Positions 1 to 64,000 of a stretch of DNA of 64,000 nt are shown piece after piece. Position 1 is the first letter of the stretch. Each line of letters begins with the position of its first letter. The notes under the pieces are model-generated. The model was not told the origin of the DNA. It saw only the letters and a list, made by a program, of their open reading frames with translations, and made no database searches. Source of the DNA: Collinsella sp. (GTDB taxonomy: Bacteria; Actinomycetota; Coriobacteriia; Coriobacteriales; Coriobacteriaceae); assembly GCA_029264355.1 (NCBI GenBank), contig JARIBW010000028.1, forward strand, positions 62,001-126,000, in the 5' to 3' direction. The position numbers and the translations under genes were made by a program.

Positions 1-620
1 TCGCACGCGTCGGCGACCTCGGCAGGATCGCAACGGTCGGCCTTGGTGAGCACCACGACGGGGTCGGCCCCGCAGTCGCGCGCGAGCACGAGGGAGCGGG
101 CCACGCGGTCGCGCATGAGCGGCAGGGTATCGCGCTCGGCCCCGAGCGGCTGCACGATGAAGATCACGTCGATATTCGCGGCGAGCACCTGACGTTCCCC
201 ACGGTTCTTCCCGCGCCAGCGCTCAAAACTCGTCCGACGGGGCAGGACGCGCAAGATCACGCCCATGTCGTGACCGGGGGTCACACGGACCGCCACGACG
301 TCGCCCACGCTCGGCAGCATGCCGTCCACGCCGGCGGAGGAGGCGACCTCGGCGGCGGCGCGCTTGGAGCGCTTGCCGCGTTTACCCGGCTTGCCCTTGG
401 CGAAGTCGACCGCGTGCTCCGCCCGGAGCATCCCGCCGCATCGTGTGGCGATCATCGGAAAGCCGCGGTCCAAACGCACGACGGCACCCAGCTCGATCTC
501 TTCGAGGGGAATGTCGAGCGCCCCCGCGAGCTCGGAGCGGGCCATTTCAAACGCAGAGACCTGCGCGTCATCGACGCGCAGGTCCCCAAAGCCCGGAATG
601 TGATCCAAGACGTCGGACAC
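1..620 (-). CDS. rsgA: RsgA-type ribosome small-subunit GTPase, N-terminal part (cut by window edge)
   Basis: The gene runs off the left end, so only about 206 N-terminal codons are visible. Translation from the GTG at 618-620 gives an N-terminal OB-like region, then RRTSFERWRGKNRGERQ, ANIDVIFIVQPLG and PVVVLTKADRCD. The last is the NKxD-like G4 box, which precedes G1 in this circularly permuted GTPase family. Known members (RsgA/YjeQ) bind the 30S subunit late in assembly and test the decoding centre. The GTG lies only two bases after the TAA of the upstream P-type ATPase gene, so translation is probably coupled. The P-loop and zinc-binding C-terminus lie outside the window, so the call rests on the N-terminal half. 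Confidence 0.8.
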   Translation of the reverse strand, partial: MSDVLDHIPGFGDLRVDDAQVSAFEMARSELAGALDIPLEEIELGAVVRLDRGFPMIATRCGGMLRAEHAVDFAKGKPGKRGKRSKRAAAEVASSAGVDGMLPSVGDVVAVRVTPGHDMGVILRVLPRRTSFERWRGKNRGERQVLAANIDVIFIVQPLGAERDTLPLMRDRVARSLVLARDCGADPVVVLTKADRCDPAEVADAC

Positions 621-622
621 GC

Positions 623-3301
623 TTAGTCCTGGTTCTTCTCGACGCGGCGCATGACGGCCTTGTAGATCTCCATCAGCGGGATGATCAGGAAGGCAAGGCC
701 GAGGGCCGTGAACAGGGCGATCGGGTCGAGGGTCATGAACCCGAAGACCTCGGCGAGGAAATCGACCTCGACCGGCACGACCGTCAGGACGATGGCCAGG
801 GCGGCGGCGCCCCACAGCCACTTGTTCTGCGTCTTCATGGAGAAGATGGAGGCGCGGCGGCTGCGCATGTTGAAGGAGTGGAAGATCTCGACCATGGACA
901 GGGTGATGAAGGCCATGGTGACGCCCTCGGGGTCGGCGATGCCGTCGGTGAGCATGGACAGCTCGACGGCGCCGTTGTGGAAGTACATGCCGGCGAAGAA
1001 GGACGCGAGGACCAGGATGGTGATGACGGCGCCCTGGAAGGCGATGTCGACGCCCATGCCGCCGGCGAAGACGCCGTCGGAGGCCTTGCGCGGCTTGCGC
1101 TTCATGACGTCGCCCTCGGCCTCCTCCATACCGAGCGCGAGCGCGGGCAGGGAGTCGGTGATGAGGTTGATCCACAGCAGCTGGACCGGCTGGAAGATGG
1201 TGAAGCCGATCAGCGTCGCCACGAAGACCGAGAGGACCTCGGCGATGTTGGCGGACAGCAGGAACTGGATGACCTTGCGGATGTTGTCGTAGATGCGACG
1301 ACCCTCCTCCACCGCGTTGATGATGGTGGCGAAGTTGTCATCGGCGAGGACCATGTCGGCGACGTTCTTGGTGACGTCGGTGCCGGTGATGCCCATGCCC
1401 ACGCCGATGTCGGCGCGCTTGATGGACGGGGCGTCGTTCACGCCGTCGCCGGTCATGGCGACGATGTTGCCCAGGCTCTTCCAGGCGTCGACGATGCGGG
1501 CCTTGTGCTCGGGCTGGACGCGGGCGTAGACGGAGATCTCGGTCACACGGGTCTTGAAGTCCTCGTCGGAGATCTTATCGAGCTCAGCGCCGGTGATGGC
1601 CTGGGAGGCATCCTCGACGATGCCCAAGTCCTTGGCGATGGCCACGGCGGTGTCGATATGGTCGCCGGTGATCATGACCGGTCGGATGCCGGCCTCCTTG
1701 GCCTCGACGATGGCGGCGGTGACCTCGGGGCGGACCGGGTCGATCATGCCGGACAGGCCGCAGAACACGAGGTCGTGCTCGAGGGCCTCGGGAGAGAAGT
1801 CGGTCGGGGCCTCGGTGTAGGTGCGGCTGGCGAGGGCCAGGACACGCAGGGCCTGGTCGGCCATGGCCTTGTTGGCGGCGAGGATCTGCCCGCGGCGCTC
1901 ATCGGTGAGCTCCACGACGCGCCCGTCGTCGTACACATGCGTGCACAGGCCGACGACGACGTCGGGGGCACCCTTGGTGAACTGCTCGAAACCGCCTTCG
2001 GGGGCCTCGACCACGACCGACATCATCTTGCGGCCGGAGTCGAACGGGGCCTCGCCGATGCGCGGGCGCTCGGAGGAGAGGTCGGTCATGCCGGCCTTGG
2101 CGGCGTCGTTGACGAGGGCGCACTCGGTGGGCTCGCCCACGGCCTCGCCCTTCTCGGCGTCGTACTTGGCGTCGGAGCACAGGGCCATGCCCGCGAGGAA
2201 CTTGTCCTCGTCGGCGGCGAGCTCGTGCTTGACGACGGTCATCTTGTTCTGCGTGAGGGTGCCGGTCTTGTCGGAGCAGATGATCTGGGTGCAGCCGAGG
2301 GTCTCGACGGCGGTCATCTTGCGGATGATGGCCTGACGACGGGACATCTTGGTGACGCCCATGGAGAGGACGATGGTCACGACCGCGACCAGGCCCTCGG
2401 GAATCGCGGCGACGGCCAGGGACACGGCGACCATGAAGGTGTCGAGCATCATGGCGGGGTTGGAGCCGAGCTCGCCGAAGTGGCGCACGATGTCCACGGC
2501 GAAGATGACCACGCAGATGGCGAGGACGAGCTTGGTCAGGACGCCGGAGAGCTCGTTGAGCTTCATCTGAAGCGGGGTGAGCTCCTTCTTGGCGGACGCG
2601 AGCGCGGAGGCGATCTTGCCCATCTCGGTGTTCATCCCGGTTCCCACGACGACGGCACGGCCGCGGCCGTACACGACGGTGGAGCCCATGTAGCACATGT
2701 TCTTGCGGTCGCCCAGCGGCACGTCGTCGGCGCCATCGGCGAGCGCGATCCCGTCGACGTGCTTCTCGACCGGGACGGACTCGCCGGTGAGGGCAGCCTC
2801 CTCGATCTTCATCGAGGCGCTCTCGAGCACGCGGCAATCCGCGGGCACGGAATCGCCCGCCTCGAGCAGGACGACATCGCCGGGGACGAGCTCGGAGCTG
2901 GCCATGTGGACCATCTTGCCGTCGCGGACGACCTTGGACTGGGCCGCGGACATCTCCTGCAGGGCCTCGAGGGCCTGCTCGGACTTGGCCTCCTGGACCA
3001 CGCCGAGGACGGAGTTCAAGATGACGACGGACAAGATGATGGCGGCGTCTGCCCACTCGGGCTCGCCTTGGATGAAGCCGGTGATGACGGAGATGGCCGC
3101 CGCGACGAGCAGCATGATGACCATCGGGTCGGCCATCTGCTCGAAGAAGCGCTTCCACATGGGAGTCTTCTCTTCCTCATCAAGCTTGTTGGGACCCACG
3201 TCCGCCAGGCGCTTCTGCGCCTCCGCGACCGTCAGGCCCTGAGCGGCGCTCGTGGACTGCTCCTCGAGAACCTCCTCGGCCGAAGCCAAGTATTCTTTCA
3301 A
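623..3301 (-). CDS. P-type Ca2+-transporting ATPase (PMR1/SERCA-like, P2A)
   Basis: Predicted cation-translocating P-type ATPase of 892 residues, the usual length for bacterial P2A pumps. It has an N-terminal cation-ATPase domain, the actuator motif LTGESVPVEK, the M4 motif AAIPEGLVAVV, the phosphorylation motif CSDKTGTLTQNKMT, and the hinge motif TGDGVNDAPSIKRADIG, followed by C-terminal membrane helices. The PEGL motif in M4 fits Ca2+ (or Mn2+) export. I place the start at the TTG at 3299-3301, because GGGAGGGG sits five bases upstream; the open frame extends 19 codons further without a ribosome-binding site. A minus-strand -10-like hexamer TATAAT lies at 3373-3378. It is followed within two bases by rsgA. 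The exact ion specificity cannot be settled from sequence. Confidence 0.9.
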   Translation of the reverse strand: MKEYLASAEEVLEEQSTSAAQGLTVAEAQKRLADVGPNKLDEEEKTPMWKRFFEQMADPMVIMLLVAAAISVITGFIQGEPEWADAAIILSVVILNSVLGVVQEAKSEQALEALQEMSAAQSKVVRDGKMVHMASSELVPGDVVLLEAGDSVPADCRVLESASMKIEEAALTGESVPVEKHVDGIALADGADDVPLGDRKNMCYMGSTVVYGRGRAVVVGTGMNTEMGKIASALASAKKELTPLQMKLNELSGVLTKLVLAICVVIFAVDIVRHFGELGSNPAMMLDTFMVAVSLAVAAIPEGLVAVVTIVLSMGVTKMSRRQAIIRKMTAVETLGCTQIICSDKTGTLTQNKMTVVKHELAADEDKFLAGMALCSDAKYDAEKGEAVGEPTECALVNDAAKAGMTDLSSERPRIGEAPFDSGRKMMSVVVEAPEGGFEQFTKGAPDVVVGLCTHVYDDGRVVELTDERRGQILAANKAMADQALRVLALASRTYTEAPTDFSPEALEHDLVFCGLSGMIDPVRPEVTAAIVEAKEAGIRPVMITGDHIDTAVAIAKDLGIVEDASQAITGAELDKISDEDFKTRVTEISVYARVQPEHKARIVDAWKSLGNIVAMTGDGVNDAPSIKRADIGVGMGITGTDVTKNVADMVLADDNFATIINAVEEGRRIYDNIRKVIQFLLSANIAEVLSVFVATLIGFTIFQPVQLLWINLITDSLPALALGMEEAEGDVMKRKPRKASDGVFAGGMGVDIAFQGAVITILVLASFFAGMYFHNGAVELSMLTDGIADPEGVTMAFITLSMVEIFHSFNMRSRRASIFSMKTQNKWLWGAAALAIVLTVVPVEVDFLAEVFGFMTLDPIALFTALGLAFLIIPLMEIYKAVMRRVEKNQD

Positions 3302-3631
3302 TCTGACCCCTCCCGGAGTATGCCAAGCGGGACGCAGGCGCACCGCGCCCCAATCCAACAGTCTGACACCCGATTATAATTCCCGGAACCTGGGCAAGGG
3401 CTTGTCAATGGTCGATATGGTACCCAAGCCGCGGCGCGCCGCGATCGTGAAACGCGCGATTCGGCGCAATGCACACATACCGAAACGATAGGGTGCACAC
3501 GAGGCAAGCCCATTGTGAATTGAATCGGCGCACGGTCGATTCACGGCGATAAACGGCTTCGGTTTTTCTATAATGACTCGTGCAACGTATTCGCCCAAGA
3601 CGCATATCACCGACATCAGATGGAGGTCTGA
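3302..3631. promoter_or_regulatory. Divergent promoter region between the Ca-ATPase gene and pyk
   Basis: There is no gene in this 330-bp interval. Perfect -10-like hexamers TATAAT occur on the plus strand at 3375-3380 and 3569-3574, and on the minus strand at 3373-3378. The 3569 site lies 57 bases before the pyk start and is the likely pyk -10; I see no good -35 at 17 bp. The minus-strand site is the likely ATPase -10; a TTGACA lies upstream of it, but at an unfavourable 24-bp distance. A clear SD (GGAGG) precedes pyk. Confidence 0.5.
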
Positions 3632-5101
3632 ATGCAGCAGAAACTGAAGCGCACCAAGATCGTTTGTACCATGGGCCCTGCCTGTGACGACGATGAGACT
3701 ATCTGCGAAATGCTGAAGGCGGGCATGAACGTCGCCCGCTTCAACTTCTCCCATGGCTCCTATGAGGAGCACCAGGGTCGCATCGAGCGCGTGCGCCGCT
3801 GCGCCGCCAAGGTCGGCAAGCCCGTCGGCATCCTGCTCGACACCAAGGGCCCCGAGGTCCGCACCGGCCTGCTCGAGGGCCACGCCAAGGTCGAGGTCCA
3901 CGCCGGCGACAAGATCACCGTCACCGCCCAGCCCACCAGGGAGGACTGGCTCGGCAACGCCTCTCACATCTCCCTCGACTATGAGAAGCTGCCCTCCGAG
4001 GCCGAGAAGGGCTCCATCATCCTGATCGACGACGGCCTGGTCGGCCTCGAGGTCGAGTCCATCGACGGACAGGACATGCACTGCGTCGTCCTCAACAACG
4101 GCCTCATCGGCGAGCGCAAGGGCGTGAACATCCCCAACGTCGACATCTCCCTGCCCGCCGTCACCGAGCGCGACCGTCAGGACATCCTGTTCGGCCTCAC
4201 CCAGAACATCGACTACATCGCGGCCTCCTTCATCCGCAACGGCAAGGCCGTCGAGGACATCCGCACCCTGTGCCTCGAGAACGGCGGCGAGCACGTGACG
4301 ATCTTCCCGAAGATCGAGTGCGGCCTGGCCGTCGAGAAGTTCGATGAGATCCTCGAGGCCTCCGACGGCATCATGGTCGCCCGCGGCGACCTGGGCATCG
4401 AGATCCCGGCTCAGCTCGTGCCCCATATCCAGAAGGAGATCATCGCCAAGTGCAACGCGGCCTACAAGCCCGTCATCACCGCCACGCAGATGCTCGACTC
4501 CATGCAGCACAACCCGCGCCCCACGCGCGCCGAGGTCACCGACGTCGCCAACGCCATCCTCGATGGCACCGACGCCGTGATGCTCTCCGGTGAGACCGCC
4601 GCCGGCCAGTATCCGGTCGAGGCCGTCCAGATGCAGGCATCCATCGCCATCGAGACCGAGAAGCACATGGCGGCCCATGCCGCGCTCACCATGCCCGAGG
4701 GCGCTTCCGGCACCCGCATCGTCAACAACGTCGTGGGCATGTCCGCCGTCCAGATGGCCACGGCCGTGGGCGCCAAGTGCATCACCGTGCCCACCACCAC
4801 CGGTCGCACCGCGCGCCTGATCTCCCACTTCCGCCCGAACATGCCCATCCTGGCTTTCTCCCGCCACGACTGGGCCGTCCAGCAGATGATCATGTACTGG
4901 GGCGTCATCCCGCGCCAGGTCGAGATCACCCAGGGCACCGTCAACGGCACCATCGTCAAGGCCGTCGAGGCCGCCAAGGAGCTCGGCTTCGTCGAGAAGG
5001 GCGACCTCACCGTCGCCACCGCCGGCGACGCCCGCCTCTCCGTCCAGCTCGAGGGCAAGGTCTCCTCGACCAACCTCGCCTACGTGGCTCAGGTCCGCTA
5101 A
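3632..5101 (+). CDS. pyk: Pyruvate kinase
   Basis: Converts phosphoenolpyruvate and ADP to pyruvate and ATP in the last step of glycolysis, in the cytoplasm. The 489 residues match bacterial pyruvate kinases. Visible family motifs are KRTKIVCTMGPA near the N-terminus, the substrate region FPKIECG followed by DGIMVARGDLGIEIP, and ATQMLDSM then PTRAEVTDVANAILDGTDA. The C-terminal effector domain is present. The ATG is preceded by GGAGG at a normal distance. The gene is transcribed alone: its own promoter region lies upstream and a strong intrinsic terminator begins about 30 bases after the stop. In this window its product feeds the pyruvate formate-lyase at 32-36 kb. Confidence 0.97.
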   Translation: MQQKLKRTKIVCTMGPACDDDETICEMLKAGMNVARFNFSHGSYEEHQGRIERVRRCAAKVGKPVGILLDTKGPEVRTGLLEGHAKVEVHAGDKITVTAQPTREDWLGNASHISLDYEKLPSEAEKGSIILIDDGLVGLEVESIDGQDMHCVVLNNGLIGERKGVNIPNVDISLPAVTERDRQDILFGLTQNIDYIAASFIRNGKAVEDIRTLCLENGGEHVTIFPKIECGLAVEKFDEILEASDGIMVARGDLGIEIPAQLVPHIQKEIIAKCNAAYKPVITATQMLDSMQHNPRPTRAEVTDVANAILDGTDAVMLSGETAAGQYPVEAVQMQASIAIETEKHMAAHAALTMPEGASGTRIVNNVVGMSAVQMATAVGAKCITVPTTTGRTARLISHFRPNMPILAFSRHDWAVQQMIMYWGVIPRQVEITQGTVNGTIVKAVEAAKELGFVEKGDLTVATAGDARLSVQLEGKVSSTNLAYVAQVR

Positions 5102-5131
5102 GGCGGGATACGGAGCGCATATCGCCTCATC

Positions 5132-5163
5132 GGGGCACCGGGTCGACCCGGTGCCCCTTTTTT
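5132..5163 (+). terminator. Rho-independent terminator of pyk
   Basis: A perfect 26-base palindrome starts GGGGCACCGGGTC and is followed directly by six T residues at 5158-5163. It sits 30 bases after the pyk stop. Confidence 0.95.
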
Positions 5164-5214
5164 CATCGGAGGCTCGGTCTCGGCCCATCGGGGCGCCGCC
5201 GTTCCCATCGACCG

Positions 5215-5243
5215 TTGACACGATCGGCGGTTGGGGCAAAAAT
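5215..5243 (+). promoter_or_regulatory. Possible promoter for the DUF389 gene
   Basis: Consensus -35 TTGACA at 5215-5220 is followed after 17 bases by the weak -10 AAAAAT at 5238-5243. If it is used, transcription starts after the ATG at 5242, which would favour the in-frame TTG at 5296 as translation start. Confidence 0.4.
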
Positions 5244-6435
5244 GCCGAGATGGCAAGGGCTTGACGCCCCGCAAGACGACGTTGGGCAGGATGACTTGGC
5301 AGAACGCGACGAGAATCTACGGAAGTACATCGACCGGCACAAGCGCCGTCATGGACATCGGGGCATCATCGAGCGCTGGACGTTCGCGATGCATCGCCTC
5401 CTCCGCCGCATATTCAACATCCGAGAAGGTCGCGCCCCCTACCATGTGATCAGGAAGCGCTTCGTCAACGGCGCGCGCCTGAACGGCACGCATCTGTGCA
5501 TCCTCGTGATCGCCATGGTGATCGCCTGCGTGGGCCTCGACACCGATTCCGATATCGCCATCGTCGGCGCCATGCTCATCTGCCCGATCATGGGATCCGT
5601 GCTCGCGATCGCATACGGTATGGCGACCGTCGACCGTGCGCTCATCCGCGATGCCGCGGGGGGCCTCGTCTTGCAGATGGCCTTTTGCCTCGTCACCTCG
5701 ACGCTCTATTTTCACCTCTCCCCCGTCGCAGGCATGACGAGGGCCCTGGCCGACAATTCCAACCCAACCGTATGGGACCTGCTGCTCGCGCTCGTGGGCG
5801 GCTTCGCGGGCGGTCTGGGCAACTCGCGCGATCAAGAACCGGCCACCGTCATCTCCGGCGTGGCGGTCGCCACATCCCTCATGCCGCCGCTGTGCGCCGC
5901 GGGCTACGGCATCGCCGCGGTCGACGGGCGCCTGTTCCTCTCCGCCCTCTACGAATTCGGCATCAACGTCGTGTTCATCGCGCTCTCGGCGCAAGTCGTG
6001 CTCCTGCTGCTGGGCGTCCCGCTCAAACGCGACCTCAACGCCGACGGTGTGGTCACCGCCGACGAGGAGGAGAGCATGCGGGCCCTCTCCCGCGCCCTGC
6101 GCTGGCGCATCCTGCTGGGGACGACCCTGTTTTCCATCCCCTGCCTGGTGCTCACCGCGAACTTCATCCGCGAGTCGGACGCACCCGCGCCGGCCGCGTA
6201 CGGCGCCACCGAGACGGCGCGCGAACTCGCCGTCGTATGCCCGGGATTTGAGGAATACACCGTGGGCACCGAGACCTCCGTCGCGACCGGTGAAGCTCAG
6301 GGGCGCGACGAGCTCGTCGCCCACGTCTCAACGGGGTCCGAGCTCGATGAGCACGAGCGCGAGCTCGCCGAGGAGCTCATCCGCATCGATGTTCCCGACC
6401 TCGATCGCGTCGAGTTCTCAGTCACCGCTCCCTAG
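5242..6435 (+). CDS. DUF389-family integral membrane protein
   Basis: Membrane protein with a short charged, helical N-terminus, then the characteristic DUF389 block starting NGARLNGTHL and continuing through SDIAIVGAMLICPIMG and VGGFAGGLGNSRDQEP. There are roughly five or six hydrophobic segments and a soluble C-terminal tail of about 90 residues. The function of the family is unknown. The start is uncertain. The ATG at 5242 has no clear SD and overlaps a possible -10, whereas the in-frame TTG at 5296 has AGGA just upstream and would give a protein 18 residues shorter. It is transcribed toward the amidotransferase gene; only a 12-base palindrome (6439-6450) separates the two convergent stops. 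Confidence 0.8.
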   Translation: MPRWQGLDAPQDDVGQDDLAERDENLRKYIDRHKRRHGHRGIIERWTFAMHRLLRRIFNIREGRAPYHVIRKRFVNGARLNGTHLCILVIAMVIACVGLDTDSDIAIVGAMLICPIMGSVLAIAYGMATVDRALIRDAAGGLVLQMAFCLVTSTLYFHLSPVAGMTRALADNSNPTVWDLLLALVGGFAGGLGNSRDQEPATVISGVAVATSLMPPLCAAGYGIAAVDGRLFLSALYEFGINVVFIALSAQVVLLLLGVPLKRDLNADGVVTADEEESMRALSRALRWRILLGTTLFSIPCLVLTANFIRESDAPAPAAYGATETARELAVVCPGFEEYTVGTETSVATGEAQGRDELVAHVSTGSELDEHERELAEELIRIDVPDLDRVEFSVTAP

Positions 6436-6450
6436 CGCGCGAGATCTCGC

Positions 6451-7206
6451 TCAGCGCGCCGCGTCGACGAACGCGCGCCACAGCTTGAAATCGGTCTCGA
6501 TCATCTCCCAGGTGTACTCCGGATGCCATTGCACGCCCATGCAGAACCGCTCACCCTCGACCTCGATCGCCTCGGGGACGCCATCGGTCGCCACGGCTAC
6601 GAGGCGGACGCGCTCCCCGAGTTTGTCGACGCAGCAATGATGGCTCGAGTTCACCTGCACCTCACCGGGCCAATCGAGGATGCGCGCGAGCAGCGAACCG
6701 TCCTCGACCGCGATGGGGTGCGCCGGGTCGTGCAGGATCGGCAGGTGACGCCAGTGCACCTTGCCCTCGGGCACGGGCAGGCTCGGAACATCCATGCACA
6801 AAGTGCCGCCGAGCGCCACGTTCAAGATCTGCATGCCGCGGCACGTTGCGAACAGGGGCTTGTGCGCGGCCAGCGCCGCGCGGATGAGACGCAACTCGAA
6901 GGCGTCGCGCTCATGGCAGAGCAGCCGTTCATCATAGGGCCCCTCATCGCCCCACAGCGCCGGGTCGACATCGTGACCGCCGGGTATGGCAACGCCGTCG
7001 GCCATCTCGACATAGCGGTCGATGACGTCTTGATCCTCGGTGAGCGCCATGATGAGCGGCAGTCCGCCCGCGGCCAGGATCGCATCGAGGAACACCGTGG
7101 CGCCCGTCTCCTCGGGAGCCAGGCGCTCGGGCATCTGCAGGCAGGGCTTGGGCTGCTCCAATCTCGGTGCGATCAGGATTATCGGTCGATTGTCCGCTCC
7201 GGTCAT
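6451..7206 (-). CDS. Gamma-glutamyl-gamma-aminobutyrate hydrolase-like peptidase C26
   Basis: Class-I glutamine-amidotransferase fold of 251 residues. The nucleophile Cys lies in FATCRGMQILNVALGG and the His-Glu pair in GVQWHPEYTWE; IPGGHDVDPALWG is typical of the C26 / PuuD family. Known relatives cleave gamma-glutamyl amides, for example gamma-glutamyl-GABA in putrescine catabolism. The ATG at 7204-7206 is one base past the stop of the ABC ATPase gene, so it is the last gene of the amino-acid transporter operon. This suggests that it processes an imported gamma-glutamyl compound or glutamine-like substrate; that substrate is an inference. No other putrescine-pathway (puu) gene is nearby. 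Confidence 0.85.
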   Translation of the reverse strand: MTGADNRPIILIAPRLEQPKPCLQMPERLAPEETGATVFLDAILAAGGLPLIMALTEDQDVIDRYVEMADGVAIPGGHDVDPALWGDEGPYDERLLCHERDAFELRLIRAALAAHKPLFATCRGMQILNVALGGTLCMDVPSLPVPEGKVHWRHLPILHDPAHPIAVEDGSLLARILDWPGEVQVNSSHHCCVDKLGERVRLVAVATDGVPEAIEVEGERFCMGVQWHPEYTWEMIETDFKLWRAFVDAAR

Positions 7207-7207
7207 G

Positions 7208-7969
7208 CTAGTGCCCCTTAATCGAGTCGAGGAAGTCGCGGGCGCGCTGAGATTGCGGATGATCGAAGAAGGCGTCGGGCGCCCCCTCCTCCACAATCGC
7301 GCCATCGGCCATGAAGACGACGCGATCGGCCACGCGACGGGCGAAATTCATCTCGTGCGTCACCACGATCATCGTCATGCCCTGGCGGGCGAGGTCGACC
7401 ATGACATCGAGCACCTCGTTGATCATCTCGGGGTCGAGCGCAGAGGTGGGCTCGTCGAAGAGCATGGCCTTGGGATGCATGGCCAACGAACGGGCGATGG
7501 CGACGCGCTGCTGTTGGCCGCCGGACAGCTGGGCCGGCACCTTGTTCGCCTGAGACGCCACGCCCACGCGGTCGAGCAGCTCCATCGCCCGTCGCTCGGC
7601 CTCCGCCTTGGGCAAGCCGAGCACCTCGATGGGACCGAGCGTGACGTTTTGCAAAATGCTCATATGAGCGAACAGGTTGAAGCTCTGGAACACCATGCCG
7701 AGCTCCGCGCGCATGGCGGCGAGCTCGCGGCCCTCCTCGGGCAGAGGGTCGCCCTCGATGAGGATCTCCCCCGAGTCGATGGTCTCCAAGCGGTTGATGG
7801 CGCGGCACAGCGTCGATTTGCCCGATCCCGAGGGCCCGATCACCACGACGACCTCCCCCTTGCCGACGGACAGGCTCACGTCCTTGAGCACATGCAGGTC
7901 GCCGAAATGCTTGTCAACATGGCGGAGCTCGATGATGGGGGCCATGGAGGTTTCTGACTGGGTAGGCAT
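7208..7969 (-). CDS. Polar amino-acid ABC transporter, ATP-binding protein
   Basis: Cytoplasmic ATPase of 253 residues, similar to GlnQ/ArtP. It shows Walker [16 protein letters not shown], the signature [17 protein letters not shown], Walker [16 protein letters not shown] and the switch His in VVTHEMNFA. It would energise uptake through the two permeases encoded just upstream. The ATG at 7967-7969 has only a weak SD (GGA); a second Met eight codons in has none. It lies between the permease gene and the C26 hydrolase gene in the same operon. Confidence 0.93.
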
Positions 7970-8028
7970 ATCGAATCCGTTCTCACGAGGGCTTGATCAA
8001 CGGTGCGTCCGCGGCGGGCGCGCGGGGA

Positions 8029-8889
8029 CTAGGCGGGATTGGTGCTATAGCGGCTCACCACGCGGGTGCCGCTGCGCCGGGCGACGTAGACGGAGAGCTG
8101 GTTAATGGCGTAGTTCAGCAAGATGTATATCACCGCCACGACCAGGTAGGTGCTCACCAGGGCGTCGTAGTTGGTAATCAGCACGCGGGCGTTCTGCAGC
8201 ATGTCCGGATAGCTCACCACATACGCGACCGTCGTGTCCTTCACCACGACCACGAGCTGGGAGATGAGCGAGGGGATCACGTACCTGATCGCCTGGGGCA
8301 GCACGATTTTGAGCTTCACGCGAAACGGGCTCATGCCGAGCGCCAACGCCGCCTCGGTCTGCCCCCGGGGAACGGCGTTCACACCCGCGCGGAACACCTC
8401 GGCGAGCACGCCCGACGCCGCAAGCGCGACCGGCAAGGTGAGCATCCAAAACGACGACATCCTGATGCCGTACTGGGGCACCACCAGGAAGAAGAAGTAG
8501 ATCAGCAGCAGGCTCGGCACGCCGCGGAAGAAATCGGTCACGACGCGGCAGATCGCCTCGAGCAGGCGGATGCCGCTCGTGCGTCCGAGCATGAGGGCGA
8601 GACCCAAGACCAACGCGATGCCGCCGGCGGTGAGCGCCACCGCAAGGGTGCCGCGCAAGCCCGCAAGCAGGTACCTCCACGTGCTCAACTGCGTGAAGAA
8701 CATCCAGTACCGAGGGTTCAGCTGGCCGGTCGCCCAGAATTGATACACCGCGAACCCCAGCAGCAGCGCAACCAAGACGGCCGTGACGGCCGTTCCCACG
8801 CGGATTTTCGCGCGGGTCTTGGGACCGGGCGCCTCATACAGGGCATCACGGATACTCACGGGACGCGAGTTGGAAGCCATGGCGCTCAT
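8029..8889 (-). CDS. Polar amino-acid ABC transporter, permease (His/Glu/Gln/Arg family)
   Basis: Inner-membrane permease of 286 residues with a cytoplasmic N-terminus of about 30 residues and around five membrane helices. The EAA-like loop is present in EVFRAGVNAVPRGQTEAALALGM, where the permease contacts the ATPase. Its ATG overlaps the TGA of the preceding permease gene by four bases (ATGA, 8886-8889), a sign of translational coupling. The two permeases probably form a heterodimeric channel. Confidence 0.92.
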   Translation of the reverse strand: MSAMASNSRPVSIRDALYEAPGPKTRAKIRVGTAVTAVLVALLLGFAVYQFWATGQLNPRYWMFFTQLSTWRYLLAGLRGTLAVALTAGGIALVLGLALMLGRTSGIRLLEAICRVVTDFFRGVPSLLLIYFFFLVVPQYGIRMSSFWMLTLPVALAASGVLAEVFRAGVNAVPRGQTEAALALGMSPFRVKLKIVLPQAIRYVIPSLISQLVVVVKDTTVAYVVSYPDMLQNARVLITNYDALVSTYLVVAVIYILLNYAINQLSVYVARRSGTRVVSRYSTNPA

Positions 8890-9545
8890 CGGACGATCCT
8901 CACCTTCCGGTCGATTCGATTGCCCACGAACGCGATGACCACCGCGGTGAGCGCGTAGCCGGCGGCCGAGACGGCAAAGGCCAGGATGCCGCCGGTCGCA
9001 CGCGTGTTGATATAGGAAACCACGCCGGTGAGCTCAAGGGGGTCGAGCGGGACCTGCGAGCCGATCGAGGTGGTGAGCAGCACGGCGATGAGCAGGTTCG
9101 TCATGGGCAGCACCGTGGTGCGGAGGGCCTGCGGGATCACGATCCGACGGAGCATCTGCCCAAACGAAAGGCCCAGCGACCGCGCGGCCTCGATCTGACC
9201 CACACCGATGGTGTTGATGCCGGTCATGAAGTTCTCGGAGCCGAAGGCGGAGGCCACGAGCACCACCGTGAGGATCACGCACGTGCGATACGGCAGCACC
9301 AGTTTCAAGCTCGGCAGCGCGTATACGATGATGATCAGCAGCGCGACGCCCGGGATATTGCGGAACACCTGAACGTAGCCGTCACCCAGCAGGCGCAACG
9401 GCTTGAATGGAGACACGCGCATCACGGTCACGACGACGGCGAGCGCCATCACGAGCACAAAGCAAAATGCCGTCATCCCCCAGGTGGACAGCAGCGCCTC
9501 CCAATAATTACGCCCATAGGTCGCCATCAGCTCCGACAGCCCCAT
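8886..9545 (-). CDS. Polar amino-acid ABC transporter, permease
   Basis: Second permease of the importer, 219 residues, with about five membrane helices and the ATPase-docking loop in GINTIGVGQIEAARSLGLSF. I choose the ATG at 9543-9545 because AAGGGG lies five bases upstream; an in-frame GTG two codons earlier would be too close to that SD. It overlaps the next permease gene by four bases. Upstream, 163 bases that contain a hairpin separate it from the binding-protein gene. Confidence 0.92.
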   Translation of the reverse strand: MGLSELMATYGRNYWEALLSTWGMTAFCFVLVMALAVVVTVMRVSPFKPLRLLGDGYVQVFRNIPGVALLIIIVYALPSLKLVLPYRTCVILTVVLVASAFGSENFMTGINTIGVGQIEAARSLGLSFGQMLRRIVIPQALRTTVLPMTNLLIAVLLTTSIGSQVPLDPLELTGVVSYINTRATGGILAFAVSAAGYALTAVVIAFVGNRIDRKVRIVR

Positions 9546-9605
9546 GAACACCCCTTCCCCATCTCCGGACTCATCAGTTGCAACGCCGCGAAGGCGCCGG
9601 CCCGC

Positions 9606-9626
9606 CCCTCACGCACCGCGTGAGGG
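9606..9626 (-). other. Hairpin between binding-protein and permease genes
   Basis: A perfect 9-bp stem (CCCTCACGC / GCGTGAGGG) with a 3-base loop lies in the 163-base gap. No T-tract follows it, so it looks like an mRNA-stabilising or partial-attenuation element that favours the binding protein over the permeases. Confidence 0.6.
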
Positions 9627-9708
9627 CAGGTACGGACGCCTCCGCACATCCTTGCAATCGGCACCGCCCGTCCATCGAGGCGAGCGGCGCCGTGCACATC
9701 TCGCGAAC

Positions 9709-10698
9709 CTACGCGCCGATCGCCGGAGGCTGCGGGGCCTCGTCGATCTCGGCGCGGTCGCCGATGCAGAGCTTCCACAGCTCCTCCCAAGTGCCATCCT
9801 CCTCGATCTGGGACAGGAAGGCGTTCACAAACGCGACGCCATCGGAGTCGAGCGGGAGGCCGATGCCGTACAGGTCCTCGGGGCCGAAGGGATCACCGGC
9901 CATCTTGTATTTACCGGGCTGCTTCATCATGTCGGAGAAGAGCATGTTGCGGTCGATGACATAGGCGTCCACGCGCCCCTGGGCCAGGGCGCTGCGCGCC
10001 TCCTCATCGGTCTTGAACTCCTGGAGCTTGGCGTCGGGGCAGACCTCCTCCATGATGCTCGGGCCGGTGGAACCGGACTGGGCGGCCACGCTCTTGCCCG
10101 CGAGATCGTCGACACCGGAGATATCGTCATTGTCGGCGAGCACGAGGATGGACTGCTGCGTGCCGTAGTAGGGACCGGCGAAGGAAATGAGCTTCTTGCG
10201 ATCCTCGGTGATGGAATATGTGGCGAACACGGCATCGACCTGGTTGTTTTGCAGGACGGATTCGCGCGTGTCGGACGTGACCTGCGTTGCCTCGAACTTG
10301 GACTCATCGCCCAAGATGTAGCGGACGAGCAGCTGGGACAGACCGGCGTCGAAACCGCGCAGCTTGCCATCCTTCTCGTTCAGCAGGCTGAAGAGCATGG
10401 AGGTCTGGACGACGCCGAGGCGCATCGTGCCCGCGTCCTTGATCTTTTGGGCCCACTCGCTGGAGGCGATGGCCGCGTCATCGGCGACGGCGCCGGAGGC
10501 GATCAGCTTGTCGTAGGCCACGGCATCGAGCAGTGCGGGCTCTTGGTCCTCGGCGGCATCCCCCGCAGAGGACCCGGCGGGCTCCGGGGCGGCCGGCTGC
10601 TCGCCACACGCGGCCAGGCCCAACGTGGCCGCGCCGGCGGCTGCGGCGCCAAGCACTTGACGACGGTCCAGCATGAACTCACGCGTGGTCTTGCTCAT
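9709..10698 (-). CDS. Amino-acid ABC transporter substrate-binding lipoprotein
   Basis: Extracellular binding protein of 329 residues. The N-terminus carries a twin-arginine stretch (LDRRQVLG), a hydrophobic Ala/Gly segment and the lipobox LAAC at about residues 28-31, followed by an Ala/Pro/Gly linker. This looks like a Tat-exported, lipid-anchored protein. The rest is a type-2 periplasmic-binding fold (SBP family 3), for example MRLGVVQTSMLFSLLN and DAVFATYSITEDRKKLISFAGPYY. It is the first gene of the importer operon. A GGAAAGGAA SD precedes the ATG, and a -10-like TATTAT (minus strand) lies at 10722-10727. The ligand is probably a polar amino acid. Confidence 0.92.
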   Translation of the reverse strand: MSKTTREFMLDRRQVLGAAAAGAATLGLAACGEQPAAPEPAGSSAGDAAEDQEPALLDAVAYDKLIASGAVADDAAIASSEWAQKIKDAGTMRLGVVQTSMLFSLLNEKDGKLRGFDAGLSQLLVRYILGDESKFEATQVTSDTRESVLQNNQVDAVFATYSITEDRKKLISFAGPYYGTQQSILVLADNDDISGVDDLAGKSVAAQSGSTGPSIMEEVCPDAKLQEFKTDEEARSALAQGRVDAYVIDRNMLFSDMMKQPGKYKMAGDPFGPEDLYGIGLPLDSDGVAFVNAFLSQIEEDGTWEELWKLCIGDRAEIDEAPQPPAIGA

Positions 10699-10721
10699 GA
10701 GGGTTCCTTTCCCTGTGCGCG

Positions 10722-10727
10722 ATAATA
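10722..10727 (-). promoter_or_regulatory. Probable -10 of the amino-acid ABC operon
   Basis: TATTAT on the minus strand, 24 bases upstream of the ATG of the binding-protein gene. No convincing -35 at 17 bp. Confidence 0.4.
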
Positions 10728-10873
10728 CCTTGTCTTACCGCAGTGTATGTTCAGTCAGCCCAGCGTACTCGTGGACTTACGCGTTCTTATGCCCCAACCG
10801 AGGCACTTGTATCACTTGCACGGCAACCACAGGCATGTAATCGATGGGATCGGGGGCGCGCCCCGATGCAGGG

Positions 10874-12670
10874 TCACGAAAGGGCGGTGCGGACGGCGTC
10901 GGCGATCGCCTCGAGGGTGATGCCGTTCTCGGCCAGGAGCTCGTCGACGTCGAAGCGGTCCGGGAAGCCCTTGCGCACGCCGCGGCACAGCACGCGCACG
11001 CCGGTCGGACCCAGATAGCGGGCGATCTTCTCGCCCCAACCGCCCTCGAGCACACCGTCCTCGAGTGTCACGATCACCCGGTGCGTGCGGGCGAGGGCGT
11101 CAAGCGCCGCCTCGTCGAGTTCGGTGGCGAAACGCGGGTTGACCAGGGTCGCATCGATCGCAAGGCCGCCGTCTGCGGGGGCGGCGAGCGCGGCGCGCAG
11201 GCTCTCGCCCAGGTCGAAGAAGCTGCCGAGCGCGAGGATCGCGACGTCGGAGCCCTCATGCACCACGTCGTAGCGCGGGGAGGAGAACTCGACCGGGGAC
11301 TCGCCCTCGGATGCGCGAGCGGGGTTCGAGACGACGCCGTTGCCGGGAACGCGAATGACCACGGGGCGCGAATCCTGGTCGATGGCCCAATCCAACATGG
11401 CGAGATACTCCTCGCGACACGTCGGTGCCAGACAGCGCAGGTTGGGCAGGGCCCCCTGCAGGGCGAGGTCGAAGAAACTCAGATGGGTCGCATCGCTCGT
11501 CCCATACACGGAGGAGCCGAAGTCGAGGATGACGGCCGGCAGGCTGTTCAGGCACAGATCGTGCCAGAGCTGGTCGTACGCGCGCTGCATGAACACGCCG
11601 TACAGGCCGAGCACCGGCTTGGCGCCCGCGCGCGCGAGGCCCGCGGCATAGGTCACGGCGTGTTCCTCGGCGATACCCACATCCACGAACTGGGAGCCCG
11701 CGGCATCGCGACGCGGCTTGGTGAAACCCATGATGTAGGGCGTGGCGGCGGAGATGCCCACCACGCGCTCATCGGCGGCCATGCGCATGAGCAGATGACG
11801 GCCGGTGATATCGGCGTAAGTCTCGCTCTTCTCGCAGCGGTTGCGACGGAGCGCCCCGTACGCACCGGACTCGATGTCGAAGGGACCGACGTGATGCCAA
11901 CCCTCGGCGTCATCCTCGGCGGGCCCGTAACCGGAGCCCTTGACGGTGCACAGGTGCAAGACGACCGGATGGTCGATGTCGCGGATCTCGAGCAGGGCCC
12001 GTTCGACGGCCGCCTCGTCGTTGCCATCGGCGAGGAAGCGGTAGTCGAGCCCGAGCGAGCGGAAGAAGTTGTTGGGGGCGGCGCCCCCACTCTCACGCAG
12101 CTCGGCGAGGTTGCGATAGATGCCGCCGTGATTCTCGGCGATGGACCAGCCGTTGTCGTTCACGATGACGATGACGCCGGTGCCGAGCTCGGCCAGGTTG
12201 TCGAACCCCTCGAATGCAAGGCCGCCCGAGATCGATCCGTCGCCGATGACGGCGACGACGTTGTAATCGGCGCCCATGAGGTCACGCGCCTTGGCCATAC
12301 CGCAGGCCAGGCTCACGGAAGTGGAGGTGTGACCGACGGAGAACAGATCGTGCTCGGACTCGGCCGGGCTGGTGAAGCCGGACAGGACGCCGAAGCGATC
12401 GGCGTCGAGATAGTTGGCGGCGCGGCCCGTGAGCATCTTGTGGGCGTACGTCTGATGGGAAACGTCGAAGATGAGCTTGTCCGTCGGCGAATCGAACACA
12501 CGGTGCAAGGCGACGGTGAGTTCCACGACGCCGAGGTTCGAACCGATGTGACCCCCCACCGAAGCAGAGCTCGAAAGGATGGCCCGGCGGATCTCGGAGC
12601 AAAGGAGCGGCAAGTCGGCGGCATCGAGGTCCCTCACGTCCTGCGGAGATGAAATGCGTTCCAGCAGCAT
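10874..12670 (-). CDS. dxs: Short-clade 1-deoxy-D-xylulose-5-phosphate synthase-like enzyme
   Basis: Thiamine-diphosphate enzyme of 598 residues, slightly shorter than typical DXS. Canonical DXS condenses pyruvate and glyceraldehyde 3-phosphate to DXP, the precursor of isoprenoids, thiamine and pyridoxal. Visible are GGHIGSNLGVVELTVALH with the catalytic-type His, DVSHQTYAHKMLTGR, the ThDP motif GDGSISGG followed by VNDNGWSIAENHGG, the catalytic-type Glu in VDVGIAEEHAV, and FMQRAYDQLWHD. The canonical loop near GADGQTHQG reads SVYGTSDATHLS, and the signature DVGHQ reads DVSHQ. It therefore belongs to a divergent DXS-like group also known from lactobacilli-type Firmicutes, and the reaction is less certain than for housekeeping DXS. 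GGGAGG lies about 12 bases before the ATG, an unusually long spacing. Confidence 0.75.
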   Translation of the reverse strand: MLLERISSPQDVRDLDAADLPLLCSEIRRAILSSSASVGGHIGSNLGVVELTVALHRVFDSPTDKLIFDVSHQTYAHKMLTGRAANYLDADRFGVLSGFTSPAESEHDLFSVGHTSTSVSLACGMAKARDLMGADYNVVAVIGDGSISGGLAFEGFDNLAELGTGVIVIVNDNGWSIAENHGGIYRNLAELRESGGAAPNNFFRSLGLDYRFLADGNDEAAVERALLEIRDIDHPVVLHLCTVKGSGYGPAEDDAEGWHHVGPFDIESGAYGALRRNRCEKSETYADITGRHLLMRMAADERVVGISAATPYIMGFTKPRRDAAGSQFVDVGIAEEHAVTYAAGLARAGAKPVLGLYGVFMQRAYDQLWHDLCLNSLPAVILDFGSSVYGTSDATHLSFFDLALQGALPNLRCLAPTCREEYLAMLDWAIDQDSRPVVIRVPGNGVVSNPARASEGESPVEFSSPRYDVVHEGSDVAILALGSFFDLGESLRAALAAPADGGLAIDATLVNPRFATELDEAALDALARTHRVIVTLEDGVLEGGWGEKIARYLGPTGVRVLCRGVRKGFPDRFDVDELLAENGITLEAIADAVRTALS

Positions 12671-12829
12671 GCGTGCGACGAACCTCCCGTGATGCGGATG
12701 ACGGACAATGTATTACGTAGAGTACCAGTTTCGCATACTCCGATGATGGAGATGAGGCATATCCGCCAAACGGCAATAGGTCTCGAGCGCATCGGCGCCC
12801 ATCGAGGGGCTCGTGCGCCCAAAGCCGCC

Positions 12830-14266
12830 CTATCGCCGAAGGCGCTTACGGGCGATCATGCGGCCCATCGCCAATGTGAAGCCCACGAGCACAAGTGCGG
12901 CGGTGACGACGTAGACGGTGTGGTACCCGTACAGGAAGATATCGGGCCTTCCCTCGACGAAAGCCGTGACATGACGGCCGGCGGCGGCGCTCATCCGGCC
13001 ATAGAGAATCGAAGTGGAGCCCGAAATGCCGACCGCCATGCCCAGGTATCGGGCGAGCGCGCTCACGCTGCCCGCGAATCCGAGCATCTCGGTGGAGACG
13101 GATCCCATGATCAGCGAGTTGTTCGGGGACTGGAAGATCGACGTGCCGAACGAGGCCAGGCCCAGATAGAACAGGATCTGAGGCAACGGGGCCGTCATCC
13201 CGAGCGTGCCCGTGAGATACAGCCCCACGCTGAAGGCCCCCAAACCGAGGACCGTGAGAAGGCCGCATCCGATGCGGTCGGACACGGCCCCGGATATGGG
13301 CCCTGCGACCGCGTTCACCAGGGGGATGATGCAAAAGATCAAACCGGAGACGCCGGGGTCGAAGCCGCGGGCGTCCTGCAGGTAGAACGGCGTCATGAGC
13401 TCATATACGCCGATGGCGACGAAGCTGATGAACAGGCAGATCACGTTCACCGTGAAATGCCGGTCCGCGAAGATCGCCAAATTGACCAGGGGATGCTCGA
13501 CGCGACGCTCATGCAGACCGAAGCATACGAGCATGAGCGCGCCCGCGACGAGCGCGAAGGCGGCGGCGGGGCTCGCGTTGCCCTGCATCATGGTGACGGA
13601 CAGGAACGTGAGCAACATGCCGGGAACGAGCAGGACGGCACCGGCGACGTCCATGGACTGCCCCGCGCATTCGGGCGTCGAGTGCGGCAAGGTGAAGTGC
13701 CCTATGACGAGGGACAGGATACCGACCGGCACGTTGATGAGGAAAATGCCCTCCCAGGGGAACATCGACACGATGAATCCGCCCAGCACCGGCCCGCACA
13801 GCATGCCGAGCGCCACGAAGCTCGCCAACAGGCCGAGCGCGCGGCCGCGCTCGCGGGCGGGGAAGGCCTCGGTGATGATGCCCATGTTGTTGGCCATGGC
13901 CGCCGCGCCGCCGATGCCCTGGACCGCGCGAGACGCCACGAGCGCCGGCAGCGAAGTGGACATGCCGCACATGAGAGAGCCGATGGAAAAGGTCACCACG
14001 CCGATCTCGAAATACCGGACCTTGCCATACAGGTCGCCCAACCTGCCGAACACGAGCAAGAAGGCGCACATGGTGAGCAGGTACACCGACGAGATCCACT
14101 GGATTTGGTCGAGCCCCGCCCCCAGTGCCTTTTGCATGACCGGCAGCGCGACATTGACGATGCTCGAATCAAGCGTCGCCATGAACGTCATGATGAGAAC
14201 GGTGAACAGGATCGCCCACTTATTCGAGGGCCCGGCTGACGCGGCCCCAGATCGCACATGTCCCAT
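12830..14266 (-). CDS. MFS multidrug exporter, DHA2 (14-TM) family
   Basis: Inner-membrane drug/H+ antiporter-like protein of 478 residues. The N-terminal motif TLDSSIVNVALPVMQ is typical of DHA2 exporters. It is followed by motif A-like LVFGRLGDLYGKVR, RAVQGIGGAAAMANNM (motif B region) and GPVLGGFI (motif C). About 14 hydrophobic segments can be counted. The ATG at 14264-14266 has GGAGG seven bases upstream, which decides the start; the frame is open 38 codons further without an SD. It lies downstream of, and on the same strand as, the Ogt-like gene, with 152 bases between. No regulator is adjacent. Confidence 0.88.
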   Translation of the reverse strand: MGHVRSGAASAGPSNKWAILFTVLIMTFMATLDSSIVNVALPVMQKALGAGLDQIQWISSVYLLTMCAFLLVFGRLGDLYGKVRYFEIGVVTFSIGSLMCGMSTSLPALVASRAVQGIGGAAAMANNMGIITEAFPARERGRALGLLASFVALGMLCGPVLGGFIVSMFPWEGIFLINVPVGILSLVIGHFTLPHSTPECAGQSMDVAGAVLLVPGMLLTFLSVTMMQGNASPAAAFALVAGALMLVCFGLHERRVEHPLVNLAIFADRHFTVNVICLFISFVAIGVYELMTPFYLQDARGFDPGVSGLIFCIIPLVNAVAGPISGAVSDRIGCGLLTVLGLGAFSVGLYLTGTLGMTAPLPQILFYLGLASFGTSIFQSPNNSLIMGSVSTEMLGFAGSVSALARYLGMAVGISGSTSILYGRMSAAAGRHVTAFVEGRPDIFLYGYHTVYVVTAALVLVGFTLAMGRMIARKRLRR

Positions 14267-14418
14267 GTGCCCACCTCCATAAAAATAGGGCCCCCACCTC
14301 ATAGCAGCTTGAGCTGGGAACCCGTCCGGTTCGTTGAATCGATTGTCCGAGCCTCTTTTGTACCATGAATCCCCCGGCACGTGCGGGGAACTTCACAGCA
14401 AAACCAAGGGGAGCTGGA

Positions 14419-15015
14419 TCAGCGGCCCCCTTCCAGCGCGCGCAGCGCGGTACAGACACGCCCGCAAGGATCGTCGGGCGCGAAAAGACCCTCGACGCGG
14501 TGCACGGGGACGATGACGCGGACCGGGCAGCGCGATGCGGCATCGCGAACGGCGCGGGCATCGGGTGCGCCCCCGATTCGGGACGCCACACTCGCCGCAA
14601 CATCATCCACCGTCACGACCTCGCCATACGGAACGCCGAGCAGCGCCACGCACACCGCATGCTCGAAGTCGTCTCCATCAAAGTCCATCGGGGGGACCCA
14701 GCGCGGGCTCTGGCCGGCGAAATAGGCCCTAAGCCACGCCCAGGAGCGCTCCAGCACGGCGACGGCGGATCCGTGAAGCGGGCTCGACGCGCACATGGGG
14801 CGGGCACCGGAGAGCGCGTCGCACCCTTCGATCTCCTCGTCCGCGCAGGCGGGATCGGAGTCGGCGGGCCGGCGGCCGTCCATGTCGAAGCGCGTGGAGT
14901 CGGCGCACGTCGAGGGGGCGCGGTCGAGCTCGCAAAACCACAGGCCGGCCAACCCGCGCGCGGTGGCGGCAAGCGATATGTCGCCCAGCGGCGAGTGATA
15001 TACGGTCGTGATCAT
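14419..15015 (-). CDS. Ogt/MGMT-fold alkyltransferase-like protein with PVHR instead of PCHR
   Basis: A 198-residue protein with the layout of methylated-DNA-protein-cysteine methyltransferases: an N-terminal half starting MITTVYHSPLGDISLAATARGLAGL, the DNA-binding helix-turn-helix region PYGEVVTVDDVAASVASRIGG, and DARAVRDAASRCPVRVIVPVHRVEG. The active-site motif PCHRV is PVHRV: the codon is GTG, checked directly on the minus strand. The downstream GYxGG loop is also missing. It therefore cannot act as a suicide Cys methyltransferase. It may be an alkyltransferase-like (ATL) protein that binds alkylated guanine and recruits repair, or it may be decaying. The SD GAGAGGGG lies seven bases before the ATG. 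Confidence 0.78.
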   Translation of the reverse strand: MITTVYHSPLGDISLAATARGLAGLWFCELDRAPSTCADSTRFDMDGRRPADSDPACADEEIEGCDALSGARPMCASSPLHGSAVAVLERSWAWLRAYFAGQSPRWVPPMDFDGDDFEHAVCVALLGVPYGEVVTVDDVAASVASRIGGAPDARAVRDAASRCPVRVIVPVHRVEGLFAPDDPCGRVCTALRALEGGR

Positions 15016-15080
15016 GCAGGGGCCCCTCTCATTCCCCGCACATTGTACCGCGGCGCCCGTCACGGGCGGGCGGCCTTGCC

Positions 15081-18000
15081 CTACTCCGCGCTCTTGAGGG
15101 CGCCAACCATGTCGATGCGGTCGAGGCTGCGGTTGGTCATCCGGTTGATGATGAGCGTGAAGACGAACGACATCACCGAGGCGAGCAGATATGTTTGCGG
15201 CTCCACGATCGTGTCGAAGAACAGCGATGGCATGCGCAGCACGTATGTGAGGAACCTCGTGATCAGGTAGCCGAGCGGCCAGCCCACCACGATGCCGATG
15301 AGCGTGAGGACGATCGTCTCCTTGTTGATATAGCGATGCACCTCGCCGCGCCGGAAGCCCAGCACCTTGATCGTGGCGAGCTCCCGCTCGCGTTCGGAGA
15401 TATTCGTGTTGGACAGCGTGAACACCACGGCGAAGGCCAGCGCGGCGGCCATCACGGTCACGATGTAGACCACGACGTCGATGATCTTGAAGCTCTCGGA
15501 GAAATCGTTGGCGACCTTCGTCGAGCTGTTCACGCTCACGAACGTGTCGCCCGCCATCAGCTGATCGGCCAGCTCGATCTTCTGCTCGTCCGTGCCCGTG
15601 AGGTTGGCCAGCAGCGCATTCGGGACGCACGGCTCGCCGAAGGCCTCGGCATAGGCGCTCTCGGTCATGAATACGAAGTTGCCCAGGAAGCTCACCGTGA
15701 TGCCGTCCACGCGCACCGGAGCCTGGTTCAACGTCGAGTCCTGCACAAGGAGCTCATCGCCGAGCGAGAAGCCAAGCACCTGCTCGGCGTTCTTAGTCAC
15801 GAGCGCGCCGTTGCCGTCGCGCGGCAGCGAAAGCTCCTCTCCGCCAACCGCGGGGGCGAGGAAGGTCGTGTGCGAGCCGTCCTCCGTCTTCATGTACGCG
15901 GACAGGTCGGCGTTGTCGGGGACCACGACGAGCTGGACGCTCTCCCGCACTCCCCCAAATTCAGCGGTCACGCTATCGACGCGCGCCTCGAGCATGCTGT
16001 CGACCGCGCCGGTCTCGCGCAGCTCGCGCTCCCCCCGCGCGAAATCCTCGTCGGCGGTGACGGCCAACAAGTCGTAGCGGACCACGCCGTCGCCGCCGTA
16101 CTGGCGCGGCTTGAGCGAAATCACCGTATCGCGAATGCCCAGGCCGCAGATCATGAGGGCGGTGCAGCCCGCGATGCCGAACACCGTCATGAAGAAGCGC
16201 TTCTTGTAGCGGAACAGATTGCGGGCGCTCACCTTGTTGAGGAACGACAGGCGCCGCCACAGCGGGGTGATGCGCTCCAGCAAGATGCGTTTGCCCACGC
16301 GCGGGGCTTTGGGGCGCATGAGTGAGGCGGGCGTCTCCTTGAGCACGTGGCGACAGGCCAGGAAAGTGGCCCCCACGATGCCGAGCGCGAACAAGACGAT
16401 GCCGAGCACCGCCGTGAACATGTTGAAGTGCAGCTGGAACGGGGGCAGCGCGTACATGGTCTTGAAGATGGTGAAGATGACGGCGGGGAGGGCGATGAAC
16501 CCGAGCGCGTCGCCGGCGATGCCGCCCGCCAGGCAGGCCGCAAATGAGTAGATGAGGTACTTGGACAAGATGCGGCCGCGGCTGTAACCCAGCGCCTTGT
16601 ACACGCCGATGAGGCCGCGATCCTCCTCGACCATACGCGTGACCGTGGTGAGGCTGATGAGCACGGCGACCGTGAAGAAGATGAGCGGGAACACGGTGGC
16701 GATGGACTCGATCGAGCTCGCATCGCTCTCGATGCTCGCATAGCTCGGCAGCGATCCGCGATCTTGGATGTACCACTTCGCACGCTCGATGCCGTCGACC
16801 TCGGCCCGGGCGTCGGCGAACCTCGCATTGACGTCGGCGCGATTGGCGTCGAGCTCGGCCCGACCGGCATCGAGCTCCGCCTGACCGGAGTCGGCCTCGC
16901 TCGCACCGGCGACGAGCCGGGCCTCGGCCTCGGCGATCTGGGTTTTCATCTGCTCGCGGGCGGCGTCGAGCTGGCCCAGGCCGCGCTCGGCGCGGGAGCG
17001 CTCGGCATCCAGGCGGCGCTGGCCCTCCGCGACCCGGTCGAGCCCCGCCTGGACCTCGCCCTTGCGCGCCACCCCCGCGGCAAGGGAGCGGATCTGCGCG
17101 CCGTCATCGGCGAGCATGGCATCGAGCGATGAGGCGGCGGAACCCAACATCTCCTCAATCGAGGAAAGCCTGGACACGGCCTGCTGGATCTGGCCCTCGT
17201 CCTCCGGGTACAGGCCCACGATGGCGCGCACGGCGTCGATGGCGTCGGCGTACCTGCCGCCGGTCAGCGCATCAAGACGATCGAGCATGCGCGCGACCTC
17301 GGCCTTGTCGGCCGGCGAAGCCGTGGGCAGGTCCGCAACGAGCCCTTTGATCTCGACCGTCAGGGCTTGCGCCCGCTCGAGCTCGGCGCGGGCCTCGCGC
17401 ACCAGCGGGACCACGGAGGAAACGAACGGATCGACGGCCGTCGCGTCGCCCTTTTGCAGGCGCTCCCACAAATCGGCGGGCCAACGATCGCCGAGCAGCG
17501 GCTTGATCACGTCGACCGCGGACTCCGCCTTGGCGATGGCGGCAAGCGCATCGGTGAGCTCCGCACGGGTCGAGTCGAGCTTGCCCTGTTCGCGCTCGAT
17601 GAGGGCCAGACCGGCGTCCAGCTCGGACTGGGCGGCATCGAGCTGACGGGCGGCGTCGGCGCGCTTGGCCTCGAGCTCGATCCTGCCCCCCTCGATCTGG
17701 GCGCGGGCGCGGTCGATCTTGTCCTGAGCGCTCACCAGCTCGCCGGCGGCCGCGTCCAGCGCCTCGTCGGCCTCGCCGCGGCGCTCGTCGATCTGCGCGA
17801 GGGCCTCGTCTTTCACATCGCTCGTCCGCTCGGCCTCTCGACGCTCGCGGATCCGCTCGACGCGGCCCTTGACCCCATCGATGAGCCCCTCATATTCACC
17901 CGAATAGGCCATGAGCTCGGAGGCACCGGCAACACGCAGGTAGGCGATGGTGAAGGTATCTCGATCCACCACGGCGGCGGGTGTGAGGAAGAACGCGTAC

Positions 18001-18656
18001 TGCGGACCGCCGGTGCTGCGGAAGCTCATGGTCTTGCTGCCGGCGTTCACGTCCATGGGGTCGAGCACGGATGCGGTGATGGTGTAGCGACCGCGCTCGA
18101 AGATCGCCGGCGAATCGTCGGGAACGGCGGTATCGGCGTCGGTATCGGCTTTGCCGTCGCGCTTCTCCCCGGCGCCCTCGAAGGTCACGGTGTCGCCGAT
18201 CTTCTTGCCGCTCGCATCCAGGTACTTACTCGTGACGGCGACCTCGTGCACGTCGCGGGGGAGCCGGCCTTCGACCACGCGGGGCTCGTTGAGACCGGCC
18301 GCGGAGAGCGCCTTGAGATCGACTTTCTCGCTCATGCCATTCACCTGGGTGTAAGCGGACTCGGTGTAGCCGCCCTCGGCCACATCGACCCCGTCCACCT
18401 CGGCGAGCGCGGAGATATCGGCTTCATCCAGCCCGAGCGTCGAACGGACCGAGATGTCGAACAGGCGCTGGGCGTCGTAGTAGTCGTCGGCCGTATGGCG
18501 CAGGTCGTCGCAAGCGGCCTTGAGGCCCACCAACATGGTGGCCCCGAGCGCCGTGATCACGAACAGCGAGATGAACCGCTTGAGGTTACCCGTGATGGTG
18601 CGCTTGATATCGCTCGCGAACGCGTTCGGCCGAACGCCGGCCTTCCTCCCCCTCAT
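15081..18656 (-). CDS. Giant FtsX-like ABC transporter permease with long extracytoplasmic coiled coil
   Basis: Membrane protein of 1191 residues. It has one N-terminal helix (about 27-47), an extracytoplasmic domain (about 50-255), and then about 390 residues (about 260-650) with strong Ala/Glu/Leu heptads and repeated LDAG/LDAA-type units, which I read as a long coiled coil. A first FtsX-like block follows (PLIFFTVAVLISLTTVTRMVEEDRGLIGVYKALGYSRG), then linker helices, a second extracytoplasmic domain, and a C-terminal FtsX block with TIKVLGFRRGEVHRYIN. It resembles large MacB/FtsX-type permeases of Gram-positives of unknown substrate. The cognate ATPase gene lies 12 bases upstream. The coiled coil suggests contact with a cell-wall or surface partner, which is an inference. 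Confidence 0.85.
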   Translation of the reverse strand: MRGRKAGVRPNAFASDIKRTITGNLKRFISLFVITALGATMLVGLKAACDDLRHTADDYYDAQRLFDISVRSTLGLDEADISALAEVDGVDVAEGGYTESAYTQVNGMSEKVDLKALSAAGLNEPRVVEGRLPRDVHEVAVTSKYLDASGKKIGDTVTFEGAGEKRDGKADTDADTAVPDDSPAIFERGRYTITASVLDPMDVNAGSKTMSFRSTGGPQYAFFLTPAAVVDRDTFTIAYLRVAGASELMAYSGEYEGLIDGVKGRVERIRERREAERTSDVKDEALAQIDERRGEADEALDAAAGELVSAQDKIDRARAQIEGGRIELEAKRADAARQLDAAQSELDAGLALIEREQGKLDSTRAELTDALAAIAKAESAVDVIKPLLGDRWPADLWERLQKGDATAVDPFVSSVVPLVREARAELERAQALTVEIKGLVADLPTASPADKAEVARMLDRLDALTGGRYADAIDAVRAIVGLYPEDEGQIQQAVSRLSSIEEMLGSAASSLDAMLADDGAQIRSLAAGVARKGEVQAGLDRVAEGQRRLDAERSRAERGLGQLDAAREQMKTQIAEAEARLVAGASEADSGQAELDAGRAELDANRADVNARFADARAEVDGIERAKWYIQDRGSLPSYASIESDASSIESIATVFPLIFFTVAVLISLTTVTRMVEEDRGLIGVYKALGYSRGRILSKYLIYSFAACLAGGIAGDALGFIALPAVIFTIFKTMYALPPFQLHFNMFTAVLGIVLFALGIVGATFLACRHVLKETPASLMRPKAPRVGKRILLERITPLWRRLSFLNKVSARNLFRYKKRFFMTVFGIAGCTALMICGLGIRDTVISLKPRQYGGDGVVRYDLLAVTADEDFARGERELRETGAVDSMLEARVDSVTAEFGGVRESVQLVVVPDNADLSAYMKTEDGSHTTFLAPAVGGEELSLPRDGNGALVTKNAEQVLGFSLGDELLVQDSTLNQAPVRVDGITVSFLGNFVFMTESAYAEAFGEPCVPNALLANLTGTDEQKIELADQLMAGDTFVSVNSSTKVANDFSESFKIIDVVVYIVTVMAAALAFAVVFTLSNTNISERERELATIKVLGFRRGEVHRYINKETIVLTLIGIVVGWPLGYLITRFLTYVLRMPSLFFDTIVEPQTYLLASVMSFVFTLIINRMTNRSLDRIDMVGALKSAE

Positions 18657-18668
18657 GATGCGCCCCGC

Positions 18669-19370
18669 CTACCACTCGATATCGGCGATGGGCACGGGAT
18701 GCTCGTTGACCTGCATGTCCGTGACGCGGCCGCTCTTGAAGCGGATCAGGCGGTCGGCCATGGGGGCCAGGGCGGAATTGTGCGTGATGATGAGGACGGT
18801 GATGCCGTCGCGGCGGCAGGTGTCCTGCAGCAGCTGCAGCACCTGCTTGCCCGTTTGGTAGTCGAGCGCCCCGGTGGGCTCATCGCACAGCAGGAGCTTG
18901 GGGTTTTTCGCGATGGCGCGGGCGATGGAGACGCGTTGCTGCTCGCCGCCGGAAAGCTGCGCCGGGAAGTTCGCCATGCGCTCGCCCAAGCCGACCTTGC
19001 ACAGGCAGTCGGCCGCGTCGAGTGAATCGGGGCAGATCTGGGAGGCGAGCTCGACATTCTCGAGCGCGGTGAGGTTGGGGACGAGGTTGTAGAACTGGAA
19101 GACGAAGCCAACGTCCGCACGGCGATACTCCACGAGCTCCTCCTCGGAGGCGGAACTCACATCGCGCCCGTCGACGACGACGCGACCGCTCGTCGCGTTG
19201 TCCATGCCGCCCAAAATGTTGAGCGCCGTGGTCTTGCCGGCGCCCGATGCGCCCAAGATCACGGCAAGCTCCCCGCGCTCGACCTCGAAGCTCGCGCCAT
19301 CCAGCGCGCGCACTTCCGATCCGCCGGACCCGTACGTCCTCACAACGTCATCGAACTCGATATATGCCAT
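18669..19370 (-). CDS. ABC transporter ATP-binding protein (MacB/LolD type)
   Basis: ATPase of 233 residues with Walker [18 protein letters not shown], the family-typical [14 protein letters not shown], the Q-loop in [20 protein letters not shown], the signature [17 protein letters not shown] and Walker [13 protein letters not shown]. This subfamily pairs with FtsX-like permeases and drives extrusion or mechanotransmission rather than import. The stop is 12 bases before the giant permease gene, so the two form one unit. The degV gene lies upstream on the same strand, with 75 bases between. Confidence 0.93.
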
Positions 19371-19445
19371 GCGCGGGCCCCCGTTACCTCATCTGCTCCC
19401 GTTGGTATGTTCTACCCACAAGAGGGGGTGTCAGACAGTCGGGGT

Positions 19446-20306
19446 CTATGCCTCGGGCTTTTGGATGAGCACCGCGCCGAAGGCGGTGGGGCCGCAGTGG
19501 CAGGAGATCACGCCGCCGACCTTGGTCCAGGTGATTTCCCGGAAGCCCAATTCACGGGCGTACGCCTCCATCTCCGCACGGAGCTCCTCGGACAGACCGA
19601 CGGAATAGGCCAGGCCGATGTGGGAATAGTCGATGTCGCCTTTGTCGACCATGTGATCGATAAAGGCGTGCGCGCACTTGAGCATGGAGCCGCGGAACTT
19701 CTTGGTGGCGAGGAACTTGCCGCCGAGCACCTCGATGCAGGGCTTGATCTTGAGCAGGTGCGCGCCGAGGAACGCGACATTGGAAAGACGCCCTCCGGCC
19801 TTGAGGAAGCCGAGGTCGGTGGGGACGAAGCCGAGCAGGATGCGGTCTATCACGCTCTCGGTATGGGAGAAGATCTCCTCGACCGAGGCCTCGGGGTGGG
19901 CTTCGATGTACTTGGCGGTCTCAACGGCGGCGAGGCCCTGCCCCACGGAGGCGAAGCGCGTATCCATGGAGTGGACATAGCCGCGGCCCTGGGCGGCGAT
20001 CTTGGAGGACTGGTGCGAGCAGGTGGTCACCTCGGAGTACGCGAGATGGAGGATGGTCGCATCGGGCTGCTCGGCGTGAATGCGATCGAAGACCTTCTCA
20101 AAGTCGCCAGGGGTGCAGCCGCTCGTCTTGGGCATCTCGCCGAGCTCGTTGCAGCGCGAGTAGATCTCGAGCGGATCGATGGCGCCATCGTCCATCGTCT
20201 CGTCGCCGATCGTCACGTGCATCGGAACGACCACGATGCCGTAGCGCTCGCTCTGCTCCGGCGATACGTCCGCGCCGGACTCGACCACGATGACGTACTT
20301 ACCCAC
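19446..20306 (-). CDS. DegV-family fatty-acid-binding protein
   Basis: A 286-residue protein of the DegV/FakB fold. N-terminal VIVVESGADVSPE, MPKTSGCTPGDFEKVF and the C-terminal GPTAFGAV loop match the family, whose members bind a long-chain fatty acid and can present it to the kinase FakA for phosphorylation. No fakA is adjacent. The start is a GTG at 20304-20306 with no clear SD. A -10-like TACAAT on the minus strand lies at 20400-20405, about 95 bases upstream. It is followed by the ABC ATPase gene. Confidence 0.88.
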   Translation of the reverse strand: MGKYVIVVESGADVSPEQSERYGIVVVPMHVTIGDETMDDGAIDPLEIYSRCNELGEMPKTSGCTPGDFEKVFDRIHAEQPDATILHLAYSEVTTCSHQSSKIAAQGRGYVHSMDTRFASVGQGLAAVETAKYIEAHPEASVEEIFSHTESVIDRILLGFVPTDLGFLKAGGRLSNVAFLGAHLLKIKPCIEVLGGKFLATKKFRGSMLKCAHAFIDHMVDKGDIDYSHIGLAYSVGLSEELRAEMEAYARELGFREITWTKVGGVISCHCGPTAFGAVLIQKPEA

Positions 20307-20522
20307 AAGACCACGACCAATCTACTCGACATTGCATATGGCGAAGGCGCCGGGCGCATCCTTATCGCCGACGCCTTCCCCTTATGTGCGTGACACCAGA
20401 TTGTACACACTGGAGCTTGATGTGTAGGTTAATTACCGACCACCGGACGCGCATTTCCGACCAAACGACACAGGGCCGTCAAGACCCCGCACGACATCTG
20501 TATCGTTCGGCGACGCATGTCC

Positions 20523-21548
20523 CTATTCGCACAGGAGCTTGGCGATCTGGACGGCGTTGGTGGCAGCGCCCTTCCTGATCTGATCGCCGCAACACCAGAA
20601 GGTGATTCCGCGCAGGGCGTCGGGATTTGAAATATCGCGACGCACGCGGCCGACCCAGATCAGGTCTTGATCGGTGGTGTCCAGCGGCATGGGCCAGCGA
20701 TCGTGCGCGCTCTCGGCGTCGAGGTCGTCGACGAGCTTGACGCCGGGGGCGGACGAGAGCGCCGCGCGCACCTCGTCCAGCGTGATGTCGCGTTCGAATT
20801 CGAGCGTGATGCTCTCGGAGTGGGAGCGCAACACGGGGACGCGCACGCATGTGCAATTCACGCGAAGCCCGGGCAGGTGCATGATCTTGCGGCCCTCATC
20901 TTGCATCTTCATCTCCTCGGAGGTGAAGCCCTCGAACTTCTCTCCGCCGATCTGCGGGATGAGGTTGCTCGCCAACTGCGCCGCGAAGGCGGCCGGCGCC
21001 GGGATCTCCTCGCCGCGGCCCATGCAGCCGATCTGCTCCTCGAGCTCGCGCATGCCGGGCGCGCCGGCGCCCGAGGCCGCCTGGTAGGTGGATACGATCA
21101 TGCGCTTCACGCCGGCCAGCCGGTGCAGCGGCCAGGTTGGCACCAGGCCGATGATGGTGGCGCAGTTGGGATTGGCGATGATGCCCCTGTGGGACCGCGC
21201 GTCCGCCGCGTTTATCTCGGGGATGACGAGCGGGACGTCCTCGTCCAAACGGAAGGCATGTGAATTGTCGACCACCACGGCACCGCGTTTGACGGCCTCC
21301 GGGTACAGGGCCTTAGCCACATCGTCCTCGGCCGCCCCGAGCACGATGTCCACACCGTCGAACGCCTCGGGAGAGGCGGCCTCGACCGCGACCTCGCCCC
21401 ACGGGGTCGACACGACCCTGCCGGCCGAGCGCGGGCTCGCCAAAAGCTTGAGCGATGCCACCGGGAACCGCTGTTCCTCCAGACACGCGAGCATCTGCGT
21501 GCCGACGGCACCCGTGGCCCCCACGATGGCGACGACGTACTTCTTCAT
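20523..21548 (-). CDS. asd: Aspartate-semialdehyde dehydrogenase
   Basis: Reduces aspartyl phosphate to aspartate semialdehyde with NADPH, the branch point to lysine, threonine and methionine. The 341 residues match the family. The N-terminal NADP-binding motif is VAIVGATGAVGTQMLACLEE, the catalytic Cys lies in NPNCATI, and the substrate loop is STYQAASGAGAPGMRELEEQ. GGGGAAAG precedes the ATG. The gene follows lysC by 58 bases on the same strand, so the first two steps of the aspartate pathway are in one unit. Confidence 0.95.
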   Translation of the reverse strand: MKKYVVAIVGATGAVGTQMLACLEEQRFPVASLKLLASPRSAGRVVSTPWGEVAVEAASPEAFDGVDIVLGAAEDDVAKALYPEAVKRGAVVVDNSHAFRLDEDVPLVIPEINAADARSHRGIIANPNCATIIGLVPTWPLHRLAGVKRMIVSTYQAASGAGAPGMRELEEQIGCMGRGEEIPAPAAFAAQLASNLIPQIGGEKFEGFTSEEMKMQDEGRKIMHLPGLRVNCTCVRVPVLRSHSESITLEFERDITLDEVRAALSSAPGVKLVDDLDAESAHDRWPMPLDTTDQDLIWVGRVRRDISNPDALRGITFWCCGDQIRKGAATNAVQIAKLLCE

Positions 21549-21606
21549 CTTTCCCCACTCCTCACAGTTCGCACAGGGGGTGCATGGTTCCGGAAACGCC
21601 GCGTGT

Positions 21607-22971
21607 CTAAAACGCGCGCGGCGCGGGCTCCAACTCGGAGGTCGTCACGATACCGTCCTCATCGGAAAATGCCTCGTAGATGGTTTTGATCGCGAGGTCG
21701 AAATCGCGCTCCTCGACGCCCACGATGATGTTGATCTCGTCGCATCCCTGCGTGATCATGCGGACGCTCACGCCCGCCTCGCCGAGCTTGCCGAACAGGT
21801 GCCCCGAGATGCCCGCACGGCCGCGCAAGTTGCGGCCGACGGTGGCGATGAGCGCCAGATCCTCCACGACCTCGATCTCCAGAGGCTCGACCTCCTCCTG
21901 GATGTCGGCGATGAGCGAATACAGAGAATCCTTGACGTCGGCGGCCTGCACCACGGCGGCGAACTGGTCGACACCCGTGGGCATGTGCTCGACGGACACG
22001 CCGTAGCGCTCGAACACGGACAGGGCGCGGCGCATGAAGCCGATGCGGCTCTTGGTGCGGTCGCGCGAGACGTTGATGGCCAGGAAGTTCCGCTTTCCGG
22101 CGATACCGGTGATGATCGGCTCGGTGTCGCCCTCCTTGGCGGTTTCGGAGATGATCGTGCCCGGGTCCTCGGGGGCGTTCGTGTTCTTGATGACGAGCGG
22201 GATGCCGGCGTCACGGACGGGGAAGACCGCCTCCTCGTGCAGGACGCTCGCGCCCATGTAGGACAACTCGCGCAGCTCCTCATAGGTGATGCGCGGAATG
22301 GGTTGGGCCCCCGGGACGATGCGCGGGTCGGCGGAGAGGAAGCCCGAGACGTCCGTCCAGTTCTCATACAGGTCCGCCTCGAGGCACTGGGCGAGAATCG
22401 AGCCGGAGATGTCACCGCCGCCGCGGTCGAGCAACTTGACCCTGCCCTCCTTGGTCGCTCCGTAAAATCCCGGCATCACGAAGCCTCCCTCGCGGGCGTT
22501 TTCCTTGACGAGGGCGGCCGTGCGCGACATGGACAGGGTTCCGTCGTGGTGGAAAGCAACCATATCGGCGGCGTCGATAAACGGAAGGTCCAGATACTCG
22601 GCCATAAGACGGGCCGTGAAGTACTCGCCGCGGCTCACGAGCTCCTCGGTGGTGTAGCCGCCGGAACGGGCTCGCTCGGCGAAGGAGGCGAACTCCTCGC
22701 GAATGGGATAGGAGAGCCCCAGGTCATCGGCGATGTCGAAATAGCGTTGGCCGATGTCGGCGAGCAGGTCCTCGCAAGAGACGTGGTAGTTCACGTGCGC
22801 ATCGACGAGATAGAGCAGGTCGGTGACCTTCGTGTCGGCCTTATGACGGCGACCGCAGGCGCTCACCACGACGAATCGACGGGCCGGATCGGCGTCGATG
22901 ATCGCCTTGATCTTCTTGAAGTGCTCGGCGTCAGCGACGGACGAGCCGCCGAACTTGGTGATTTTGATCAT
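21607..22971 (-). CDS. lysC: Aspartate kinase (monofunctional, ACT domains)
   Basis: Phosphorylates aspartate, the first step to lysine, threonine and methionine. It has 454 residues: an N-terminal amino-acid-kinase domain with KFGGSSVADAEHFKKIKA and RGGGDISGSILAQCLEADLYENWTDV-like substrate regions, and two C-terminal ACT domains (for example VGRNLRGRAGISGHLFGKLG) that usually mediate feedback inhibition. The start is the ATG at 22969-22971, with GGGGGAGGA upstream; an ORF extension of 14 codons lacks an SD. An extended -10 (TGGTAAAGT, minus) lies at 23031-23039. The gene is divergent from thrC, and asd follows. Confidence 0.94.
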   Translation of the reverse strand: MIKITKFGGSSVADAEHFKKIKAIIDADPARRFVVVSACGRRHKADTKVTDLLYLVDAHVNYHVSCEDLLADIGQRYFDIADDLGLSYPIREEFASFAERARSGGYTTEELVSRGEYFTARLMAEYLDLPFIDAADMVAFHHDGTLSMSRTAALVKENAREGGFVMPGFYGATKEGRVKLLDRGGGDISGSILAQCLEADLYENWTDVSGFLSADPRIVPGAQPIPRITYEELRELSYMGASVLHEEAVFPVRDAGIPLVIKNTNAPEDPGTIISETAKEGDTEPIITGIAGKRNFLAINVSRDRTKSRIGFMRRALSVFERYGVSVEHMPTGVDQFAAVVQAADVKDSLYSLIADIQEEVEPLEIEVVEDLALIATVGRNLRGRAGISGHLFGKLGEAGVSVRMITQGCDEINIIVGVEERDFDLAIKTIYEAFSDEDGIVTTSELEPAPRAF

Positions 22972-23030
22972 GGTGGGCGAATCCTCCCCCTTGCGCGCGG
23001 ACACAGGGCGCATACGGTCGTACGGCTGTC

Positions 23031-23039
23031 ACTTTACCA
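23031..23039 (-). promoter_or_regulatory. Probable extended -10 of lysC-asd
   Basis: TGGTAAAGT on the minus strand, 59 bases upstream of the lysC ATG, in the divergent lysC/thrC region (22972-23219). No T-box or riboswitch signature was seen in this region. Confidence 0.4.
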
Positions 23040-23219
23040 TGAGCGAGCCCGCTCCACGGCGCCGCGGACCCTGGCGACACATGTTTGCAATCTCACATCC
23101 GGATTGGGTGTGGAATGCGATTGAAGAGCCATGGACCTGCAACGCTTTATCTGAACGGAGTGCTCGACTCTGATACCATGACAGCATCCGCGACGCATCG
23201 AGCCCGAGGAGAAACCGGC

Positions 23220-24731
23220 ATGAGAACCTATCACAGCACCCGTTCGAACGAGGCGCCCCTCACCGCTAAGGAGGCCATCCGCCGCGGCATCGCCCCCGAC
23301 GGCGGCCTGTATGTGAGCGACGCGCTCGGCACCGCCCAGATCCCCCTCGGCGACCTCTCGGAGATGGGGTACCTCGACCTTGCGCGCAAGGTGCTCCGCG
23401 CCCTGCTGCCCGACTTCTCCCCCGCCGAAATCGACGTGTGCGTGTCCGAGGCCTATAAGGGGACGTTCGCCAGCTCCGAGGTCACACCCGTCGCGGGCAT
23501 CGCGCCGGTGGGGAGCGACAGCACGCCCACGAGCGTGCTCGAACTCTGGCACGGCCCCACGAGCGCCTTCAAAGACGTCGCGCTCCAGATGCTGCCCCGC
23601 CTCATGTCCCGCACGGGTGCGAACGGCGGCGCCGGGGACGAGAAGGTCATGATCGTCACCGCCACCTCCGGCGACACCGGCAAGGCCGCGCTCGCCGGAT
23701 TCGCCGATGCCCCGGGCGTCGGTATCACCGTCTTCTACCCCGAGGGGAAGGTCTCCCGTGTGCAGGAACTGCAGATGAGCACACAGGAGGGCTCGAACGT
23801 GTCCGTCTGCGCCGTGCGCGGCAATTTCGACGATGCGCAGACCGCCGTCAAGCAGATCTTCGCCGATCGCGAGCTCTCCGAGCGGCTCGCCCGTCAGGGC
23901 GTCATGCTCTCCAGCGCGAACTCCATCAACGTCGGGCGGTTGGTGCCCCAAGTCGTCTACTACTTCGCCGCCTACGCGCAGCTCCTCCGCGCTGGCACCA
24001 TCACCTGCGGAGACGAGGTCGAGTTCTGCGTGCCGACCGGCAACTTCGGCGACATCCTCGCCGGCTACTACGCCAAGCGGCTCGGCCTTCCCGTGGCGCG
24101 CCTCATCGTGGCGAGCGATGCGAACAACGTGCTGTTCGACTTTCTCACCACGGGCACGTACGACCGCAATCGGCCCTTCTTCACCACGACATCGCCGTCC
24201 ATGGACATCCTCGTCTCCTCGAACCTCGAGCGCATGCTCTACTACCTGTCCGATGGCGACGTCGAACTCGTCTCCCAGCTCATGGGCGAGCTTTCGGGCG
24301 AGGGCTCCTACACCCTTCCCCCCGAGATGCTCTCCAAGATCCAGGAGGTGTTCGCCTGCGGCTGGGCGAGCGAGGACGAAGTCGCCCGCGCCATCAAGGC
24401 CTGCTGGGATGAGAACGGCTATCTGATCGACCCGCACACCGCCTGCGGCTACCACGTGCTGGGCCAGACACCCCCGGCCCCCGGTTCAAAGGCCCGCATC
24501 CTGCTCTCCACCGCGAACCCGTACAAGTTCCCTCGCGCAGTGGCCGGCGCGCTCGGCCTGTTCTGCCCGCCGGACGATTTCGCCTGCATGCAGGTCCTGG
24601 AAAAGGCCACGGGCACCTGCGCGCCCGCTCAGCTCGCCGAGCTGCGGGACAAACCCGTGCTGCACGCCGACGTCGTGGACATCGATGGTATGGCGTCCTT
24701 CGTGGAGCGGACCGCCGGGGGCCTCAGATGA
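23220..24731 (+). CDS. thrC: Threonine synthase
   Basis: PLP-dependent conversion of O-phosphohomoserine to threonine. The 503 residues match the longer threonine-synthase class. Visible are the N-terminal MRTYHSTRSNEAPLTAKEA, the PLP-lysine motif GPTSAFKDVALQ, and TATSGDTGKAALAGF, VPTGNFGDILAGY and SANSINVGRL, which line the cofactor pocket. The ATG at 23220 has GAGGAGAAA seven bases upstream; the frame is open 45 codons further upstream without support. Its TGA overlaps the thrB ATG by four bases. Confidence 0.95.
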   Translation: MRTYHSTRSNEAPLTAKEAIRRGIAPDGGLYVSDALGTAQIPLGDLSEMGYLDLARKVLRALLPDFSPAEIDVCVSEAYKGTFASSEVTPVAGIAPVGSDSTPTSVLELWHGPTSAFKDVALQMLPRLMSRTGANGGAGDEKVMIVTATSGDTGKAALAGFADAPGVGITVFYPEGKVSRVQELQMSTQEGSNVSVCAVRGNFDDAQTAVKQIFADRELSERLARQGVMLSSANSINVGRLVPQVVYYFAAYAQLLRAGTITCGDEVEFCVPTGNFGDILAGYYAKRLGLPVARLIVASDANNVLFDFLTTGTYDRNRPFFTTTSPSMDILVSSNLERMLYYLSDGDVELVSQLMGELSGEGSYTLPPEMLSKIQEVFACGWASEDEVARAIKACWDENGYLIDPHTACGYHVLGQTPPAPGSKARILLSTANPYKFPRAVAGALGLFCPPDDFACMQVLEKATGTCAPAQLAELRDKPVLHADVVDIDGMASFVERTAGGLR

Positions 24732-25609
24732 TCAAGATCACCGTACCCGCCACCAGCGCGAACCTCGGCATCGGATACGACACGCTCGGAATGGCGGTTT
24801 CGCTCTACTCGCACTTCACGTTTGAGCGCGCCGACGAGTTGCAGATCACCGGATGTCCGGAAGAGTTCCAAAACGAGGACAACCTCGTGTATGCGTCGCT
24901 CGTGGACGCCTTGCGCGAGTGGGGCGAGGAGCCCTTCCCCGTGAAAATCGACATCCAGACCGAAGTGCCCGTGGCTCGCGGCCTGGGCTCGAGCTCGACC
25001 TGCGTCGTCGCGGGCATCATGGCGGCCGCGGCGCTCATCGGCCACACCGTCGACCGCGCCGAACTCGTGCGCATCGCAACCGCCGTGGAGGGGCATCCCG
25101 ACAACGTCGCCCCCGCCATCCTCGGCGGCGCCGTGTGCTCCTTCACGCCCGAAGGCGATCTTCCCCGATGCCTGCGCTATGAGGTCAGCGATCGCCTCCG
25201 CTTCATCACCGTCATCCCACCCTATGAGGTCCATACGAGCGAGGCGCGAAAAGTCGTGCCCCAGCAGGTCGCGCTCGCAGACGCCGTATGGCAGATGGGT
25301 CGTATCGCCGGCATGACGCGCGGTTTGGAGACGGGCGACCTCGCACTTATCGCTGCCGCGAACAACGATCGCCTGCAGGAGCCCTTCCGCCGTTCGCTCA
25401 TCCCCGACTACGACGACATCCGCGCCACCTGCCTGGAAGGCGGTGCTGGGACGCTGTGGATCTCAGGCTCGGGTTCCACCCTCATGGCGGTGACCGACGA
25501 TACCATCGTCGCCAAATTCCTGCAGGTCCGGCTCAGAAAGGCGTTCCCCGCCTGTGAGACGCACATTCTCACGTGCGACACCGAGGGCGCTCAAATCGAG
25601 TATCTGTAG
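24728..25609 (+). CDS. thrB: Homoserine kinase (GHMP family)
   Basis: Phosphorylates homoserine to give the thrC substrate. The protein has 293 residues, with N-terminal KITVPATSANLGIGYDTLGMA and the ATP-binding GHMP motif PVARGLGSSSTCVVAGI, and a C-terminal motif ISGSGSTLMAV. It starts within the thrC stop (ATGA), so the two are translationally coupled. Homoserine dehydrogenase, the enzyme between asd and thrB, is not in this window. Confidence 0.95.
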   Translation: MIKITVPATSANLGIGYDTLGMAVSLYSHFTFERADELQITGCPEEFQNEDNLVYASLVDALREWGEEPFPVKIDIQTEVPVARGLGSSSTCVVAGIMAAAALIGHTVDRAELVRIATAVEGHPDNVAPAILGGAVCSFTPEGDLPRCLRYEVSDRLRFITVIPPYEVHTSEARKVVPQQVALADAVWQMGRIAGMTRGLETGDLALIAAANNDRLQEPFRRSLIPDYDDIRATCLEGGAGTLWISGSGSTLMAVTDDTIVAKFLQVRLRKAFPACETHILTCDTEGAQIEYL

Positions 25610-25659
25610 CCATGGCCGTCGATGGTGACGGCGTCACGACCTTCCATCGACCTATGAAA

Positions 25660-25695
25660 GCGGGGCGGGTTCGCGTGCATGCGAACCCGCCCCGC
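25660..25695. terminator. Terminator hairpin between convergent thrB and the GH1 gene
   Basis: A perfect 15-bp stem (GCGGGGCGGGTTCGC and its complement) with a 6-base loop. On the minus strand it is followed by TTTCAT, on the plus strand by no T-run, so it probably ends the PTS operon and may also stop thrCB. Confidence 0.75.
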
Positions 25696-25753
25696 CGGTA
25701 TCCATCGATCGATGCGCTTCTTTCATCTCGCCACATCGACGCGAGTTCCAATG

Positions 25754-28622
<2,869 letters not shown>

Positions 28623-28644
28623 TGTATTCAACCTCCTCGGTTAT

Positions 28645-29268
28645 TCAACCGTTGTATTTGAGCACCTTCTGATACAGCGCATAGCGCTTGTCACGCCGGT
28701 CGCGCACAAGGTCTATGCGATGGATGATGACGAGCTTGACCGCGATCAGGGTTATGCAGAACATGACTCCGACCGTCTTTCCACTGAAGAACGGGAAGAA
28801 GAGCGTCTCACCGCCTGCGACCGTCGCACACAAGACGATTCCGCTGGCCACGCACGACGCGACGAGCGCACGCCGAGACCAGACGAGATCCTCGATCTCA
28901 CGAGACAAGGTCCCGAATACCTCGATCATGACTACCAGCGACAGCGCGATCTCGAGCAGGGGACCGACGACCATGGCGCTCGGACGGAGTGCGATAAGCA
29001 AGTACAGCCAATACAAGCCGGCGAAAAACACCCCTGCATCCAGATAGCGAATCAGCATGTATCGATTCCATTTGGCCGTCTTGATCGCCTGTTCCCGCCT
29101 AAACTCCTCGGAATCAAGGTCCTTTCGCCCGCCCGTCTTCGCAGAGGATGAGCCGTTCTCTGAACGTGGACGCCCATCCATGCGCTTTGCCGAGGTACTT
29201 GAATCGACTCGCGCGGCCTGAATCCGCGCCTTCGATCGCGCCCGTTTGATCTGCTCTTTCTTTTTCAT
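28645..29268 (-). CDS. Uncharacterised membrane protein inside the PTS operon
   Basis: A 207-residue protein I do not recognise. The first 65 residues are very basic and polar (KKKEQIKRARSKARIQ, then Ser/Gly/Lys-rich). Four hydrophobic segments follow (about residues 73-92, 98-120, 130-150, 155-180), then a basic tail ending VLKYNG. It lies between the IIB and IIC genes, 36 bases after IIB and 22 before IIC, so it is cotranscribed with the transporter. It may be an accessory or assembly factor for the PTS; nothing in the sequence shows a catalytic motif. Confidence 0.75.
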   Translation of the reverse strand: MKKKEQIKRARSKARIQAARVDSSTSAKRMDGRPRSENGSSSAKTGGRKDLDSEEFRREQAIKTAKWNRYMLIRYLDAGVFFAGLYWLYLLIALRPSAMVVGPLLEIALSLVVMIEVFGTLSREIEDLVWSRRALVASCVASGIVLCATVAGGETLFFPFFSGKTVGVMFCITLIAVKLVIIHRIDLVRDRRDKRYALYQKVLKYNG

Positions 29269-29304
29269 CAGCTCATCCCATCATTGACATGGCGACGAGG
29301 TCGA

Positions 29305-29604
29305 CTAGCCGATCAGACCGTCGATCATTTCGAAAATCGCCGGGCAGTTCTGTCGACCGTAGTCCCTCATCGGAATAACCTCGACGGGCAGGCCCCCCGC
29401 CTTTTTGACGATCTTGTCTTTCTGGTAGGAAATCTGCGGACCAACGAGAATGCAATCGTATCCATCGCCTTTTGGATCCTTGAGCTCAGAGAAGCTCCGA
29501 GCGGCGACCTCGAGATCGATTCCGTTCTCGGCGGCATATGCATCCATCTTTTTCATCAGCATGCTGGTGGACATTCCAGCAGCGCAAACAAGCAGTATCT
29601 TCAT
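29305..29604 (-). CDS. PTS lactose/cellobiose-family IIB component
   Basis: Phosphocarrier of 99 residues. The phosphorylated Cys7 is in MKILLVCAAGMSTSMLMKKM, the P-loop-like start of IIB-cel proteins, and LVGPQISYQKDKI is also typical. It passes phosphate from IIA to the sugar bound by IIC. The ATG at 29602-29604 is preceded by GGAAG about ten bases upstream; a longer in-frame extension of 15 codons has no support. It lies 64 bases after the IIA gene. Confidence 0.94.
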   Translation of the reverse strand: MKILLVCAAGMSTSMLMKKMDAYAAENGIDLEVAARSFSELKDPKGDGYDCILVGPQISYQKDKIVKKAGGLPVEVIPMRDYGRQNCPAIFEMIDGLIG

Positions 29605-29668
29605 GTCTTTTTCTTCCCTTCCGGGGTCTTCGTCCCCCAGACATTGCATCGCCCCTCAACCGAGGCGA

Positions 29669-29992
29669 TTACTCCCCGTCGATGCGCTCATACAAAGCGA
29701 CGATCTCCTCCGCCAGATCTTGGCAGAGCATTGAGGTCATAAGGTGATCCTGAGAATGGACCAACAACACATCCACGGGAACATGATCGCCATCGGCTTC
29801 ACGCGACAGCAATTTTGTCTGCTCATCATGTGCCTGAATGCCGACCTCGCGAGACTCGTCGAGCAATTTGCGAGCTTCCTCGCGGTCGCCGCAACGTGCC
29901 TTGGCGATGGCATCCATCGCCAAGCTACGCGCCTGTCCGGCGGCAGCCACGATGGCAAACGAAACGAGTTCCATGTTTTCCTCTTCAACCAT
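29669..29992 (-). CDS. PTS lactose/cellobiose-family IIA component
   Basis: Helical phosphocarrier of 107 residues. The signature VHSQDHLMTSMLCQDLAEE contains the expected phospho-His79 and the conserved His83. It receives phosphate from HPr. GAGGAGG lies five bases before the ATG at 29990-29992. It is the first structural gene after the activator gene (77-base gap), which leaves room for a regulated promoter. Confidence 0.94.
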   Translation of the reverse strand: MVEEENMELVSFAIVAAAGQARSLAMDAIAKARCGDREEARKLLDESREVGIQAHDEQTKLLSREADGDHVPVDVLLVHSQDHLMTSMLCQDLAEEIVALYERIDGE

Positions 29993-30069
29993 TGTTACCT
30001 CCTCTCATCGCCTTAGAACCAGATGAACTGACAACACGCGACGCAACGTCGGTGCGTTGAAGTATTTGC

Positions 30070-32076
30070 TCATCGAGAAACCGCCCCGTCCACATTGCTC
30101 TTATGCGTCAGCATGCTGGCGTTTTCGAGCAGCTCGACGAAGACCTCCCATCGTTGCGCGCTCAATAACCGTTCGACCGCATTCGAGTCGACCAGCAGGT
30201 CGGTAAAGCAATCCATAAAGGAGCGCGCCGCGCCATTTTCATCACAAGAAAACCCAGTCAAAAAGACCGCTTGGACCTTCTCTCCCTCGTCTCCCCATGC
30301 GATTGGCCTGTCCAAAAGACCCACGCAGACGAACGTCTCATCGCTGGCCGCCTCAAGCGGATGCGGCATTGCGATATTGTTGCCGAATGCCGTAGCCATG
30401 CAGCGTTCACGTGCAAACACCAGTTCCCGAAAATTCGAGGCGACCTTGCGCGACTCCTGGACTTTAGTGATCAGAAACGCGAGCACATCCTCTTTATCGG
30501 CAAGCTCCAGATGCGCGAAAAAAAGATGCTCGTCCACATAGCGGGAGAAATCCAGTGGGACGATGCACGCATTTCGGCGCAGCATCATTCGCGCATCCTC
30601 CGCCTCGATAGGATCGAGAAAACACGATACCTCTCGTACCGGCACCGGCAAATCGCGACCCAAGGGAACGGTTGTGAAGACATAATCGACGGTGGAAAAG
30701 TCAATCGAATTGACGCTCAGGGCATCGCATGTCTGGATCGAATCGATGTACTCCCCAAATTCCCTTCGGCACTGGTACTCGAGCAGGCGAGCGCTCCCGG
30801 CACCGGAGGCGCAAACCACCAAAATTCGCTTCTTGGCGATGGCGGTCCTCGATCGCTCAAGAGCAAGCTCAAATGCCAACGCAATATAGCCGATTTCATC
30901 ATTGGAAAGCGTCGATCCATACGTATCGGCGATGACGGCCGACGCATCCACCGCGATGGCGTACGAAAGCGGGTACCGAGCCTTGATATCCTCCAACATC
31001 GGATTCTTAAGCTTCATGTTATAGCGCAGGCGCACCGACAACGGTTGGATATGTCGGGCTAGATTCATTCGAAGTTCGAGGTCGTTTCGGAAATCGAATC
31101 GGAATACCCCCCACACATGCTCGAGCATGTCCGACACGACGCGCCAAACTTCATCCGAGATGATCGGGCTATCCTCATCGGAAGATTGATAAATCGTCTG
31201 TTTTCCCGCCAGATGAATGGCGATATAGGCGATCTCTTCCCGGGGCAATTCGATAGATGTCAACACGGCGATCCGCTCGGCAATATTCTCTGCTGCCTTA
31301 TATTCATTCGTCTCGGCGATGATTTCCAAGCGACCGGATTCTATGGGCATATAGCAGTCATTCGAAATACGCACGAGCGCGATGACGATATGAACGAGCA
31401 GATTTTGAAAAGCGACCGGGTTTATGACGACGTCGCAGCCCTTGGTGGCCTCGCTCACGCACGTCGCTATGGTATCGAGCATCTTTTCATCGCCTTCAAA
31501 GGCATCTCCCATGAGGCCTTTGAGAACGCGCAACCCGTCCCCTTTGACGGTGCCGGTATCTGCGGCGACCGAAGCCCCTGCTTCGATGGCGGCATTTGCC
31601 ATGCAGAGGCGGCGCGACATCTCATCGCCCGTCACGCGAATACCGTAATGAGATCGCTTTTCAAGGGCCAAGCCATAGGGATGCAATCGGCTCTCGACCC
31701 TTTTCAGATCGCCCGATAGGGCGCTCTTGGAAACGTACAAAACATCGGAAAGATCTTGAAGCTTGATCCAATCGTTGCGCATCAACAAATCGTTGAGCAG
31801 GTAGTTCACACGTTCTTCCGCCGTCTTGCAGGCAAATCGCGCCTGATCTCCGTCCTGCCGCGCGAGCCAGTCCGCCAGTTCATCCGGACGTTCGGAGATT
31901 ACGTGATACCCCTCGCCTCGCACAAGATTGACCGTAGCCACGCCATCGAGCACCACATTCGCGCGCGCGACGTATTTCCGAAGCGTTCGTGTGCTCACCT
32001 GGAATTCGGCGCCCACATCTTCGGGACTCACCCCATCATGCACTTGGAGATATCTGATGATCTGCGCGATTTCCAT
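30070..32076 (-). CDS. LicR/MtlR-type PRD-containing transcriptional activator with EIIA domain
   Basis: Regulator of 668 residues, the likely activator of the adjacent beta-glucoside PTS operon. Domains in order: an N-terminal HTH (about 10-55), a second HTH (about 100-150), PRD1 (about 190-295, His229 in LLVHIVIAL and His288 in IAIHLAGK), PRD2 (about 305-410, His342 in LARHIQPLS), an EIIB-Gat-like domain with Cys422 in VVCASGAGSA, and a C-terminal EIIA domain with His572 in NNIAMPHPLE. The second PRD2 His position reads IALAFELAL, so one of the four usual PRD histidines is absent. The ATG at 32074-32076 has GGGAGGTGG upstream. A long hairpin ends right at that SD (32091-32134). Confidence 0.9.
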   Translation of the reverse strand: MEIAQIIRYLQVHDGVSPEDVGAEFQVSTRTLRKYVARANVVLDGVATVNLVRGEGYHVISERPDELADWLARQDGDQARFACKTAEERVNYLLNDLLMRNDWIKLQDLSDVLYVSKSALSGDLKRVESRLHPYGLALEKRSHYGIRVTGDEMSRRLCMANAAIEAGASVAADTGTVKGDGLRVLKGLMGDAFEGDEKMLDTIATCVSEATKGCDVVINPVAFQNLLVHIVIALVRISNDCYMPIESGRLEIIAETNEYKAAENIAERIAVLTSIELPREEIAYIAIHLAGKQTIYQSSDEDSPIISDEVWRVVSDMLEHVWGVFRFDFRNDLELRMNLARHIQPLSVRLRYNMKLKNPMLEDIKARYPLSYAIAVDASAVIADTYGSTLSNDEIGYIALAFELALERSRTAIAKKRILVVCASGAGSARLLEYQCRREFGEYIDSIQTCDALSVNSIDFSTVDYVFTTVPLGRDLPVPVREVSCFLDPIEAEDARMMLRRNACIVPLDFSRYVDEHLFFAHLELADKEDVLAFLITKVQESRKVASNFRELVFARERCMATAFGNNIAMPHPLEAASDETFVCVGLLDRPIAWGDEGEKVQAVFLTGFSCDENGAARSFMDCFTDLLVDSNAVERLLSAQRWEVFVELLENASMLTHKSNVDGAVSR

Positions 32077-32090
32077 GGCTTGCCACCTCC

Positions 32091-32134
32091 CTTCGGCTGC
32101 GCTCAGCGTAATCATACGTTGAGCGCAGCCGAAG
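32091..32134 (-). promoter_or_regulatory. Long near-perfect hairpin abutting the SD of the PTS activator gene
   Basis: A 15-bp perfect inverted repeat (CTTCGGCTGCGCTCA and its complement) continues through one G-U pair and four more pairs to a 4-base ATCA loop. In the mRNA the 3' arm ends at the GGGAGGTGG ribosome-binding site. It may be an operator or a translation-controlling leader hairpin. Confidence 0.7.
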
Positions 32135-32337
32135 TTCGGTTCATTCGTTTCCGATTGACGCGGAAGATCAATGAACTGAGCTAATACGCAGGTAGATTGT
32201 TATTTTCTTCAATCCGAACCTATTTGCCGCTCATCGACGCCATTGTGCCTTCGAGTCCAAAAACCGCCTGCGGACGAAAAACTACCGCTCACTCGCACCA
32301 ATGCAAGCGGTAAAACTGAATGGGATGAGGTCGTCCC

Positions 32338-33153
32338 CTATCGATCGACCGCTTGCGCCATCCTGCCTTCGCGCAACCCGCGCATGACCGCCTCTCGCAG
32401 CTCGGGCATCCTGCCCTTATCCATTGCCGGCACGCCCTCGAGGGGATATTCGATACCCAGTTGCTCGTATTTGACGATACCCATGGTGTGATACGGCAGC
32501 ATCTCCAGACCGACGACATTGTGCCAAGGTGCGATCAGGCGACCGAGGGCCTCGCACTCCTCGATCGAATCGGTGATGCCGGGCACCACCACATGACGGA
32601 TAACCACCTTGATCCCACGGCGGGCGAGCTCGTTGCCAAACGCGAGGATGCGCTCCGGCTCCCGCCCGGTCAGGGCCTTATGCCCAATCGGGTCGCTGTG
32701 CTTGATATCGAGCAGGACCATGTCCGTCTCATCCAAAAGCCTGTCGAACTGCTCGGGTCTTTTGGGGTTGTACGCATAACCGCAACTGTCCAGGCACGTG
32801 TGAATCCGCCCGGCGGGCGCGTTGTGGGCGGCAGTGAACAAATCTCCCACGAACTTTGGCTGCAGCAAAGGCTCGCCGCCCGTGACGGTCAGACCGCCCG
32901 TGCGGTAAAACGGTCTGTTGCTCTCATACTCCTCGAGGATACGCTCCACCGTCGCAAGGGTGCCCACGCCCTCACCCGTGGCCCATGTGTCCGGGTTGTG
33001 GCAATACGCGCAGCGCATCGGGCACCCTTGGGTGAATACCACGAACCGCACGCCCGGGCCATCCACGGTGCCCATGCTCTCGATGGAATGGATGCGTCCG
33101 AGCGCATACCTGGACTCGACGTCTCGACTCTCATCTAGCTGAACGCGTGCCAT
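32338..33153 (-). CDS. pflA: Pyruvate formate-lyase activating enzyme (radical SAM)
   Basis: Installs the glycyl radical on pyruvate formate-lyase using S-adenosylmethionine and a [4Fe-4S] cluster. It has 271 residues. The CxxxCxxC cluster motif is Cys44, Cys48, Cys51 in TQGCPMRCAYCHNPDTW, and GGEPLLQPKFV provides the SAM-binding GGE. AAGGGGAG precedes the ATG at 33151-33153. It lies downstream of the glycyl-radical polypeptide gene but behind a strong terminator (33272-33301), so it probably has its own promoter; GATAAT- and TAATAT-like sequences lie in the 118-base gap, and a CTGCAG hairpin sits just before the SD (33173-33191). Confidence 0.95.
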   Translation of the reverse strand: MARVQLDESRDVESRYALGRIHSIESMGTVDGPGVRFVVFTQGCPMRCAYCHNPDTWATGEGVGTLATVERILEEYESNRPFYRTGGLTVTGGEPLLQPKFVGDLFTAAHNAPAGRIHTCLDSCGYAYNPKRPEQFDRLLDETDMVLLDIKHSDPIGHKALTGREPERILAFGNELARRGIKVVIRHVVVPGITDSIEECEALGRLIAPWHNVVGLEMLPYHTMGIVKYEQLGIEYPLEGVPAMDKGRMPELREAVMRGLREGRMAQAVDR

Positions 33154-33271
33154 AGTCGCATCTCCCCTTTATCTGCAGACACGGCCTGCAGACGCATTAT
33201 CTTGTGAGTTATATTACCCCGTCGGCGGCGGGCGTCCCGGCTTTTTACGGCTTGCGGGCGTCTCTCGATAT

Positions 33272-33301
33272 AAAAAGGGACGCCGGAGATGCCGGCGCCC
33301 C
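33272..33301 (-). terminator. Rho-independent terminator after the glycyl-radical subunit gene
   Basis: A 10-bp stem (GGGGCGCCGG / CCGGCGTCCC with one G-U pair) and a 5-base loop are followed by five T residues on the minus strand, 31 bases after the stop at 33333. Confidence 0.93.
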
Positions 33302-33332
33302 TCTCTATGACGATGCCCTTACGGACGATCGC

Positions 33333-33584
33333 TTAAAAGCTATCGTGGAAGGTACGGGAGATAACCTCGTCCTGCTGAGCCTTGGTCAAGTTGTGGAAGT
33401 TCACAGCGTAACCGGAAACACGAACGGTGAGCTGAGGGTACTTCTCCGGATGAGCCTGGGCGTCGAGCAGCGTGTCGCGGTTGAACACGTTGACGTTCAG
33501 GTGATGGCCACCCTTCTCGGCGTAAGCGTCGATCATGCTCACGAGATTGTCGGCCTGAGCCTGCGGGATGTCAGCGACCTTCAT
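33333..33584 (-). CDS. Separate glycyl-radical domain of pyruvate formate-lyase (GrcA-like, 83 aa)
   Basis: An 83-residue protein made of only the C-terminal glycyl-radical domain of [18 protein letters not shown] is followed by [19 protein letters not shown], where Gly58 would carry the radical, and by ISRTFHDSF at the C-terminus. The N-terminal [10 protein letters not shown] aligns with the linker that precedes this domain in one-piece PFL. The ATG at 33582-33584 has GGAG seven bases upstream. It lies 141 bases downstream of the PFL body gene, which lacks this domain, so the two must complement each other. GrcA (YfiD) of E. coli repairs oxygen-cleaved full-length PFL; here the small protein appears obligatory. 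Confidence 0.92.
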
Positions 33585-33660
33585 TGGTGCACTCCTTTTC
33601 ATCTCCGGCGCTTCTCGCGCCGAAATAGGAATTGTTACTGAAATTATATCAGCATTGACG

Positions 33661-33690
33661 GCGCCGGTGAGTACGAATTACTACCGGCGC
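33661..33690 (-). other. Hairpin between the PFL body and radical-domain genes
   Basis: The outer stem GCGCCGGT / ACCGGCGC encloses an inner AGTA/TACT stem. No T-tract follows. On the minus strand TATAAT follows at 33643-33648, so the small gene may be transcribed both from the pfl promoter and from its own. Confidence 0.6.
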
Positions 33691-33725
33691 AGAAACATTA
33701 CAGACGGACCGAATGTCCAACGGCC

Positions 33726-35840
33726 TTAGCGGTCCTCAGAACCCTCGGGAGCGGAAGAGTCGGTGCAGTCGCAGCAAGCGATCGGATTCTCAAAAGAAAC
33801 GTCGCTGAGATCCAAATCGCCGAACATCACCTGATCCTCCTTGCCGAGCGCGCCCGGGATGATGGAGAAGGTGTTGGAGATGCCGTCCTGGGCGTCGCGG
33901 AAGGGAAGCTTCGAGACGGAGGACAGGGAGGCGATTGCACCGTGGGTGTCGCGCTGGTGCATGGGGTTGGCACCGGGAGCGAACGGCACGCCGGCCTTGC
34001 GGCCGTCCGGGGTGGCACCGGTCTTCTGACCGTACACCACGTTGGAGGTGATGGTCAAAACGGACGTGGTGGGCACGGAGTTGCGGTACGTGTCGTTCAT
34101 GCGGATGTACTCCATGAACTGGTGCACGATATCGTGGGCGAGCACGTCGACGCGGTCGTCGTCGTTGCCGTACTTGGGGAAGTCGCCCTCGATGTTGAAG
34201 TCGACGATGACGCCGTCCTCGTCACGGACCGGATGGACCTTGGCGTACTTGATGGCGGACAGGGAGTCGGCCACGACGGACAGGCCGGCGATGCCGGTGG
34301 CGAACCAACGGTGGACGTCCTTGTCGTGCAGGGCCATCTGGATGGACTCGTAGCAGTACTTGTCATGCATGTAGTGGATGACGTTCAGCGTGTTCACATA
34401 CACGCCGGCGAGCCACTTCATCATGTCGTTGTACTTGGACATGACGTCGTCGAAATCAAGGGTGTCACCCTCGACGGCGCGGAACTTCGGGCCGACCTGC
34501 TTCTTGGAGACCTCGTCCACGCCGCCGTTGAGCGCGTACAGAAGGCACTTGGCAAGGTTGGCGCGGGCGCCGAAGAACTGCATCTCCTTGCCGACGCGCA
34601 TGGAGGACACGCAGCAGGCGATGGCGTAGTCGTCGCCATGGTAGACGCGCATGACATCGTCGTTCTCATACTGGATGGAGGAAGACGCGATGGAGGTCTT
34701 TGCGCAGAACTCCTTGAAGGCCTGGGGCAGCTTGGTGGACCACAGGACGGTCAGGTTGGGCTCCGGGGAAGTGCCCATGTTCTCAAGGGTGTGGAGGTAG
34801 CGGTAGCTCATCTTGGTGACGAGGGTGCGACCGTCGACGCCCATGCCGCCGATGGACTCGGTGACCCACTGCGGGTCGCCGGAGAACAGGTTCTGGTACT
34901 CGGGGGTACGGGCGAACTTGACCATACGCAGCTTCATGATGAAGTGGTCGACGAACTCCTGGATCTGCTCCTCGGTGAAGGTGCCGCACTTGAGGTCGCG
35001 CTCGGCGTAGATGTCGATGAAGGTGGAGGTGCGGCCGATGGACATGGCGGCGCCGTTTTGATCCTTCACGGAAGCCAGGTAGGCGAGGTACATCCACTGG
35101 ATGGCCTCCTGGGTGTTGGCGGCCGGGCGGGCGATGTCGAAGCCGTACAGCTTACCGAGCTCGATGAGCTGCTTGAGGGAGCGGATCTGCTCGGACAGCT
35201 CCTCGCGATCGCGGATAGTCTCCTCGGTCATGACGGAGGGCGTGGAGGCCTTCTGGGCCTCCTTGTCGGCGATCAGGGCGTCGACGCCGTAGAGGGCGAC
35301 GCGACGGTAGTCGCCGATGATGCGGCCGCGGCCGTAGCCATCGGGCAGACCGGTGATGATGTGGGCGGAGCGGCAGGCGCGCATCTCAGGGGTGTAGGCG
35401 TCGAACACGCCGGCGTTGTGCGTCTTGCGCTTGTTGGTGTAGAAATCGACGATCTCGGGATCGACCTCGTAGCCGTGCTGGGCAGCGGCCTGGCAGGCGA
35501 TGCGGATGCCGCCGTTGACGTGCAGGGCGCGCTTGAGCGGAGCGTCGGTCTGCAGGCCGACGATGGTCTCGCGCTCGGGGTGCTCGGCGTCGATGTAGCC
35601 GGCCTTGTGGGACAGAATGCCCGTCACGACCTTGGTGTCCATGTCCAGGACGCCGCCCTGCTCGCGCTCCTTGAGAAGCAGCGACATGACGTCGTCCCAC
35701 AGCTTGACGGTGCGCTCGGTGGGACCCACCAGGAACGACTCGTCGCCCTCGTACGGGGTGTAGTTCTTCTGGATGAAGTCGCGGACGTCAATCTCGTTGA
35801 GCCAATTGCCGCCCTCGAAGCCTTCCCATGCCTCCTGCAT
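33726..35840 (-). CDS. pflB: Pyruvate formate-lyase catalytic body lacking the glycyl-radical domain
   Basis: Formate C-acetyltransferase body of 704 residues (one-piece PFL has about 760). It is colinear with E. coli PFL from AWEGF near the N-terminus ([20 protein letters not shown]) through the catalytic Cys409-Cys410 in [11 protein letters not shown] and on to [20 protein letters not shown]. After that the sequence diverges into a short acidic, Cys-containing tail ([18 protein letters not shown]) and stops: the RVSGYA glycyl-radical segment is missing and is encoded by the next gene. The ATG at 35838-35840 begins where homology begins; the SD (GAGGAG) is 12 bases away. The product cleaves pyruvate to acetyl-CoA and formate in anaerobic fermentation, together with the radical polypeptide and PflA. 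Confidence 0.95.
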
Positions 35841-36343
35841 TGCGTGACCACGCTCCTCGTCGTGCTCGCGGGGCGATCCCGCCCCAAACTTGGCCCCCCG
35901 CCAACAATCTCCGGACATTTACATGCGCCACTCGCCGATAAAACGCTCGCGCCCATGCGAGAAAAGAGACCGTTGACCGAAGACATATTCACATTTGCAA
36001 GGATACCATATGCACAGGTCCTGTAGGTTATCGCTAATGTGACTTTTTCTCATTCATTTGTACGAGGACACCGCCGCGCCACCTGTCTCCGAACGCGCGA
36101 TTCCAAGGCACGAGACGCACCGCGAGCGCCTCGCATGCCGGAATGAAAGAGAGGGCCGTCATGGTGTTTTTTCCTTGAGGTGATTCGGGCGGCTGGTGAT
36201 TCGATTTAGCAAGATAAACCGCCTGACCTGGGCAACCGCTCGCTGGGCGCAGCGTCCTCCCACCGAATTCCAATAGCCAACCTCGCACATGGGTGAGAAA
36301 GTGTACTCTGTATACCTACGACGCAAGGAGGCCTCGTCCCATT
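35841..36343. other. Divergent region between pflB and deoD
   Basis: A 503-base region with promoters expected in both directions. A minus-strand TGGTATCCT (extended -10-like, 36005-36013) and a plus-strand TGTATACCT before deoD (36309-36317) are the best candidates; neither has a good -35. A possible 42-codon minus-strand ORF lies inside (36034-36162). I found no clear FNR- or CRP-type palindrome. Confidence 0.4.
36034..36162 (-). CDS. Possible small protein or leader peptide upstream of pflB
   Basis: A 42-codon ORF (MTALSFIPACEALAVRL at the start, QMNEKKSH at the end) whose ATG has AAGGA plus an A-rich spacer upstream, a plausible ribosome-binding site. It is encoded 193 bases before pflB on the same strand. 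I recognise no family; it may be chance. Confidence 0.3.
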   Translation of the reverse strand: MTALSFIPACEALAVRLVPWNRAFGDRWRGGVLVQMNEKKSH

Positions 36344-37063
36344 ATGGAAAGTACCCCTACGCCCCACAACGGGGCTCATTACGGCGATATCGCCAAAACG
36401 GTCCTGATGCCCGGAGACCCGCTCCGTGCCAAGTACATCGCGGACCACTACCTCGAAGATGTTCGCACGTTCAACGAGGTGCGAAACATGCTCGGCTTCA
36501 CCGGCACGTACCAGGGCCAGCCCGTCTCGGTCATGGGCGGCGGCATGGGGATGCCCTCGATCGGCATCTACTCCCACGAGCTCTATGAGTTCTACGGCGT
36601 GGAGTCCATCATCCGCGTGGGCTCCGCCGGCGGCATAGACCCGTCCATAAAGGTCCGCGACGTCGTGGCCGGCATGGGCGCTTGCACCGACTCCAACTAC
36701 GCCGCCCAGTACGACCTGCCCGGCTCCTACGCCCCCATTGCAAGCTACGAGCTGCTCGAGCGCGCCGTTTCCGCGGGCCGCGCGCAGGGCGTCGACGTCA
36801 AGGTCGGCAACATCCTGTCGTCCGACCACTTCTACCTCGACGACCCCTCCTCCACCGCCACCTGGCAGAAGATGGGCGTCCTCGCCGTCGAGATGGAGGC
36901 CGCCGCGCTCTACATGAACGCCGCGCGCCTGGGCAAGAAGGCCCTGTGCCTGCTCACCGTCTCCGACCTGCCCCTCACCGGAGAGTCCCTCCCGGCCGAC
37001 GAGCGTCAGACGAGCTTCACCCAGATGATGGAGATCGCCCTCTCCCTCGCCCTGCCCGCATAA
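36344..37063 (+). CDS. deoD: Purine-nucleoside phosphorylase, DeoD type
   Basis: Phosphorolytic cleavage of purine (deoxy)nucleosides to base and (deoxy)ribose 1-phosphate. It has 239 residues, as usual for the hexameric DeoD class. Visible are [59 protein letters not shown] and, at the catalytic Asp, [10 protein letters not shown]. The ATG at 36344 follows AAGGAGG with a long 12-base spacer. It is the first gene of the nucleoside-salvage operon. A G+C-rich hairpin (37073-37110) separates it from the lipoprotein gene. Confidence 0.94.
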
Positions 37064-37072
37064 CATCCCCTC

Positions 37073-37110
37073 GCCCGCCCGGACCAGCGCACCGCGCAGG
37101 CCGGGCGGGC
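37073..37110 (+). other. Hairpin after deoD
   Basis: A 10-bp perfect stem (GCCCGCCCGG / CCGGGCGGGC) with an 18-base loop lies nine bases after the deoD stop. The tail CGCCTTTGG is not U-rich, so partial termination or mRNA stabilisation is more likely than full termination. Confidence 0.6.
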
Positions 37111-37260
37111 GCCTTTGGAACCGGAGTGAGCGGCGCGTCGAGCGCCGGCACCCCGCACCCCCACGGTCTTTCGCCGCGCCCCTGCTCAGGCGCGGCAGAA
37201 GATACGGCGCATCGATGCGCCCGTTGTGCAAGCGACAACCGTACGCAAGAAAGGAAGAAC

Positions 37261-38325
37261 ATGAAGAAGAATCGTCTCATGGGTCTCGCCCTTGCCGGCG
37301 TCCTCGCCCTTTCCGTCGCAGGCTGCGGCGGTGGCGACGAGCCCAAGCCCGCGGGTTCCGCGCCCGCCGACGCCTCCGCCGACTACAAGGTCCAGATGGT
37401 CACCGATATGGGCGGCGTGAACGACCAGTCCTTCAACCAGCTCGCCTGGGAGGGTCTGCAGCAGCTCAACAAGGACACCGGCATCGAGGTCGGCTACACC
37501 GAGTCCAAGCAGGAGTCCGACTACGCCACGAACCTGGACAAGGCCGTCGACGACGACGCCCAGACCGTGTGGGGCATCGGCTTCGCCATGGCCGAGGCGA
37601 TCCAGAACGCCGCCAAGACCAACCCTGACGTGCACTTCGCCATCATCGACAGCGCCTACCCGGAGGCCGACCTCCTCGACAACCTCACCGGCGTGACCTT
37701 CAAGACGCAGGAGCCCTCCTTCGTGGCCGGCTACATCGCCGCCATGACCACCCAGACCGGCAAGGTCGGCTTCGTCGGCGGCATGAAGTCCGACGTGCTC
37801 GAGACCTTCAACTGGGGCTACCAGGCCGGCGTCGCCTACGCCAACGCCACCGAGGGCAAGAACGTCCAGGTCGTCTCCCAGTACATCGAGACCTTCACCG
37901 ACGCCGCCAAGGGCAAGGCCGCGGGCCAGAAGATGTACTCCGATGGCTGCGACATCGTGTTCGCCTGCGCCGGTAACGCCGGCAACGGCGTCATCGAGGC
38001 CGCCCAGGATGCCGACAAGCTCGTCATCGGCGTCGACAAGGACCAGTACGAACTCGCCCCCGAGAACATGCTGACCTCCGTCATGAAGAACGTCGACAAG
38101 GCCGTCATCGAGGTCTCCACCATGGCTTCCAACGGTGAGAAGGTCGGTGGCAAGAACATCGAGCTCTCCGCCAAGGACGGCGCCGTGGCCGTTTCCACCC
38201 ACCACGACCTCATGGAGCCCGGCGTGTACGACACCGCCGTCGAGCTGTTCGACAAGATCAAGAACGGCGAGATCGAGCCCCCCGCGACCGAGGATGCGTT
38301 CAACGACTACGTCGCCTCGCTCTAA
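37261..38325 (+). CDS. BMP-family (PnrA-like) nucleoside-binding lipoprotein
   Basis: Membrane-anchored receptor of 354 residues for a nucleoside ABC importer. The signal peptide MKKNRLMGLALAGVLALS leads to the lipobox VAGC, followed by a Pro/Ala linker and the BMP domain (VTDMGGVNDQSFNQLAWEGL, SDVLETFNWGYQAGV, FACAGNAGNGVIEAA, VIGVDKDQYE). The family binds purine and other nucleosides (PnrA/BmpA/RnsB). GGAAG lies just before the ATG. The adjacent dual-ATPase and two permeases complete the transporter. Confidence 0.94.
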   Translation: MKKNRLMGLALAGVLALSVAGCGGGDEPKPAGSAPADASADYKVQMVTDMGGVNDQSFNQLAWEGLQQLNKDTGIEVGYTESKQESDYATNLDKAVDDDAQTVWGIGFAMAEAIQNAAKTNPDVHFAIIDSAYPEADLLDNLTGVTFKTQEPSFVAGYIAAMTTQTGKVGFVGGMKSDVLETFNWGYQAGVAYANATEGKNVQVVSQYIETFTDAAKGKAAGQKMYSDGCDIVFACAGNAGNGVIEAAQDADKLVIGVDKDQYELAPENMLTSVMKNVDKAVIEVSTMASNGEKVGGKNIELSAKDGAVAVSTHHDLMEPGVYDTAVELFDKIKNGEIEPPATEDAFNDYVASL

Positions 38326-38343
38326 CGTCCGACGTTTTGTCAG

Positions 38344-38476
38344 GCCGGCGATGCGCGCTGCGGCGCCATCGCCGGCCCGCGTCGTTCACGGCTCGTGCGA
38401 GCAGACGAGCCGTCCCGCGCCGGGGGCGCCCGAAAGGCCGCCCCCGGCGCGGGACGAGGAAGGGTCGCAGGACCCT
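38344..38476 (+). repeat. Four consecutive hairpins in the lipoprotein-ATPase gap
   Basis: Four perfect inverted repeats follow one another: 10-bp arms at 38344-38353/38367-38376, 9-bp arms at 38388-38396/38405-38413, 17-bp arms at 38412-38428/38439-38455 and 6-bp arms at 38461-38466/38471-38476. None has a T-tract. They fill most of the 186-base gap and probably protect the lipoprotein mRNA 3' end and reduce read-through. Confidence 0.8.
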
Positions 38477-38511
38477 GAACCCGAAGGAGAAATGGAAGGA
38501 GCGAACGGCCT

Positions 38512-40035
38512 ATGAAGCCAGATGCGCGCTACGCGGTGCAGATGAGCGGCATCGTAAAGACGTTCGGCACATTCACCGCGCTCGACCATGTGGACCTCAC
38601 CGTGCAGAAGGGCACGATCCACGCGGTCCTGGGCGAGAACGGCGCCGGCAAGAGCACGCTCATGAACGTGCTCTACGGTCTGTACCGAGCCGACGAGGGA
38701 CAGATCTTCCTCAACGGCGAGCCCGTCGACATCGACACCCCCAACGACGCCATCGCCCATGGCATCGGCATGGTCCACCAGCACTTCATGCTCGTGGACA
38801 ATTTCACCGTGACCCAAAACATCGTGCTCGGCAGCGAGGTATGCGGCGCGGCGGGCATCCTCGATATGAAAAAGGCCCGCGAGAAGGTCTGCCAGATCAT
38901 CGAGCGCTACGGCCTCGAGGTCGACCCCGACGCCAAGATCGAGGACATCTCGGTCGGCATGCAGCAGCGCGTCGAGATCTTGAAGGCGCTCTACCGCGGC
39001 GCCGACATCCTGATCCTGGACGAGCCAACCGCGGTGCTCACGCCCCAGGAGATCGACCGCCTCATCCAGATCATGCACGACCTCACCAGCGCGGGCAAGA
39101 CCATCATCGTCATCACCCACAAGCTCAAGGAGATCAAGGCGTCCTCCCGCACTTGCACGATCATCCGCCGCGGCCAATACGTCGACGAGGTCACCGTCGC
39201 GGACGTCACGGAGGAGGATCTCGCCGACATGATGGTCGGCCATCACGTGAACCTCCAAGTCGAGAAGCAGCCCGCCGCACCCGGCAAGACCGTTTTCGAG
39301 ATTCGCGATCTGCACGTGGACGACGAGCGCGGCGTCGAGACCGTCAAGGGCCTCGACCTCGCGGTCCGAGCCGGCGAGATCGTCGGCATCGCCGGCATCG
39401 ACGGCAACGGCCAGAAGGAACTCGTCGAGGCCATCACCTGCCTGACGAAGGCCACCTCCGGAAAGATCCTCGTGAACGGCGAGGAGATCCAGAACACCAC
39501 GACGCGCAACGTCATCGACCACAAAGTCTCGACCATCCATGAGGACCGTCAGAAGCGCGGCCTGGTGCTGCCCTTCACCGTCGCCGAGAACGCCGTGCTC
39601 GAGAAGTACCGCACGCCCGCATTCGGCAAGCACGGCATGCTCGACGGCGCAAAGATGCACGAATACACCGAGAGGCTCATCGCGGATTACGACGTCCGCC
39701 CCGCCGACTGCGCCGATAAGACCGCCGGCGGCCTGTCCGGCGGCAACCAGCAGAAGGTGATCATCGCCCGCGAGGTCTCCAACGACCCCGACGTCCTCAT
39801 CGCCGTGCAGCCCACGCGCGGCCTCGACGTGGGGGCCATCGAATATGTTCACAAGGCGCTCGTGGCCGAGCGCGACCGCGGCACGGCGATCTTGCTCATC
39901 TCGCTCGAACTCGACGAGGTCATGAGCGTCTCCGACACCATCGACGTCATCTACGACGGCCGCATCACCGGTACATTCAAGCAGGGCGAGGTCGATGAGA
40001 ACAAGATCGGCCTGCTCATGGCAGGAGGTGAATAG
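38512..40035 (+). CDS. Nucleoside ABC importer, fused dual ATP-binding protein (NupA/RnsB-type)
   Basis: A 507-residue protein with two ABC domains. The first half has Walker [17 protein letters not shown], the degenerate signature [18 protein letters not shown] and Walker [12 protein letters not shown]. The second half has an altered Walker A ([14 protein letters not shown]) and the signature [15 protein letters not shown]. Such asymmetric dual ATPases (as in RbsA/MglA) serve BMP-linked nucleoside importers. GGAAGGAG precedes the ATG by about ten bases. The stop is one base before the next ATG. Confidence 0.94.
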
Positions 40036-40036
40036 C

Positions 40037-41254
40037 ATGGCATCCACCGCAACCGTCGGCGCGGCGCAGGCCGCCAAACCCCAGGGGAGCCTGCTCCAGC
40101 GCATTCTCAAGCGCCCCATCACCGCTACGTTCATCGCCATCGCGCTCGGATTCGCCGTGGCGGCGGTCCTGCTAGCCGTGGCGGGCTACGACCCCGTCAC
40201 CTCCTTCGCGGCGCTGTTCGAGGGTGTGTTCTCCAAACCCAAGTACATCTCCAACACCATCATCAAGGCGTCCCCCATCATCCTCACCGGGATCTCGGTG
40301 GCCTTCGCCTTCAAGACGGGCATGTTCAACATCGGCGCGGAGGGCCAGTACGTGGCCGGCGCGGTGTGCGCCGTGCTCGTGGGTTCCACGCTCGACCTGC
40401 CCATGGTGCTGCAGGTGCCCGTCGTCATCCTCGCCGGCATCGCCGGCGGTGCGGCCATCGGCGCCATCACGGGCTTCCTCAAGGCCCGCTTCGGCATCCA
40501 CGAGGTCATCACCGCCATCATGCTCAACTGGACGATGCTGTATCTCAACAACTTCGTCGTGAACTCCGAGATGTTCCATCGCCCGAGCTCCACCTCATCG
40601 ATCCCGGTGAACCCCTCCAGCTACACCATGATCCTGCCCGAGTGGAAACTCTCTGACCAGGGCCTCGAGACGCTGCGGAACATGCCATGGCTCCATGACT
40701 TCCTCGTCAAGACCGACGTCAACATCGCCTTCATCGCGGCCGTCATCGTCGCCGTCGCCATCTGGTTCGTCCTTTACCGCTCCAAGCTCGGGTTCGAGCT
40801 GCGCGCCGTGGGCTTCAACCGCGATGCCGCCGAGTTCGCCGGCATGCCCGTCGGACGCAACACCGTGCTCGCCATGGTCATCGCGGGCGGCATCTCGGGC
40901 CTGGCCGGCGCCCTCATGATCACCGGCATCCAGCCGCACTGCATCTCGACGCTCGCCGCGTTCGAGAACTACGGCTTCAACGGCTTCTCCGTCGCACTCA
41001 TCGCCGGGTCCTCCCCCATCGGGTGCATCTTCGCCGGCCTGCTGTTCGGCGGCCTGCTCTACGGCGGCACCTCCGTGCAGATGGCCGTGGGCGCACCCAC
41101 CGACATCATCAACATCATGATCGGCACGATCGTGTTCTTCGTCGCGCTCGCGCGCGTGGTCACCCTCATCGCCGAGCGCCTGGAGAAGCGCTCCTCCGAG
41201 AAGGCCCAGATCGCCGCGGCCACTCCCGACGCGCAGGAGGCCAACCATGCTTAA
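40037..41254 (+). CDS. Nucleoside ABC importer permease 1
   Basis: Integral membrane protein of 405 residues of the BPD-transp-2 family (similar to NupP/RnsC). Landmarks are KASPIILTGISVAFAFKTGMFNIGAEGQY, GFLKARFGIHEVITAIMLNW, and RAVGFNRDAAEFAGM before the last helices. The ATG at 40037 lies one base after the ATPase stop, with AGGAGGTGA overlapping that stop, so the two are translationally coupled. The C-terminus overlaps the next permease gene by eight bases. Confidence 0.93.
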   Translation: MASTATVGAAQAAKPQGSLLQRILKRPITATFIAIALGFAVAAVLLAVAGYDPVTSFAALFEGVFSKPKYISNTIIKASPIILTGISVAFAFKTGMFNIGAEGQYVAGAVCAVLVGSTLDLPMVLQVPVVILAGIAGGAAIGAITGFLKARFGIHEVITAIMLNWTMLYLNNFVVNSEMFHRPSSTSSIPVNPSSYTMILPEWKLSDQGLETLRNMPWLHDFLVKTDVNIAFIAAVIVAVAIWFVLYRSKLGFELRAVGFNRDAAEFAGMPVGRNTVLAMVIAGGISGLAGALMITGIQPHCISTLAAFENYGFNGFSVALIAGSSPIGCIFAGLLFGGLLYGGTSVQMAVGAPTDIINIMIGTIVFFVALARVVTLIAERLEKRSSEKAQIAAATPDAQEANHA

Positions 41255-42170
41255 CAACATCATGCTGCTCATCGGCATCACCCTCATGTATGCGACCCCG
41301 CTCGTCTTCGGCGCCCTGGGCGGTGTCATCTCCGAGCGTTCCGGCGTCGTCAACATCGGCATCGAGGGCATGATGACCATCGGCGCCCTCGCCGGTGCCG
41401 CCGTCTCGTTCTACACCGGCAACCCCTGGGTCGCGTTCCTGTGCGCGGGCATCGCGGGCGGCCTGTTCGCGCTGCTGCACGCCGTCGCCGCGGTGACCTT
41501 CCGCGCCGATCAAAACGTCTCCGGCATCGCGCTCAACATGCTGGGGCCGGGTCTCGCGCTCTTCCTCGCCCGCCTCATGTGGGACGGCGGCACGCAGAGC
41601 CCCTCCCTCGAGACGCTGCCCAAGATCTTCGGGCGCGGCGCCTTCGCCGGCACCCCGTGGGCCAACCTCAACGTCGACGTCACCGTGGTGTTCGGCATCA
41701 TCGCCGCCGTCGCGGTGTGGTTCGTGCTCTACAAGACCAAGTGGGGCCTGCGCGTCCGCGCCGTGGGCGAGCACCCCGCCGCCGCCGACACCCTCGGCAT
41801 CAACGTGAGCCGCACGCGCTTCATCTGCGTCGTGCTCTCCGGGGTCATGGCGGGATTCGGCGGCGCGTCCATCACGCTGGCCATCATCTCCCAGTTCACG
41901 CAGACCGCCGTCGCCGGCCAGGGCTTCATCGCCCTCGCCGCGGTGATCTTCGGCAAGTGGACCCCGCACGGGGCGTTCGGCGCATGCCTGCTGTTCGGCA
42001 TGGCGCAGGCGCTCGTGATCATCCTGGGCGGCGGCGTCGTGCCCATCCCCAGCGAGATCCTCGCCATCATGCCCTACATCCTCACCCTCGTCGTGCTGGT
42101 GCTGTTCGTGGGCCGCTCCGTGGCGCCCAAGGCGGACGGCGTACCCTACGAGAAGGGCTCACGCGGATAA
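41247..42170 (+). CDS. Nucleoside ABC importer permease 2
   Basis: Second permease, 307 residues, of the same family. YATPLVFGALGGVISERSGVVNIGIEGMM near the N-terminus and RAVGEHPAAADTLGINV are typical. It overlaps permease 1 by eight bases. The two together should form the heterodimeric nucleoside channel. A 172-base gap with small G+C-rich stem-loops precedes cdd. Confidence 0.93.
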   Translation: MLNNIMLLIGITLMYATPLVFGALGGVISERSGVVNIGIEGMMTIGALAGAAVSFYTGNPWVAFLCAGIAGGLFALLHAVAAVTFRADQNVSGIALNMLGPGLALFLARLMWDGGTQSPSLETLPKIFGRGAFAGTPWANLNVDVTVVFGIIAAVAVWFVLYKTKWGLRVRAVGEHPAAADTLGINVSRTRFICVVLSGVMAGFGGASITLAIISQFTQTAVAGQGFIALAAVIFGKWTPHGAFGACLLFGMAQALVIILGGGVVPIPSEILAIMPYILTLVVLVLFVGRSVAPKADGVPYEKGSRG

Positions 42171-42342
42171 AACCGTCCCTCCGGGTGCCCGGGGAGCACA
42201 TCATCCACTGCTCGGGCAGTCCCGTTCGCACGGAGGGTCCGCCGGACCGTCCGTCTCACACGGACCTCGCGATGGACGATATGCGCCCCGGGCACCGCTG
42301 CATTTACGGGGTCCCATCCATCCATGAAAGAAGGGATACGTC

Positions 42343-42759
42343 ATGAGCGATCTTGAACTTGTTCGGGCCGCCATCGCGGCTCGGGAACATTCATATTCCC
42401 CTTATTCGAATTTCGCGGTCGGAGCGGCGCTGCTATGCGCCGATGGAACCGTGTACGGCGGATGCAACATCGAGAACGCGGCCTATTCGCCGGGCAATTG
42501 CGCCGAGCGCACGGCGTTCTTCCGGGCCATCTTCGACGGGCATCGGGACTTCGACGCGATCGCCGTGGTCGGAGGGCCGGCGGGCGAGCCCGTCGGCGAG
42601 TTGTGCGCGCCCTGCGGCGTGTGCCGCCAGGTGATGCGCGAGTTTTGCGACCCGGCGACCTTCCGCGTCCTCATGGGGACGGGCCCCGATGACTTCGTCG
42701 AGGCGACGCTTGAGGAGCTTCTGCCCCACGGATTCGGCCCGGAAAACCTCAACCGTTAG
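42343..42759 (+). CDS. cdd: Cytidine deaminase
   Basis: Zinc-dependent hydrolytic deamination of cytidine and deoxycytidine to uridine and deoxyuridine. The 138 residues match the small tetrameric class. SPYSNFAVGAALL and CNIENAAYSPGNCAERTA contain the catalytic Glu and the first zinc Cys, and PCGVCRQVMREF the other two Cys. GAAGGG precedes the ATG. It sits between the importer and pyrimidine phosphorylase genes, which places it in the conversion of imported cytidine for phosphorolysis. Confidence 0.95.
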   Translation: MSDLELVRAAIAAREHSYSPYSNFAVGAALLCADGTVYGGCNIENAAYSPGNCAERTAFFRAIFDGHRDFDAIAVVGGPAGEPVGELCAPCGVCRQVMREFCDPATFRVLMGTGPDDFVEATLEELLPHGFGPENLNR

Positions 42760-42792
42760 TCACCCGGTCTCGCCGACAGATTGGAGCGCACC

Positions 42793-44124
42793 ATGCGCAT
42801 GTACGACATCATCGAGAAGAAACGCGACGGCGGCGCGCTCACCGACGCCGAGATCGGCTTCTTCGTGGATGGCTACACTTCCGGCGGCATCCCCGACTAT
42901 CAGGCGAGCGCCCTGCTCATGGCCATCTACCTGCGCGGCATGAGCGCCGAGGAGACGCGCCTGCTCACGATGCACATGATGGACTCGGGCGATGTCATGG
43001 ACCTCTCGGGCATTCCGGGGGCAACCGTGGACAAGCACTCCACCGGCGGCGTCGGGGACAAGACCTCGCTCGCCGTCGTGCCCATGCTCGCGGCCATGGA
43101 CCCCGGGCACACCTTCGTCGCCAAGATGACCGGACGCGGACTCGGCCATACGGGCGGCACCGTCGACAAGCTCGAGAGCATCCCGGGGTTCGACACCGCC
43201 CTCGGAGAGGACGCGTTCCTCTCCTGCGTGCGGGAGCACGGCGCCTGCATCATCGGGCAGACGGGCAACCTCGTCCCGGCCGACAAGCTCATCTACGCCC
43301 TGCGCGACGTCACCGCCACCGTGAGCTGCGTACCGCTCATCGCCAGCTCGATCATGAGCAAGAAACTCGCCGCCGGATCCAACTGCATACTGCTCGACGT
43401 CAAAGTCGGCTCCGGCGCATTCATGAAGACCGTTCCCGAGGCCATCGAGCTCGCCCGCGCCATGGTCGAGATCGGTGAGGGCATGGGTAGGCGCGTGAAG
43501 GCGCTCATCACCAATATGGATCGCCCGCTGGGACGCAACATCGGCAACGCGCTGGAGGTCGCCGAGGTCATCGAGACCCTGCGGGGACGCGGACCGTCCG
43601 ACCTCACACATGAGGCCGTCATGCTCGCCGGCGACCTGCTCGAACTCACGGGGCGCTTCGACCGCGATGAAGCGGAAGCGCGGGCGCGGCGCGTGATCGA
43701 GGACGGGTCGGCACTCGCAAAGCTCAAAGAGATCGTCGCCGCCCAGGGAGGCGATGCGGCCATCGTAGATGACCCCTCCTTGCTCCCGCAGGCGAGCCTG
43801 CGCGAAACCCTGCGCGCACCGCGCACGGGCTTCGTCACGCACATCGACACCGAGCGCGTGGGCGTGGCGTCGGCCGAGCTTGGAGGCGGGCGTCTCACCC
43901 TCGATGACGAGATCGACCACAGCTGCGGCATCACCTTGCTCAAGAACTACGGCGACCCGGTCGAATGTGGGGAGCCGATCGCCATCGTGCACGCCAACGA
44001 CGCGAAGAAACTCGCCTGCGGGCTCGCCACGCTCGCCGGCGCCTACACGTACGGGCCGGAAGAGCCGCCCGTCGAACCCCTACTCTATGCGAGCGTCACG
44101 GCCTCGGGCACAACGTACGCGTAG
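42793..44124 (+). CDS. deoA: Pyrimidine-nucleoside / thymidine phosphorylase
   Basis: Splits uridine, deoxyuridine or thymidine into base and sugar 1-phosphate. It has 443 residues. The phosphate-binding [37 protein letters not shown], and the C-terminal domain with [18 protein letters not shown] are typical. The start is the ATG at 42793, because GGAG lies six bases upstream; an in-frame TTG at 42781 has no SD. It follows cdd by 33 bases. Sequence alone does not separate Pdp (broad pyrimidine) from DeoA (thymidine). Confidence 0.93.
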
Positions 44125-44203
44125 CCGAAGGCGCCTCGGGGTATACGCCCCACATATCCATCTGCAGCCACCGCCCCTCGGGGCCGCGAATGAAAGGAAC
44201 ACC

Positions 44204-44875
44204 ATGTCCCTCACCAAATCAGAACTCGCCAAGTACATGGACCACACCCTGCTCAAGGCCGACGCCACCGCCGAGCAGATCGACCGCGTCGCCTCCGAGG
44301 CGCGCGAGCTGAACACCGCCTCCGTATGCGTGAACGGCTATTGGGTCCCGCGCGTCGCGGCCGCTCTCGAGGGCACCGACGTCATGACCTGCGCCGTCGT
44401 CGGCTTCCCGCTGGGCGCCATGTCCACCGCCGCCAAGGCCGCCGAGACCGCCGACGTGGTGGCCGCCGGAGCCCGCGAGGTCGACATGGTCATCAACATC
44501 GGCGAGCTCAAGGCCGGCAACGACGACGCCGTGCGCGCCGACATAGCCGCCGTGGCCGAGGCCGCACACGCCGGCGGCGCCCATCTCAAGGTGATCATCG
44601 AGTGCTGCCTGCTCACCGAGGAGGAGAAGGTTCGCGCGAGCCGCCTCACCGTCGAGGGCGGCGCCGACTACGTGAAGACCTCGACCGGCTTCTCCACCGG
44701 CGGCGCGACCGTCGAGGACGTGCGCCTCATGCGCGAGGTCGTCGGGCCCGACTTCGGCGTAAAGGCCGCGGGCGGTATCCGCACCCTCGCCGACGCCGAG
44801 GCCATGATCGAGGCCGGTGCCGACCGCTTGGGCGTCTCCGCGAGCATCGCCATCCTGAGCGAGCTCGACGCGTAA
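44204..44875 (+). CDS. deoC: Deoxyribose-phosphate aldolase
   Basis: Cleaves 2-deoxyribose 5-phosphate to acetaldehyde and glyceraldehyde 3-phosphate. It has 223 residues and a TIM-barrel fold. The Schiff-base Lys lies in [16 protein letters not shown] and the second catalytic Lys in [11 protein letters not shown]; the N-terminal [10 protein letters not shown] is typical. GAAAGGAA precedes the ATG. It lies between the phosphorylase and phosphopentomutase genes, completing deoxynucleoside catabolism. Confidence 0.95.
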
Positions 44876-44949
44876 GCCCCGCATACTCACCGTCGCCCCG
44901 AGTGCCGCGATCGCGAACCCGGGGCCTCATCGTTCTCAAAGGACCTTTC

Positions 44950-46161
44950 ATGGCATCTCAAACGTATCGGCGCATCCTGACCATCGTCATCGACTCGATC
45001 GGCGTGGGTGACGCGCCCGACGCCGGCAAGTACAACTCGGACGGAGCCGACACCCTCGGCCACATGGCTCAATGGTGGGTCGATAACCAGGGTCGCCCGC
45101 TCGCGCTCCCCAACATGGAGCGCCTCGGCCTGGGCCGGGTGCGCCGCGACAGGCCCTTCGCCGGCGTGAGCGCGGACGTCGACCCCGCCGGCGCCTTCGG
45201 GCGCATGCGCATCATCAGCCTGGGCAACGACTCGCTCGATGGCCACTGGGAGATGATGTGCCTGCCCACGCGCTTCGAAGTCGATTACTTCCCGCAGGGA
45301 TTCCCCGAGGAGCTGCTCGATAAGCTCCGCGCCTTCAGCGGCCGCGGCATCGTGTGCAACAAGCCGTACTCGGGCACGGAGGTGCTCAAAGACTATGGCG
45401 AGCACCAACTGGCCACGGGCGACCTGATCGTCTACACCTCGGGTGACTCGGTACTGCAGATCGCCGCACACGAGGACGTCATCCCGCTCGAAGAGCTCTA
45501 CCGCATCTGCGAATACGCCCGCACCCTCATCAACGGCCCCGAGATCACCATGGGTCGGGTCATAGCACGGCCCTATGTGGGCACGTGCGCCGAAGACTTC
45601 ACCCGAACCGCCAACCGCCACGATTACGGCCTCACCCCCACCGGCCCCACGGTCGTGGACTTCCTGCACGATGCGGGCCTCGACACCATCGCCGTGGGCA
45701 AGACCTACGACCTGCTGTGCGGCAACGGCTTTACCGAGAGCTATCACAACGAGAGCAACTCCGATGGCATGGACCACGTGGACGAGGTCATGGCCGGGGA
45801 TTGGCGCGGCCTGTGCTTCACCAACCTGGTCGATTTCGACGCCGTGTACGGGCACCGCCGCGATCCGCTCGGCGACGGTTCGGCCCTCGAGGACTTCGAC
45901 CGCCGCCTCGGCGGCGTCATGGACGCCATGCGCGACGACGACCTGCTGATCATCACCGCCGACCACGGCAACGACCCAACCTACCGCGGAACCGACCACA
46001 CGCGCGAGCTCGTTCCGCTCCTGGTCTGGAGCCCCTCCATGCGAGGCGGCGTCGACCTGGGGCTTCGCCCGACCGCCTCGGATATCGGCGCCACGATCTT
46101 GGAGAACTTCGGCGTTCCCGGAAACGGCGAGGGCACGAGCTTCCTCGGCGAACTCCAATAG
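44950..46161 (+). CDS. deoB: Phosphopentomutase with altered active-site motif
   Basis: Interconverts (deoxy)ribose 1- and 5-phosphates, linking the phosphorylases to DeoC and the pentose pathway. It has 403 residues. The metal motifs IVIDSIGVGDAPDA, ADHGNDPTYRGTDHTRE and the cap-domain PYSGTEVLKDYGEHQ are intact. The phospho-acceptor motif, usually DTxTGHWE, reads NDSLDGHWE here, so the nucleophile position would be Ser95 rather than Thr, and the following Thr is Asp. Alkaline-phosphatase-fold enzymes can use Ser, so activity is plausible. AAAGGA precedes the ATG. It is the last gene of the nucleoside operon. Confidence 0.92.
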   Translation: MASQTYRRILTIVIDSIGVGDAPDAGKYNSDGADTLGHMAQWWVDNQGRPLALPNMERLGLGRVRRDRPFAGVSADVDPAGAFGRMRIISLGNDSLDGHWEMMCLPTRFEVDYFPQGFPEELLDKLRAFSGRGIVCNKPYSGTEVLKDYGEHQLATGDLIVYTSGDSVLQIAAHEDVIPLEELYRICEYARTLINGPEITMGRVIARPYVGTCAEDFTRTANRHDYGLTPTGPTVVDFLHDAGLDTIAVGKTYDLLCGNGFTESYHNESNSDGMDHVDEVMAGDWRGLCFTNLVDFDAVYGHRRDPLGDGSALEDFDRRLGGVMDAMRDDDLLIITADHGNDPTYRGTDHTRELVPLLVWSPSMRGGVDLGLRPTASDIGATILENFGVPGNGEGTSFLGELQ

Positions 46162-46208
46162 CCCGCCGGAGATCCCCCCGCATCGCCAACCCCCACGCCG
46201 AACGCGAA

Positions 46209-46249
46209 GGGCCGCCCGCCGTATGCAAAACCCATACGACGGGCGGCCC
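46209..46249. terminator. Bidirectional terminator hairpin between deoB and the ArsC-like gene
   Basis: The stem GGGCCGCCCG / CGGGCGGCCC continues after one mismatch with CGTATG/CATACG around a 7-base loop; both sides have only TT after the stem. It lies between two convergent genes. Confidence 0.75.
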
Positions 46250-46301
46250 TTCCATATGCCCTTGCGCCCGGTCGGAGGACGCACGGACGAAGCCCTAGGA
46301 C

Positions 46302-46643
46302 CTACTCCCAGGCCTTCCAGACATCAGGGCAGTAACCCGCAGTCGCCTTGGCCCCGTTGCGAACGATGGGCTCACGCAGGACCTGCTGATTCTCGAGGAG
46401 CTTATCGAACTTCTGACTCTCGGCGAGATAGGTGATGAGCGCCACGGTGTCCTGGTCCTTCGCATCGGGGTCGATCAGGGCGTCAATGCCGCCGACGCCG
46501 CGCATCACGCTCTGCAGCTCGCCCTTGCTCATCTCCTTCTCCTTGAGATCGATGAACTGGAACCTGATGCGGCGCTCCTTGAAATAGCGCTGCGCCTTCT
46601 TGGTGTCGAAGCTCTTCTTGGTGCCGAAGATCTGGATATTCAC
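46302..46643 (-). CDS. ArsC/Spx-fold family protein lacking the catalytic Cys
   Basis: A 113-residue thioredoxin-fold protein of the ArsC/YffB group: IQIFGTKKSFDTKKAQRYF, LKEKEMSKGELQSV, and the C-terminal LREPIVRNGAKATAGYCPDVW. In relatives the motif reads KKCFDTKKA; here the Cys is Ser (AGC codon), so thiol-based arsenate reduction is not possible. The role is unknown. The start is GTG (46641-46643) with GAGGGG six bases upstream. It follows the nucleoside-hydrolase gene by 24 bases in the same direction. Confidence 0.85.
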   Translation of the reverse strand: MNIQIFGTKKSFDTKKAQRYFKERRIRFQFIDLKEKEMSKGELQSVMRGVGGIDALIDPDAKDQDTVALITYLAESQKFDKLLENQQVLREPIVRNGAKATAGYCPDVWKAWE

Positions 46644-46667
46644 GTCATTCCCCTCTCGTGGCGCGGC

Positions 46668-47612
46668 CTAGTACAGCGCCGGAGCCGCGGACATCGCCAG
46701 CCCATCCACCAGGTCGTAAAAGCGCTGCGGGTCCGCGTGCGTCACGAGCGTCACCTCGCGGCCCTCGTCGCAGCGGAAGGTTCGGCCGGCTGCGGCGCCG
46801 TCCACGCGGACATCGCAACGGACGCGCTCGACCTCGGCGATCTCGGGGTGCAGGCAATAGATGGTCGTGAGCACATCCCACAGGTAGTACACGTTGTTCG
46901 CCGCCACGTTCAGGACCAGCGCATACCCCTGTCCCACGAAGTCGATCGCGGGATACCGGCGCAACTCGGCCCAATGCCGGCACAGTTCGCGGGTGAGCGG
47001 CAGCTCCTCGGTGCTCTCCAAGCCGACCATGTGGATCTCGAGCGAGGAGTCCCACACGCGCTTGACCGCCTCCGGATCCCAGAACGCGTTCCACTCCGCC
47101 GTGCCGTCGAAGCAGGCGTCGACCACGTTTCCATGACCGTCGAGCGAACCGCCCATCCAGTACAGGGCCTCGATCTTGCCCTCGATGGCGGGCTCGACGT
47201 CAAGGGCCCGGGCAAGATCGGTCAGCGGCCCGGTGAACAGCAGGGTCGTCTTACCATCGCAGCCCATGACCTTGTCCACCAGGTCGAGATGGGCCGGGCG
47301 GACCGCCATCGGCGTGCGGGGCGCGCCGTGCTCGTTCAGGATGGGCAGCGCGTCGAGCGTGAACGCGGCTCCGCGCCACTCCGAGGGGAACTGGTGATGC
47401 GGGCGCGAATCGGAGGCGGCGACCTCAAGCGGGCCCTGCTTGGCGCCCCACAGGTCGATGACCTTGCGCGTCGCCTCGAGCGAGGGCTCGATCTGCCCGT
47501 CGCCGTCCACGACCGAGACGCCCGTCACGCGGGCCTCGGGCATCTGCAGCAACAGCAGCAGGCTCACCAGATCGTCGATTCCACCGTCATGGTTGAAATA
47601 CACGTTCGTCAT
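46668..47612 (-). CDS. Inosine/uridine-preferring nucleoside hydrolase family protein
   Basis: Hydrolase of 314 residues that cleaves the N-glycosidic bond of nucleosides. The N-terminal Ca2+-binding motif reads YFNHDGGIDDLVSLLLL (usually DxDxGxDD), with LLFTGPLTDLARAL and a WNAFWDPEAVKRV segment (family: EFNxxxDPEAA). The ATG at 47610-47612 has GAGAGG six bases upstream. The first Asp of the metal motif is less standard (NHDGG), so the substrate is uncertain. It complements the phosphorolytic operon on the other side of the terminator. Confidence 0.85.
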   Translation of the reverse strand: MTNVYFNHDGGIDDLVSLLLLLQMPEARVTGVSVVDGDGQIEPSLEATRKVIDLWGAKQGPLEVAASDSRPHHQFPSEWRGAAFTLDALPILNEHGAPRTPMAVRPAHLDLVDKVMGCDGKTTLLFTGPLTDLARALDVEPAIEGKIEALYWMGGSLDGHGNVVDACFDGTAEWNAFWDPEAVKRVWDSSLEIHMVGLESTEELPLTRELCRHWAELRRYPAIDFVGQGYALVLNVAANNVYYLWDVLTTIYCLHPEIAEVERVRCDVRVDGAAAGRTFRCDEGREVTLVTHADPQRFYDLVDGLAMSAAPALY

Positions 47613-47717
47613 ACGAAACCTCTCAAAAGGATATGGCACGCACCCAGTATGCCAGAGCGCGCGCCATATCCATGCAAACGATGGGCGCGGCGCGCATCGC
47701 GCCGCAGTGCCAGCCGC

Positions 47718-48653
47718 TTAGACCAGCATGAAGTACGCAAGGACCGCGACACCGAGCACGATACGGTAAACACCGAACGCCGTGAAGTCATGACGGCGGA
47801 CGAAGCCCATGAGCCACTTGATGGCGACAAGCGAGACGATGAACGCGACGAAGCAGCCGACCGCGAGGATGGCGATGCCGCTCGGATCGAACACCCCGCC
47901 CTTGAGGAAGAACTTCACGAGCTTGAGGAAGCTCGCGCCGAACATGACGGGGATCGCCAGGAAGAAGGTGAACTTGGCCGCCACGGAACGCGTGGTGCCC
48001 AGCAACAGGCCTCCGATGATGGTGGACCCGGAGCGCGAAGTGCCGGGGATGAGCGACAGGACCTGGAAGCAGCCGATGCCGAGGGCGGTCTTATAGGAGA
48101 GGTCATCGAGCGTGGTGATGGCACCGAAGTCCCCGCCCTCGGTGGGCTCGGCGGCAGGGGCGGGCGCGGCGAAGTGGGCGCCGCGCGCCCGGGAATCGGG
48201 GGCGGCGCTCCCGGCCGCCACACGCGCGGCGAGCTTGTCGGCGCGCCAGCGCTCGATCGCGATGAAGGCGATGCCGTACACGATGAGCGCGGCGGCGACG
48301 ACCCAGGCGTTGTAGAGGTGCTCTTCCATAAAGTCATCCAGCGGGATGCCGATGATCGCCGCGGGCAGGCAGCCGACGATGATCTTGCCCCACAGGTTCC
48401 AAGTGGAACGGCACTCCTGCCTCGTCTTGCCAAAGCCGAACGGCAGCAGATCGCGTATGAACAGCACGCATACGGCGAGAATGGCGCCGAGCTGGATGAC
48501 GACGAGGAACATGTTCCAGAATTCCTCGGTGACGTTCAGCTTGATGAACTCGTCCACCAAGATCATGTGGCCCGTCGATGAGATGGGCAGCCACTCCGTG
48601 ATGCCCTCGACCAGGCCAAGGAAGGCGGATTTGAACAGCTCGATGATATCCAC
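47718..48653 (-). CDS. uppP: Undecaprenyl-diphosphatase with an inserted loop
   Basis: Membrane enzyme that recycles undecaprenyl diphosphate for peptidoglycan synthesis (BacA, bacitracin resistance). It has 311 residues, longer than the usual roughly 270. Motifs are [19 protein letters not shown] and [20 protein letters not shown], with about eight helices. The extra length is an Ala/Pro-rich stretch at about residues 139-178, between two membrane segments. The start is GTG (48651-48653), four bases after GAGGAGGA. It is divergent from the universal stress protein gene. Confidence 0.94.
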
Positions 48654-48877
48654 GTGTCCTCCTCAGGGGCGCGACGGCGCGCGCCGAGCGTGTCGATACG
48701 GAAAGCGCCGCCCTGCGGCGCGGTACCCCATTATCACCCGACACGATGCGCTGCACCGAAAATGCGTGCCGTTCGCGATATATCGTACGCAAATGTGAGC
48801 CGAATGGGTATAACTGCGACATGGTAAAGCACCATGAGCCGGGCGCGTGAACGCCCGCATAGACCAAGGAGGTCACC

Positions 48878-49315
48878 ATGCACGAGGGTTATTCCAAGGT
48901 ATTTGTCGCCCTTGACGGCACCGATCAGCAGGATTTCGTCCTTGCCCGCGCGATCAAGGTCGCCGCGAACAACGGCGCCGCGCTCGTCATCGGCCATGTC
49001 ATCGACTCCACGGCTCTCGAGTCCGCCGGCTCCTATCCCGCCGATCTGGTCCAGGGCCTGCAGGACGCCTTTGCCAACTCCATCTCCGCCCAGGTCGAGG
49101 AGGCCAAGGCCAATCCCGCCATCCCCTCCGTGGACGTCGTGATTCGCGCCGGCCGCATCCGCGAGACCCTGAAGGACGAGATGCTCGACGTCATCAAGCC
49201 CGACCTTGTCCTCTGCGGCGCCCGAGGCCTGTCCTCCATCAAGTACGCGCTGCTCGGCTCCATCTCGACGTTCCTGCTGCGCAACACCGACTGCGATATC
49301 TTGGTCGTCAAGTAG
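48878..49315 (+). CDS. Universal stress protein (UspA family)
   Basis: A 145-residue single Usp domain with SKVFVALDGTDQQDFVLARA at the N-terminus and the C-terminal ATP-binding-type motif CGARGLSSIKYALLGSISTF, ending in CDILVVK. AAGGAGG lies before the ATG. A plus-strand TATAAC (48810-48815) is a candidate -10. A terminator-like hairpin with a 10-bp stem lies at 49359-49384. The physiological role is not predictable. Confidence 0.92.
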   Translation: MHEGYSKVFVALDGTDQQDFVLARAIKVAANNGAALVIGHVIDSTALESAGSYPADLVQGLQDAFANSISAQVEEAKANPAIPSVDVVIRAGRIRETLKDEMLDVIKPDLVLCGARGLSSIKYALLGSISTFLLRNTDCDILVVK

Positions 49316-49358
49316 CGCAAAGCCGGATACGGCGCATCGCCATATGCCCCCAACTTAG

Positions 49359-49384
49359 AAGGCCGCCCCTTTTCGGGCGGTCTT
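49359..49384 (+). terminator. Terminator-like hairpin after the universal stress protein gene
   Basis: The stem AAGGCCGCCC / GGGCGGTCTT (one G-U pair) has a CTTTTC loop. The T-tract is short, so strength is uncertain. Confidence 0.6.
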
Positions 49385-49419
49385 CCCCACGTTCCCCGCG
49401 CCCCCTCAAATAGGTCAAC

Positions 49420-49460
49420 TGGGGACAGGTACAAATTGATGCAAATTGATGCGAATCGAG
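49420..49460. repeat. Short direct repeats with a GGGGACAGG motif
   Basis: GGGGACAGGTAC is followed by three near-copies of a 10-base unit (ACAAATTGAT, GCAAATTGAT, GCGAATCGAG), just after the convergent stop of the LacI-type gene. It resembles part of a dispersed REP-like element; compare 63438-63472. Confidence 0.45.
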
Positions 49461-49463
49461 ACG

Positions 49464-50483
49464 CTACGGGCGGGCGACGCTGGCGTTTTGGACGAGGCGC
49501 GGCGGGAGCACCCGCTCCTCGAACGGGATCGGCTCGCCATCCTTGGCCTCGACGCGGGCGAGCAGCAGCTCGAGCGCATGGTCGGCCAGCTCCTCGACGT
49601 CCTGTTCGATCGCGGTGAGCGCAGGTTCGAACAGCGCGTCGGCCGCCGAGTTGTCATAGCTCACGAGCGAGTAGTCGCGCGGCACGCGCTTGCCGTGCGC
49701 GTACAGGCATTTGAGCACGCCGAGGGCGATGTTATCGGAACTCGCGAAAATCGCCGTGGCATCTGAGGCCACGATGCGCTCGGCGGCACGGCAGCCGTCG
49801 GCGATATAGTAGTCGCTCTCGAAGACGAGATCGTCGCAAAAGGGCACGGAGGCCTCGGCGAACGCGCGCCGGCAGCCGGCCAGGCGATCGCGACCGGTGT
49901 GAGACGCGGTGTTCACCACGCACGCGATACGACGATGCCCCTCGTCGAGCAGATGCCGGGTCGCCAGGTACCCGCCGAGCTCGCTGTCGAAGCGGACCTT
50001 GTCGCCGGGCGCGCCCTCGATCGATCGATCGACCATCACCACGGGCACGATACCGGCCTCAAGCTGCTCCACGAGCAGCGGGACGGGTGAGACCTCCTCG
50101 GCGGCGACCAGGAAGATGCCATCGGCGCCGCGGTTGATCAGCAGGCGCACCAAGTCGGCGTCGTTTTCGGCCCTGCCATCGGAGTTCATGATGAACAGGG
50201 CGTATCCGCGTTCGCGGCAGCGCACCTCGAGGTTGCGGGCAAACGAGGAGAAGAAGCGGCTCATGATGTTCGGCACGATGAGGCCGAGCGTCCTCGACTG
50301 CTGCATGACGAGGCTGCGCGCGATCTGGTTGGGCACATAGCGCTTCTGCGCGGCGACCTCCTTGATGCGCCGGCGATTCTCATCCGAGATGCGGCAGGGA
50401 CGGTCGTTGAGGACGAGCGACACCGCCGATGGCGACAGCCCGACCTCCTGTGCGATTTCCTTGAGCGTGACCTTGGTCGCCAT
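49464..50483 (-). CDS. LacI/GalR-family transcriptional regulator
   Basis: A 339-residue repressor. The N-terminal HTH is VTLKEIAQEVGLSPSAVSLVL, followed by the hinge helix region (PNQIARSLVMQQSRTLGLIVP) and a sugar-binding-like effector domain. A GGGGGTG SD precedes the ATG. An inverted repeat (GAACG, 9 bases, CGTTC; 50501-50519) with an ACGTAC core lies just upstream and could be an autoregulatory operator. No transport or catabolic gene is adjacent, so its effector and targets are unknown. The nucleoside operon lies nearby but is not contiguous. Confidence 0.92.
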   Translation of the reverse strand: MATKVTLKEIAQEVGLSPSAVSLVLNDRPCRISDENRRRIKEVAAQKRYVPNQIARSLVMQQSRTLGLIVPNIMSRFFSSFARNLEVRCRERGYALFIMNSDGRAENDADLVRLLINRGADGIFLVAAEEVSPVPLLVEQLEAGIVPVVMVDRSIEGAPGDKVRFDSELGGYLATRHLLDEGHRRIACVVNTASHTGRDRLAGCRRAFAEASVPFCDDLVFESDYYIADGCRAAERIVASDATAIFASSDNIALGVLKCLYAHGKRVPRDYSLVSYDNSAADALFEPALTAIEQDVEELADHALELLLARVEAKDGEPIPFEERVLPPRLVQNASVARP

Positions 50484-50634
50484 GCTACACCCCCATAAAC
50501 GAACGAAGGACGTACGTTCCCATACGCCCGACGCCCCATTTTCCTCTTTTGCGGGTGATGGTCAACGCCTTTATCACTGAGCGGCGCCCCCTGTGCGACG
50601 GACGGTCGCCCCGTTGCGAACCCTCATGCGCAGA

Positions 50635-51699
50635 TCATTCGAAGTAGTGCATTTTGTTCGTCGGGAACGCGATGGTCACCGCGAAGTACTCCCCCGGCGC
50701 CGATTGCGCGCGCACCGCGAGCCCCATCTTGTCGCACAGACGCTTGACCAGGTACAGGCCCATTCCCGTGGCGCGCTTGCCCGTGCGGCCGTTCTCGCCG
50801 GTGAACCCGCGGTCGAACACGCGCACCAGATCGGCCTCCTCCACGCCGCAGCCGTTGTCGCGCACCTCCAGCTCGATCCGCTCGCCGGACAGCCCCTCGT
50901 CGCGCAAACGGCTTGAGAACACCATCTCGGCGCCCTCGCCCGCGGCGTACTTCACGCTGTTCTGAATGAGCTGTCCCAAGATGAAGTTCATCCATTTCTC
51001 GTCCGTGAACACCGTCTGCTCCAGGTCGATGCGATACGGCGCCACATGCGCCCCCATCAACACGCGCGCGTTGGCGCGCACCGCGTCACCCACGAGTTTT
51101 TGCAAGCTGTGGGGACGGATCAGGTAGTCGCGGTCGAGCGATTCGGATCGAGCGAAGAACAGCGCCTGCTCGATGAAGCCCTCGACGCGGTCGAGCTCCT
51201 CTCCGAGCGCCTCGGTCTTCTCGAGCAGCACCTCGCCCGTCTCGTCGGCGGGAAGGCCCTCCATGAGGTTCTCGAGCATGAGGTGGGCGGCGGCCAAGGG
51301 CGACTTCGCCTCGTGGACCCACGTCTCGACGTATTCGCGGTAATCCTGCGCCTGGCGTCGGTGCTCCGAGACGTCGTCGTTGGCGGCCTTCGAAACGGCG
51401 CTCAGAGCCTCGTAGGCGAGCCTGCCCTCCGGGTAGTCGGGCTCGTCCACCATCTCGAAGATCCACAGCGGATGCTCGACGTCGTCGATGCAGGCGGCGA
51501 GGTCTCCGTAGAACGGGCGCTTACGGCGGTAGTCGACGGCGATCGAGGCGACCGCCGCGGCGACGGCCACGCCGGCGACGAGCAGGGAGAGGGCCACGCT
51601 CGCACCCGAGACCAGCAAGACGAACGCACTGATGGCCGCAGCCGCGACCGACAGGGCCAGGGTGGGCCAATGCGACCCCATGAATTTGGCGAAGCTCAT
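50635..51699 (-). CDS. Intramembrane-sensing histidine kinase (BceS-like)
   Basis: A 354-residue kinase with two N-terminal membrane helices (about 9-50) joined by a very short loop and no extracellular sensor domain, the layout of intramembrane-sensing kinases. The phospho-acceptor region is YVETWVHEAKSPLAAAHL, and the ATPase domain has NSVKYA (N-box), EVRDNGCGVEEADLVRVFDRGF (G1/F) and TGMGLYLVKRL (G2). Relatives (BceS) detect peptide antibiotics through an adjacent ABC transporter, which is not found here. The ATG at 51697-51699 lies 11 bases after the response-regulator stop; the SD is weak. Confidence 0.88.
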   Translation of the reverse strand: MSFAKFMGSHWPTLALSVAAAAISAFVLLVSGASVALSLLVAGVAVAAAVASIAVDYRRKRPFYGDLAACIDDVEHPLWIFEMVDEPDYPEGRLAYEALSAVSKAANDDVSEHRRQAQDYREYVETWVHEAKSPLAAAHLMLENLMEGLPADETGEVLLEKTEALGEELDRVEGFIEQALFFARSESLDRDYLIRPHSLQKLVGDAVRANARVLMGAHVAPYRIDLEQTVFTDEKWMNFILGQLIQNSVKYAAGEGAEMVFSSRLRDEGLSGERIELEVRDNGCGVEEADLVRVFDRGFTGENGRTGKRATGMGLYLVKRLCDKMGLAVRAQSAPGEYFAVTIAFPTNKMHYFE

Positions 51700-51710
51700 A
51701 GCGGCCGCCC

Positions 51711-52385
51711 CTACACCGAGTACCCTCGCCCGCGGTGCGTGGCGAGGTAACCTGTGATGCCGACCTTCTCGAGTGTCGCGCGCAAGCGGTTGATATTCAC
51801 CGTGAGGGTGTTGTCGTCCACGAACGCGTCGGAGTCCCACAGGTCCCGCATGATGGCCTCTCGACTCACGATCGCGCCCGCATGACCGATGAGCAGGGAG
51901 AGGATGCGCATCTCGTTTTTGGTGAGCTCGACGCTCCGACCGGTGTCGATAGCGGTGGCCGTGGAGCGGGACAAGTCGAGCGAGAGGCCGTTGTGCACGA
52001 GTTCGTGAGAGGTCTCGCCGGAGCCGTGCACGCGTCGGAGCAGGGCTTGAACGCGCGCGACGAGCACACGGGCGCTATAGGGCTTGGGTATGAAATCATC
52101 CGCCCCCATGGTCATGCTCATGACCTCGTCGACCTCGGTCACGCGCGAGGTGAGCACGATGACGGGGATGTCGGACTGCTGGCGCAACTCGCGGCAGATG
52201 AGCTGACCGTCGGTGCCGGGCAGGGTGAGGTCGAGCAGCACGAGGTCGGGTCGGGCGGCGAGGATATCGTCGACCACGCGGTCGAACGTAAGGCAATAAG
52301 ATGCCTCGAAACCCTGACGCTCGAGAACCTCGATGACCTCGTTGCGGATGGGTGCGTCGTCCTCGACCACGAATATGCGCGCCAT
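51711..52385 (-). CDS. OmpR/PhoB-family response regulator (BceR-like)
   Basis: A 224-residue DNA-binding regulator. The receiver domain has VVEDDAPIRNEV, the phospho-acceptor Asp in VLLDLTLPGTDG and the switch Lys in PKPYSARVL. The winged-helix domain ends VNINRLRATLEKVGITGYLATHRGRGYSV. It is the partner of the kinase encoded 11 bases downstream. Its target operon is not obvious; a Bce-type transporter would be expected elsewhere in the genome. Confidence 0.92.
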   Translation of the reverse strand: MARIFVVEDDAPIRNEVIEVLERQGFEASYCLTFDRVVDDILAARPDLVLLDLTLPGTDGQLICRELRQQSDIPVIVLTSRVTEVDEVMSMTMGADDFIPKPYSARVLVARVQALLRRVHGSGETSHELVHNGLSLDLSRSTATAIDTGRSVELTKNEMRILSLLIGHAGAIVSREAIMRDLWDSDAFVDDNTLTVNINRLRATLEKVGITGYLATHRGRGYSV

Positions 52386-52463
52386 ATCCCGCCGCCCTCC
52401 TCTTCACTCGCCTTGGCGGCCATTGCGAAACGCCCGCCCGTATCGGTTTGGTCCATTATGACG

Positions 52464-52493
52464 CGACCCGCCGCGCATGAGAGCGGCGGGTCG
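52464..52493. other. Hairpin between the purH-linked unknown gene and the response-regulator gene
   Basis: A perfect 11-bp stem (CGACCCGCCGC / GCGGCGGGTCG) with an 8-base loop and no T-run. It probably marks the 3' end of the purH transcript. Confidence 0.5.
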
Positions 52494-52604
52494 ACGAGGT
52501 TTCAGCAATGTAAGCCTCATGGCCTCGGGCTGCGCCCGGAAGATGCCGAAGACGACGGCAGCGTGGGGGCGGCATGTCGGCGCGCACGCTCCGAACGAAC
52601 CGAG

Positions 52605-53348
52605 CTACTTGAAGAGCTTTGCCAGACCGTCTGCAAAGGCATGGGCCCGCGCGAGGGCCTCGGTGGGAACGGGCGCGGAAGCCGCCCGCCCATCTTCGAC
52701 CACCACGCCGTGCTCATCGGAGATGAGAAAGACCGCGACCGGCCCCACGACGGCGGCGAGGGCGTCGGCAACCCGGACAGCGCCTTTCAAGACGCGCACG
52801 ACCCTGAGTCCCTGCGTGGCGGCAAGCTGCTCCACGAGAGTCGCGGAACCGCAAAGATGCTCCCCGGGCTCGGCGAAGACCAGCACGCGCCCCCCGGGCG
52901 CCACCGCGGCCAGCAACTCGGGGGCGACACCGGTCGCGGCCTGCTCGCGGCGGGCCTCCTCCGCACGGCCGACCAAGGCATCGCGCGATCGATCGGCGAG
53001 CGGCTCATAGGGCCCCACGCTCATGAGCGCATCGCCGTTGACATCGATCACCGTCATGAGCACGCCGTTCGGATCTTGATAGTCGCCCGCGGCGAGAGAC
53101 CATTCGACGTGCTGCTTGGCCCAGGAGAGCATGTTGGTGGTGAGCGGGGCGCCGTTCACCACGCGCTGGGAGAGCGCCCGGATGTGCCTGTTCAGCATGG
53201 GCACGGCTCGGCGGGCCATGCGCCAGCGGCACACGAGCGCCGGCGCGGCGAGCTCGAACCTGCCACCGCCGCGCTCCTGCTCCGCGCAGAACCGCTCATA
53301 TGTGGCGCACTCCTCAACTGAATTGAAAAACGGCTCGAGCTCGCTCAA
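52605..53348 (-). CDS. Hypothetical protein downstream of purH
   Basis: A 247-residue soluble protein that I do not recognise. The first 70 residues are rich in Arg, Glu and Cys (VEECATYERFCAEQERGGG); the middle holds VLMTVIDVNGDALMSVGPYE; the C-terminal half is Ala/Val-rich with a Rossmann-like alternation (GGRVLVFAEPGEHLCGSATLVEQLA). There is no signal peptide and no membrane segment. The start is TTG at 53346-53348 with GAGAGGAG five bases upstream. It follows purH by 53 bases on the same strand and is probably cotranscribed with it. Confidence 0.75.
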   Translation of the reverse strand: MSELEPFFNSVEECATYERFCAEQERGGGRFELAAPALVCRWRMARRAVPMLNRHIRALSQRVVNGAPLTTNMLSWAKQHVEWSLAAGDYQDPNGVLMTVIDVNGDALMSVGPYEPLADRSRDALVGRAEEARREQAATGVAPELLAAVAPGGRVLVFAEPGEHLCGSATLVEQLAATQGLRVVRVLKGAVRVADALAAVVGPVAVFLISDEHGVVVEDGRAASAPVPTEALARAHAFADGLAKLFK

Positions 53349-53401
53349 GGTTGCTCCTCTCGTGTTGCGTGCGGTTGCGAACGGGTGCCTGGAGAGGGCG
53401 A

Positions 53402-55042
53402 CTAGTGGCGGAAGTGGCGGGTGCCGGTGAAGACCATCGCGATGCCGTGCTCGTTGCAGGCGTCGATGGACTCCTCGTCGCGCACGGAGCCGCCGGGCTG
53501 GATGATGGCGGTCACGCCGTGGGCGGCCAGGGTGTCCACGTTATCCCGGAACGGGAAGAAGGCGTCGGAGGCGCAGGCGTAGCCACCGGCCTCCTGGCCG
53601 AGGCGCTCGCAGACCTCATCGGCGCGCTGGCAGGCCAGCAGCGCGGAATCGACGCGATTGGGCTGACCGGGGCCCATGCCGATGCCCATCTCGTTCTTGG
53701 CGATGAGGATGGCGTTGGACTTGACGGTCTTGCAGACCTTCCAGGCGAACATGAGGTCGCGCATCTCGGCATCCGTGGGCTTGCGCTCCGTGGGGAACGT
53801 GAAGGTCGCGGGATCCTCCTCGACCGTGTCCACGCGCTGGACGAGCATACCGCCGTCGACGGTGCGCATCTCGAGCTTTGCGTGGCCCGCGGCGCCGCCG
53901 GTGGCCAGCACGCGCAGGTTGGCGCGCTTGGAGAGGCGCTCGAGGGCCTCGGGCGTGAAGCTCGGGGCGATGAGGACCTCGACGAAGAGCTTGTCACGGT
54001 CGGCGAAGTGCTCGACGAGCGACAGCGGGACCTCGCGATTGACGGCGACGATGCCGCCGAAGGCGCTCTTGGGATCGCAGGCGAAGGCGCGGTCGTAGGC
54101 CTCGGTCACGTCGGCGGCCACGGCGGAACCGCAGGGGTTCTGGTGCTTGAGGATCACCACGCCGGGCTCACCGAGCTCACGCACGGCGTTCCATGCGGCC
54201 TCGGCGTCGAGGAAGTTGTTGTAGGACAGCGGTTTGCCCTGGAGCTGCTCGGCTCCCACGAGCGGGGCCTTCGAGGAGAAAAGCGGGGCGTTGGCGGCGT
54301 CGAAGCGATAGACCGCGGCGGCCTGATGCGGGTTCTCGCCGTAACGCAGGTCCTGGGCCTTCTCGAGCTTGAAAGACATCGCGGCGGGAGCGGCGAACTC
54401 GCCATCGGCGGTGAGGACCGCGTCGGTGCGGCCAGACTCGGCCCGGGCGGCGAGCCAGGTGGAGATGGCGCCGTCATAGGCGGCCGTGGTGGTGTAGACC
54501 TTCACCTGGAGGTGGCGACGGGTCGCGAGCGTGGTGGCTCCGTCGTTGGCGCGCATCTCGGCGAGGACCGTCTCATAATCGGCCGGGTCGCAGACCACGG
54601 TCACGGCATCGGCGTTCTTGGCGGCGGAGCGCAGCATGGAGGGGCCACCGATATCGATGTGCTCGATGGCGTCCGCGAAAGTGACGTCGGGGTCGGCGAC
54701 GGTCTTCTCGAACTCATAGAGGTTCACGACCACCATGTCGATCATGCCGATGCCGTGCTCGGCGGCCTCGGCCATGTGCCGCTCGGAATCGCGACGGGCC
54801 AGCAAGCCGCCGTGGACCTTGGGGTGCAGCGTCTTGACGCGGCCGTCCATCATCTCGGGGAACCCGGTGTACTCCTCGATGGGCGTCACGGGAACGCCGC
54901 CGTCGACCAGAGCCTTTGCCGTACCGCCGGTCGAGATGATCTCGACACCGAACTCCTCCTTGAGCGCGCGGGCGAACTCGACCACGCCGGTCTTGTCCGT
55001 CACCGAGATCAACGCGCGGGAAACCTTCCCCTGGGAAGCCAT
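53402..55042 (-). CDS. purH: Bifunctional AICAR transformylase / IMP cyclohydrolase
   Basis: Catalyses the last two steps of purine synthesis, AICAR to FAICAR to IMP. It has 546 residues. The N-terminal MGS-like cyclohydrolase domain has [28 protein letters not shown] and [21 protein letters not shown]; the C-terminal transformylase domain has [26 protein letters not shown] and the C-terminal [31 protein letters not shown] lies four bases before the ATG. It is divergent from a GNAT gene, and no other pur gene is adjacent. A minus-strand TACAGT lies in the upstream region. Confidence 0.96.
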
Positions 55043-55277
55043 GGACCCTCCTTAGCACAGGTGGGGCCGCCTCATCATGCGACCCCCCGTTACATACACC
55101 CCTACTGTACCGCAGGCACAGCGCCGCGCGCGGCTCACCGAGGGCCCTTTTGAGTTGCCTGCCGAGAAAACATGGCCTTTGCGCGGAGAATCTGAGAGGG
55201 CGGTGAGACTTCACGCGTACGACACACACGGCCCGCGGGCAGGTGGTACAAACAGTGGAGAAATGACAGGAGGTTCC

Positions 55278-55913
55278 ATGGTCTCGCGCGTCACGTACCG
55301 ACCCTTCGAGGAAGAAGACTTCGAAGAGCTTGCCGCCATCTTGCAGCAAGCTTGGCACAACGAGGGCCCCTCGCCCGAATACGGCTTTCTCGAGGCGTGC
55401 AACGACCTTTCCTATTCGCTTTCCATTTCCACGTTCTCCCAAGTCGCGCTTGTCGACGACAAGCCGTGCGGCGTCGTCCTCGCCTGCCCCGACTCCTCGC
55501 GCCCACGCGCGAACAAACGCTGGTTCACCATCTCCAAGGAGTATTTCCGCCGCATGCGCGAGCTCGAGCCGGAGGCGGCGGCGGCATACTGGCACGGCGT
55601 CCAGCTGACCGAGTCCAAGAACGACTCGCTGCTCGCCAAGAGCGGCTACGCCGGTTCGACCGAGATCACCCTGCTCGCCGTGAGCAGCTCCGCACGCGGC
55701 ATGGGCATCGGCAGCGTGCTGGTGGACGCCGCGACGACCTACCTCACCGAGCTCGGCGCCAACCGCGCCTTCCTCTACACCGATACCGACTGCACCTGGC
55801 AGTTCTACGAGCACCACGGCTTCAAGCGCGCCGGCACGTACCGCAGCACGCGCGATGAACGCCGACTGCTCCCCAAGGAGATGTACGTCTACGGGCTCGA
55901 TTTGAGCGCATAG
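55278..55913 (+). CDS. GNAT-family N-acetyltransferase
   Basis: A 211-residue protein with the GNAT core: TEITLLAVSSSARGMGIGSVLVDAA (acetyl-CoA-binding Q/RxxGxG/A motif as ARGMGIG) and FYEHHGFKRAGTY near the C-terminus. The N-terminal part (FEEEDFEELAAILQQAWH) is a typical substrate-side start. The ATG has CAGGAGG four bases upstream. It is monocistronic, between divergent purH and a bidirectional terminator. The acceptor substrate is unknown. Confidence 0.9.
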   Translation: MVSRVTYRPFEEEDFEELAAILQQAWHNEGPSPEYGFLEACNDLSYSLSISTFSQVALVDDKPCGVVLACPDSSRPRANKRWFTISKEYFRRMRELEPEAAAAYWHGVQLTESKNDSLLAKSGYAGSTEITLLAVSSSARGMGIGSVLVDAATTYLTELGANRAFLYTDTDCTWQFYEHHGFKRAGTYRSTRDERRLLPKEMYVYGLDLSA

Positions 55914-55978
55914 GGCCGTCGCTCGGAACCTCGCATTCCCCGCTCGATCTCGGGGGCCCACACGTCCCGCTGCGCATC

Positions 55979-56020
55979 GCAAGCGCCCCGGCATCCATAT
56001 GGATTGCCGGGGCGCTTTCA
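55979..56020. terminator. Bidirectional terminator between the GNAT and DUF2207 genes
   Basis: A 12-bp perfect stem (AAGCGCCCCGGC / GCCGGGGCGCTT) caps a second inner palindrome (ATCCATATGGAT) and is flanked by short A and T runs. It lies between convergent genes. Confidence 0.85.
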
Positions 56021-56085
56021 CCTGCATGGGAGCCGCGGGCGCGGCATGTTCGCGCGCGGGCGGGAGCCGGGCCGTGGGGCACCGA

Positions 56086-58059
56086 CTAGAACGTACCCCC
56101 GCCGCCCCCGCCGACGCCGCCGCCCCCGCCGCCGGAGAAGCCGCCGCCGAATCCGGACCCCGAACTGTTGGAGCTCGAGGACAGCTCATTTACCGTTGCC
56201 TGATACGCATCGTGCAGGTCGCCCATGGGGGAATGCAGGCCGCCATGGGAGTAGTACCACCAATAGCTGGGATAATGATACGTGCCATCCTCATCCATGC
56301 GGCGATCGACGGGCACGGAGTCGGCCAGCCGGCGCAGGACCTCCTCGCTCACGCCGAACGCAGCGGCGAGCACGAGCATCTTGCTCCACAGGATGAGATC
56401 GTCGGGCACGGCCTCGTCCAAGTTGGTGAAATCCACGAGCCAGCGCTCGAGCGCCCGGCAGCGGGTACGGAGCTCCACCGCCTCGGCGGAATACTGCTTG
56501 GCACCGCCCGCCACCACCGCAGACGCGATCGCCAAGGCGATACCCGCCAAGACGAACGGCAGCGAGGCGCCGTCGGTCATCACGATGAGGAAAATCCCGA
56601 TGAGCGTCACCGCCACTGGGGCGAAGATGAACCCCGCCCGGAACATGATCGACACGTGGTCCGTGAGGTCTCGGCGCTCGAGCTCGGCCTCCACGCTCCC
56701 CTTGAAGTCCTCCATGCATTCGCCCGCGGTCTCCAGGTTCTGGAGCTCGCCGAACCGCATCCGATCGCCGTTCTTGGCGTTCGGTCCGAAATACAAGTCG
56801 ATCGCCGCCCCGTCGATCGGGCTCGCGACCCGCTCCCGAGCGACGAGTTCGATCGAGTAGTCCTCGACCTTTTTCTCCCCGAGGCCCAGAAAACGGCTTT
56901 CCGTTCGGTCATCGTGCTCGATCTTGATCACGCGGTCGTCGGTGAGTTTCATGAGCGTCGCCACAAACGCGCAGTCCTTCACCGCCCCATCGTGAACCAA
57001 TGCGGACAATACCGCCGGATGATCGTCTGACGGCAAGTCGCGGAAGTACGTCTCCTCGAACACGGGCTTGGGGCTTGCGTACTTCGTCCTGCGCAGATGC
57101 ACCGCCAAGACGAGCAGGCCGGCGGGCACCGCCGTGAACACGACGGCGATGGCCGCCGAGATGAAGCGAGCCCGCGCGCGCTGGGCGTTGGCCTCGTCGG
57201 CCCAGCGCGCCTCCTCGGAAAGGATCGTGTCCAGGCGCGCCGATCCCGAGGGAGAGAGGCCCGGCACCCAGTCCGCGGGAAAGGCGACGCGCACCTCGGC
57301 GAACTGCCCGGAGCGAACGGTCGGGGCATCGAGTCTGACGTGCGGGTCGGCAGGGCTCTCGACATCGAGGGAGACTTCTCCGTCCAAGGGACCGTGGCCC
57401 CATGCGCGCAGGTTCGCCGTTTCGTCCCCCACGGTCACGGGCGTGGCGCGGCCGGCTCCGGCGAAGGTGACGTCGAGACTCACGTCCTCGGCATCCTCCT
57501 CCCACTCGGGACCGATGAACTTCCAATACAGCTCCGCCGTATCGGGCCAGGCCATGACGGCGCCCTCGATCATATAAGACACCCAAAGCGTCACCTCGCC
57601 CCCGTTGGCGCGCGGCACGAACACCTTGAGCCGCAACGAGTCGGATTCGTTCTCGACCGTGTACACGTGCCGGTCGCCCGGATTGGCGAGGCTGACTTCG
57701 CGCATCTGCTCGGCCTCGTGACGTGCCTCATCCACGTCGGCGGGGGCGCCGTTCAGCTCCTGCACGCCGAGCACCGTCACCGACGAAGGCCAACCCTGTG
57801 CGTTCTGCGCACGGGGGATATCCCAAAACACGCCGTTGACCGTGTCCTCGAACTGGAAGGTCCGCGCCTCGGTGACGAACAGGTCGCCGTTCTTCGCGAC
57901 CTGCGCCTCGATATGCACGCGCGGGAGCGCATACGTGTCCGCATGCGCGGCGGCGGGAAACATCGCGATCACCGCCCATGCAAGGCATGCGATCAAGGCG
58001 GCCAAGGGCAATGTGCGGTGCACGGCGCGGTTGCGCGGGCGAATCGGCGAGCTGGACAT
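56086..58059 (-). CDS. DUF2207 membrane protein with Gly-rich C-terminus
   Basis: A 657-residue exported membrane protein. It has an N-terminal signal/TM (about 15-40, ending AAAHA), a large extracytoplasmic DUF2207 domain (YALPRVHIEAQVAKNGDLFVTEARTF onward), one TM at about 305-325, a cytoplasmic domain, two TMs at about 490-535, and a C-terminal tail of Ser and Gly (GGGFSGGGGGG type). This is the usual architecture of the family, whose function is unknown. GGAGAAAGG precedes the ATG at 58057-58059. It is monocistronic, divergent from ferritin. Confidence 0.9.
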   Translation of the reverse strand: MSSSPIRPRNRAVHRTLPLAALIACLAWAVIAMFPAAAHADTYALPRVHIEAQVAKNGDLFVTEARTFQFEDTVNGVFWDIPRAQNAQGWPSSVTVLGVQELNGAPADVDEARHEAEQMREVSLANPGDRHVYTVENESDSLRLKVFVPRANGGEVTLWVSYMIEGAVMAWPDTAELYWKFIGPEWEEDAEDVSLDVTFAGAGRATPVTVGDETANLRAWGHGPLDGEVSLDVESPADPHVRLDAPTVRSGQFAEVRVAFPADWVPGLSPSGSARLDTILSEEARWADEANAQRARARFISAAIAVVFTAVPAGLLVLAVHLRRTKYASPKPVFEETYFRDLPSDDHPAVLSALVHDGAVKDCAFVATLMKLTDDRVIKIEHDDRTESRFLGLGEKKVEDYSIELVARERVASPIDGAAIDLYFGPNAKNGDRMRFGELQNLETAGECMEDFKGSVEAELERRDLTDHVSIMFRAGFIFAPVAVTLIGIFLIVMTDGASLPFVLAGIALAIASAVVAGGAKQYSAEAVELRTRCRALERWLVDFTNLDEAVPDDLILWSKMLVLAAAFGVSEEVLRRLADSVPVDRRMDEDGTYHYPSYWWYYSHGGLHSPMGDLHDAYQATVNELSSSSNSSGSGFGGGFSGGGGGGVGGGGGGTF

Positions 58060-58217
58060 GAGGGGCGCCTTTCTCCAAAACGAACATGCAGACATTGTAC
58101 TCGCGCACGGCCCACTCAAAATGGGCCCATCCGCAAACGGCCGAGTTCGCCGCGCACCCGCATGCGAGCCTATACTGGATGAGACCCGTATGGCCCGACG
58201 CGAGAAAGGGACTGCAG

Positions 58218-58736
58218 ATGGCCATGAACGAAAACGTCGCCAAGGCGCTCGAGGAGCAGATCAACAAGGAGCTCTACTCGGCGTACCTGTACCTCACCTT
58301 TGCCGACTATTACGAGGAGCGCGGCCTCAAGGGCTTTGCGAACTGGTACGAGATCCAGGTGAAGGAGGAGGTCGACCACGCCATGGCCATGCGTCGCTAC
58401 CTTCTCGACAATGACTACAAGCCCGTCATGCTCGCCATCGAGCAGCCGAATATGAACTTCGAAAACGACCTTGCCCCGCTCGAGGCGGGCCTTGCGCACG
58501 AGGAGTACATCACGAGCCTCATCCACCGTTGCTACGAGATCGCGCACGAGGAGCATGACATCCGCGCCTTGCGCATGCTCGACTACTTCGTGAAGGAGCA
58601 GGGAGAGGAAGAGGCAAACGCCCGCGATATGGTGACCAAGATGAAGCTGTTCGGCAGCGACCCCAAGGGGCTGTACGACCTGGATCGCGAATACCAGGCG
58701 CGCATGTACACGCAGATGTCCGCGCTGCCGCTGTAA
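58218..58736 (+). CDS. Ferritin (bacterial non-haem type)
   Basis: A 172-residue four-helix-bundle iron-storage protein. Helix A has NKELYSAYLYLTFADYYEERG, helix B has YEIQVKEEVDHAMAMRRYL with the Glu-x-x-His pair of the ferroxidase centre, and later helices carry the remaining Glu ligands. It stores ferric iron and lowers oxidative stress, plausible in an anaerobe. AAAGGG precedes the ATG at 58218. It faces the tRNA-Ser gene; the palindrome at 58767-58790 lies between them. Confidence 0.93.
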   Translation: MAMNENVAKALEEQINKELYSAYLYLTFADYYEERGLKGFANWYEIQVKEEVDHAMAMRRYLLDNDYKPVMLAIEQPNMNFENDLAPLEAGLAHEEYITSLIHRCYEIAHEEHDIRALRMLDYFVKEQGEEEANARDMVTKMKLFGSDPKGLYDLDREYQARMYTQMSALPL

Positions 58737-58762
58737 CTCGCCGTCTCCATCGCGAAGGCAAC

Positions 58763-58790
58763 AAAAAAGCGAGCCCATATGGGCTCGCTT
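58763..58790 (-). terminator. Rho-independent terminator of tRNA-Ser
   Basis: A perfect 24-base palindrome (AAGCGAGCCCAT and its complement) is followed on the minus strand by TTTTTTG. It starts 12 bases past the tRNA 3' end and may also act on ferritin read-through. Confidence 0.92.
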
Positions 58791-58801
58791 CTCAATTCAA
58801 C

Positions 58802-58893
58802 TGGCGGAGAGCTGGGGATTCGAACCCCAGAAGGGCTTTGCGGCCCTTACTCGCTTAGCAGGCGAGCACCTTCGGCCTCTCGGTCAGCTCTCC
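58802..58893 (-). tRNA. tRNA-Ser (anticodon GCT)
   Basis: A 92-base class-II tRNA on the minus strand. The 7-bp acceptor stem is GGAGAGC/GCTCTCC with discriminator G and an encoded CCA. The anticodon arm is CTCGC-CTGCTAA-GCGAG with anticodon GCT at 58857-58859, decoding AGC and AGU. A long variable arm (AAGGGC / GCCCTT) is typical of serine tRNA. The T-arm reads TTCGAAT. Confidence 0.97.
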
Positions 58894-58960
58894 GGAACAG
58901 CCAGACGATGATAACGCACTTCCGCGGGCTTGAACAGGGCACGGGCGTAACAATTCAAAA

Positions 58961-59956
58961 CTAGCCCAAGAAACCGGGGTTCACCACGAAGTCATCGCGG
59001 TGCGCACGCACCTGGTCCCAACCGAACCCCTCGACAAGATGCTCCGCGGAACAGGGCGAGCCATCGGGCCTCAGGCCCAACGCATGCGCAAGACGCCCCA
59101 AAAGCCGCTCGGGCGCATCGAAACGCTTGCGCAGCTCCCCCATATCGAGATCTCGATCGCGCTTGGACAGGCGTCGGCCGTCCGGCGCCACCAGCAAGGG
59201 AACGTGCGCGTACTCGGGATGCGCGTATCCGAGCACATCCTGCAGATACAGCTGGCGGGCCGTCGATCCCAACAAGTCGCAGCCGCGCACGACCTCCGTG
59301 ACGCCCATGGCGGCATCGTCCACGACGACGGCGAGCTGGTAGGCGAAGACGCCGTCGCTGCGCCGCACGAGGAAGTCCCCGCACTCGCACGCGAGATCCT
59401 CGACATGCGCGCCGTACGTGCGGTCGGCGAACCTCACGATGCGCGACATCGAGGACGCAAGAGGGCAGGGCGCCGTGGCGGGTTCGCCCGGATCGCCCGC
59501 CGCGGGCACCTTCAGGCGCACCGCGGGAGACCGGACAGCCGAGCGCTCCGCCACCTGCTCGGACGTCAGCCCTCGGCACGTCCCCGCATACACGGGCGTG
59601 CCGTCGCTGGCATGAGGCGCACTCGCGGCATGAAGCTCGGCCCGCGTGCAAAAACAGGGGTACACCAGACCAAGCGCATCAAGCCTGCTCAGCGCATCTT
59701 CATAGAGGTCGAGCCGGTCGGTCTGGTAAAACGGGCCCTCATCCCACTCGAGCCCCAGCCAATGTAGGTCGTCCATGAGCAGCTCGGCCCACGGTCCGCT
59801 GCGGGCGCGGTCGTCGAGGTCCTCGATGCGCAACACGAGCCTTCCCCCTTGGCTGCGCACCGAAAGCCATGCCAAAAGAGATGCCGCGATGTTGCCCAAA
59901 TGCATGCGCCCCGTCGGCGATGGCGCGAAGCGGCCGATCACCGTCGCTACGCCCAC
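58961..59956 (-). CDS. gluQ: Glutamyl-Q tRNA(Asp) synthetase / truncated glutamyl-tRNA synthetase
   Basis: A 331-residue class-I synthetase catalytic core without the anticodon-binding domain. The HIGH-like motif is APSPTGRMHLGNIAASLLAW, the KMSKS-like motif RRLSKRDRDLDMGEL, and a zinc-binding-type region contains YPCFCTRAELHAA. GluQ attaches glutamate to queuosine in tRNA-Asp. The start is GTG at 59954-59956 with no clear SD; it overlaps the stop of a 51-codon acidic ORF by 10 bases, so translation is probably coupled to that ORF. The distinction from a short GltX cannot be made by eye alone. Confidence 0.88.
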   Translation of the reverse strand: MGVATVIGRFAPSPTGRMHLGNIAASLLAWLSVRSQGGRLVLRIEDLDDRARSGPWAELLMDDLHWLGLEWDEGPFYQTDRLDLYEDALSRLDALGLVYPCFCTRAELHAASAPHASDGTPVYAGTCRGLTSEQVAERSAVRSPAVRLKVPAAGDPGEPATAPCPLASSMSRIVRFADRTYGAHVEDLACECGDFLVRRSDGVFAYQLAVVVDDAAMGVTEVVRGCDLLGSTARQLYLQDVLGYAHPEYAHVPLLVAPDGRRLSKRDRDLDMGELRKRFDAPERLLGRLAHALGLRPDGSPCSAEHLVEGFGWDQVRAHRDDFVVNPGFLG

Positions 59957-60102
59957 GGATCGCGCTCGAAGAGGGGCTCGGGATCGGGACGACGGTCGGA
60001 ATACGGGTCGTAGCCGTCGTCATCCTCGTTCTCCGCGCGGATGCACGGATCGTCGTACTCCGGAGCATGCCTTTCCTCGCCCGTCCTTTGCGGCTCGTCC
60101 AT
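59947..60102 (-). CDS. Small acidic protein overlapping the gluQ start
   Basis: A 51-codon ORF with an excellent SD (GGGGAGGG, three bases before the ATG at 60100-60102). The product is very acidic and rich in Asp, Glu, Pro and Arg (ENEDDDGYDPYSDRRPDPEP), probably disordered. It ends within the gluQ start region, as in translational coupling. No family is recognised; it may serve mainly to drive gluQ translation. Confidence 0.55.
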   Translation of the reverse strand: MDEPQRTGEERHAPEYDDPCIRAENEDDDGYDPYSDRRPDPEPLFERDPWA

Positions 60103-60232
60103 GAACCCTCCCCTCGCGAAGGCCGACCCCCCGTGTTCGCCGAAGGGGCCGGCCTCCCATCTGTTTGCCACCTCAGCAGCATATACGAGTTTCCCCGCAG
60201 TTGCCCGTCATCGACTCGGATGCCGTTCGCGA

Positions 60233-62806
<2,574 letters not shown>

Positions 62807-63118
62807 GGAATCACCCTCTCTCGCGGCCCTTTTGGCCGCCGTCTCAGTTGAGGAGAACAACATTGGGCCACAGGGTCGCACTCGGCCGCCCTACGGGGCG
62901 GCACACTGTGTTATCGAAAGGTATTGTTGCCGACGCACAGCCGTTTTATACCAGAATCTAAGTCTACATATATAAGATTTTCTTAGTGTATCTATGAGCG
63001 ATTGTTATGACCCTCATACGACATCCGGTTAGGTATGCGACAAGGGACCCGGTGCGCAGGCGGCGCAGAAGCAAAGCCGATCCCATCAAAGACCCGACCC
63101 GCAACCGAACTCGACGAC
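62807..63118. promoter_or_regulatory. clpB leader with -10 and AT-rich dyad
   Basis: A 312-base region with no gene. Minus-strand TATAAA at 62945-62950 is the likely -10. Just upstream an AT-rich imperfect dyad covers 62956-62986 (ATCTAAGT ... CTTAG), including TAAGATTTTCTTA at 62973-62985. The canonical HAIR motif CTTGAGT-N7-ACTCAAG is not present. Confidence 0.5.
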
Positions 63119-63394
63119 TCACAGCCGACTCAAGATGTAATCGTAGTTCTCGCGACGATGCGGCACGGTGCAGGCGCTGCAATCCTTGATGCGCGTCCCA
63201 TCAGCGGCGTCTATATAGGTGAAGTTGCCCCCGCAATCCTCGCCCAAGCGATACAGCGGACAAAAGCAGAACAGGCAGTTTAGATCCTCAGGCGGCATGT
63301 CGTGACATGGATAGAACTCACAGGCGCTGTGATTGAAGAACCGATGATTCTCGCCTGTGGGCACCCCGGGTGCCCCGCCGTTCTCCTCAGGCAT
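63119..63394 (-). CDS. Small cysteine-rich domain protein (probable zinc or metal binding)
   Basis: A 91-residue protein matching the Cys-rich small domain family. Ten Cys are arranged as ACEFYPCHDM, LNCLFCFCPLYRLGEDCGGNF and IKDCSACTVPHRRENYDYIL. The family's function is unknown; the Cys pattern suggests metal binding. The ATG at 63392-63394 has GAAGGAGG six bases upstream. It lies between hspR (78-base gap, with a palindromic element) and the clpB leader. Confidence 0.85.
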   Translation of the reverse strand: MPEENGGAPGVPTGENHRFFNHSACEFYPCHDMPPEDLNCLFCFCPLYRLGEDCGGNFTYIDAADGTRIKDCSACTVPHRRENYDYILSRL

Positions 63395-63437
63395 CGCCGC
63401 CCTCCTTCTCTCGCCCGCATCCCCGCCAAGCACCGAC

Positions 63438-63472
63438 AACCTCGATTTGGGGACTGTCCCTAAATCGAGGTT
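63438..63472. repeat. REP-like palindrome at the end of hspR
   Basis: AACCTCGATTT is repeated inverted as AAATCGAGGTT around GGGGACTGTCCC. It borders the hspR stop codon. GGGGACxGTCCCC cores occur in REP-type elements; on the plus strand it is followed by TTT and could also act as a terminator. Confidence 0.6.
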
Positions 63473-63886
63473 TTACAGGTCCCCACCGGAAAGCAGGCCG
63501 CGCAGGACCTTCTCGGGATCGGCGGAGCCGTCGCGCGGGGCGAGCGCGGTGATGCGCTTTTGCATCTTGAGTTCGTGAAGCTCATCCTCGAGCTGGCGCA
63601 CGCGAGAACGCAGTTTCTCAGCCTCGAGCTCTCGCGCCTCGGCGCGCTCCTTCATGTCCAAAATGCGAACCACGCCGGCGAGGTTGATGCCCTCGTCGGT
63701 GAGTTGGTTGATGAGCTCGAGGCGCTCGATGTCGGCCTGGGAGTACAGGCGCGTGTTGCCGCCCGAGCGCTTGGGGTTCACCAGGCCCTTGGACTCATAC
63801 ACGCGCAACGTCTGGGGATGCATGCCCGTGAGCTCCGCGGCGACGGAAATCATATACAGCGGTTTGTTGCGGCTCTCCTCGGTCAT
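63473..63886 (-). CDS. hspR: HspR heat-shock repressor (MerR family)
   Basis: A 137-residue regulator. The winged HTH reads YMISVAAELTGMHPQTLRVYESKGL, followed by SGGNTRLYSQADIERLELI, LTDEGINLAGVVRIL and a C-terminal coiled coil (EKLRSRVRQLEDELHELKMQ). HspR represses dnaK and clpB operons in actinobacteria, with DnaK as co-repressor. The ATG at 63884-63886 lies downstream of a GGGGGA stretch. A -10-like TACAAT (minus) is at 63919-63924. Usually hspR ends the dnaK-grpE-dnaJ operon, which would lie beyond the right edge. Confidence 0.93.
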   Translation of the reverse strand: MTEESRNKPLYMISVAAELTGMHPQTLRVYESKGLVNPKRSGGNTRLYSQADIERLELINQLTDEGINLAGVVRILDMKERAEARELEAEKLRSRVRQLEDELHELKMQKRITALAPRDGSADPEKVLRGLLSGGDL

Positions 63887-63918
63887 GTTTCCCCCATCCA
63901 ATCGAATCATCGAATCCT

Positions 63919-63960
63919 ATTGTACGCGTCGCGCGCCGGAACACGGAGTCCCGGCGCGCG
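63919..63960 (-). promoter_or_regulatory. hspR upstream region: -10 and hairpin
   Basis: TACAAT (minus) at 63919-63924 and a perfect 10-bp inverted repeat (CGCGCGCCGG / CCGGCGCGCG, 63930-63939 and 63951-63960). The hairpin may end an upstream transcript, and the TACAAT may start hspR. Confidence 0.4.
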
Positions 63961-64000
63961 CAGATGTGCGAAATGCGCCCGTCCCCGAACTGCGCAATGT

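Follow-up and report, generated by a model that had tools for sequence, protein, structure and literature searches.

The members of the AGT family (Ogt/MGMT) are the textbook case of a one-shot repair protein, and to our knowledge the only well-known relatives of theirs in which the acceptor cysteine is missing are the short alkyltransferase-like proteins (ATLs). The locus described here, in a window of 64,000 nucleotides of Collinsella sp. (the whole stretch of DNA that was analysed), raises the question of what a full-length Ogt homologue without this cysteine could be: a gene in decay, an ATL in another guise, an enzyme whose chemistry has moved to another residue, or a protein that selection has kept for a task other than repair.

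An Ogt homologue that lacks its acceptor cysteine

The gene, the landmarks of its product (P0001) and its neighbours are the following.

14419..15015, (-) strand: Cys-less Ogt/MGMT homologue P0001, 198 aa, ATG start, TGA stop (open reading frame and translation)
14710..15015, (-) strand: N-terminal AGT domain, residues 1-102, PF02870 (Pfam)
14494..14670, (-) strand: C-terminal AGT DNA-binding domain, residues 116-174, PF01035 (Pfam)
14608..14610, (-) strand: Val136, replacing the base-flipping Tyr (hMGMT Tyr114) (alignments)
14533..14559, (-) strand: predicted recognition helix, residues 153-161 (alignment and AlphaFold2 model)
14554-14556, (-) strand: Arg finger Arg154 (hMGMT Arg128), kept (alignment)
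14527..14529, (-) strand: Cys163, replacing the Asn hinge (hMGMT Asn137) (alignments)
14503..14505, (-) strand: Val171, replacing the acceptor Cys (hMGMT Cys145), motif PVHRV (translation, alignment and pattern scan)
14467..14493, (-) strand: segment EGLFAPDDP, in-frame replacement of the substrate loop region (GADGxLxGYAGG in relatives) (alignments)
14431..14433, (-) strand: Glu195, conserved Glu of the catalytic network (hMGMT Glu172), kept (alignments)
15081..18656, (-) strand: FtsX-like ABC permease gene, upstream on the same strand after a 65-base gap, conserved synteny
12830..14266, (-) strand: MFS-type transporter gene, downstream, start unsettled, conserved synteny

The first-pass annotation had taken the gene for an Ogt homologue with the suicide cysteine replaced (PVHR), and this stands: the active-site motif of the translation reads IVP-V-HRV, and both AGT domains score above the Pfam curated cut-offs (Methyltransf_1N 29.7 bits, cut-off 21; DNA_binding_1 37.6 bits, cut-off 27), the protein lying below that of TIGR00589 (33.3 vs 46.4 bits). 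The loss of the GYxGG loop, also reported there, is equally real. The further statement that the landmarks of the fold are kept holds for the recognition helix with its Arg finger and for the final Glu, to which the alignments add His146 and Arg147 (hMGMT numbering), but not for Tyr114 and Asn137, which are lost as well; the conserved Gly after RAV is Arg in P0001.

The nearest solved relatives of P0001 are AGTs, the best of them being M. tuberculosis Ogt. An AlphaFold2 model made from 18 aligned sequences (pLDDT 72.7, with a low-confidence stretch at residues 31-57 in the N-terminal domain) aligns as a whole with human AGT 1yfh_B (Z 12.1, rmsd 3.6 Å, 148 residues); S. pombe Atl1 (3gva_A; Z 7.3, rmsd 3.1 Å, 80 residues) aligns with the C-terminal half. 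Judged by this model, P0001 is predicted to have the AGT fold. An Rfam scan of positions 9000-21000 of the window gave no match, nor did sigma-70 promoter and terminator patterns around the gene.

A loss shared by two species of Collinsella

A syntenic orthologue with 80-81% amino acid identity to P0001 is present in Collinsella intestinalis DSM 13280 (G017, L059), where it was located by an alignment-based contig scan, a single-protein contig scan having given no match. Orthology follows from synteny, as the gene order dxs-like/MFS/ogt/FtsX/ABC is common to both species. The orthologue reads PIHR (Ile at 145), with Val114, Cys137 and the GYxGG loop replaced in frame; its Arg finger is Cys, and so is the residue after RAV. 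Since this independently sequenced isolate has the same features and no indels, an assembly error behind the losses of P0001 is unlikely. A frameshift as the origin of the new C-terminus was also considered and discarded, the frame running in both species to the conserved LE. Cys145, Tyr114, Asn137 and GYxGG being absent from both species, they would most simply have been lost in the common ancestor of the two.

P0001 was matched in 39 of 45 Collinsella genomes, the other six being without any match, and the locus is orthologous to intact Collinsella Ogts. All the matching genes that were read carry PCHR, save those of the window species, of C. intestinalis and of one MAG (PGHR), so that within Collinsella the V/I version belongs to two species only; the next relatives, C. 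provencensis and C. stercoris, have an intact Ogt. It had been foreseen that relatives all carrying PCHR would point to a strain-specific lesion: PCHR is indeed what most Collinsella Ogts have, yet the loss is found in the nearest species as well, and P0001 is not such a lesion. In C. stercoris (L006, G039) the intact PCHR Ogt contains a low-complexity insertion of some 75 residues in the HTH region, before the recognition helix.

The MAG, S23M_St_26 (L030/L080), is Collinsella-like; its gene keeps the Tyr, reads RYAGG at the loop and has Asp in place of the Arg finger. In the best tree it groups with the window species and C. intestinalis (support 73), and one single loss of the Cys within Collinsella is possible; the PGHR gene may represent another stage, or an independent loss at this locus.

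As to a second, intact ogt in the genome, whose presence had been proposed as a check, an AGT-family gene with PCHR does exist (L001, G000:C30:27254-27499), but of the short type, with the C-domain only. Similar matches are found in nearly all Collinsella genomes, and the product looks like an ATL-sized protein in which the Cys has been retained.

Selection on the gene

A first explanation would be that of a decaying pseudogene, which has lost its function and drifts, its reading frame having stayed open by accident, as can happen in GC-rich DNA. In favour of this are the absence of several family landmarks, the presence of another AGT-family gene with PCHR in the genome, the six Collinsella genomes without any match, and a dN of 0.118 (window species against C. 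intestinalis), two to four times as high as in the neighbouring genes (0.027-0.059). However, over the 198 codons dS is 0.579 and dN/dS 0.203 (bootstrap 0.127-0.316; Nei-Gojobori, a value for one species pair and not a branch model), a ratio within the range of intact Collinsella Ogt pairs (0.09-0.24), the neighbouring genes having 0.05-0.15; residues 81-160 are at 0.086-0.093. The differences are distributed 28/17/65 by codon position, and no gap, indel or stop has arisen in the course of some 0.58 synonymous changes per site. Neutral evolution was simulated 2,000 times with the fourfold-site spectrum taken from neighbouring genes: the median dN/dS was 1.13, the lowest value 0.57, and a stop appeared in 45%. 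The reading of the short C-terminus as a possible sign of decay is contradicted by the dN/dS of the gene. Nor is the C-terminus badly truncated: from HRV to the conserved Glu, which is kept, there are 21 residues, only three fewer than the 24 of C. provencensis.

Because both species lack the Cys and have the same derived sites, the changes counted here most simply postdate the loss of the Cys, and the gene has been under purifying selection since the two species split. A ratio of 0.20, where the neutral simulations never fell below 0.57, therefore speaks for a constrained pseudoenzyme and not for decay, which we regard as unlikely, the more so as the Cys-less pattern is met again in a second family and lasts there.

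Cys-less Ogts in a second family

When the DNA pattern (I/V)(I/V)PVHRV was scanned over 299 genomes of the order Coriobacteriales, three AGT genes were obtained, that of the window and two in another family (f2), which we infer to be the Eggerthellaceae; the pattern PVHR gave 17 matches in the order, three of them in AGT frames (the window, L092 and L097). Outside the order, those of the listed AGT matches in 246 Actinomycetota genomes that were checked by eye are PCHR. Matches to NPGLxxLPVHR in other Actinomycetota were set aside as not being AGTs; they lie in proteins of about 450 aa with ADGHHRYQT, presumably DUF1015.

A search in f2 with P0002, one of the homologues of that family, found a match in 115 of 119 genomes, and loci were fetched and aligned. 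The alignment has 127 rows in all, with 100 non-redundant rows in the clade of P0002. The acceptor Cys is missing in 63 of these 100, and in 66 of the 127. Over all rows the site holds C in 61, D in 16, A in 15, T in 14, V in 7, S in 6, I in 3, G in 2, L in 2 and E in 1; Val, which had been proposed as a new variant, is only one of the many residues that relatives have there. The other losses accompany that of the Cys: Tyr114 is missing in 63 of the 66 Cys-less rows and the GY loop in all 66 by the alignment rule (the PGHR MAG has RYAGG nonetheless), while the Cys-containing rows have the Tyr in 57 and the loop in 55 of 61. What the Cys-less rows keep is His146 (65/66), Glu172 (66/66) and Arg128 (62/66).

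By motif scan, most genes of the f2 Cys-less locus adjoin the ribulose-phosphate 3-epimerase gene (rpe), mainly on the opposite strand, and several f2 genomes possess a second, intact Ogt (L210-L219). The closest Cys-less pairs have dN/dS values mostly of 0.05-0.35. On the tree at least six changes of the Cys label are needed, four of them forced by starred branches, and the Collinsella case is set apart from those of f2, within which a single loss is not rejected (AU p 0.13). A literature search on Eggerthella and O6-methylguanine repair found no paper bearing on Cys-less Ogts.

The f2 homologues, among them P0002 and P0003, thus resemble P0001 in being full length and without the Cys, the Tyr and the GY loop, some of them having the very same pair of Cys137 and Val145; they differ from it in their locus, in their separate origin on the tree, and in an Arg finger and RxVG motif better kept than in the branch of P0001. 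Taken together, the Cys-less Ogts give the impression of a branch of the AGT family that has been retained without being enzymatic, and not of broken genes.

Some particular cases deserve mention. The Cys-less majority at the mostly rpe-linked locus (L092, L097, L103-L209) includes a PDHR(V/I) group that extends across several genera. Two genes inside the Cys-less clade (L113 and L124, in G191 and G367) still read PCHR despite having lost Tyr114 and the GY loop, and their Cys may be a late survivor or one that was regained. One Ogt (L109, G082) has both Cys137 and Cys145 (RCPFSLVVPCHRV), with most other landmarks present.

Comparison with the alkyltransferase-like proteins

With the Ogt/AGT proteins (TIGR00589, PF01035 + PF02870) P0001 shares the two-domain fold, the HTH, the Arg finger, PxHRV and the terminal Glu; it differs in having neither acceptor Cys, Tyr114, Asn hinge nor GYxGG, and in its score below the TIGR00589 cut-off. 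With the ATLs (E. coli Atl/YbaZ, S. pombe Atl1) it shares the AGT C-domain, the replacement of the Cys and, presumably, the absence of catalysis. In the ATLs the base-flipping Tyr and the Arg finger are conserved, there is no N-terminal domain, and the residue at the site is in most cases Trp (PMC10779285), whereas P0001 is full length, has lost the Tyr, and has Val (Ile in C. intestinalis) and not Trp; by definition, then, the Cys-less Ogts of Collinsella and f2 are not ATLs.

A role like that of the ATLs, which the first-pass annotation had put forward, would consist in P0001 binding O6-alkylguanine without repairing it and handing the lesion over to nucleotide excision repair. The replaced Cys, the retention of His146, Arg147 and Glu172, the Arg finger of P0001, and the alignment of its C-terminal model half with Atl1 would all suit such a role. 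It is nevertheless improbable, since the ATLs keep the Tyr, which is lost in P0001 and in nearly all Cys-less rows, and have only the C-domain (PMC10779285); the GYxGG substrate loop is also gone, and C. intestinalis is without the Arg finger.

Residues 137 and 145

Val, Ile or Leu at 145 is found in 9 of the 15 Cys-less rows that have Cys137, as against 3 of the 51 that do not (Fisher p 2e-5, kinship ignored), and the rows that keep Asn137 have D, A, S, T, G or E at the site. Phylogeny-corrected tests of this pairing and of that between Cys and Tyr contained 3 and 4 independent pairs on supported branches of the tree, too few for significance, nearly all the informative pairs being in the expected direction.

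In MGMT, a clash between an S-alkyl-Cys and Asn137 makes the protein less stable (PMC10814553); the Cys-to-Leu mutant of human AGT is extremely unstable, and SsOGT C119L, made as a mimic of a bulky adduct, could be crystallised (PMC4605297). The pairing is what would be expected if a bulky residue at 145 were to clash with Asn137, and in the light of the MGMT clash and the mutants, Cys137 can therefore be read as making room for it. By analogy, we infer that the Val form would be a stabilised analogue of the alkylated state. The laboratory Cys mutants (SsOGT C119L/C119F/C119A; hMGMT C145A) likewise carry a substitute, bulky or small, for the acceptor Cys; in contrast to these, P0001 is natural and conserved, and N137C together with the loop changes could accommodate the bulky residue.

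The same Cys137 admits another explanation, namely that the chemistry has been relocated and that the Cys at the Asn137 position (Cys163) is now the alkyl acceptor. Cys137 is found in 15 Cys145-less rows, for which 10 changes are needed on the tree, and as Asn to Cys takes two base changes, this recurrence suggests selection. However, most proteins without Cys145 have either Asn137 still or Ser in its place, and the role that is retained can thus do without Cys137; Tyr114 and the substrate loop are lost too, and the pairing is explained by simple repacking around a bulky residue at 145. We consider this explanation very improbable.

A probable role without alkyl transfer

The reading that we prefer, and hold to be reasonably probable, is that P0001 is a constrained pseudoenzyme, not an alkyltransferase, with a role in binding DNA or a partner. 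The steps would be: (i) that P0001 folds as an AGT at full length, without alkyl transfer to the usual cysteine; (ii) that selection would keep it for a non-catalytic job; (iii) that the hydrophobic residue at 145 and Cys137 would repack the core of the active site and hinge into a stable protein similar to the post-alkylation state; (iv) and finally, with less assurance, that it may act through contacts with DNA or partners, as a regulator or sensor and not as a repair enzyme. Some observations tell against this reading. In C. intestinalis Cys stands at the Arg finger, and the Gly after RAV has been replaced by Arg or Cys, so that DNA binding may itself have been weakened in the branch of the window species and C. 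intestinalis; the dN is raised relative to the neighbouring genes, and within Collinsella the V/I version is confined to two species.

The narrower proposal, that P0001 is a signalling protein of post-alkylation type, is put forward only tentatively. Its extension to the Coriobacteriia is speculative to the same degree: at two loci, independently, an Ogt would have become a maintained, full-length Cys-less protein, and a subset with Cys137 and Val, Ile, Leu or Thr at 145 would have been locked as a stable mimic of the post-repair state, a constitutive signal bound to DNA or a partner.

In summary, this full-length, recurrent and selectively maintained Cys-less Ogt is best regarded as a variant that is new to the AGT family. 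P0002 and P0003 score above the TIGR00589 cut-off without having the acceptor Cys and would therefore be named methyltransferases by that model, so that the capacity for alkylation repair can be overcounted in genomes with genes of this kind, a warning to annotators. If true, a recurrent and selectively maintained full-length group without the Cys and the Tyr in gut bacteria would mean that the AGT fold is useful for something other than alkyl transfer, and probably other than base flipping as well.
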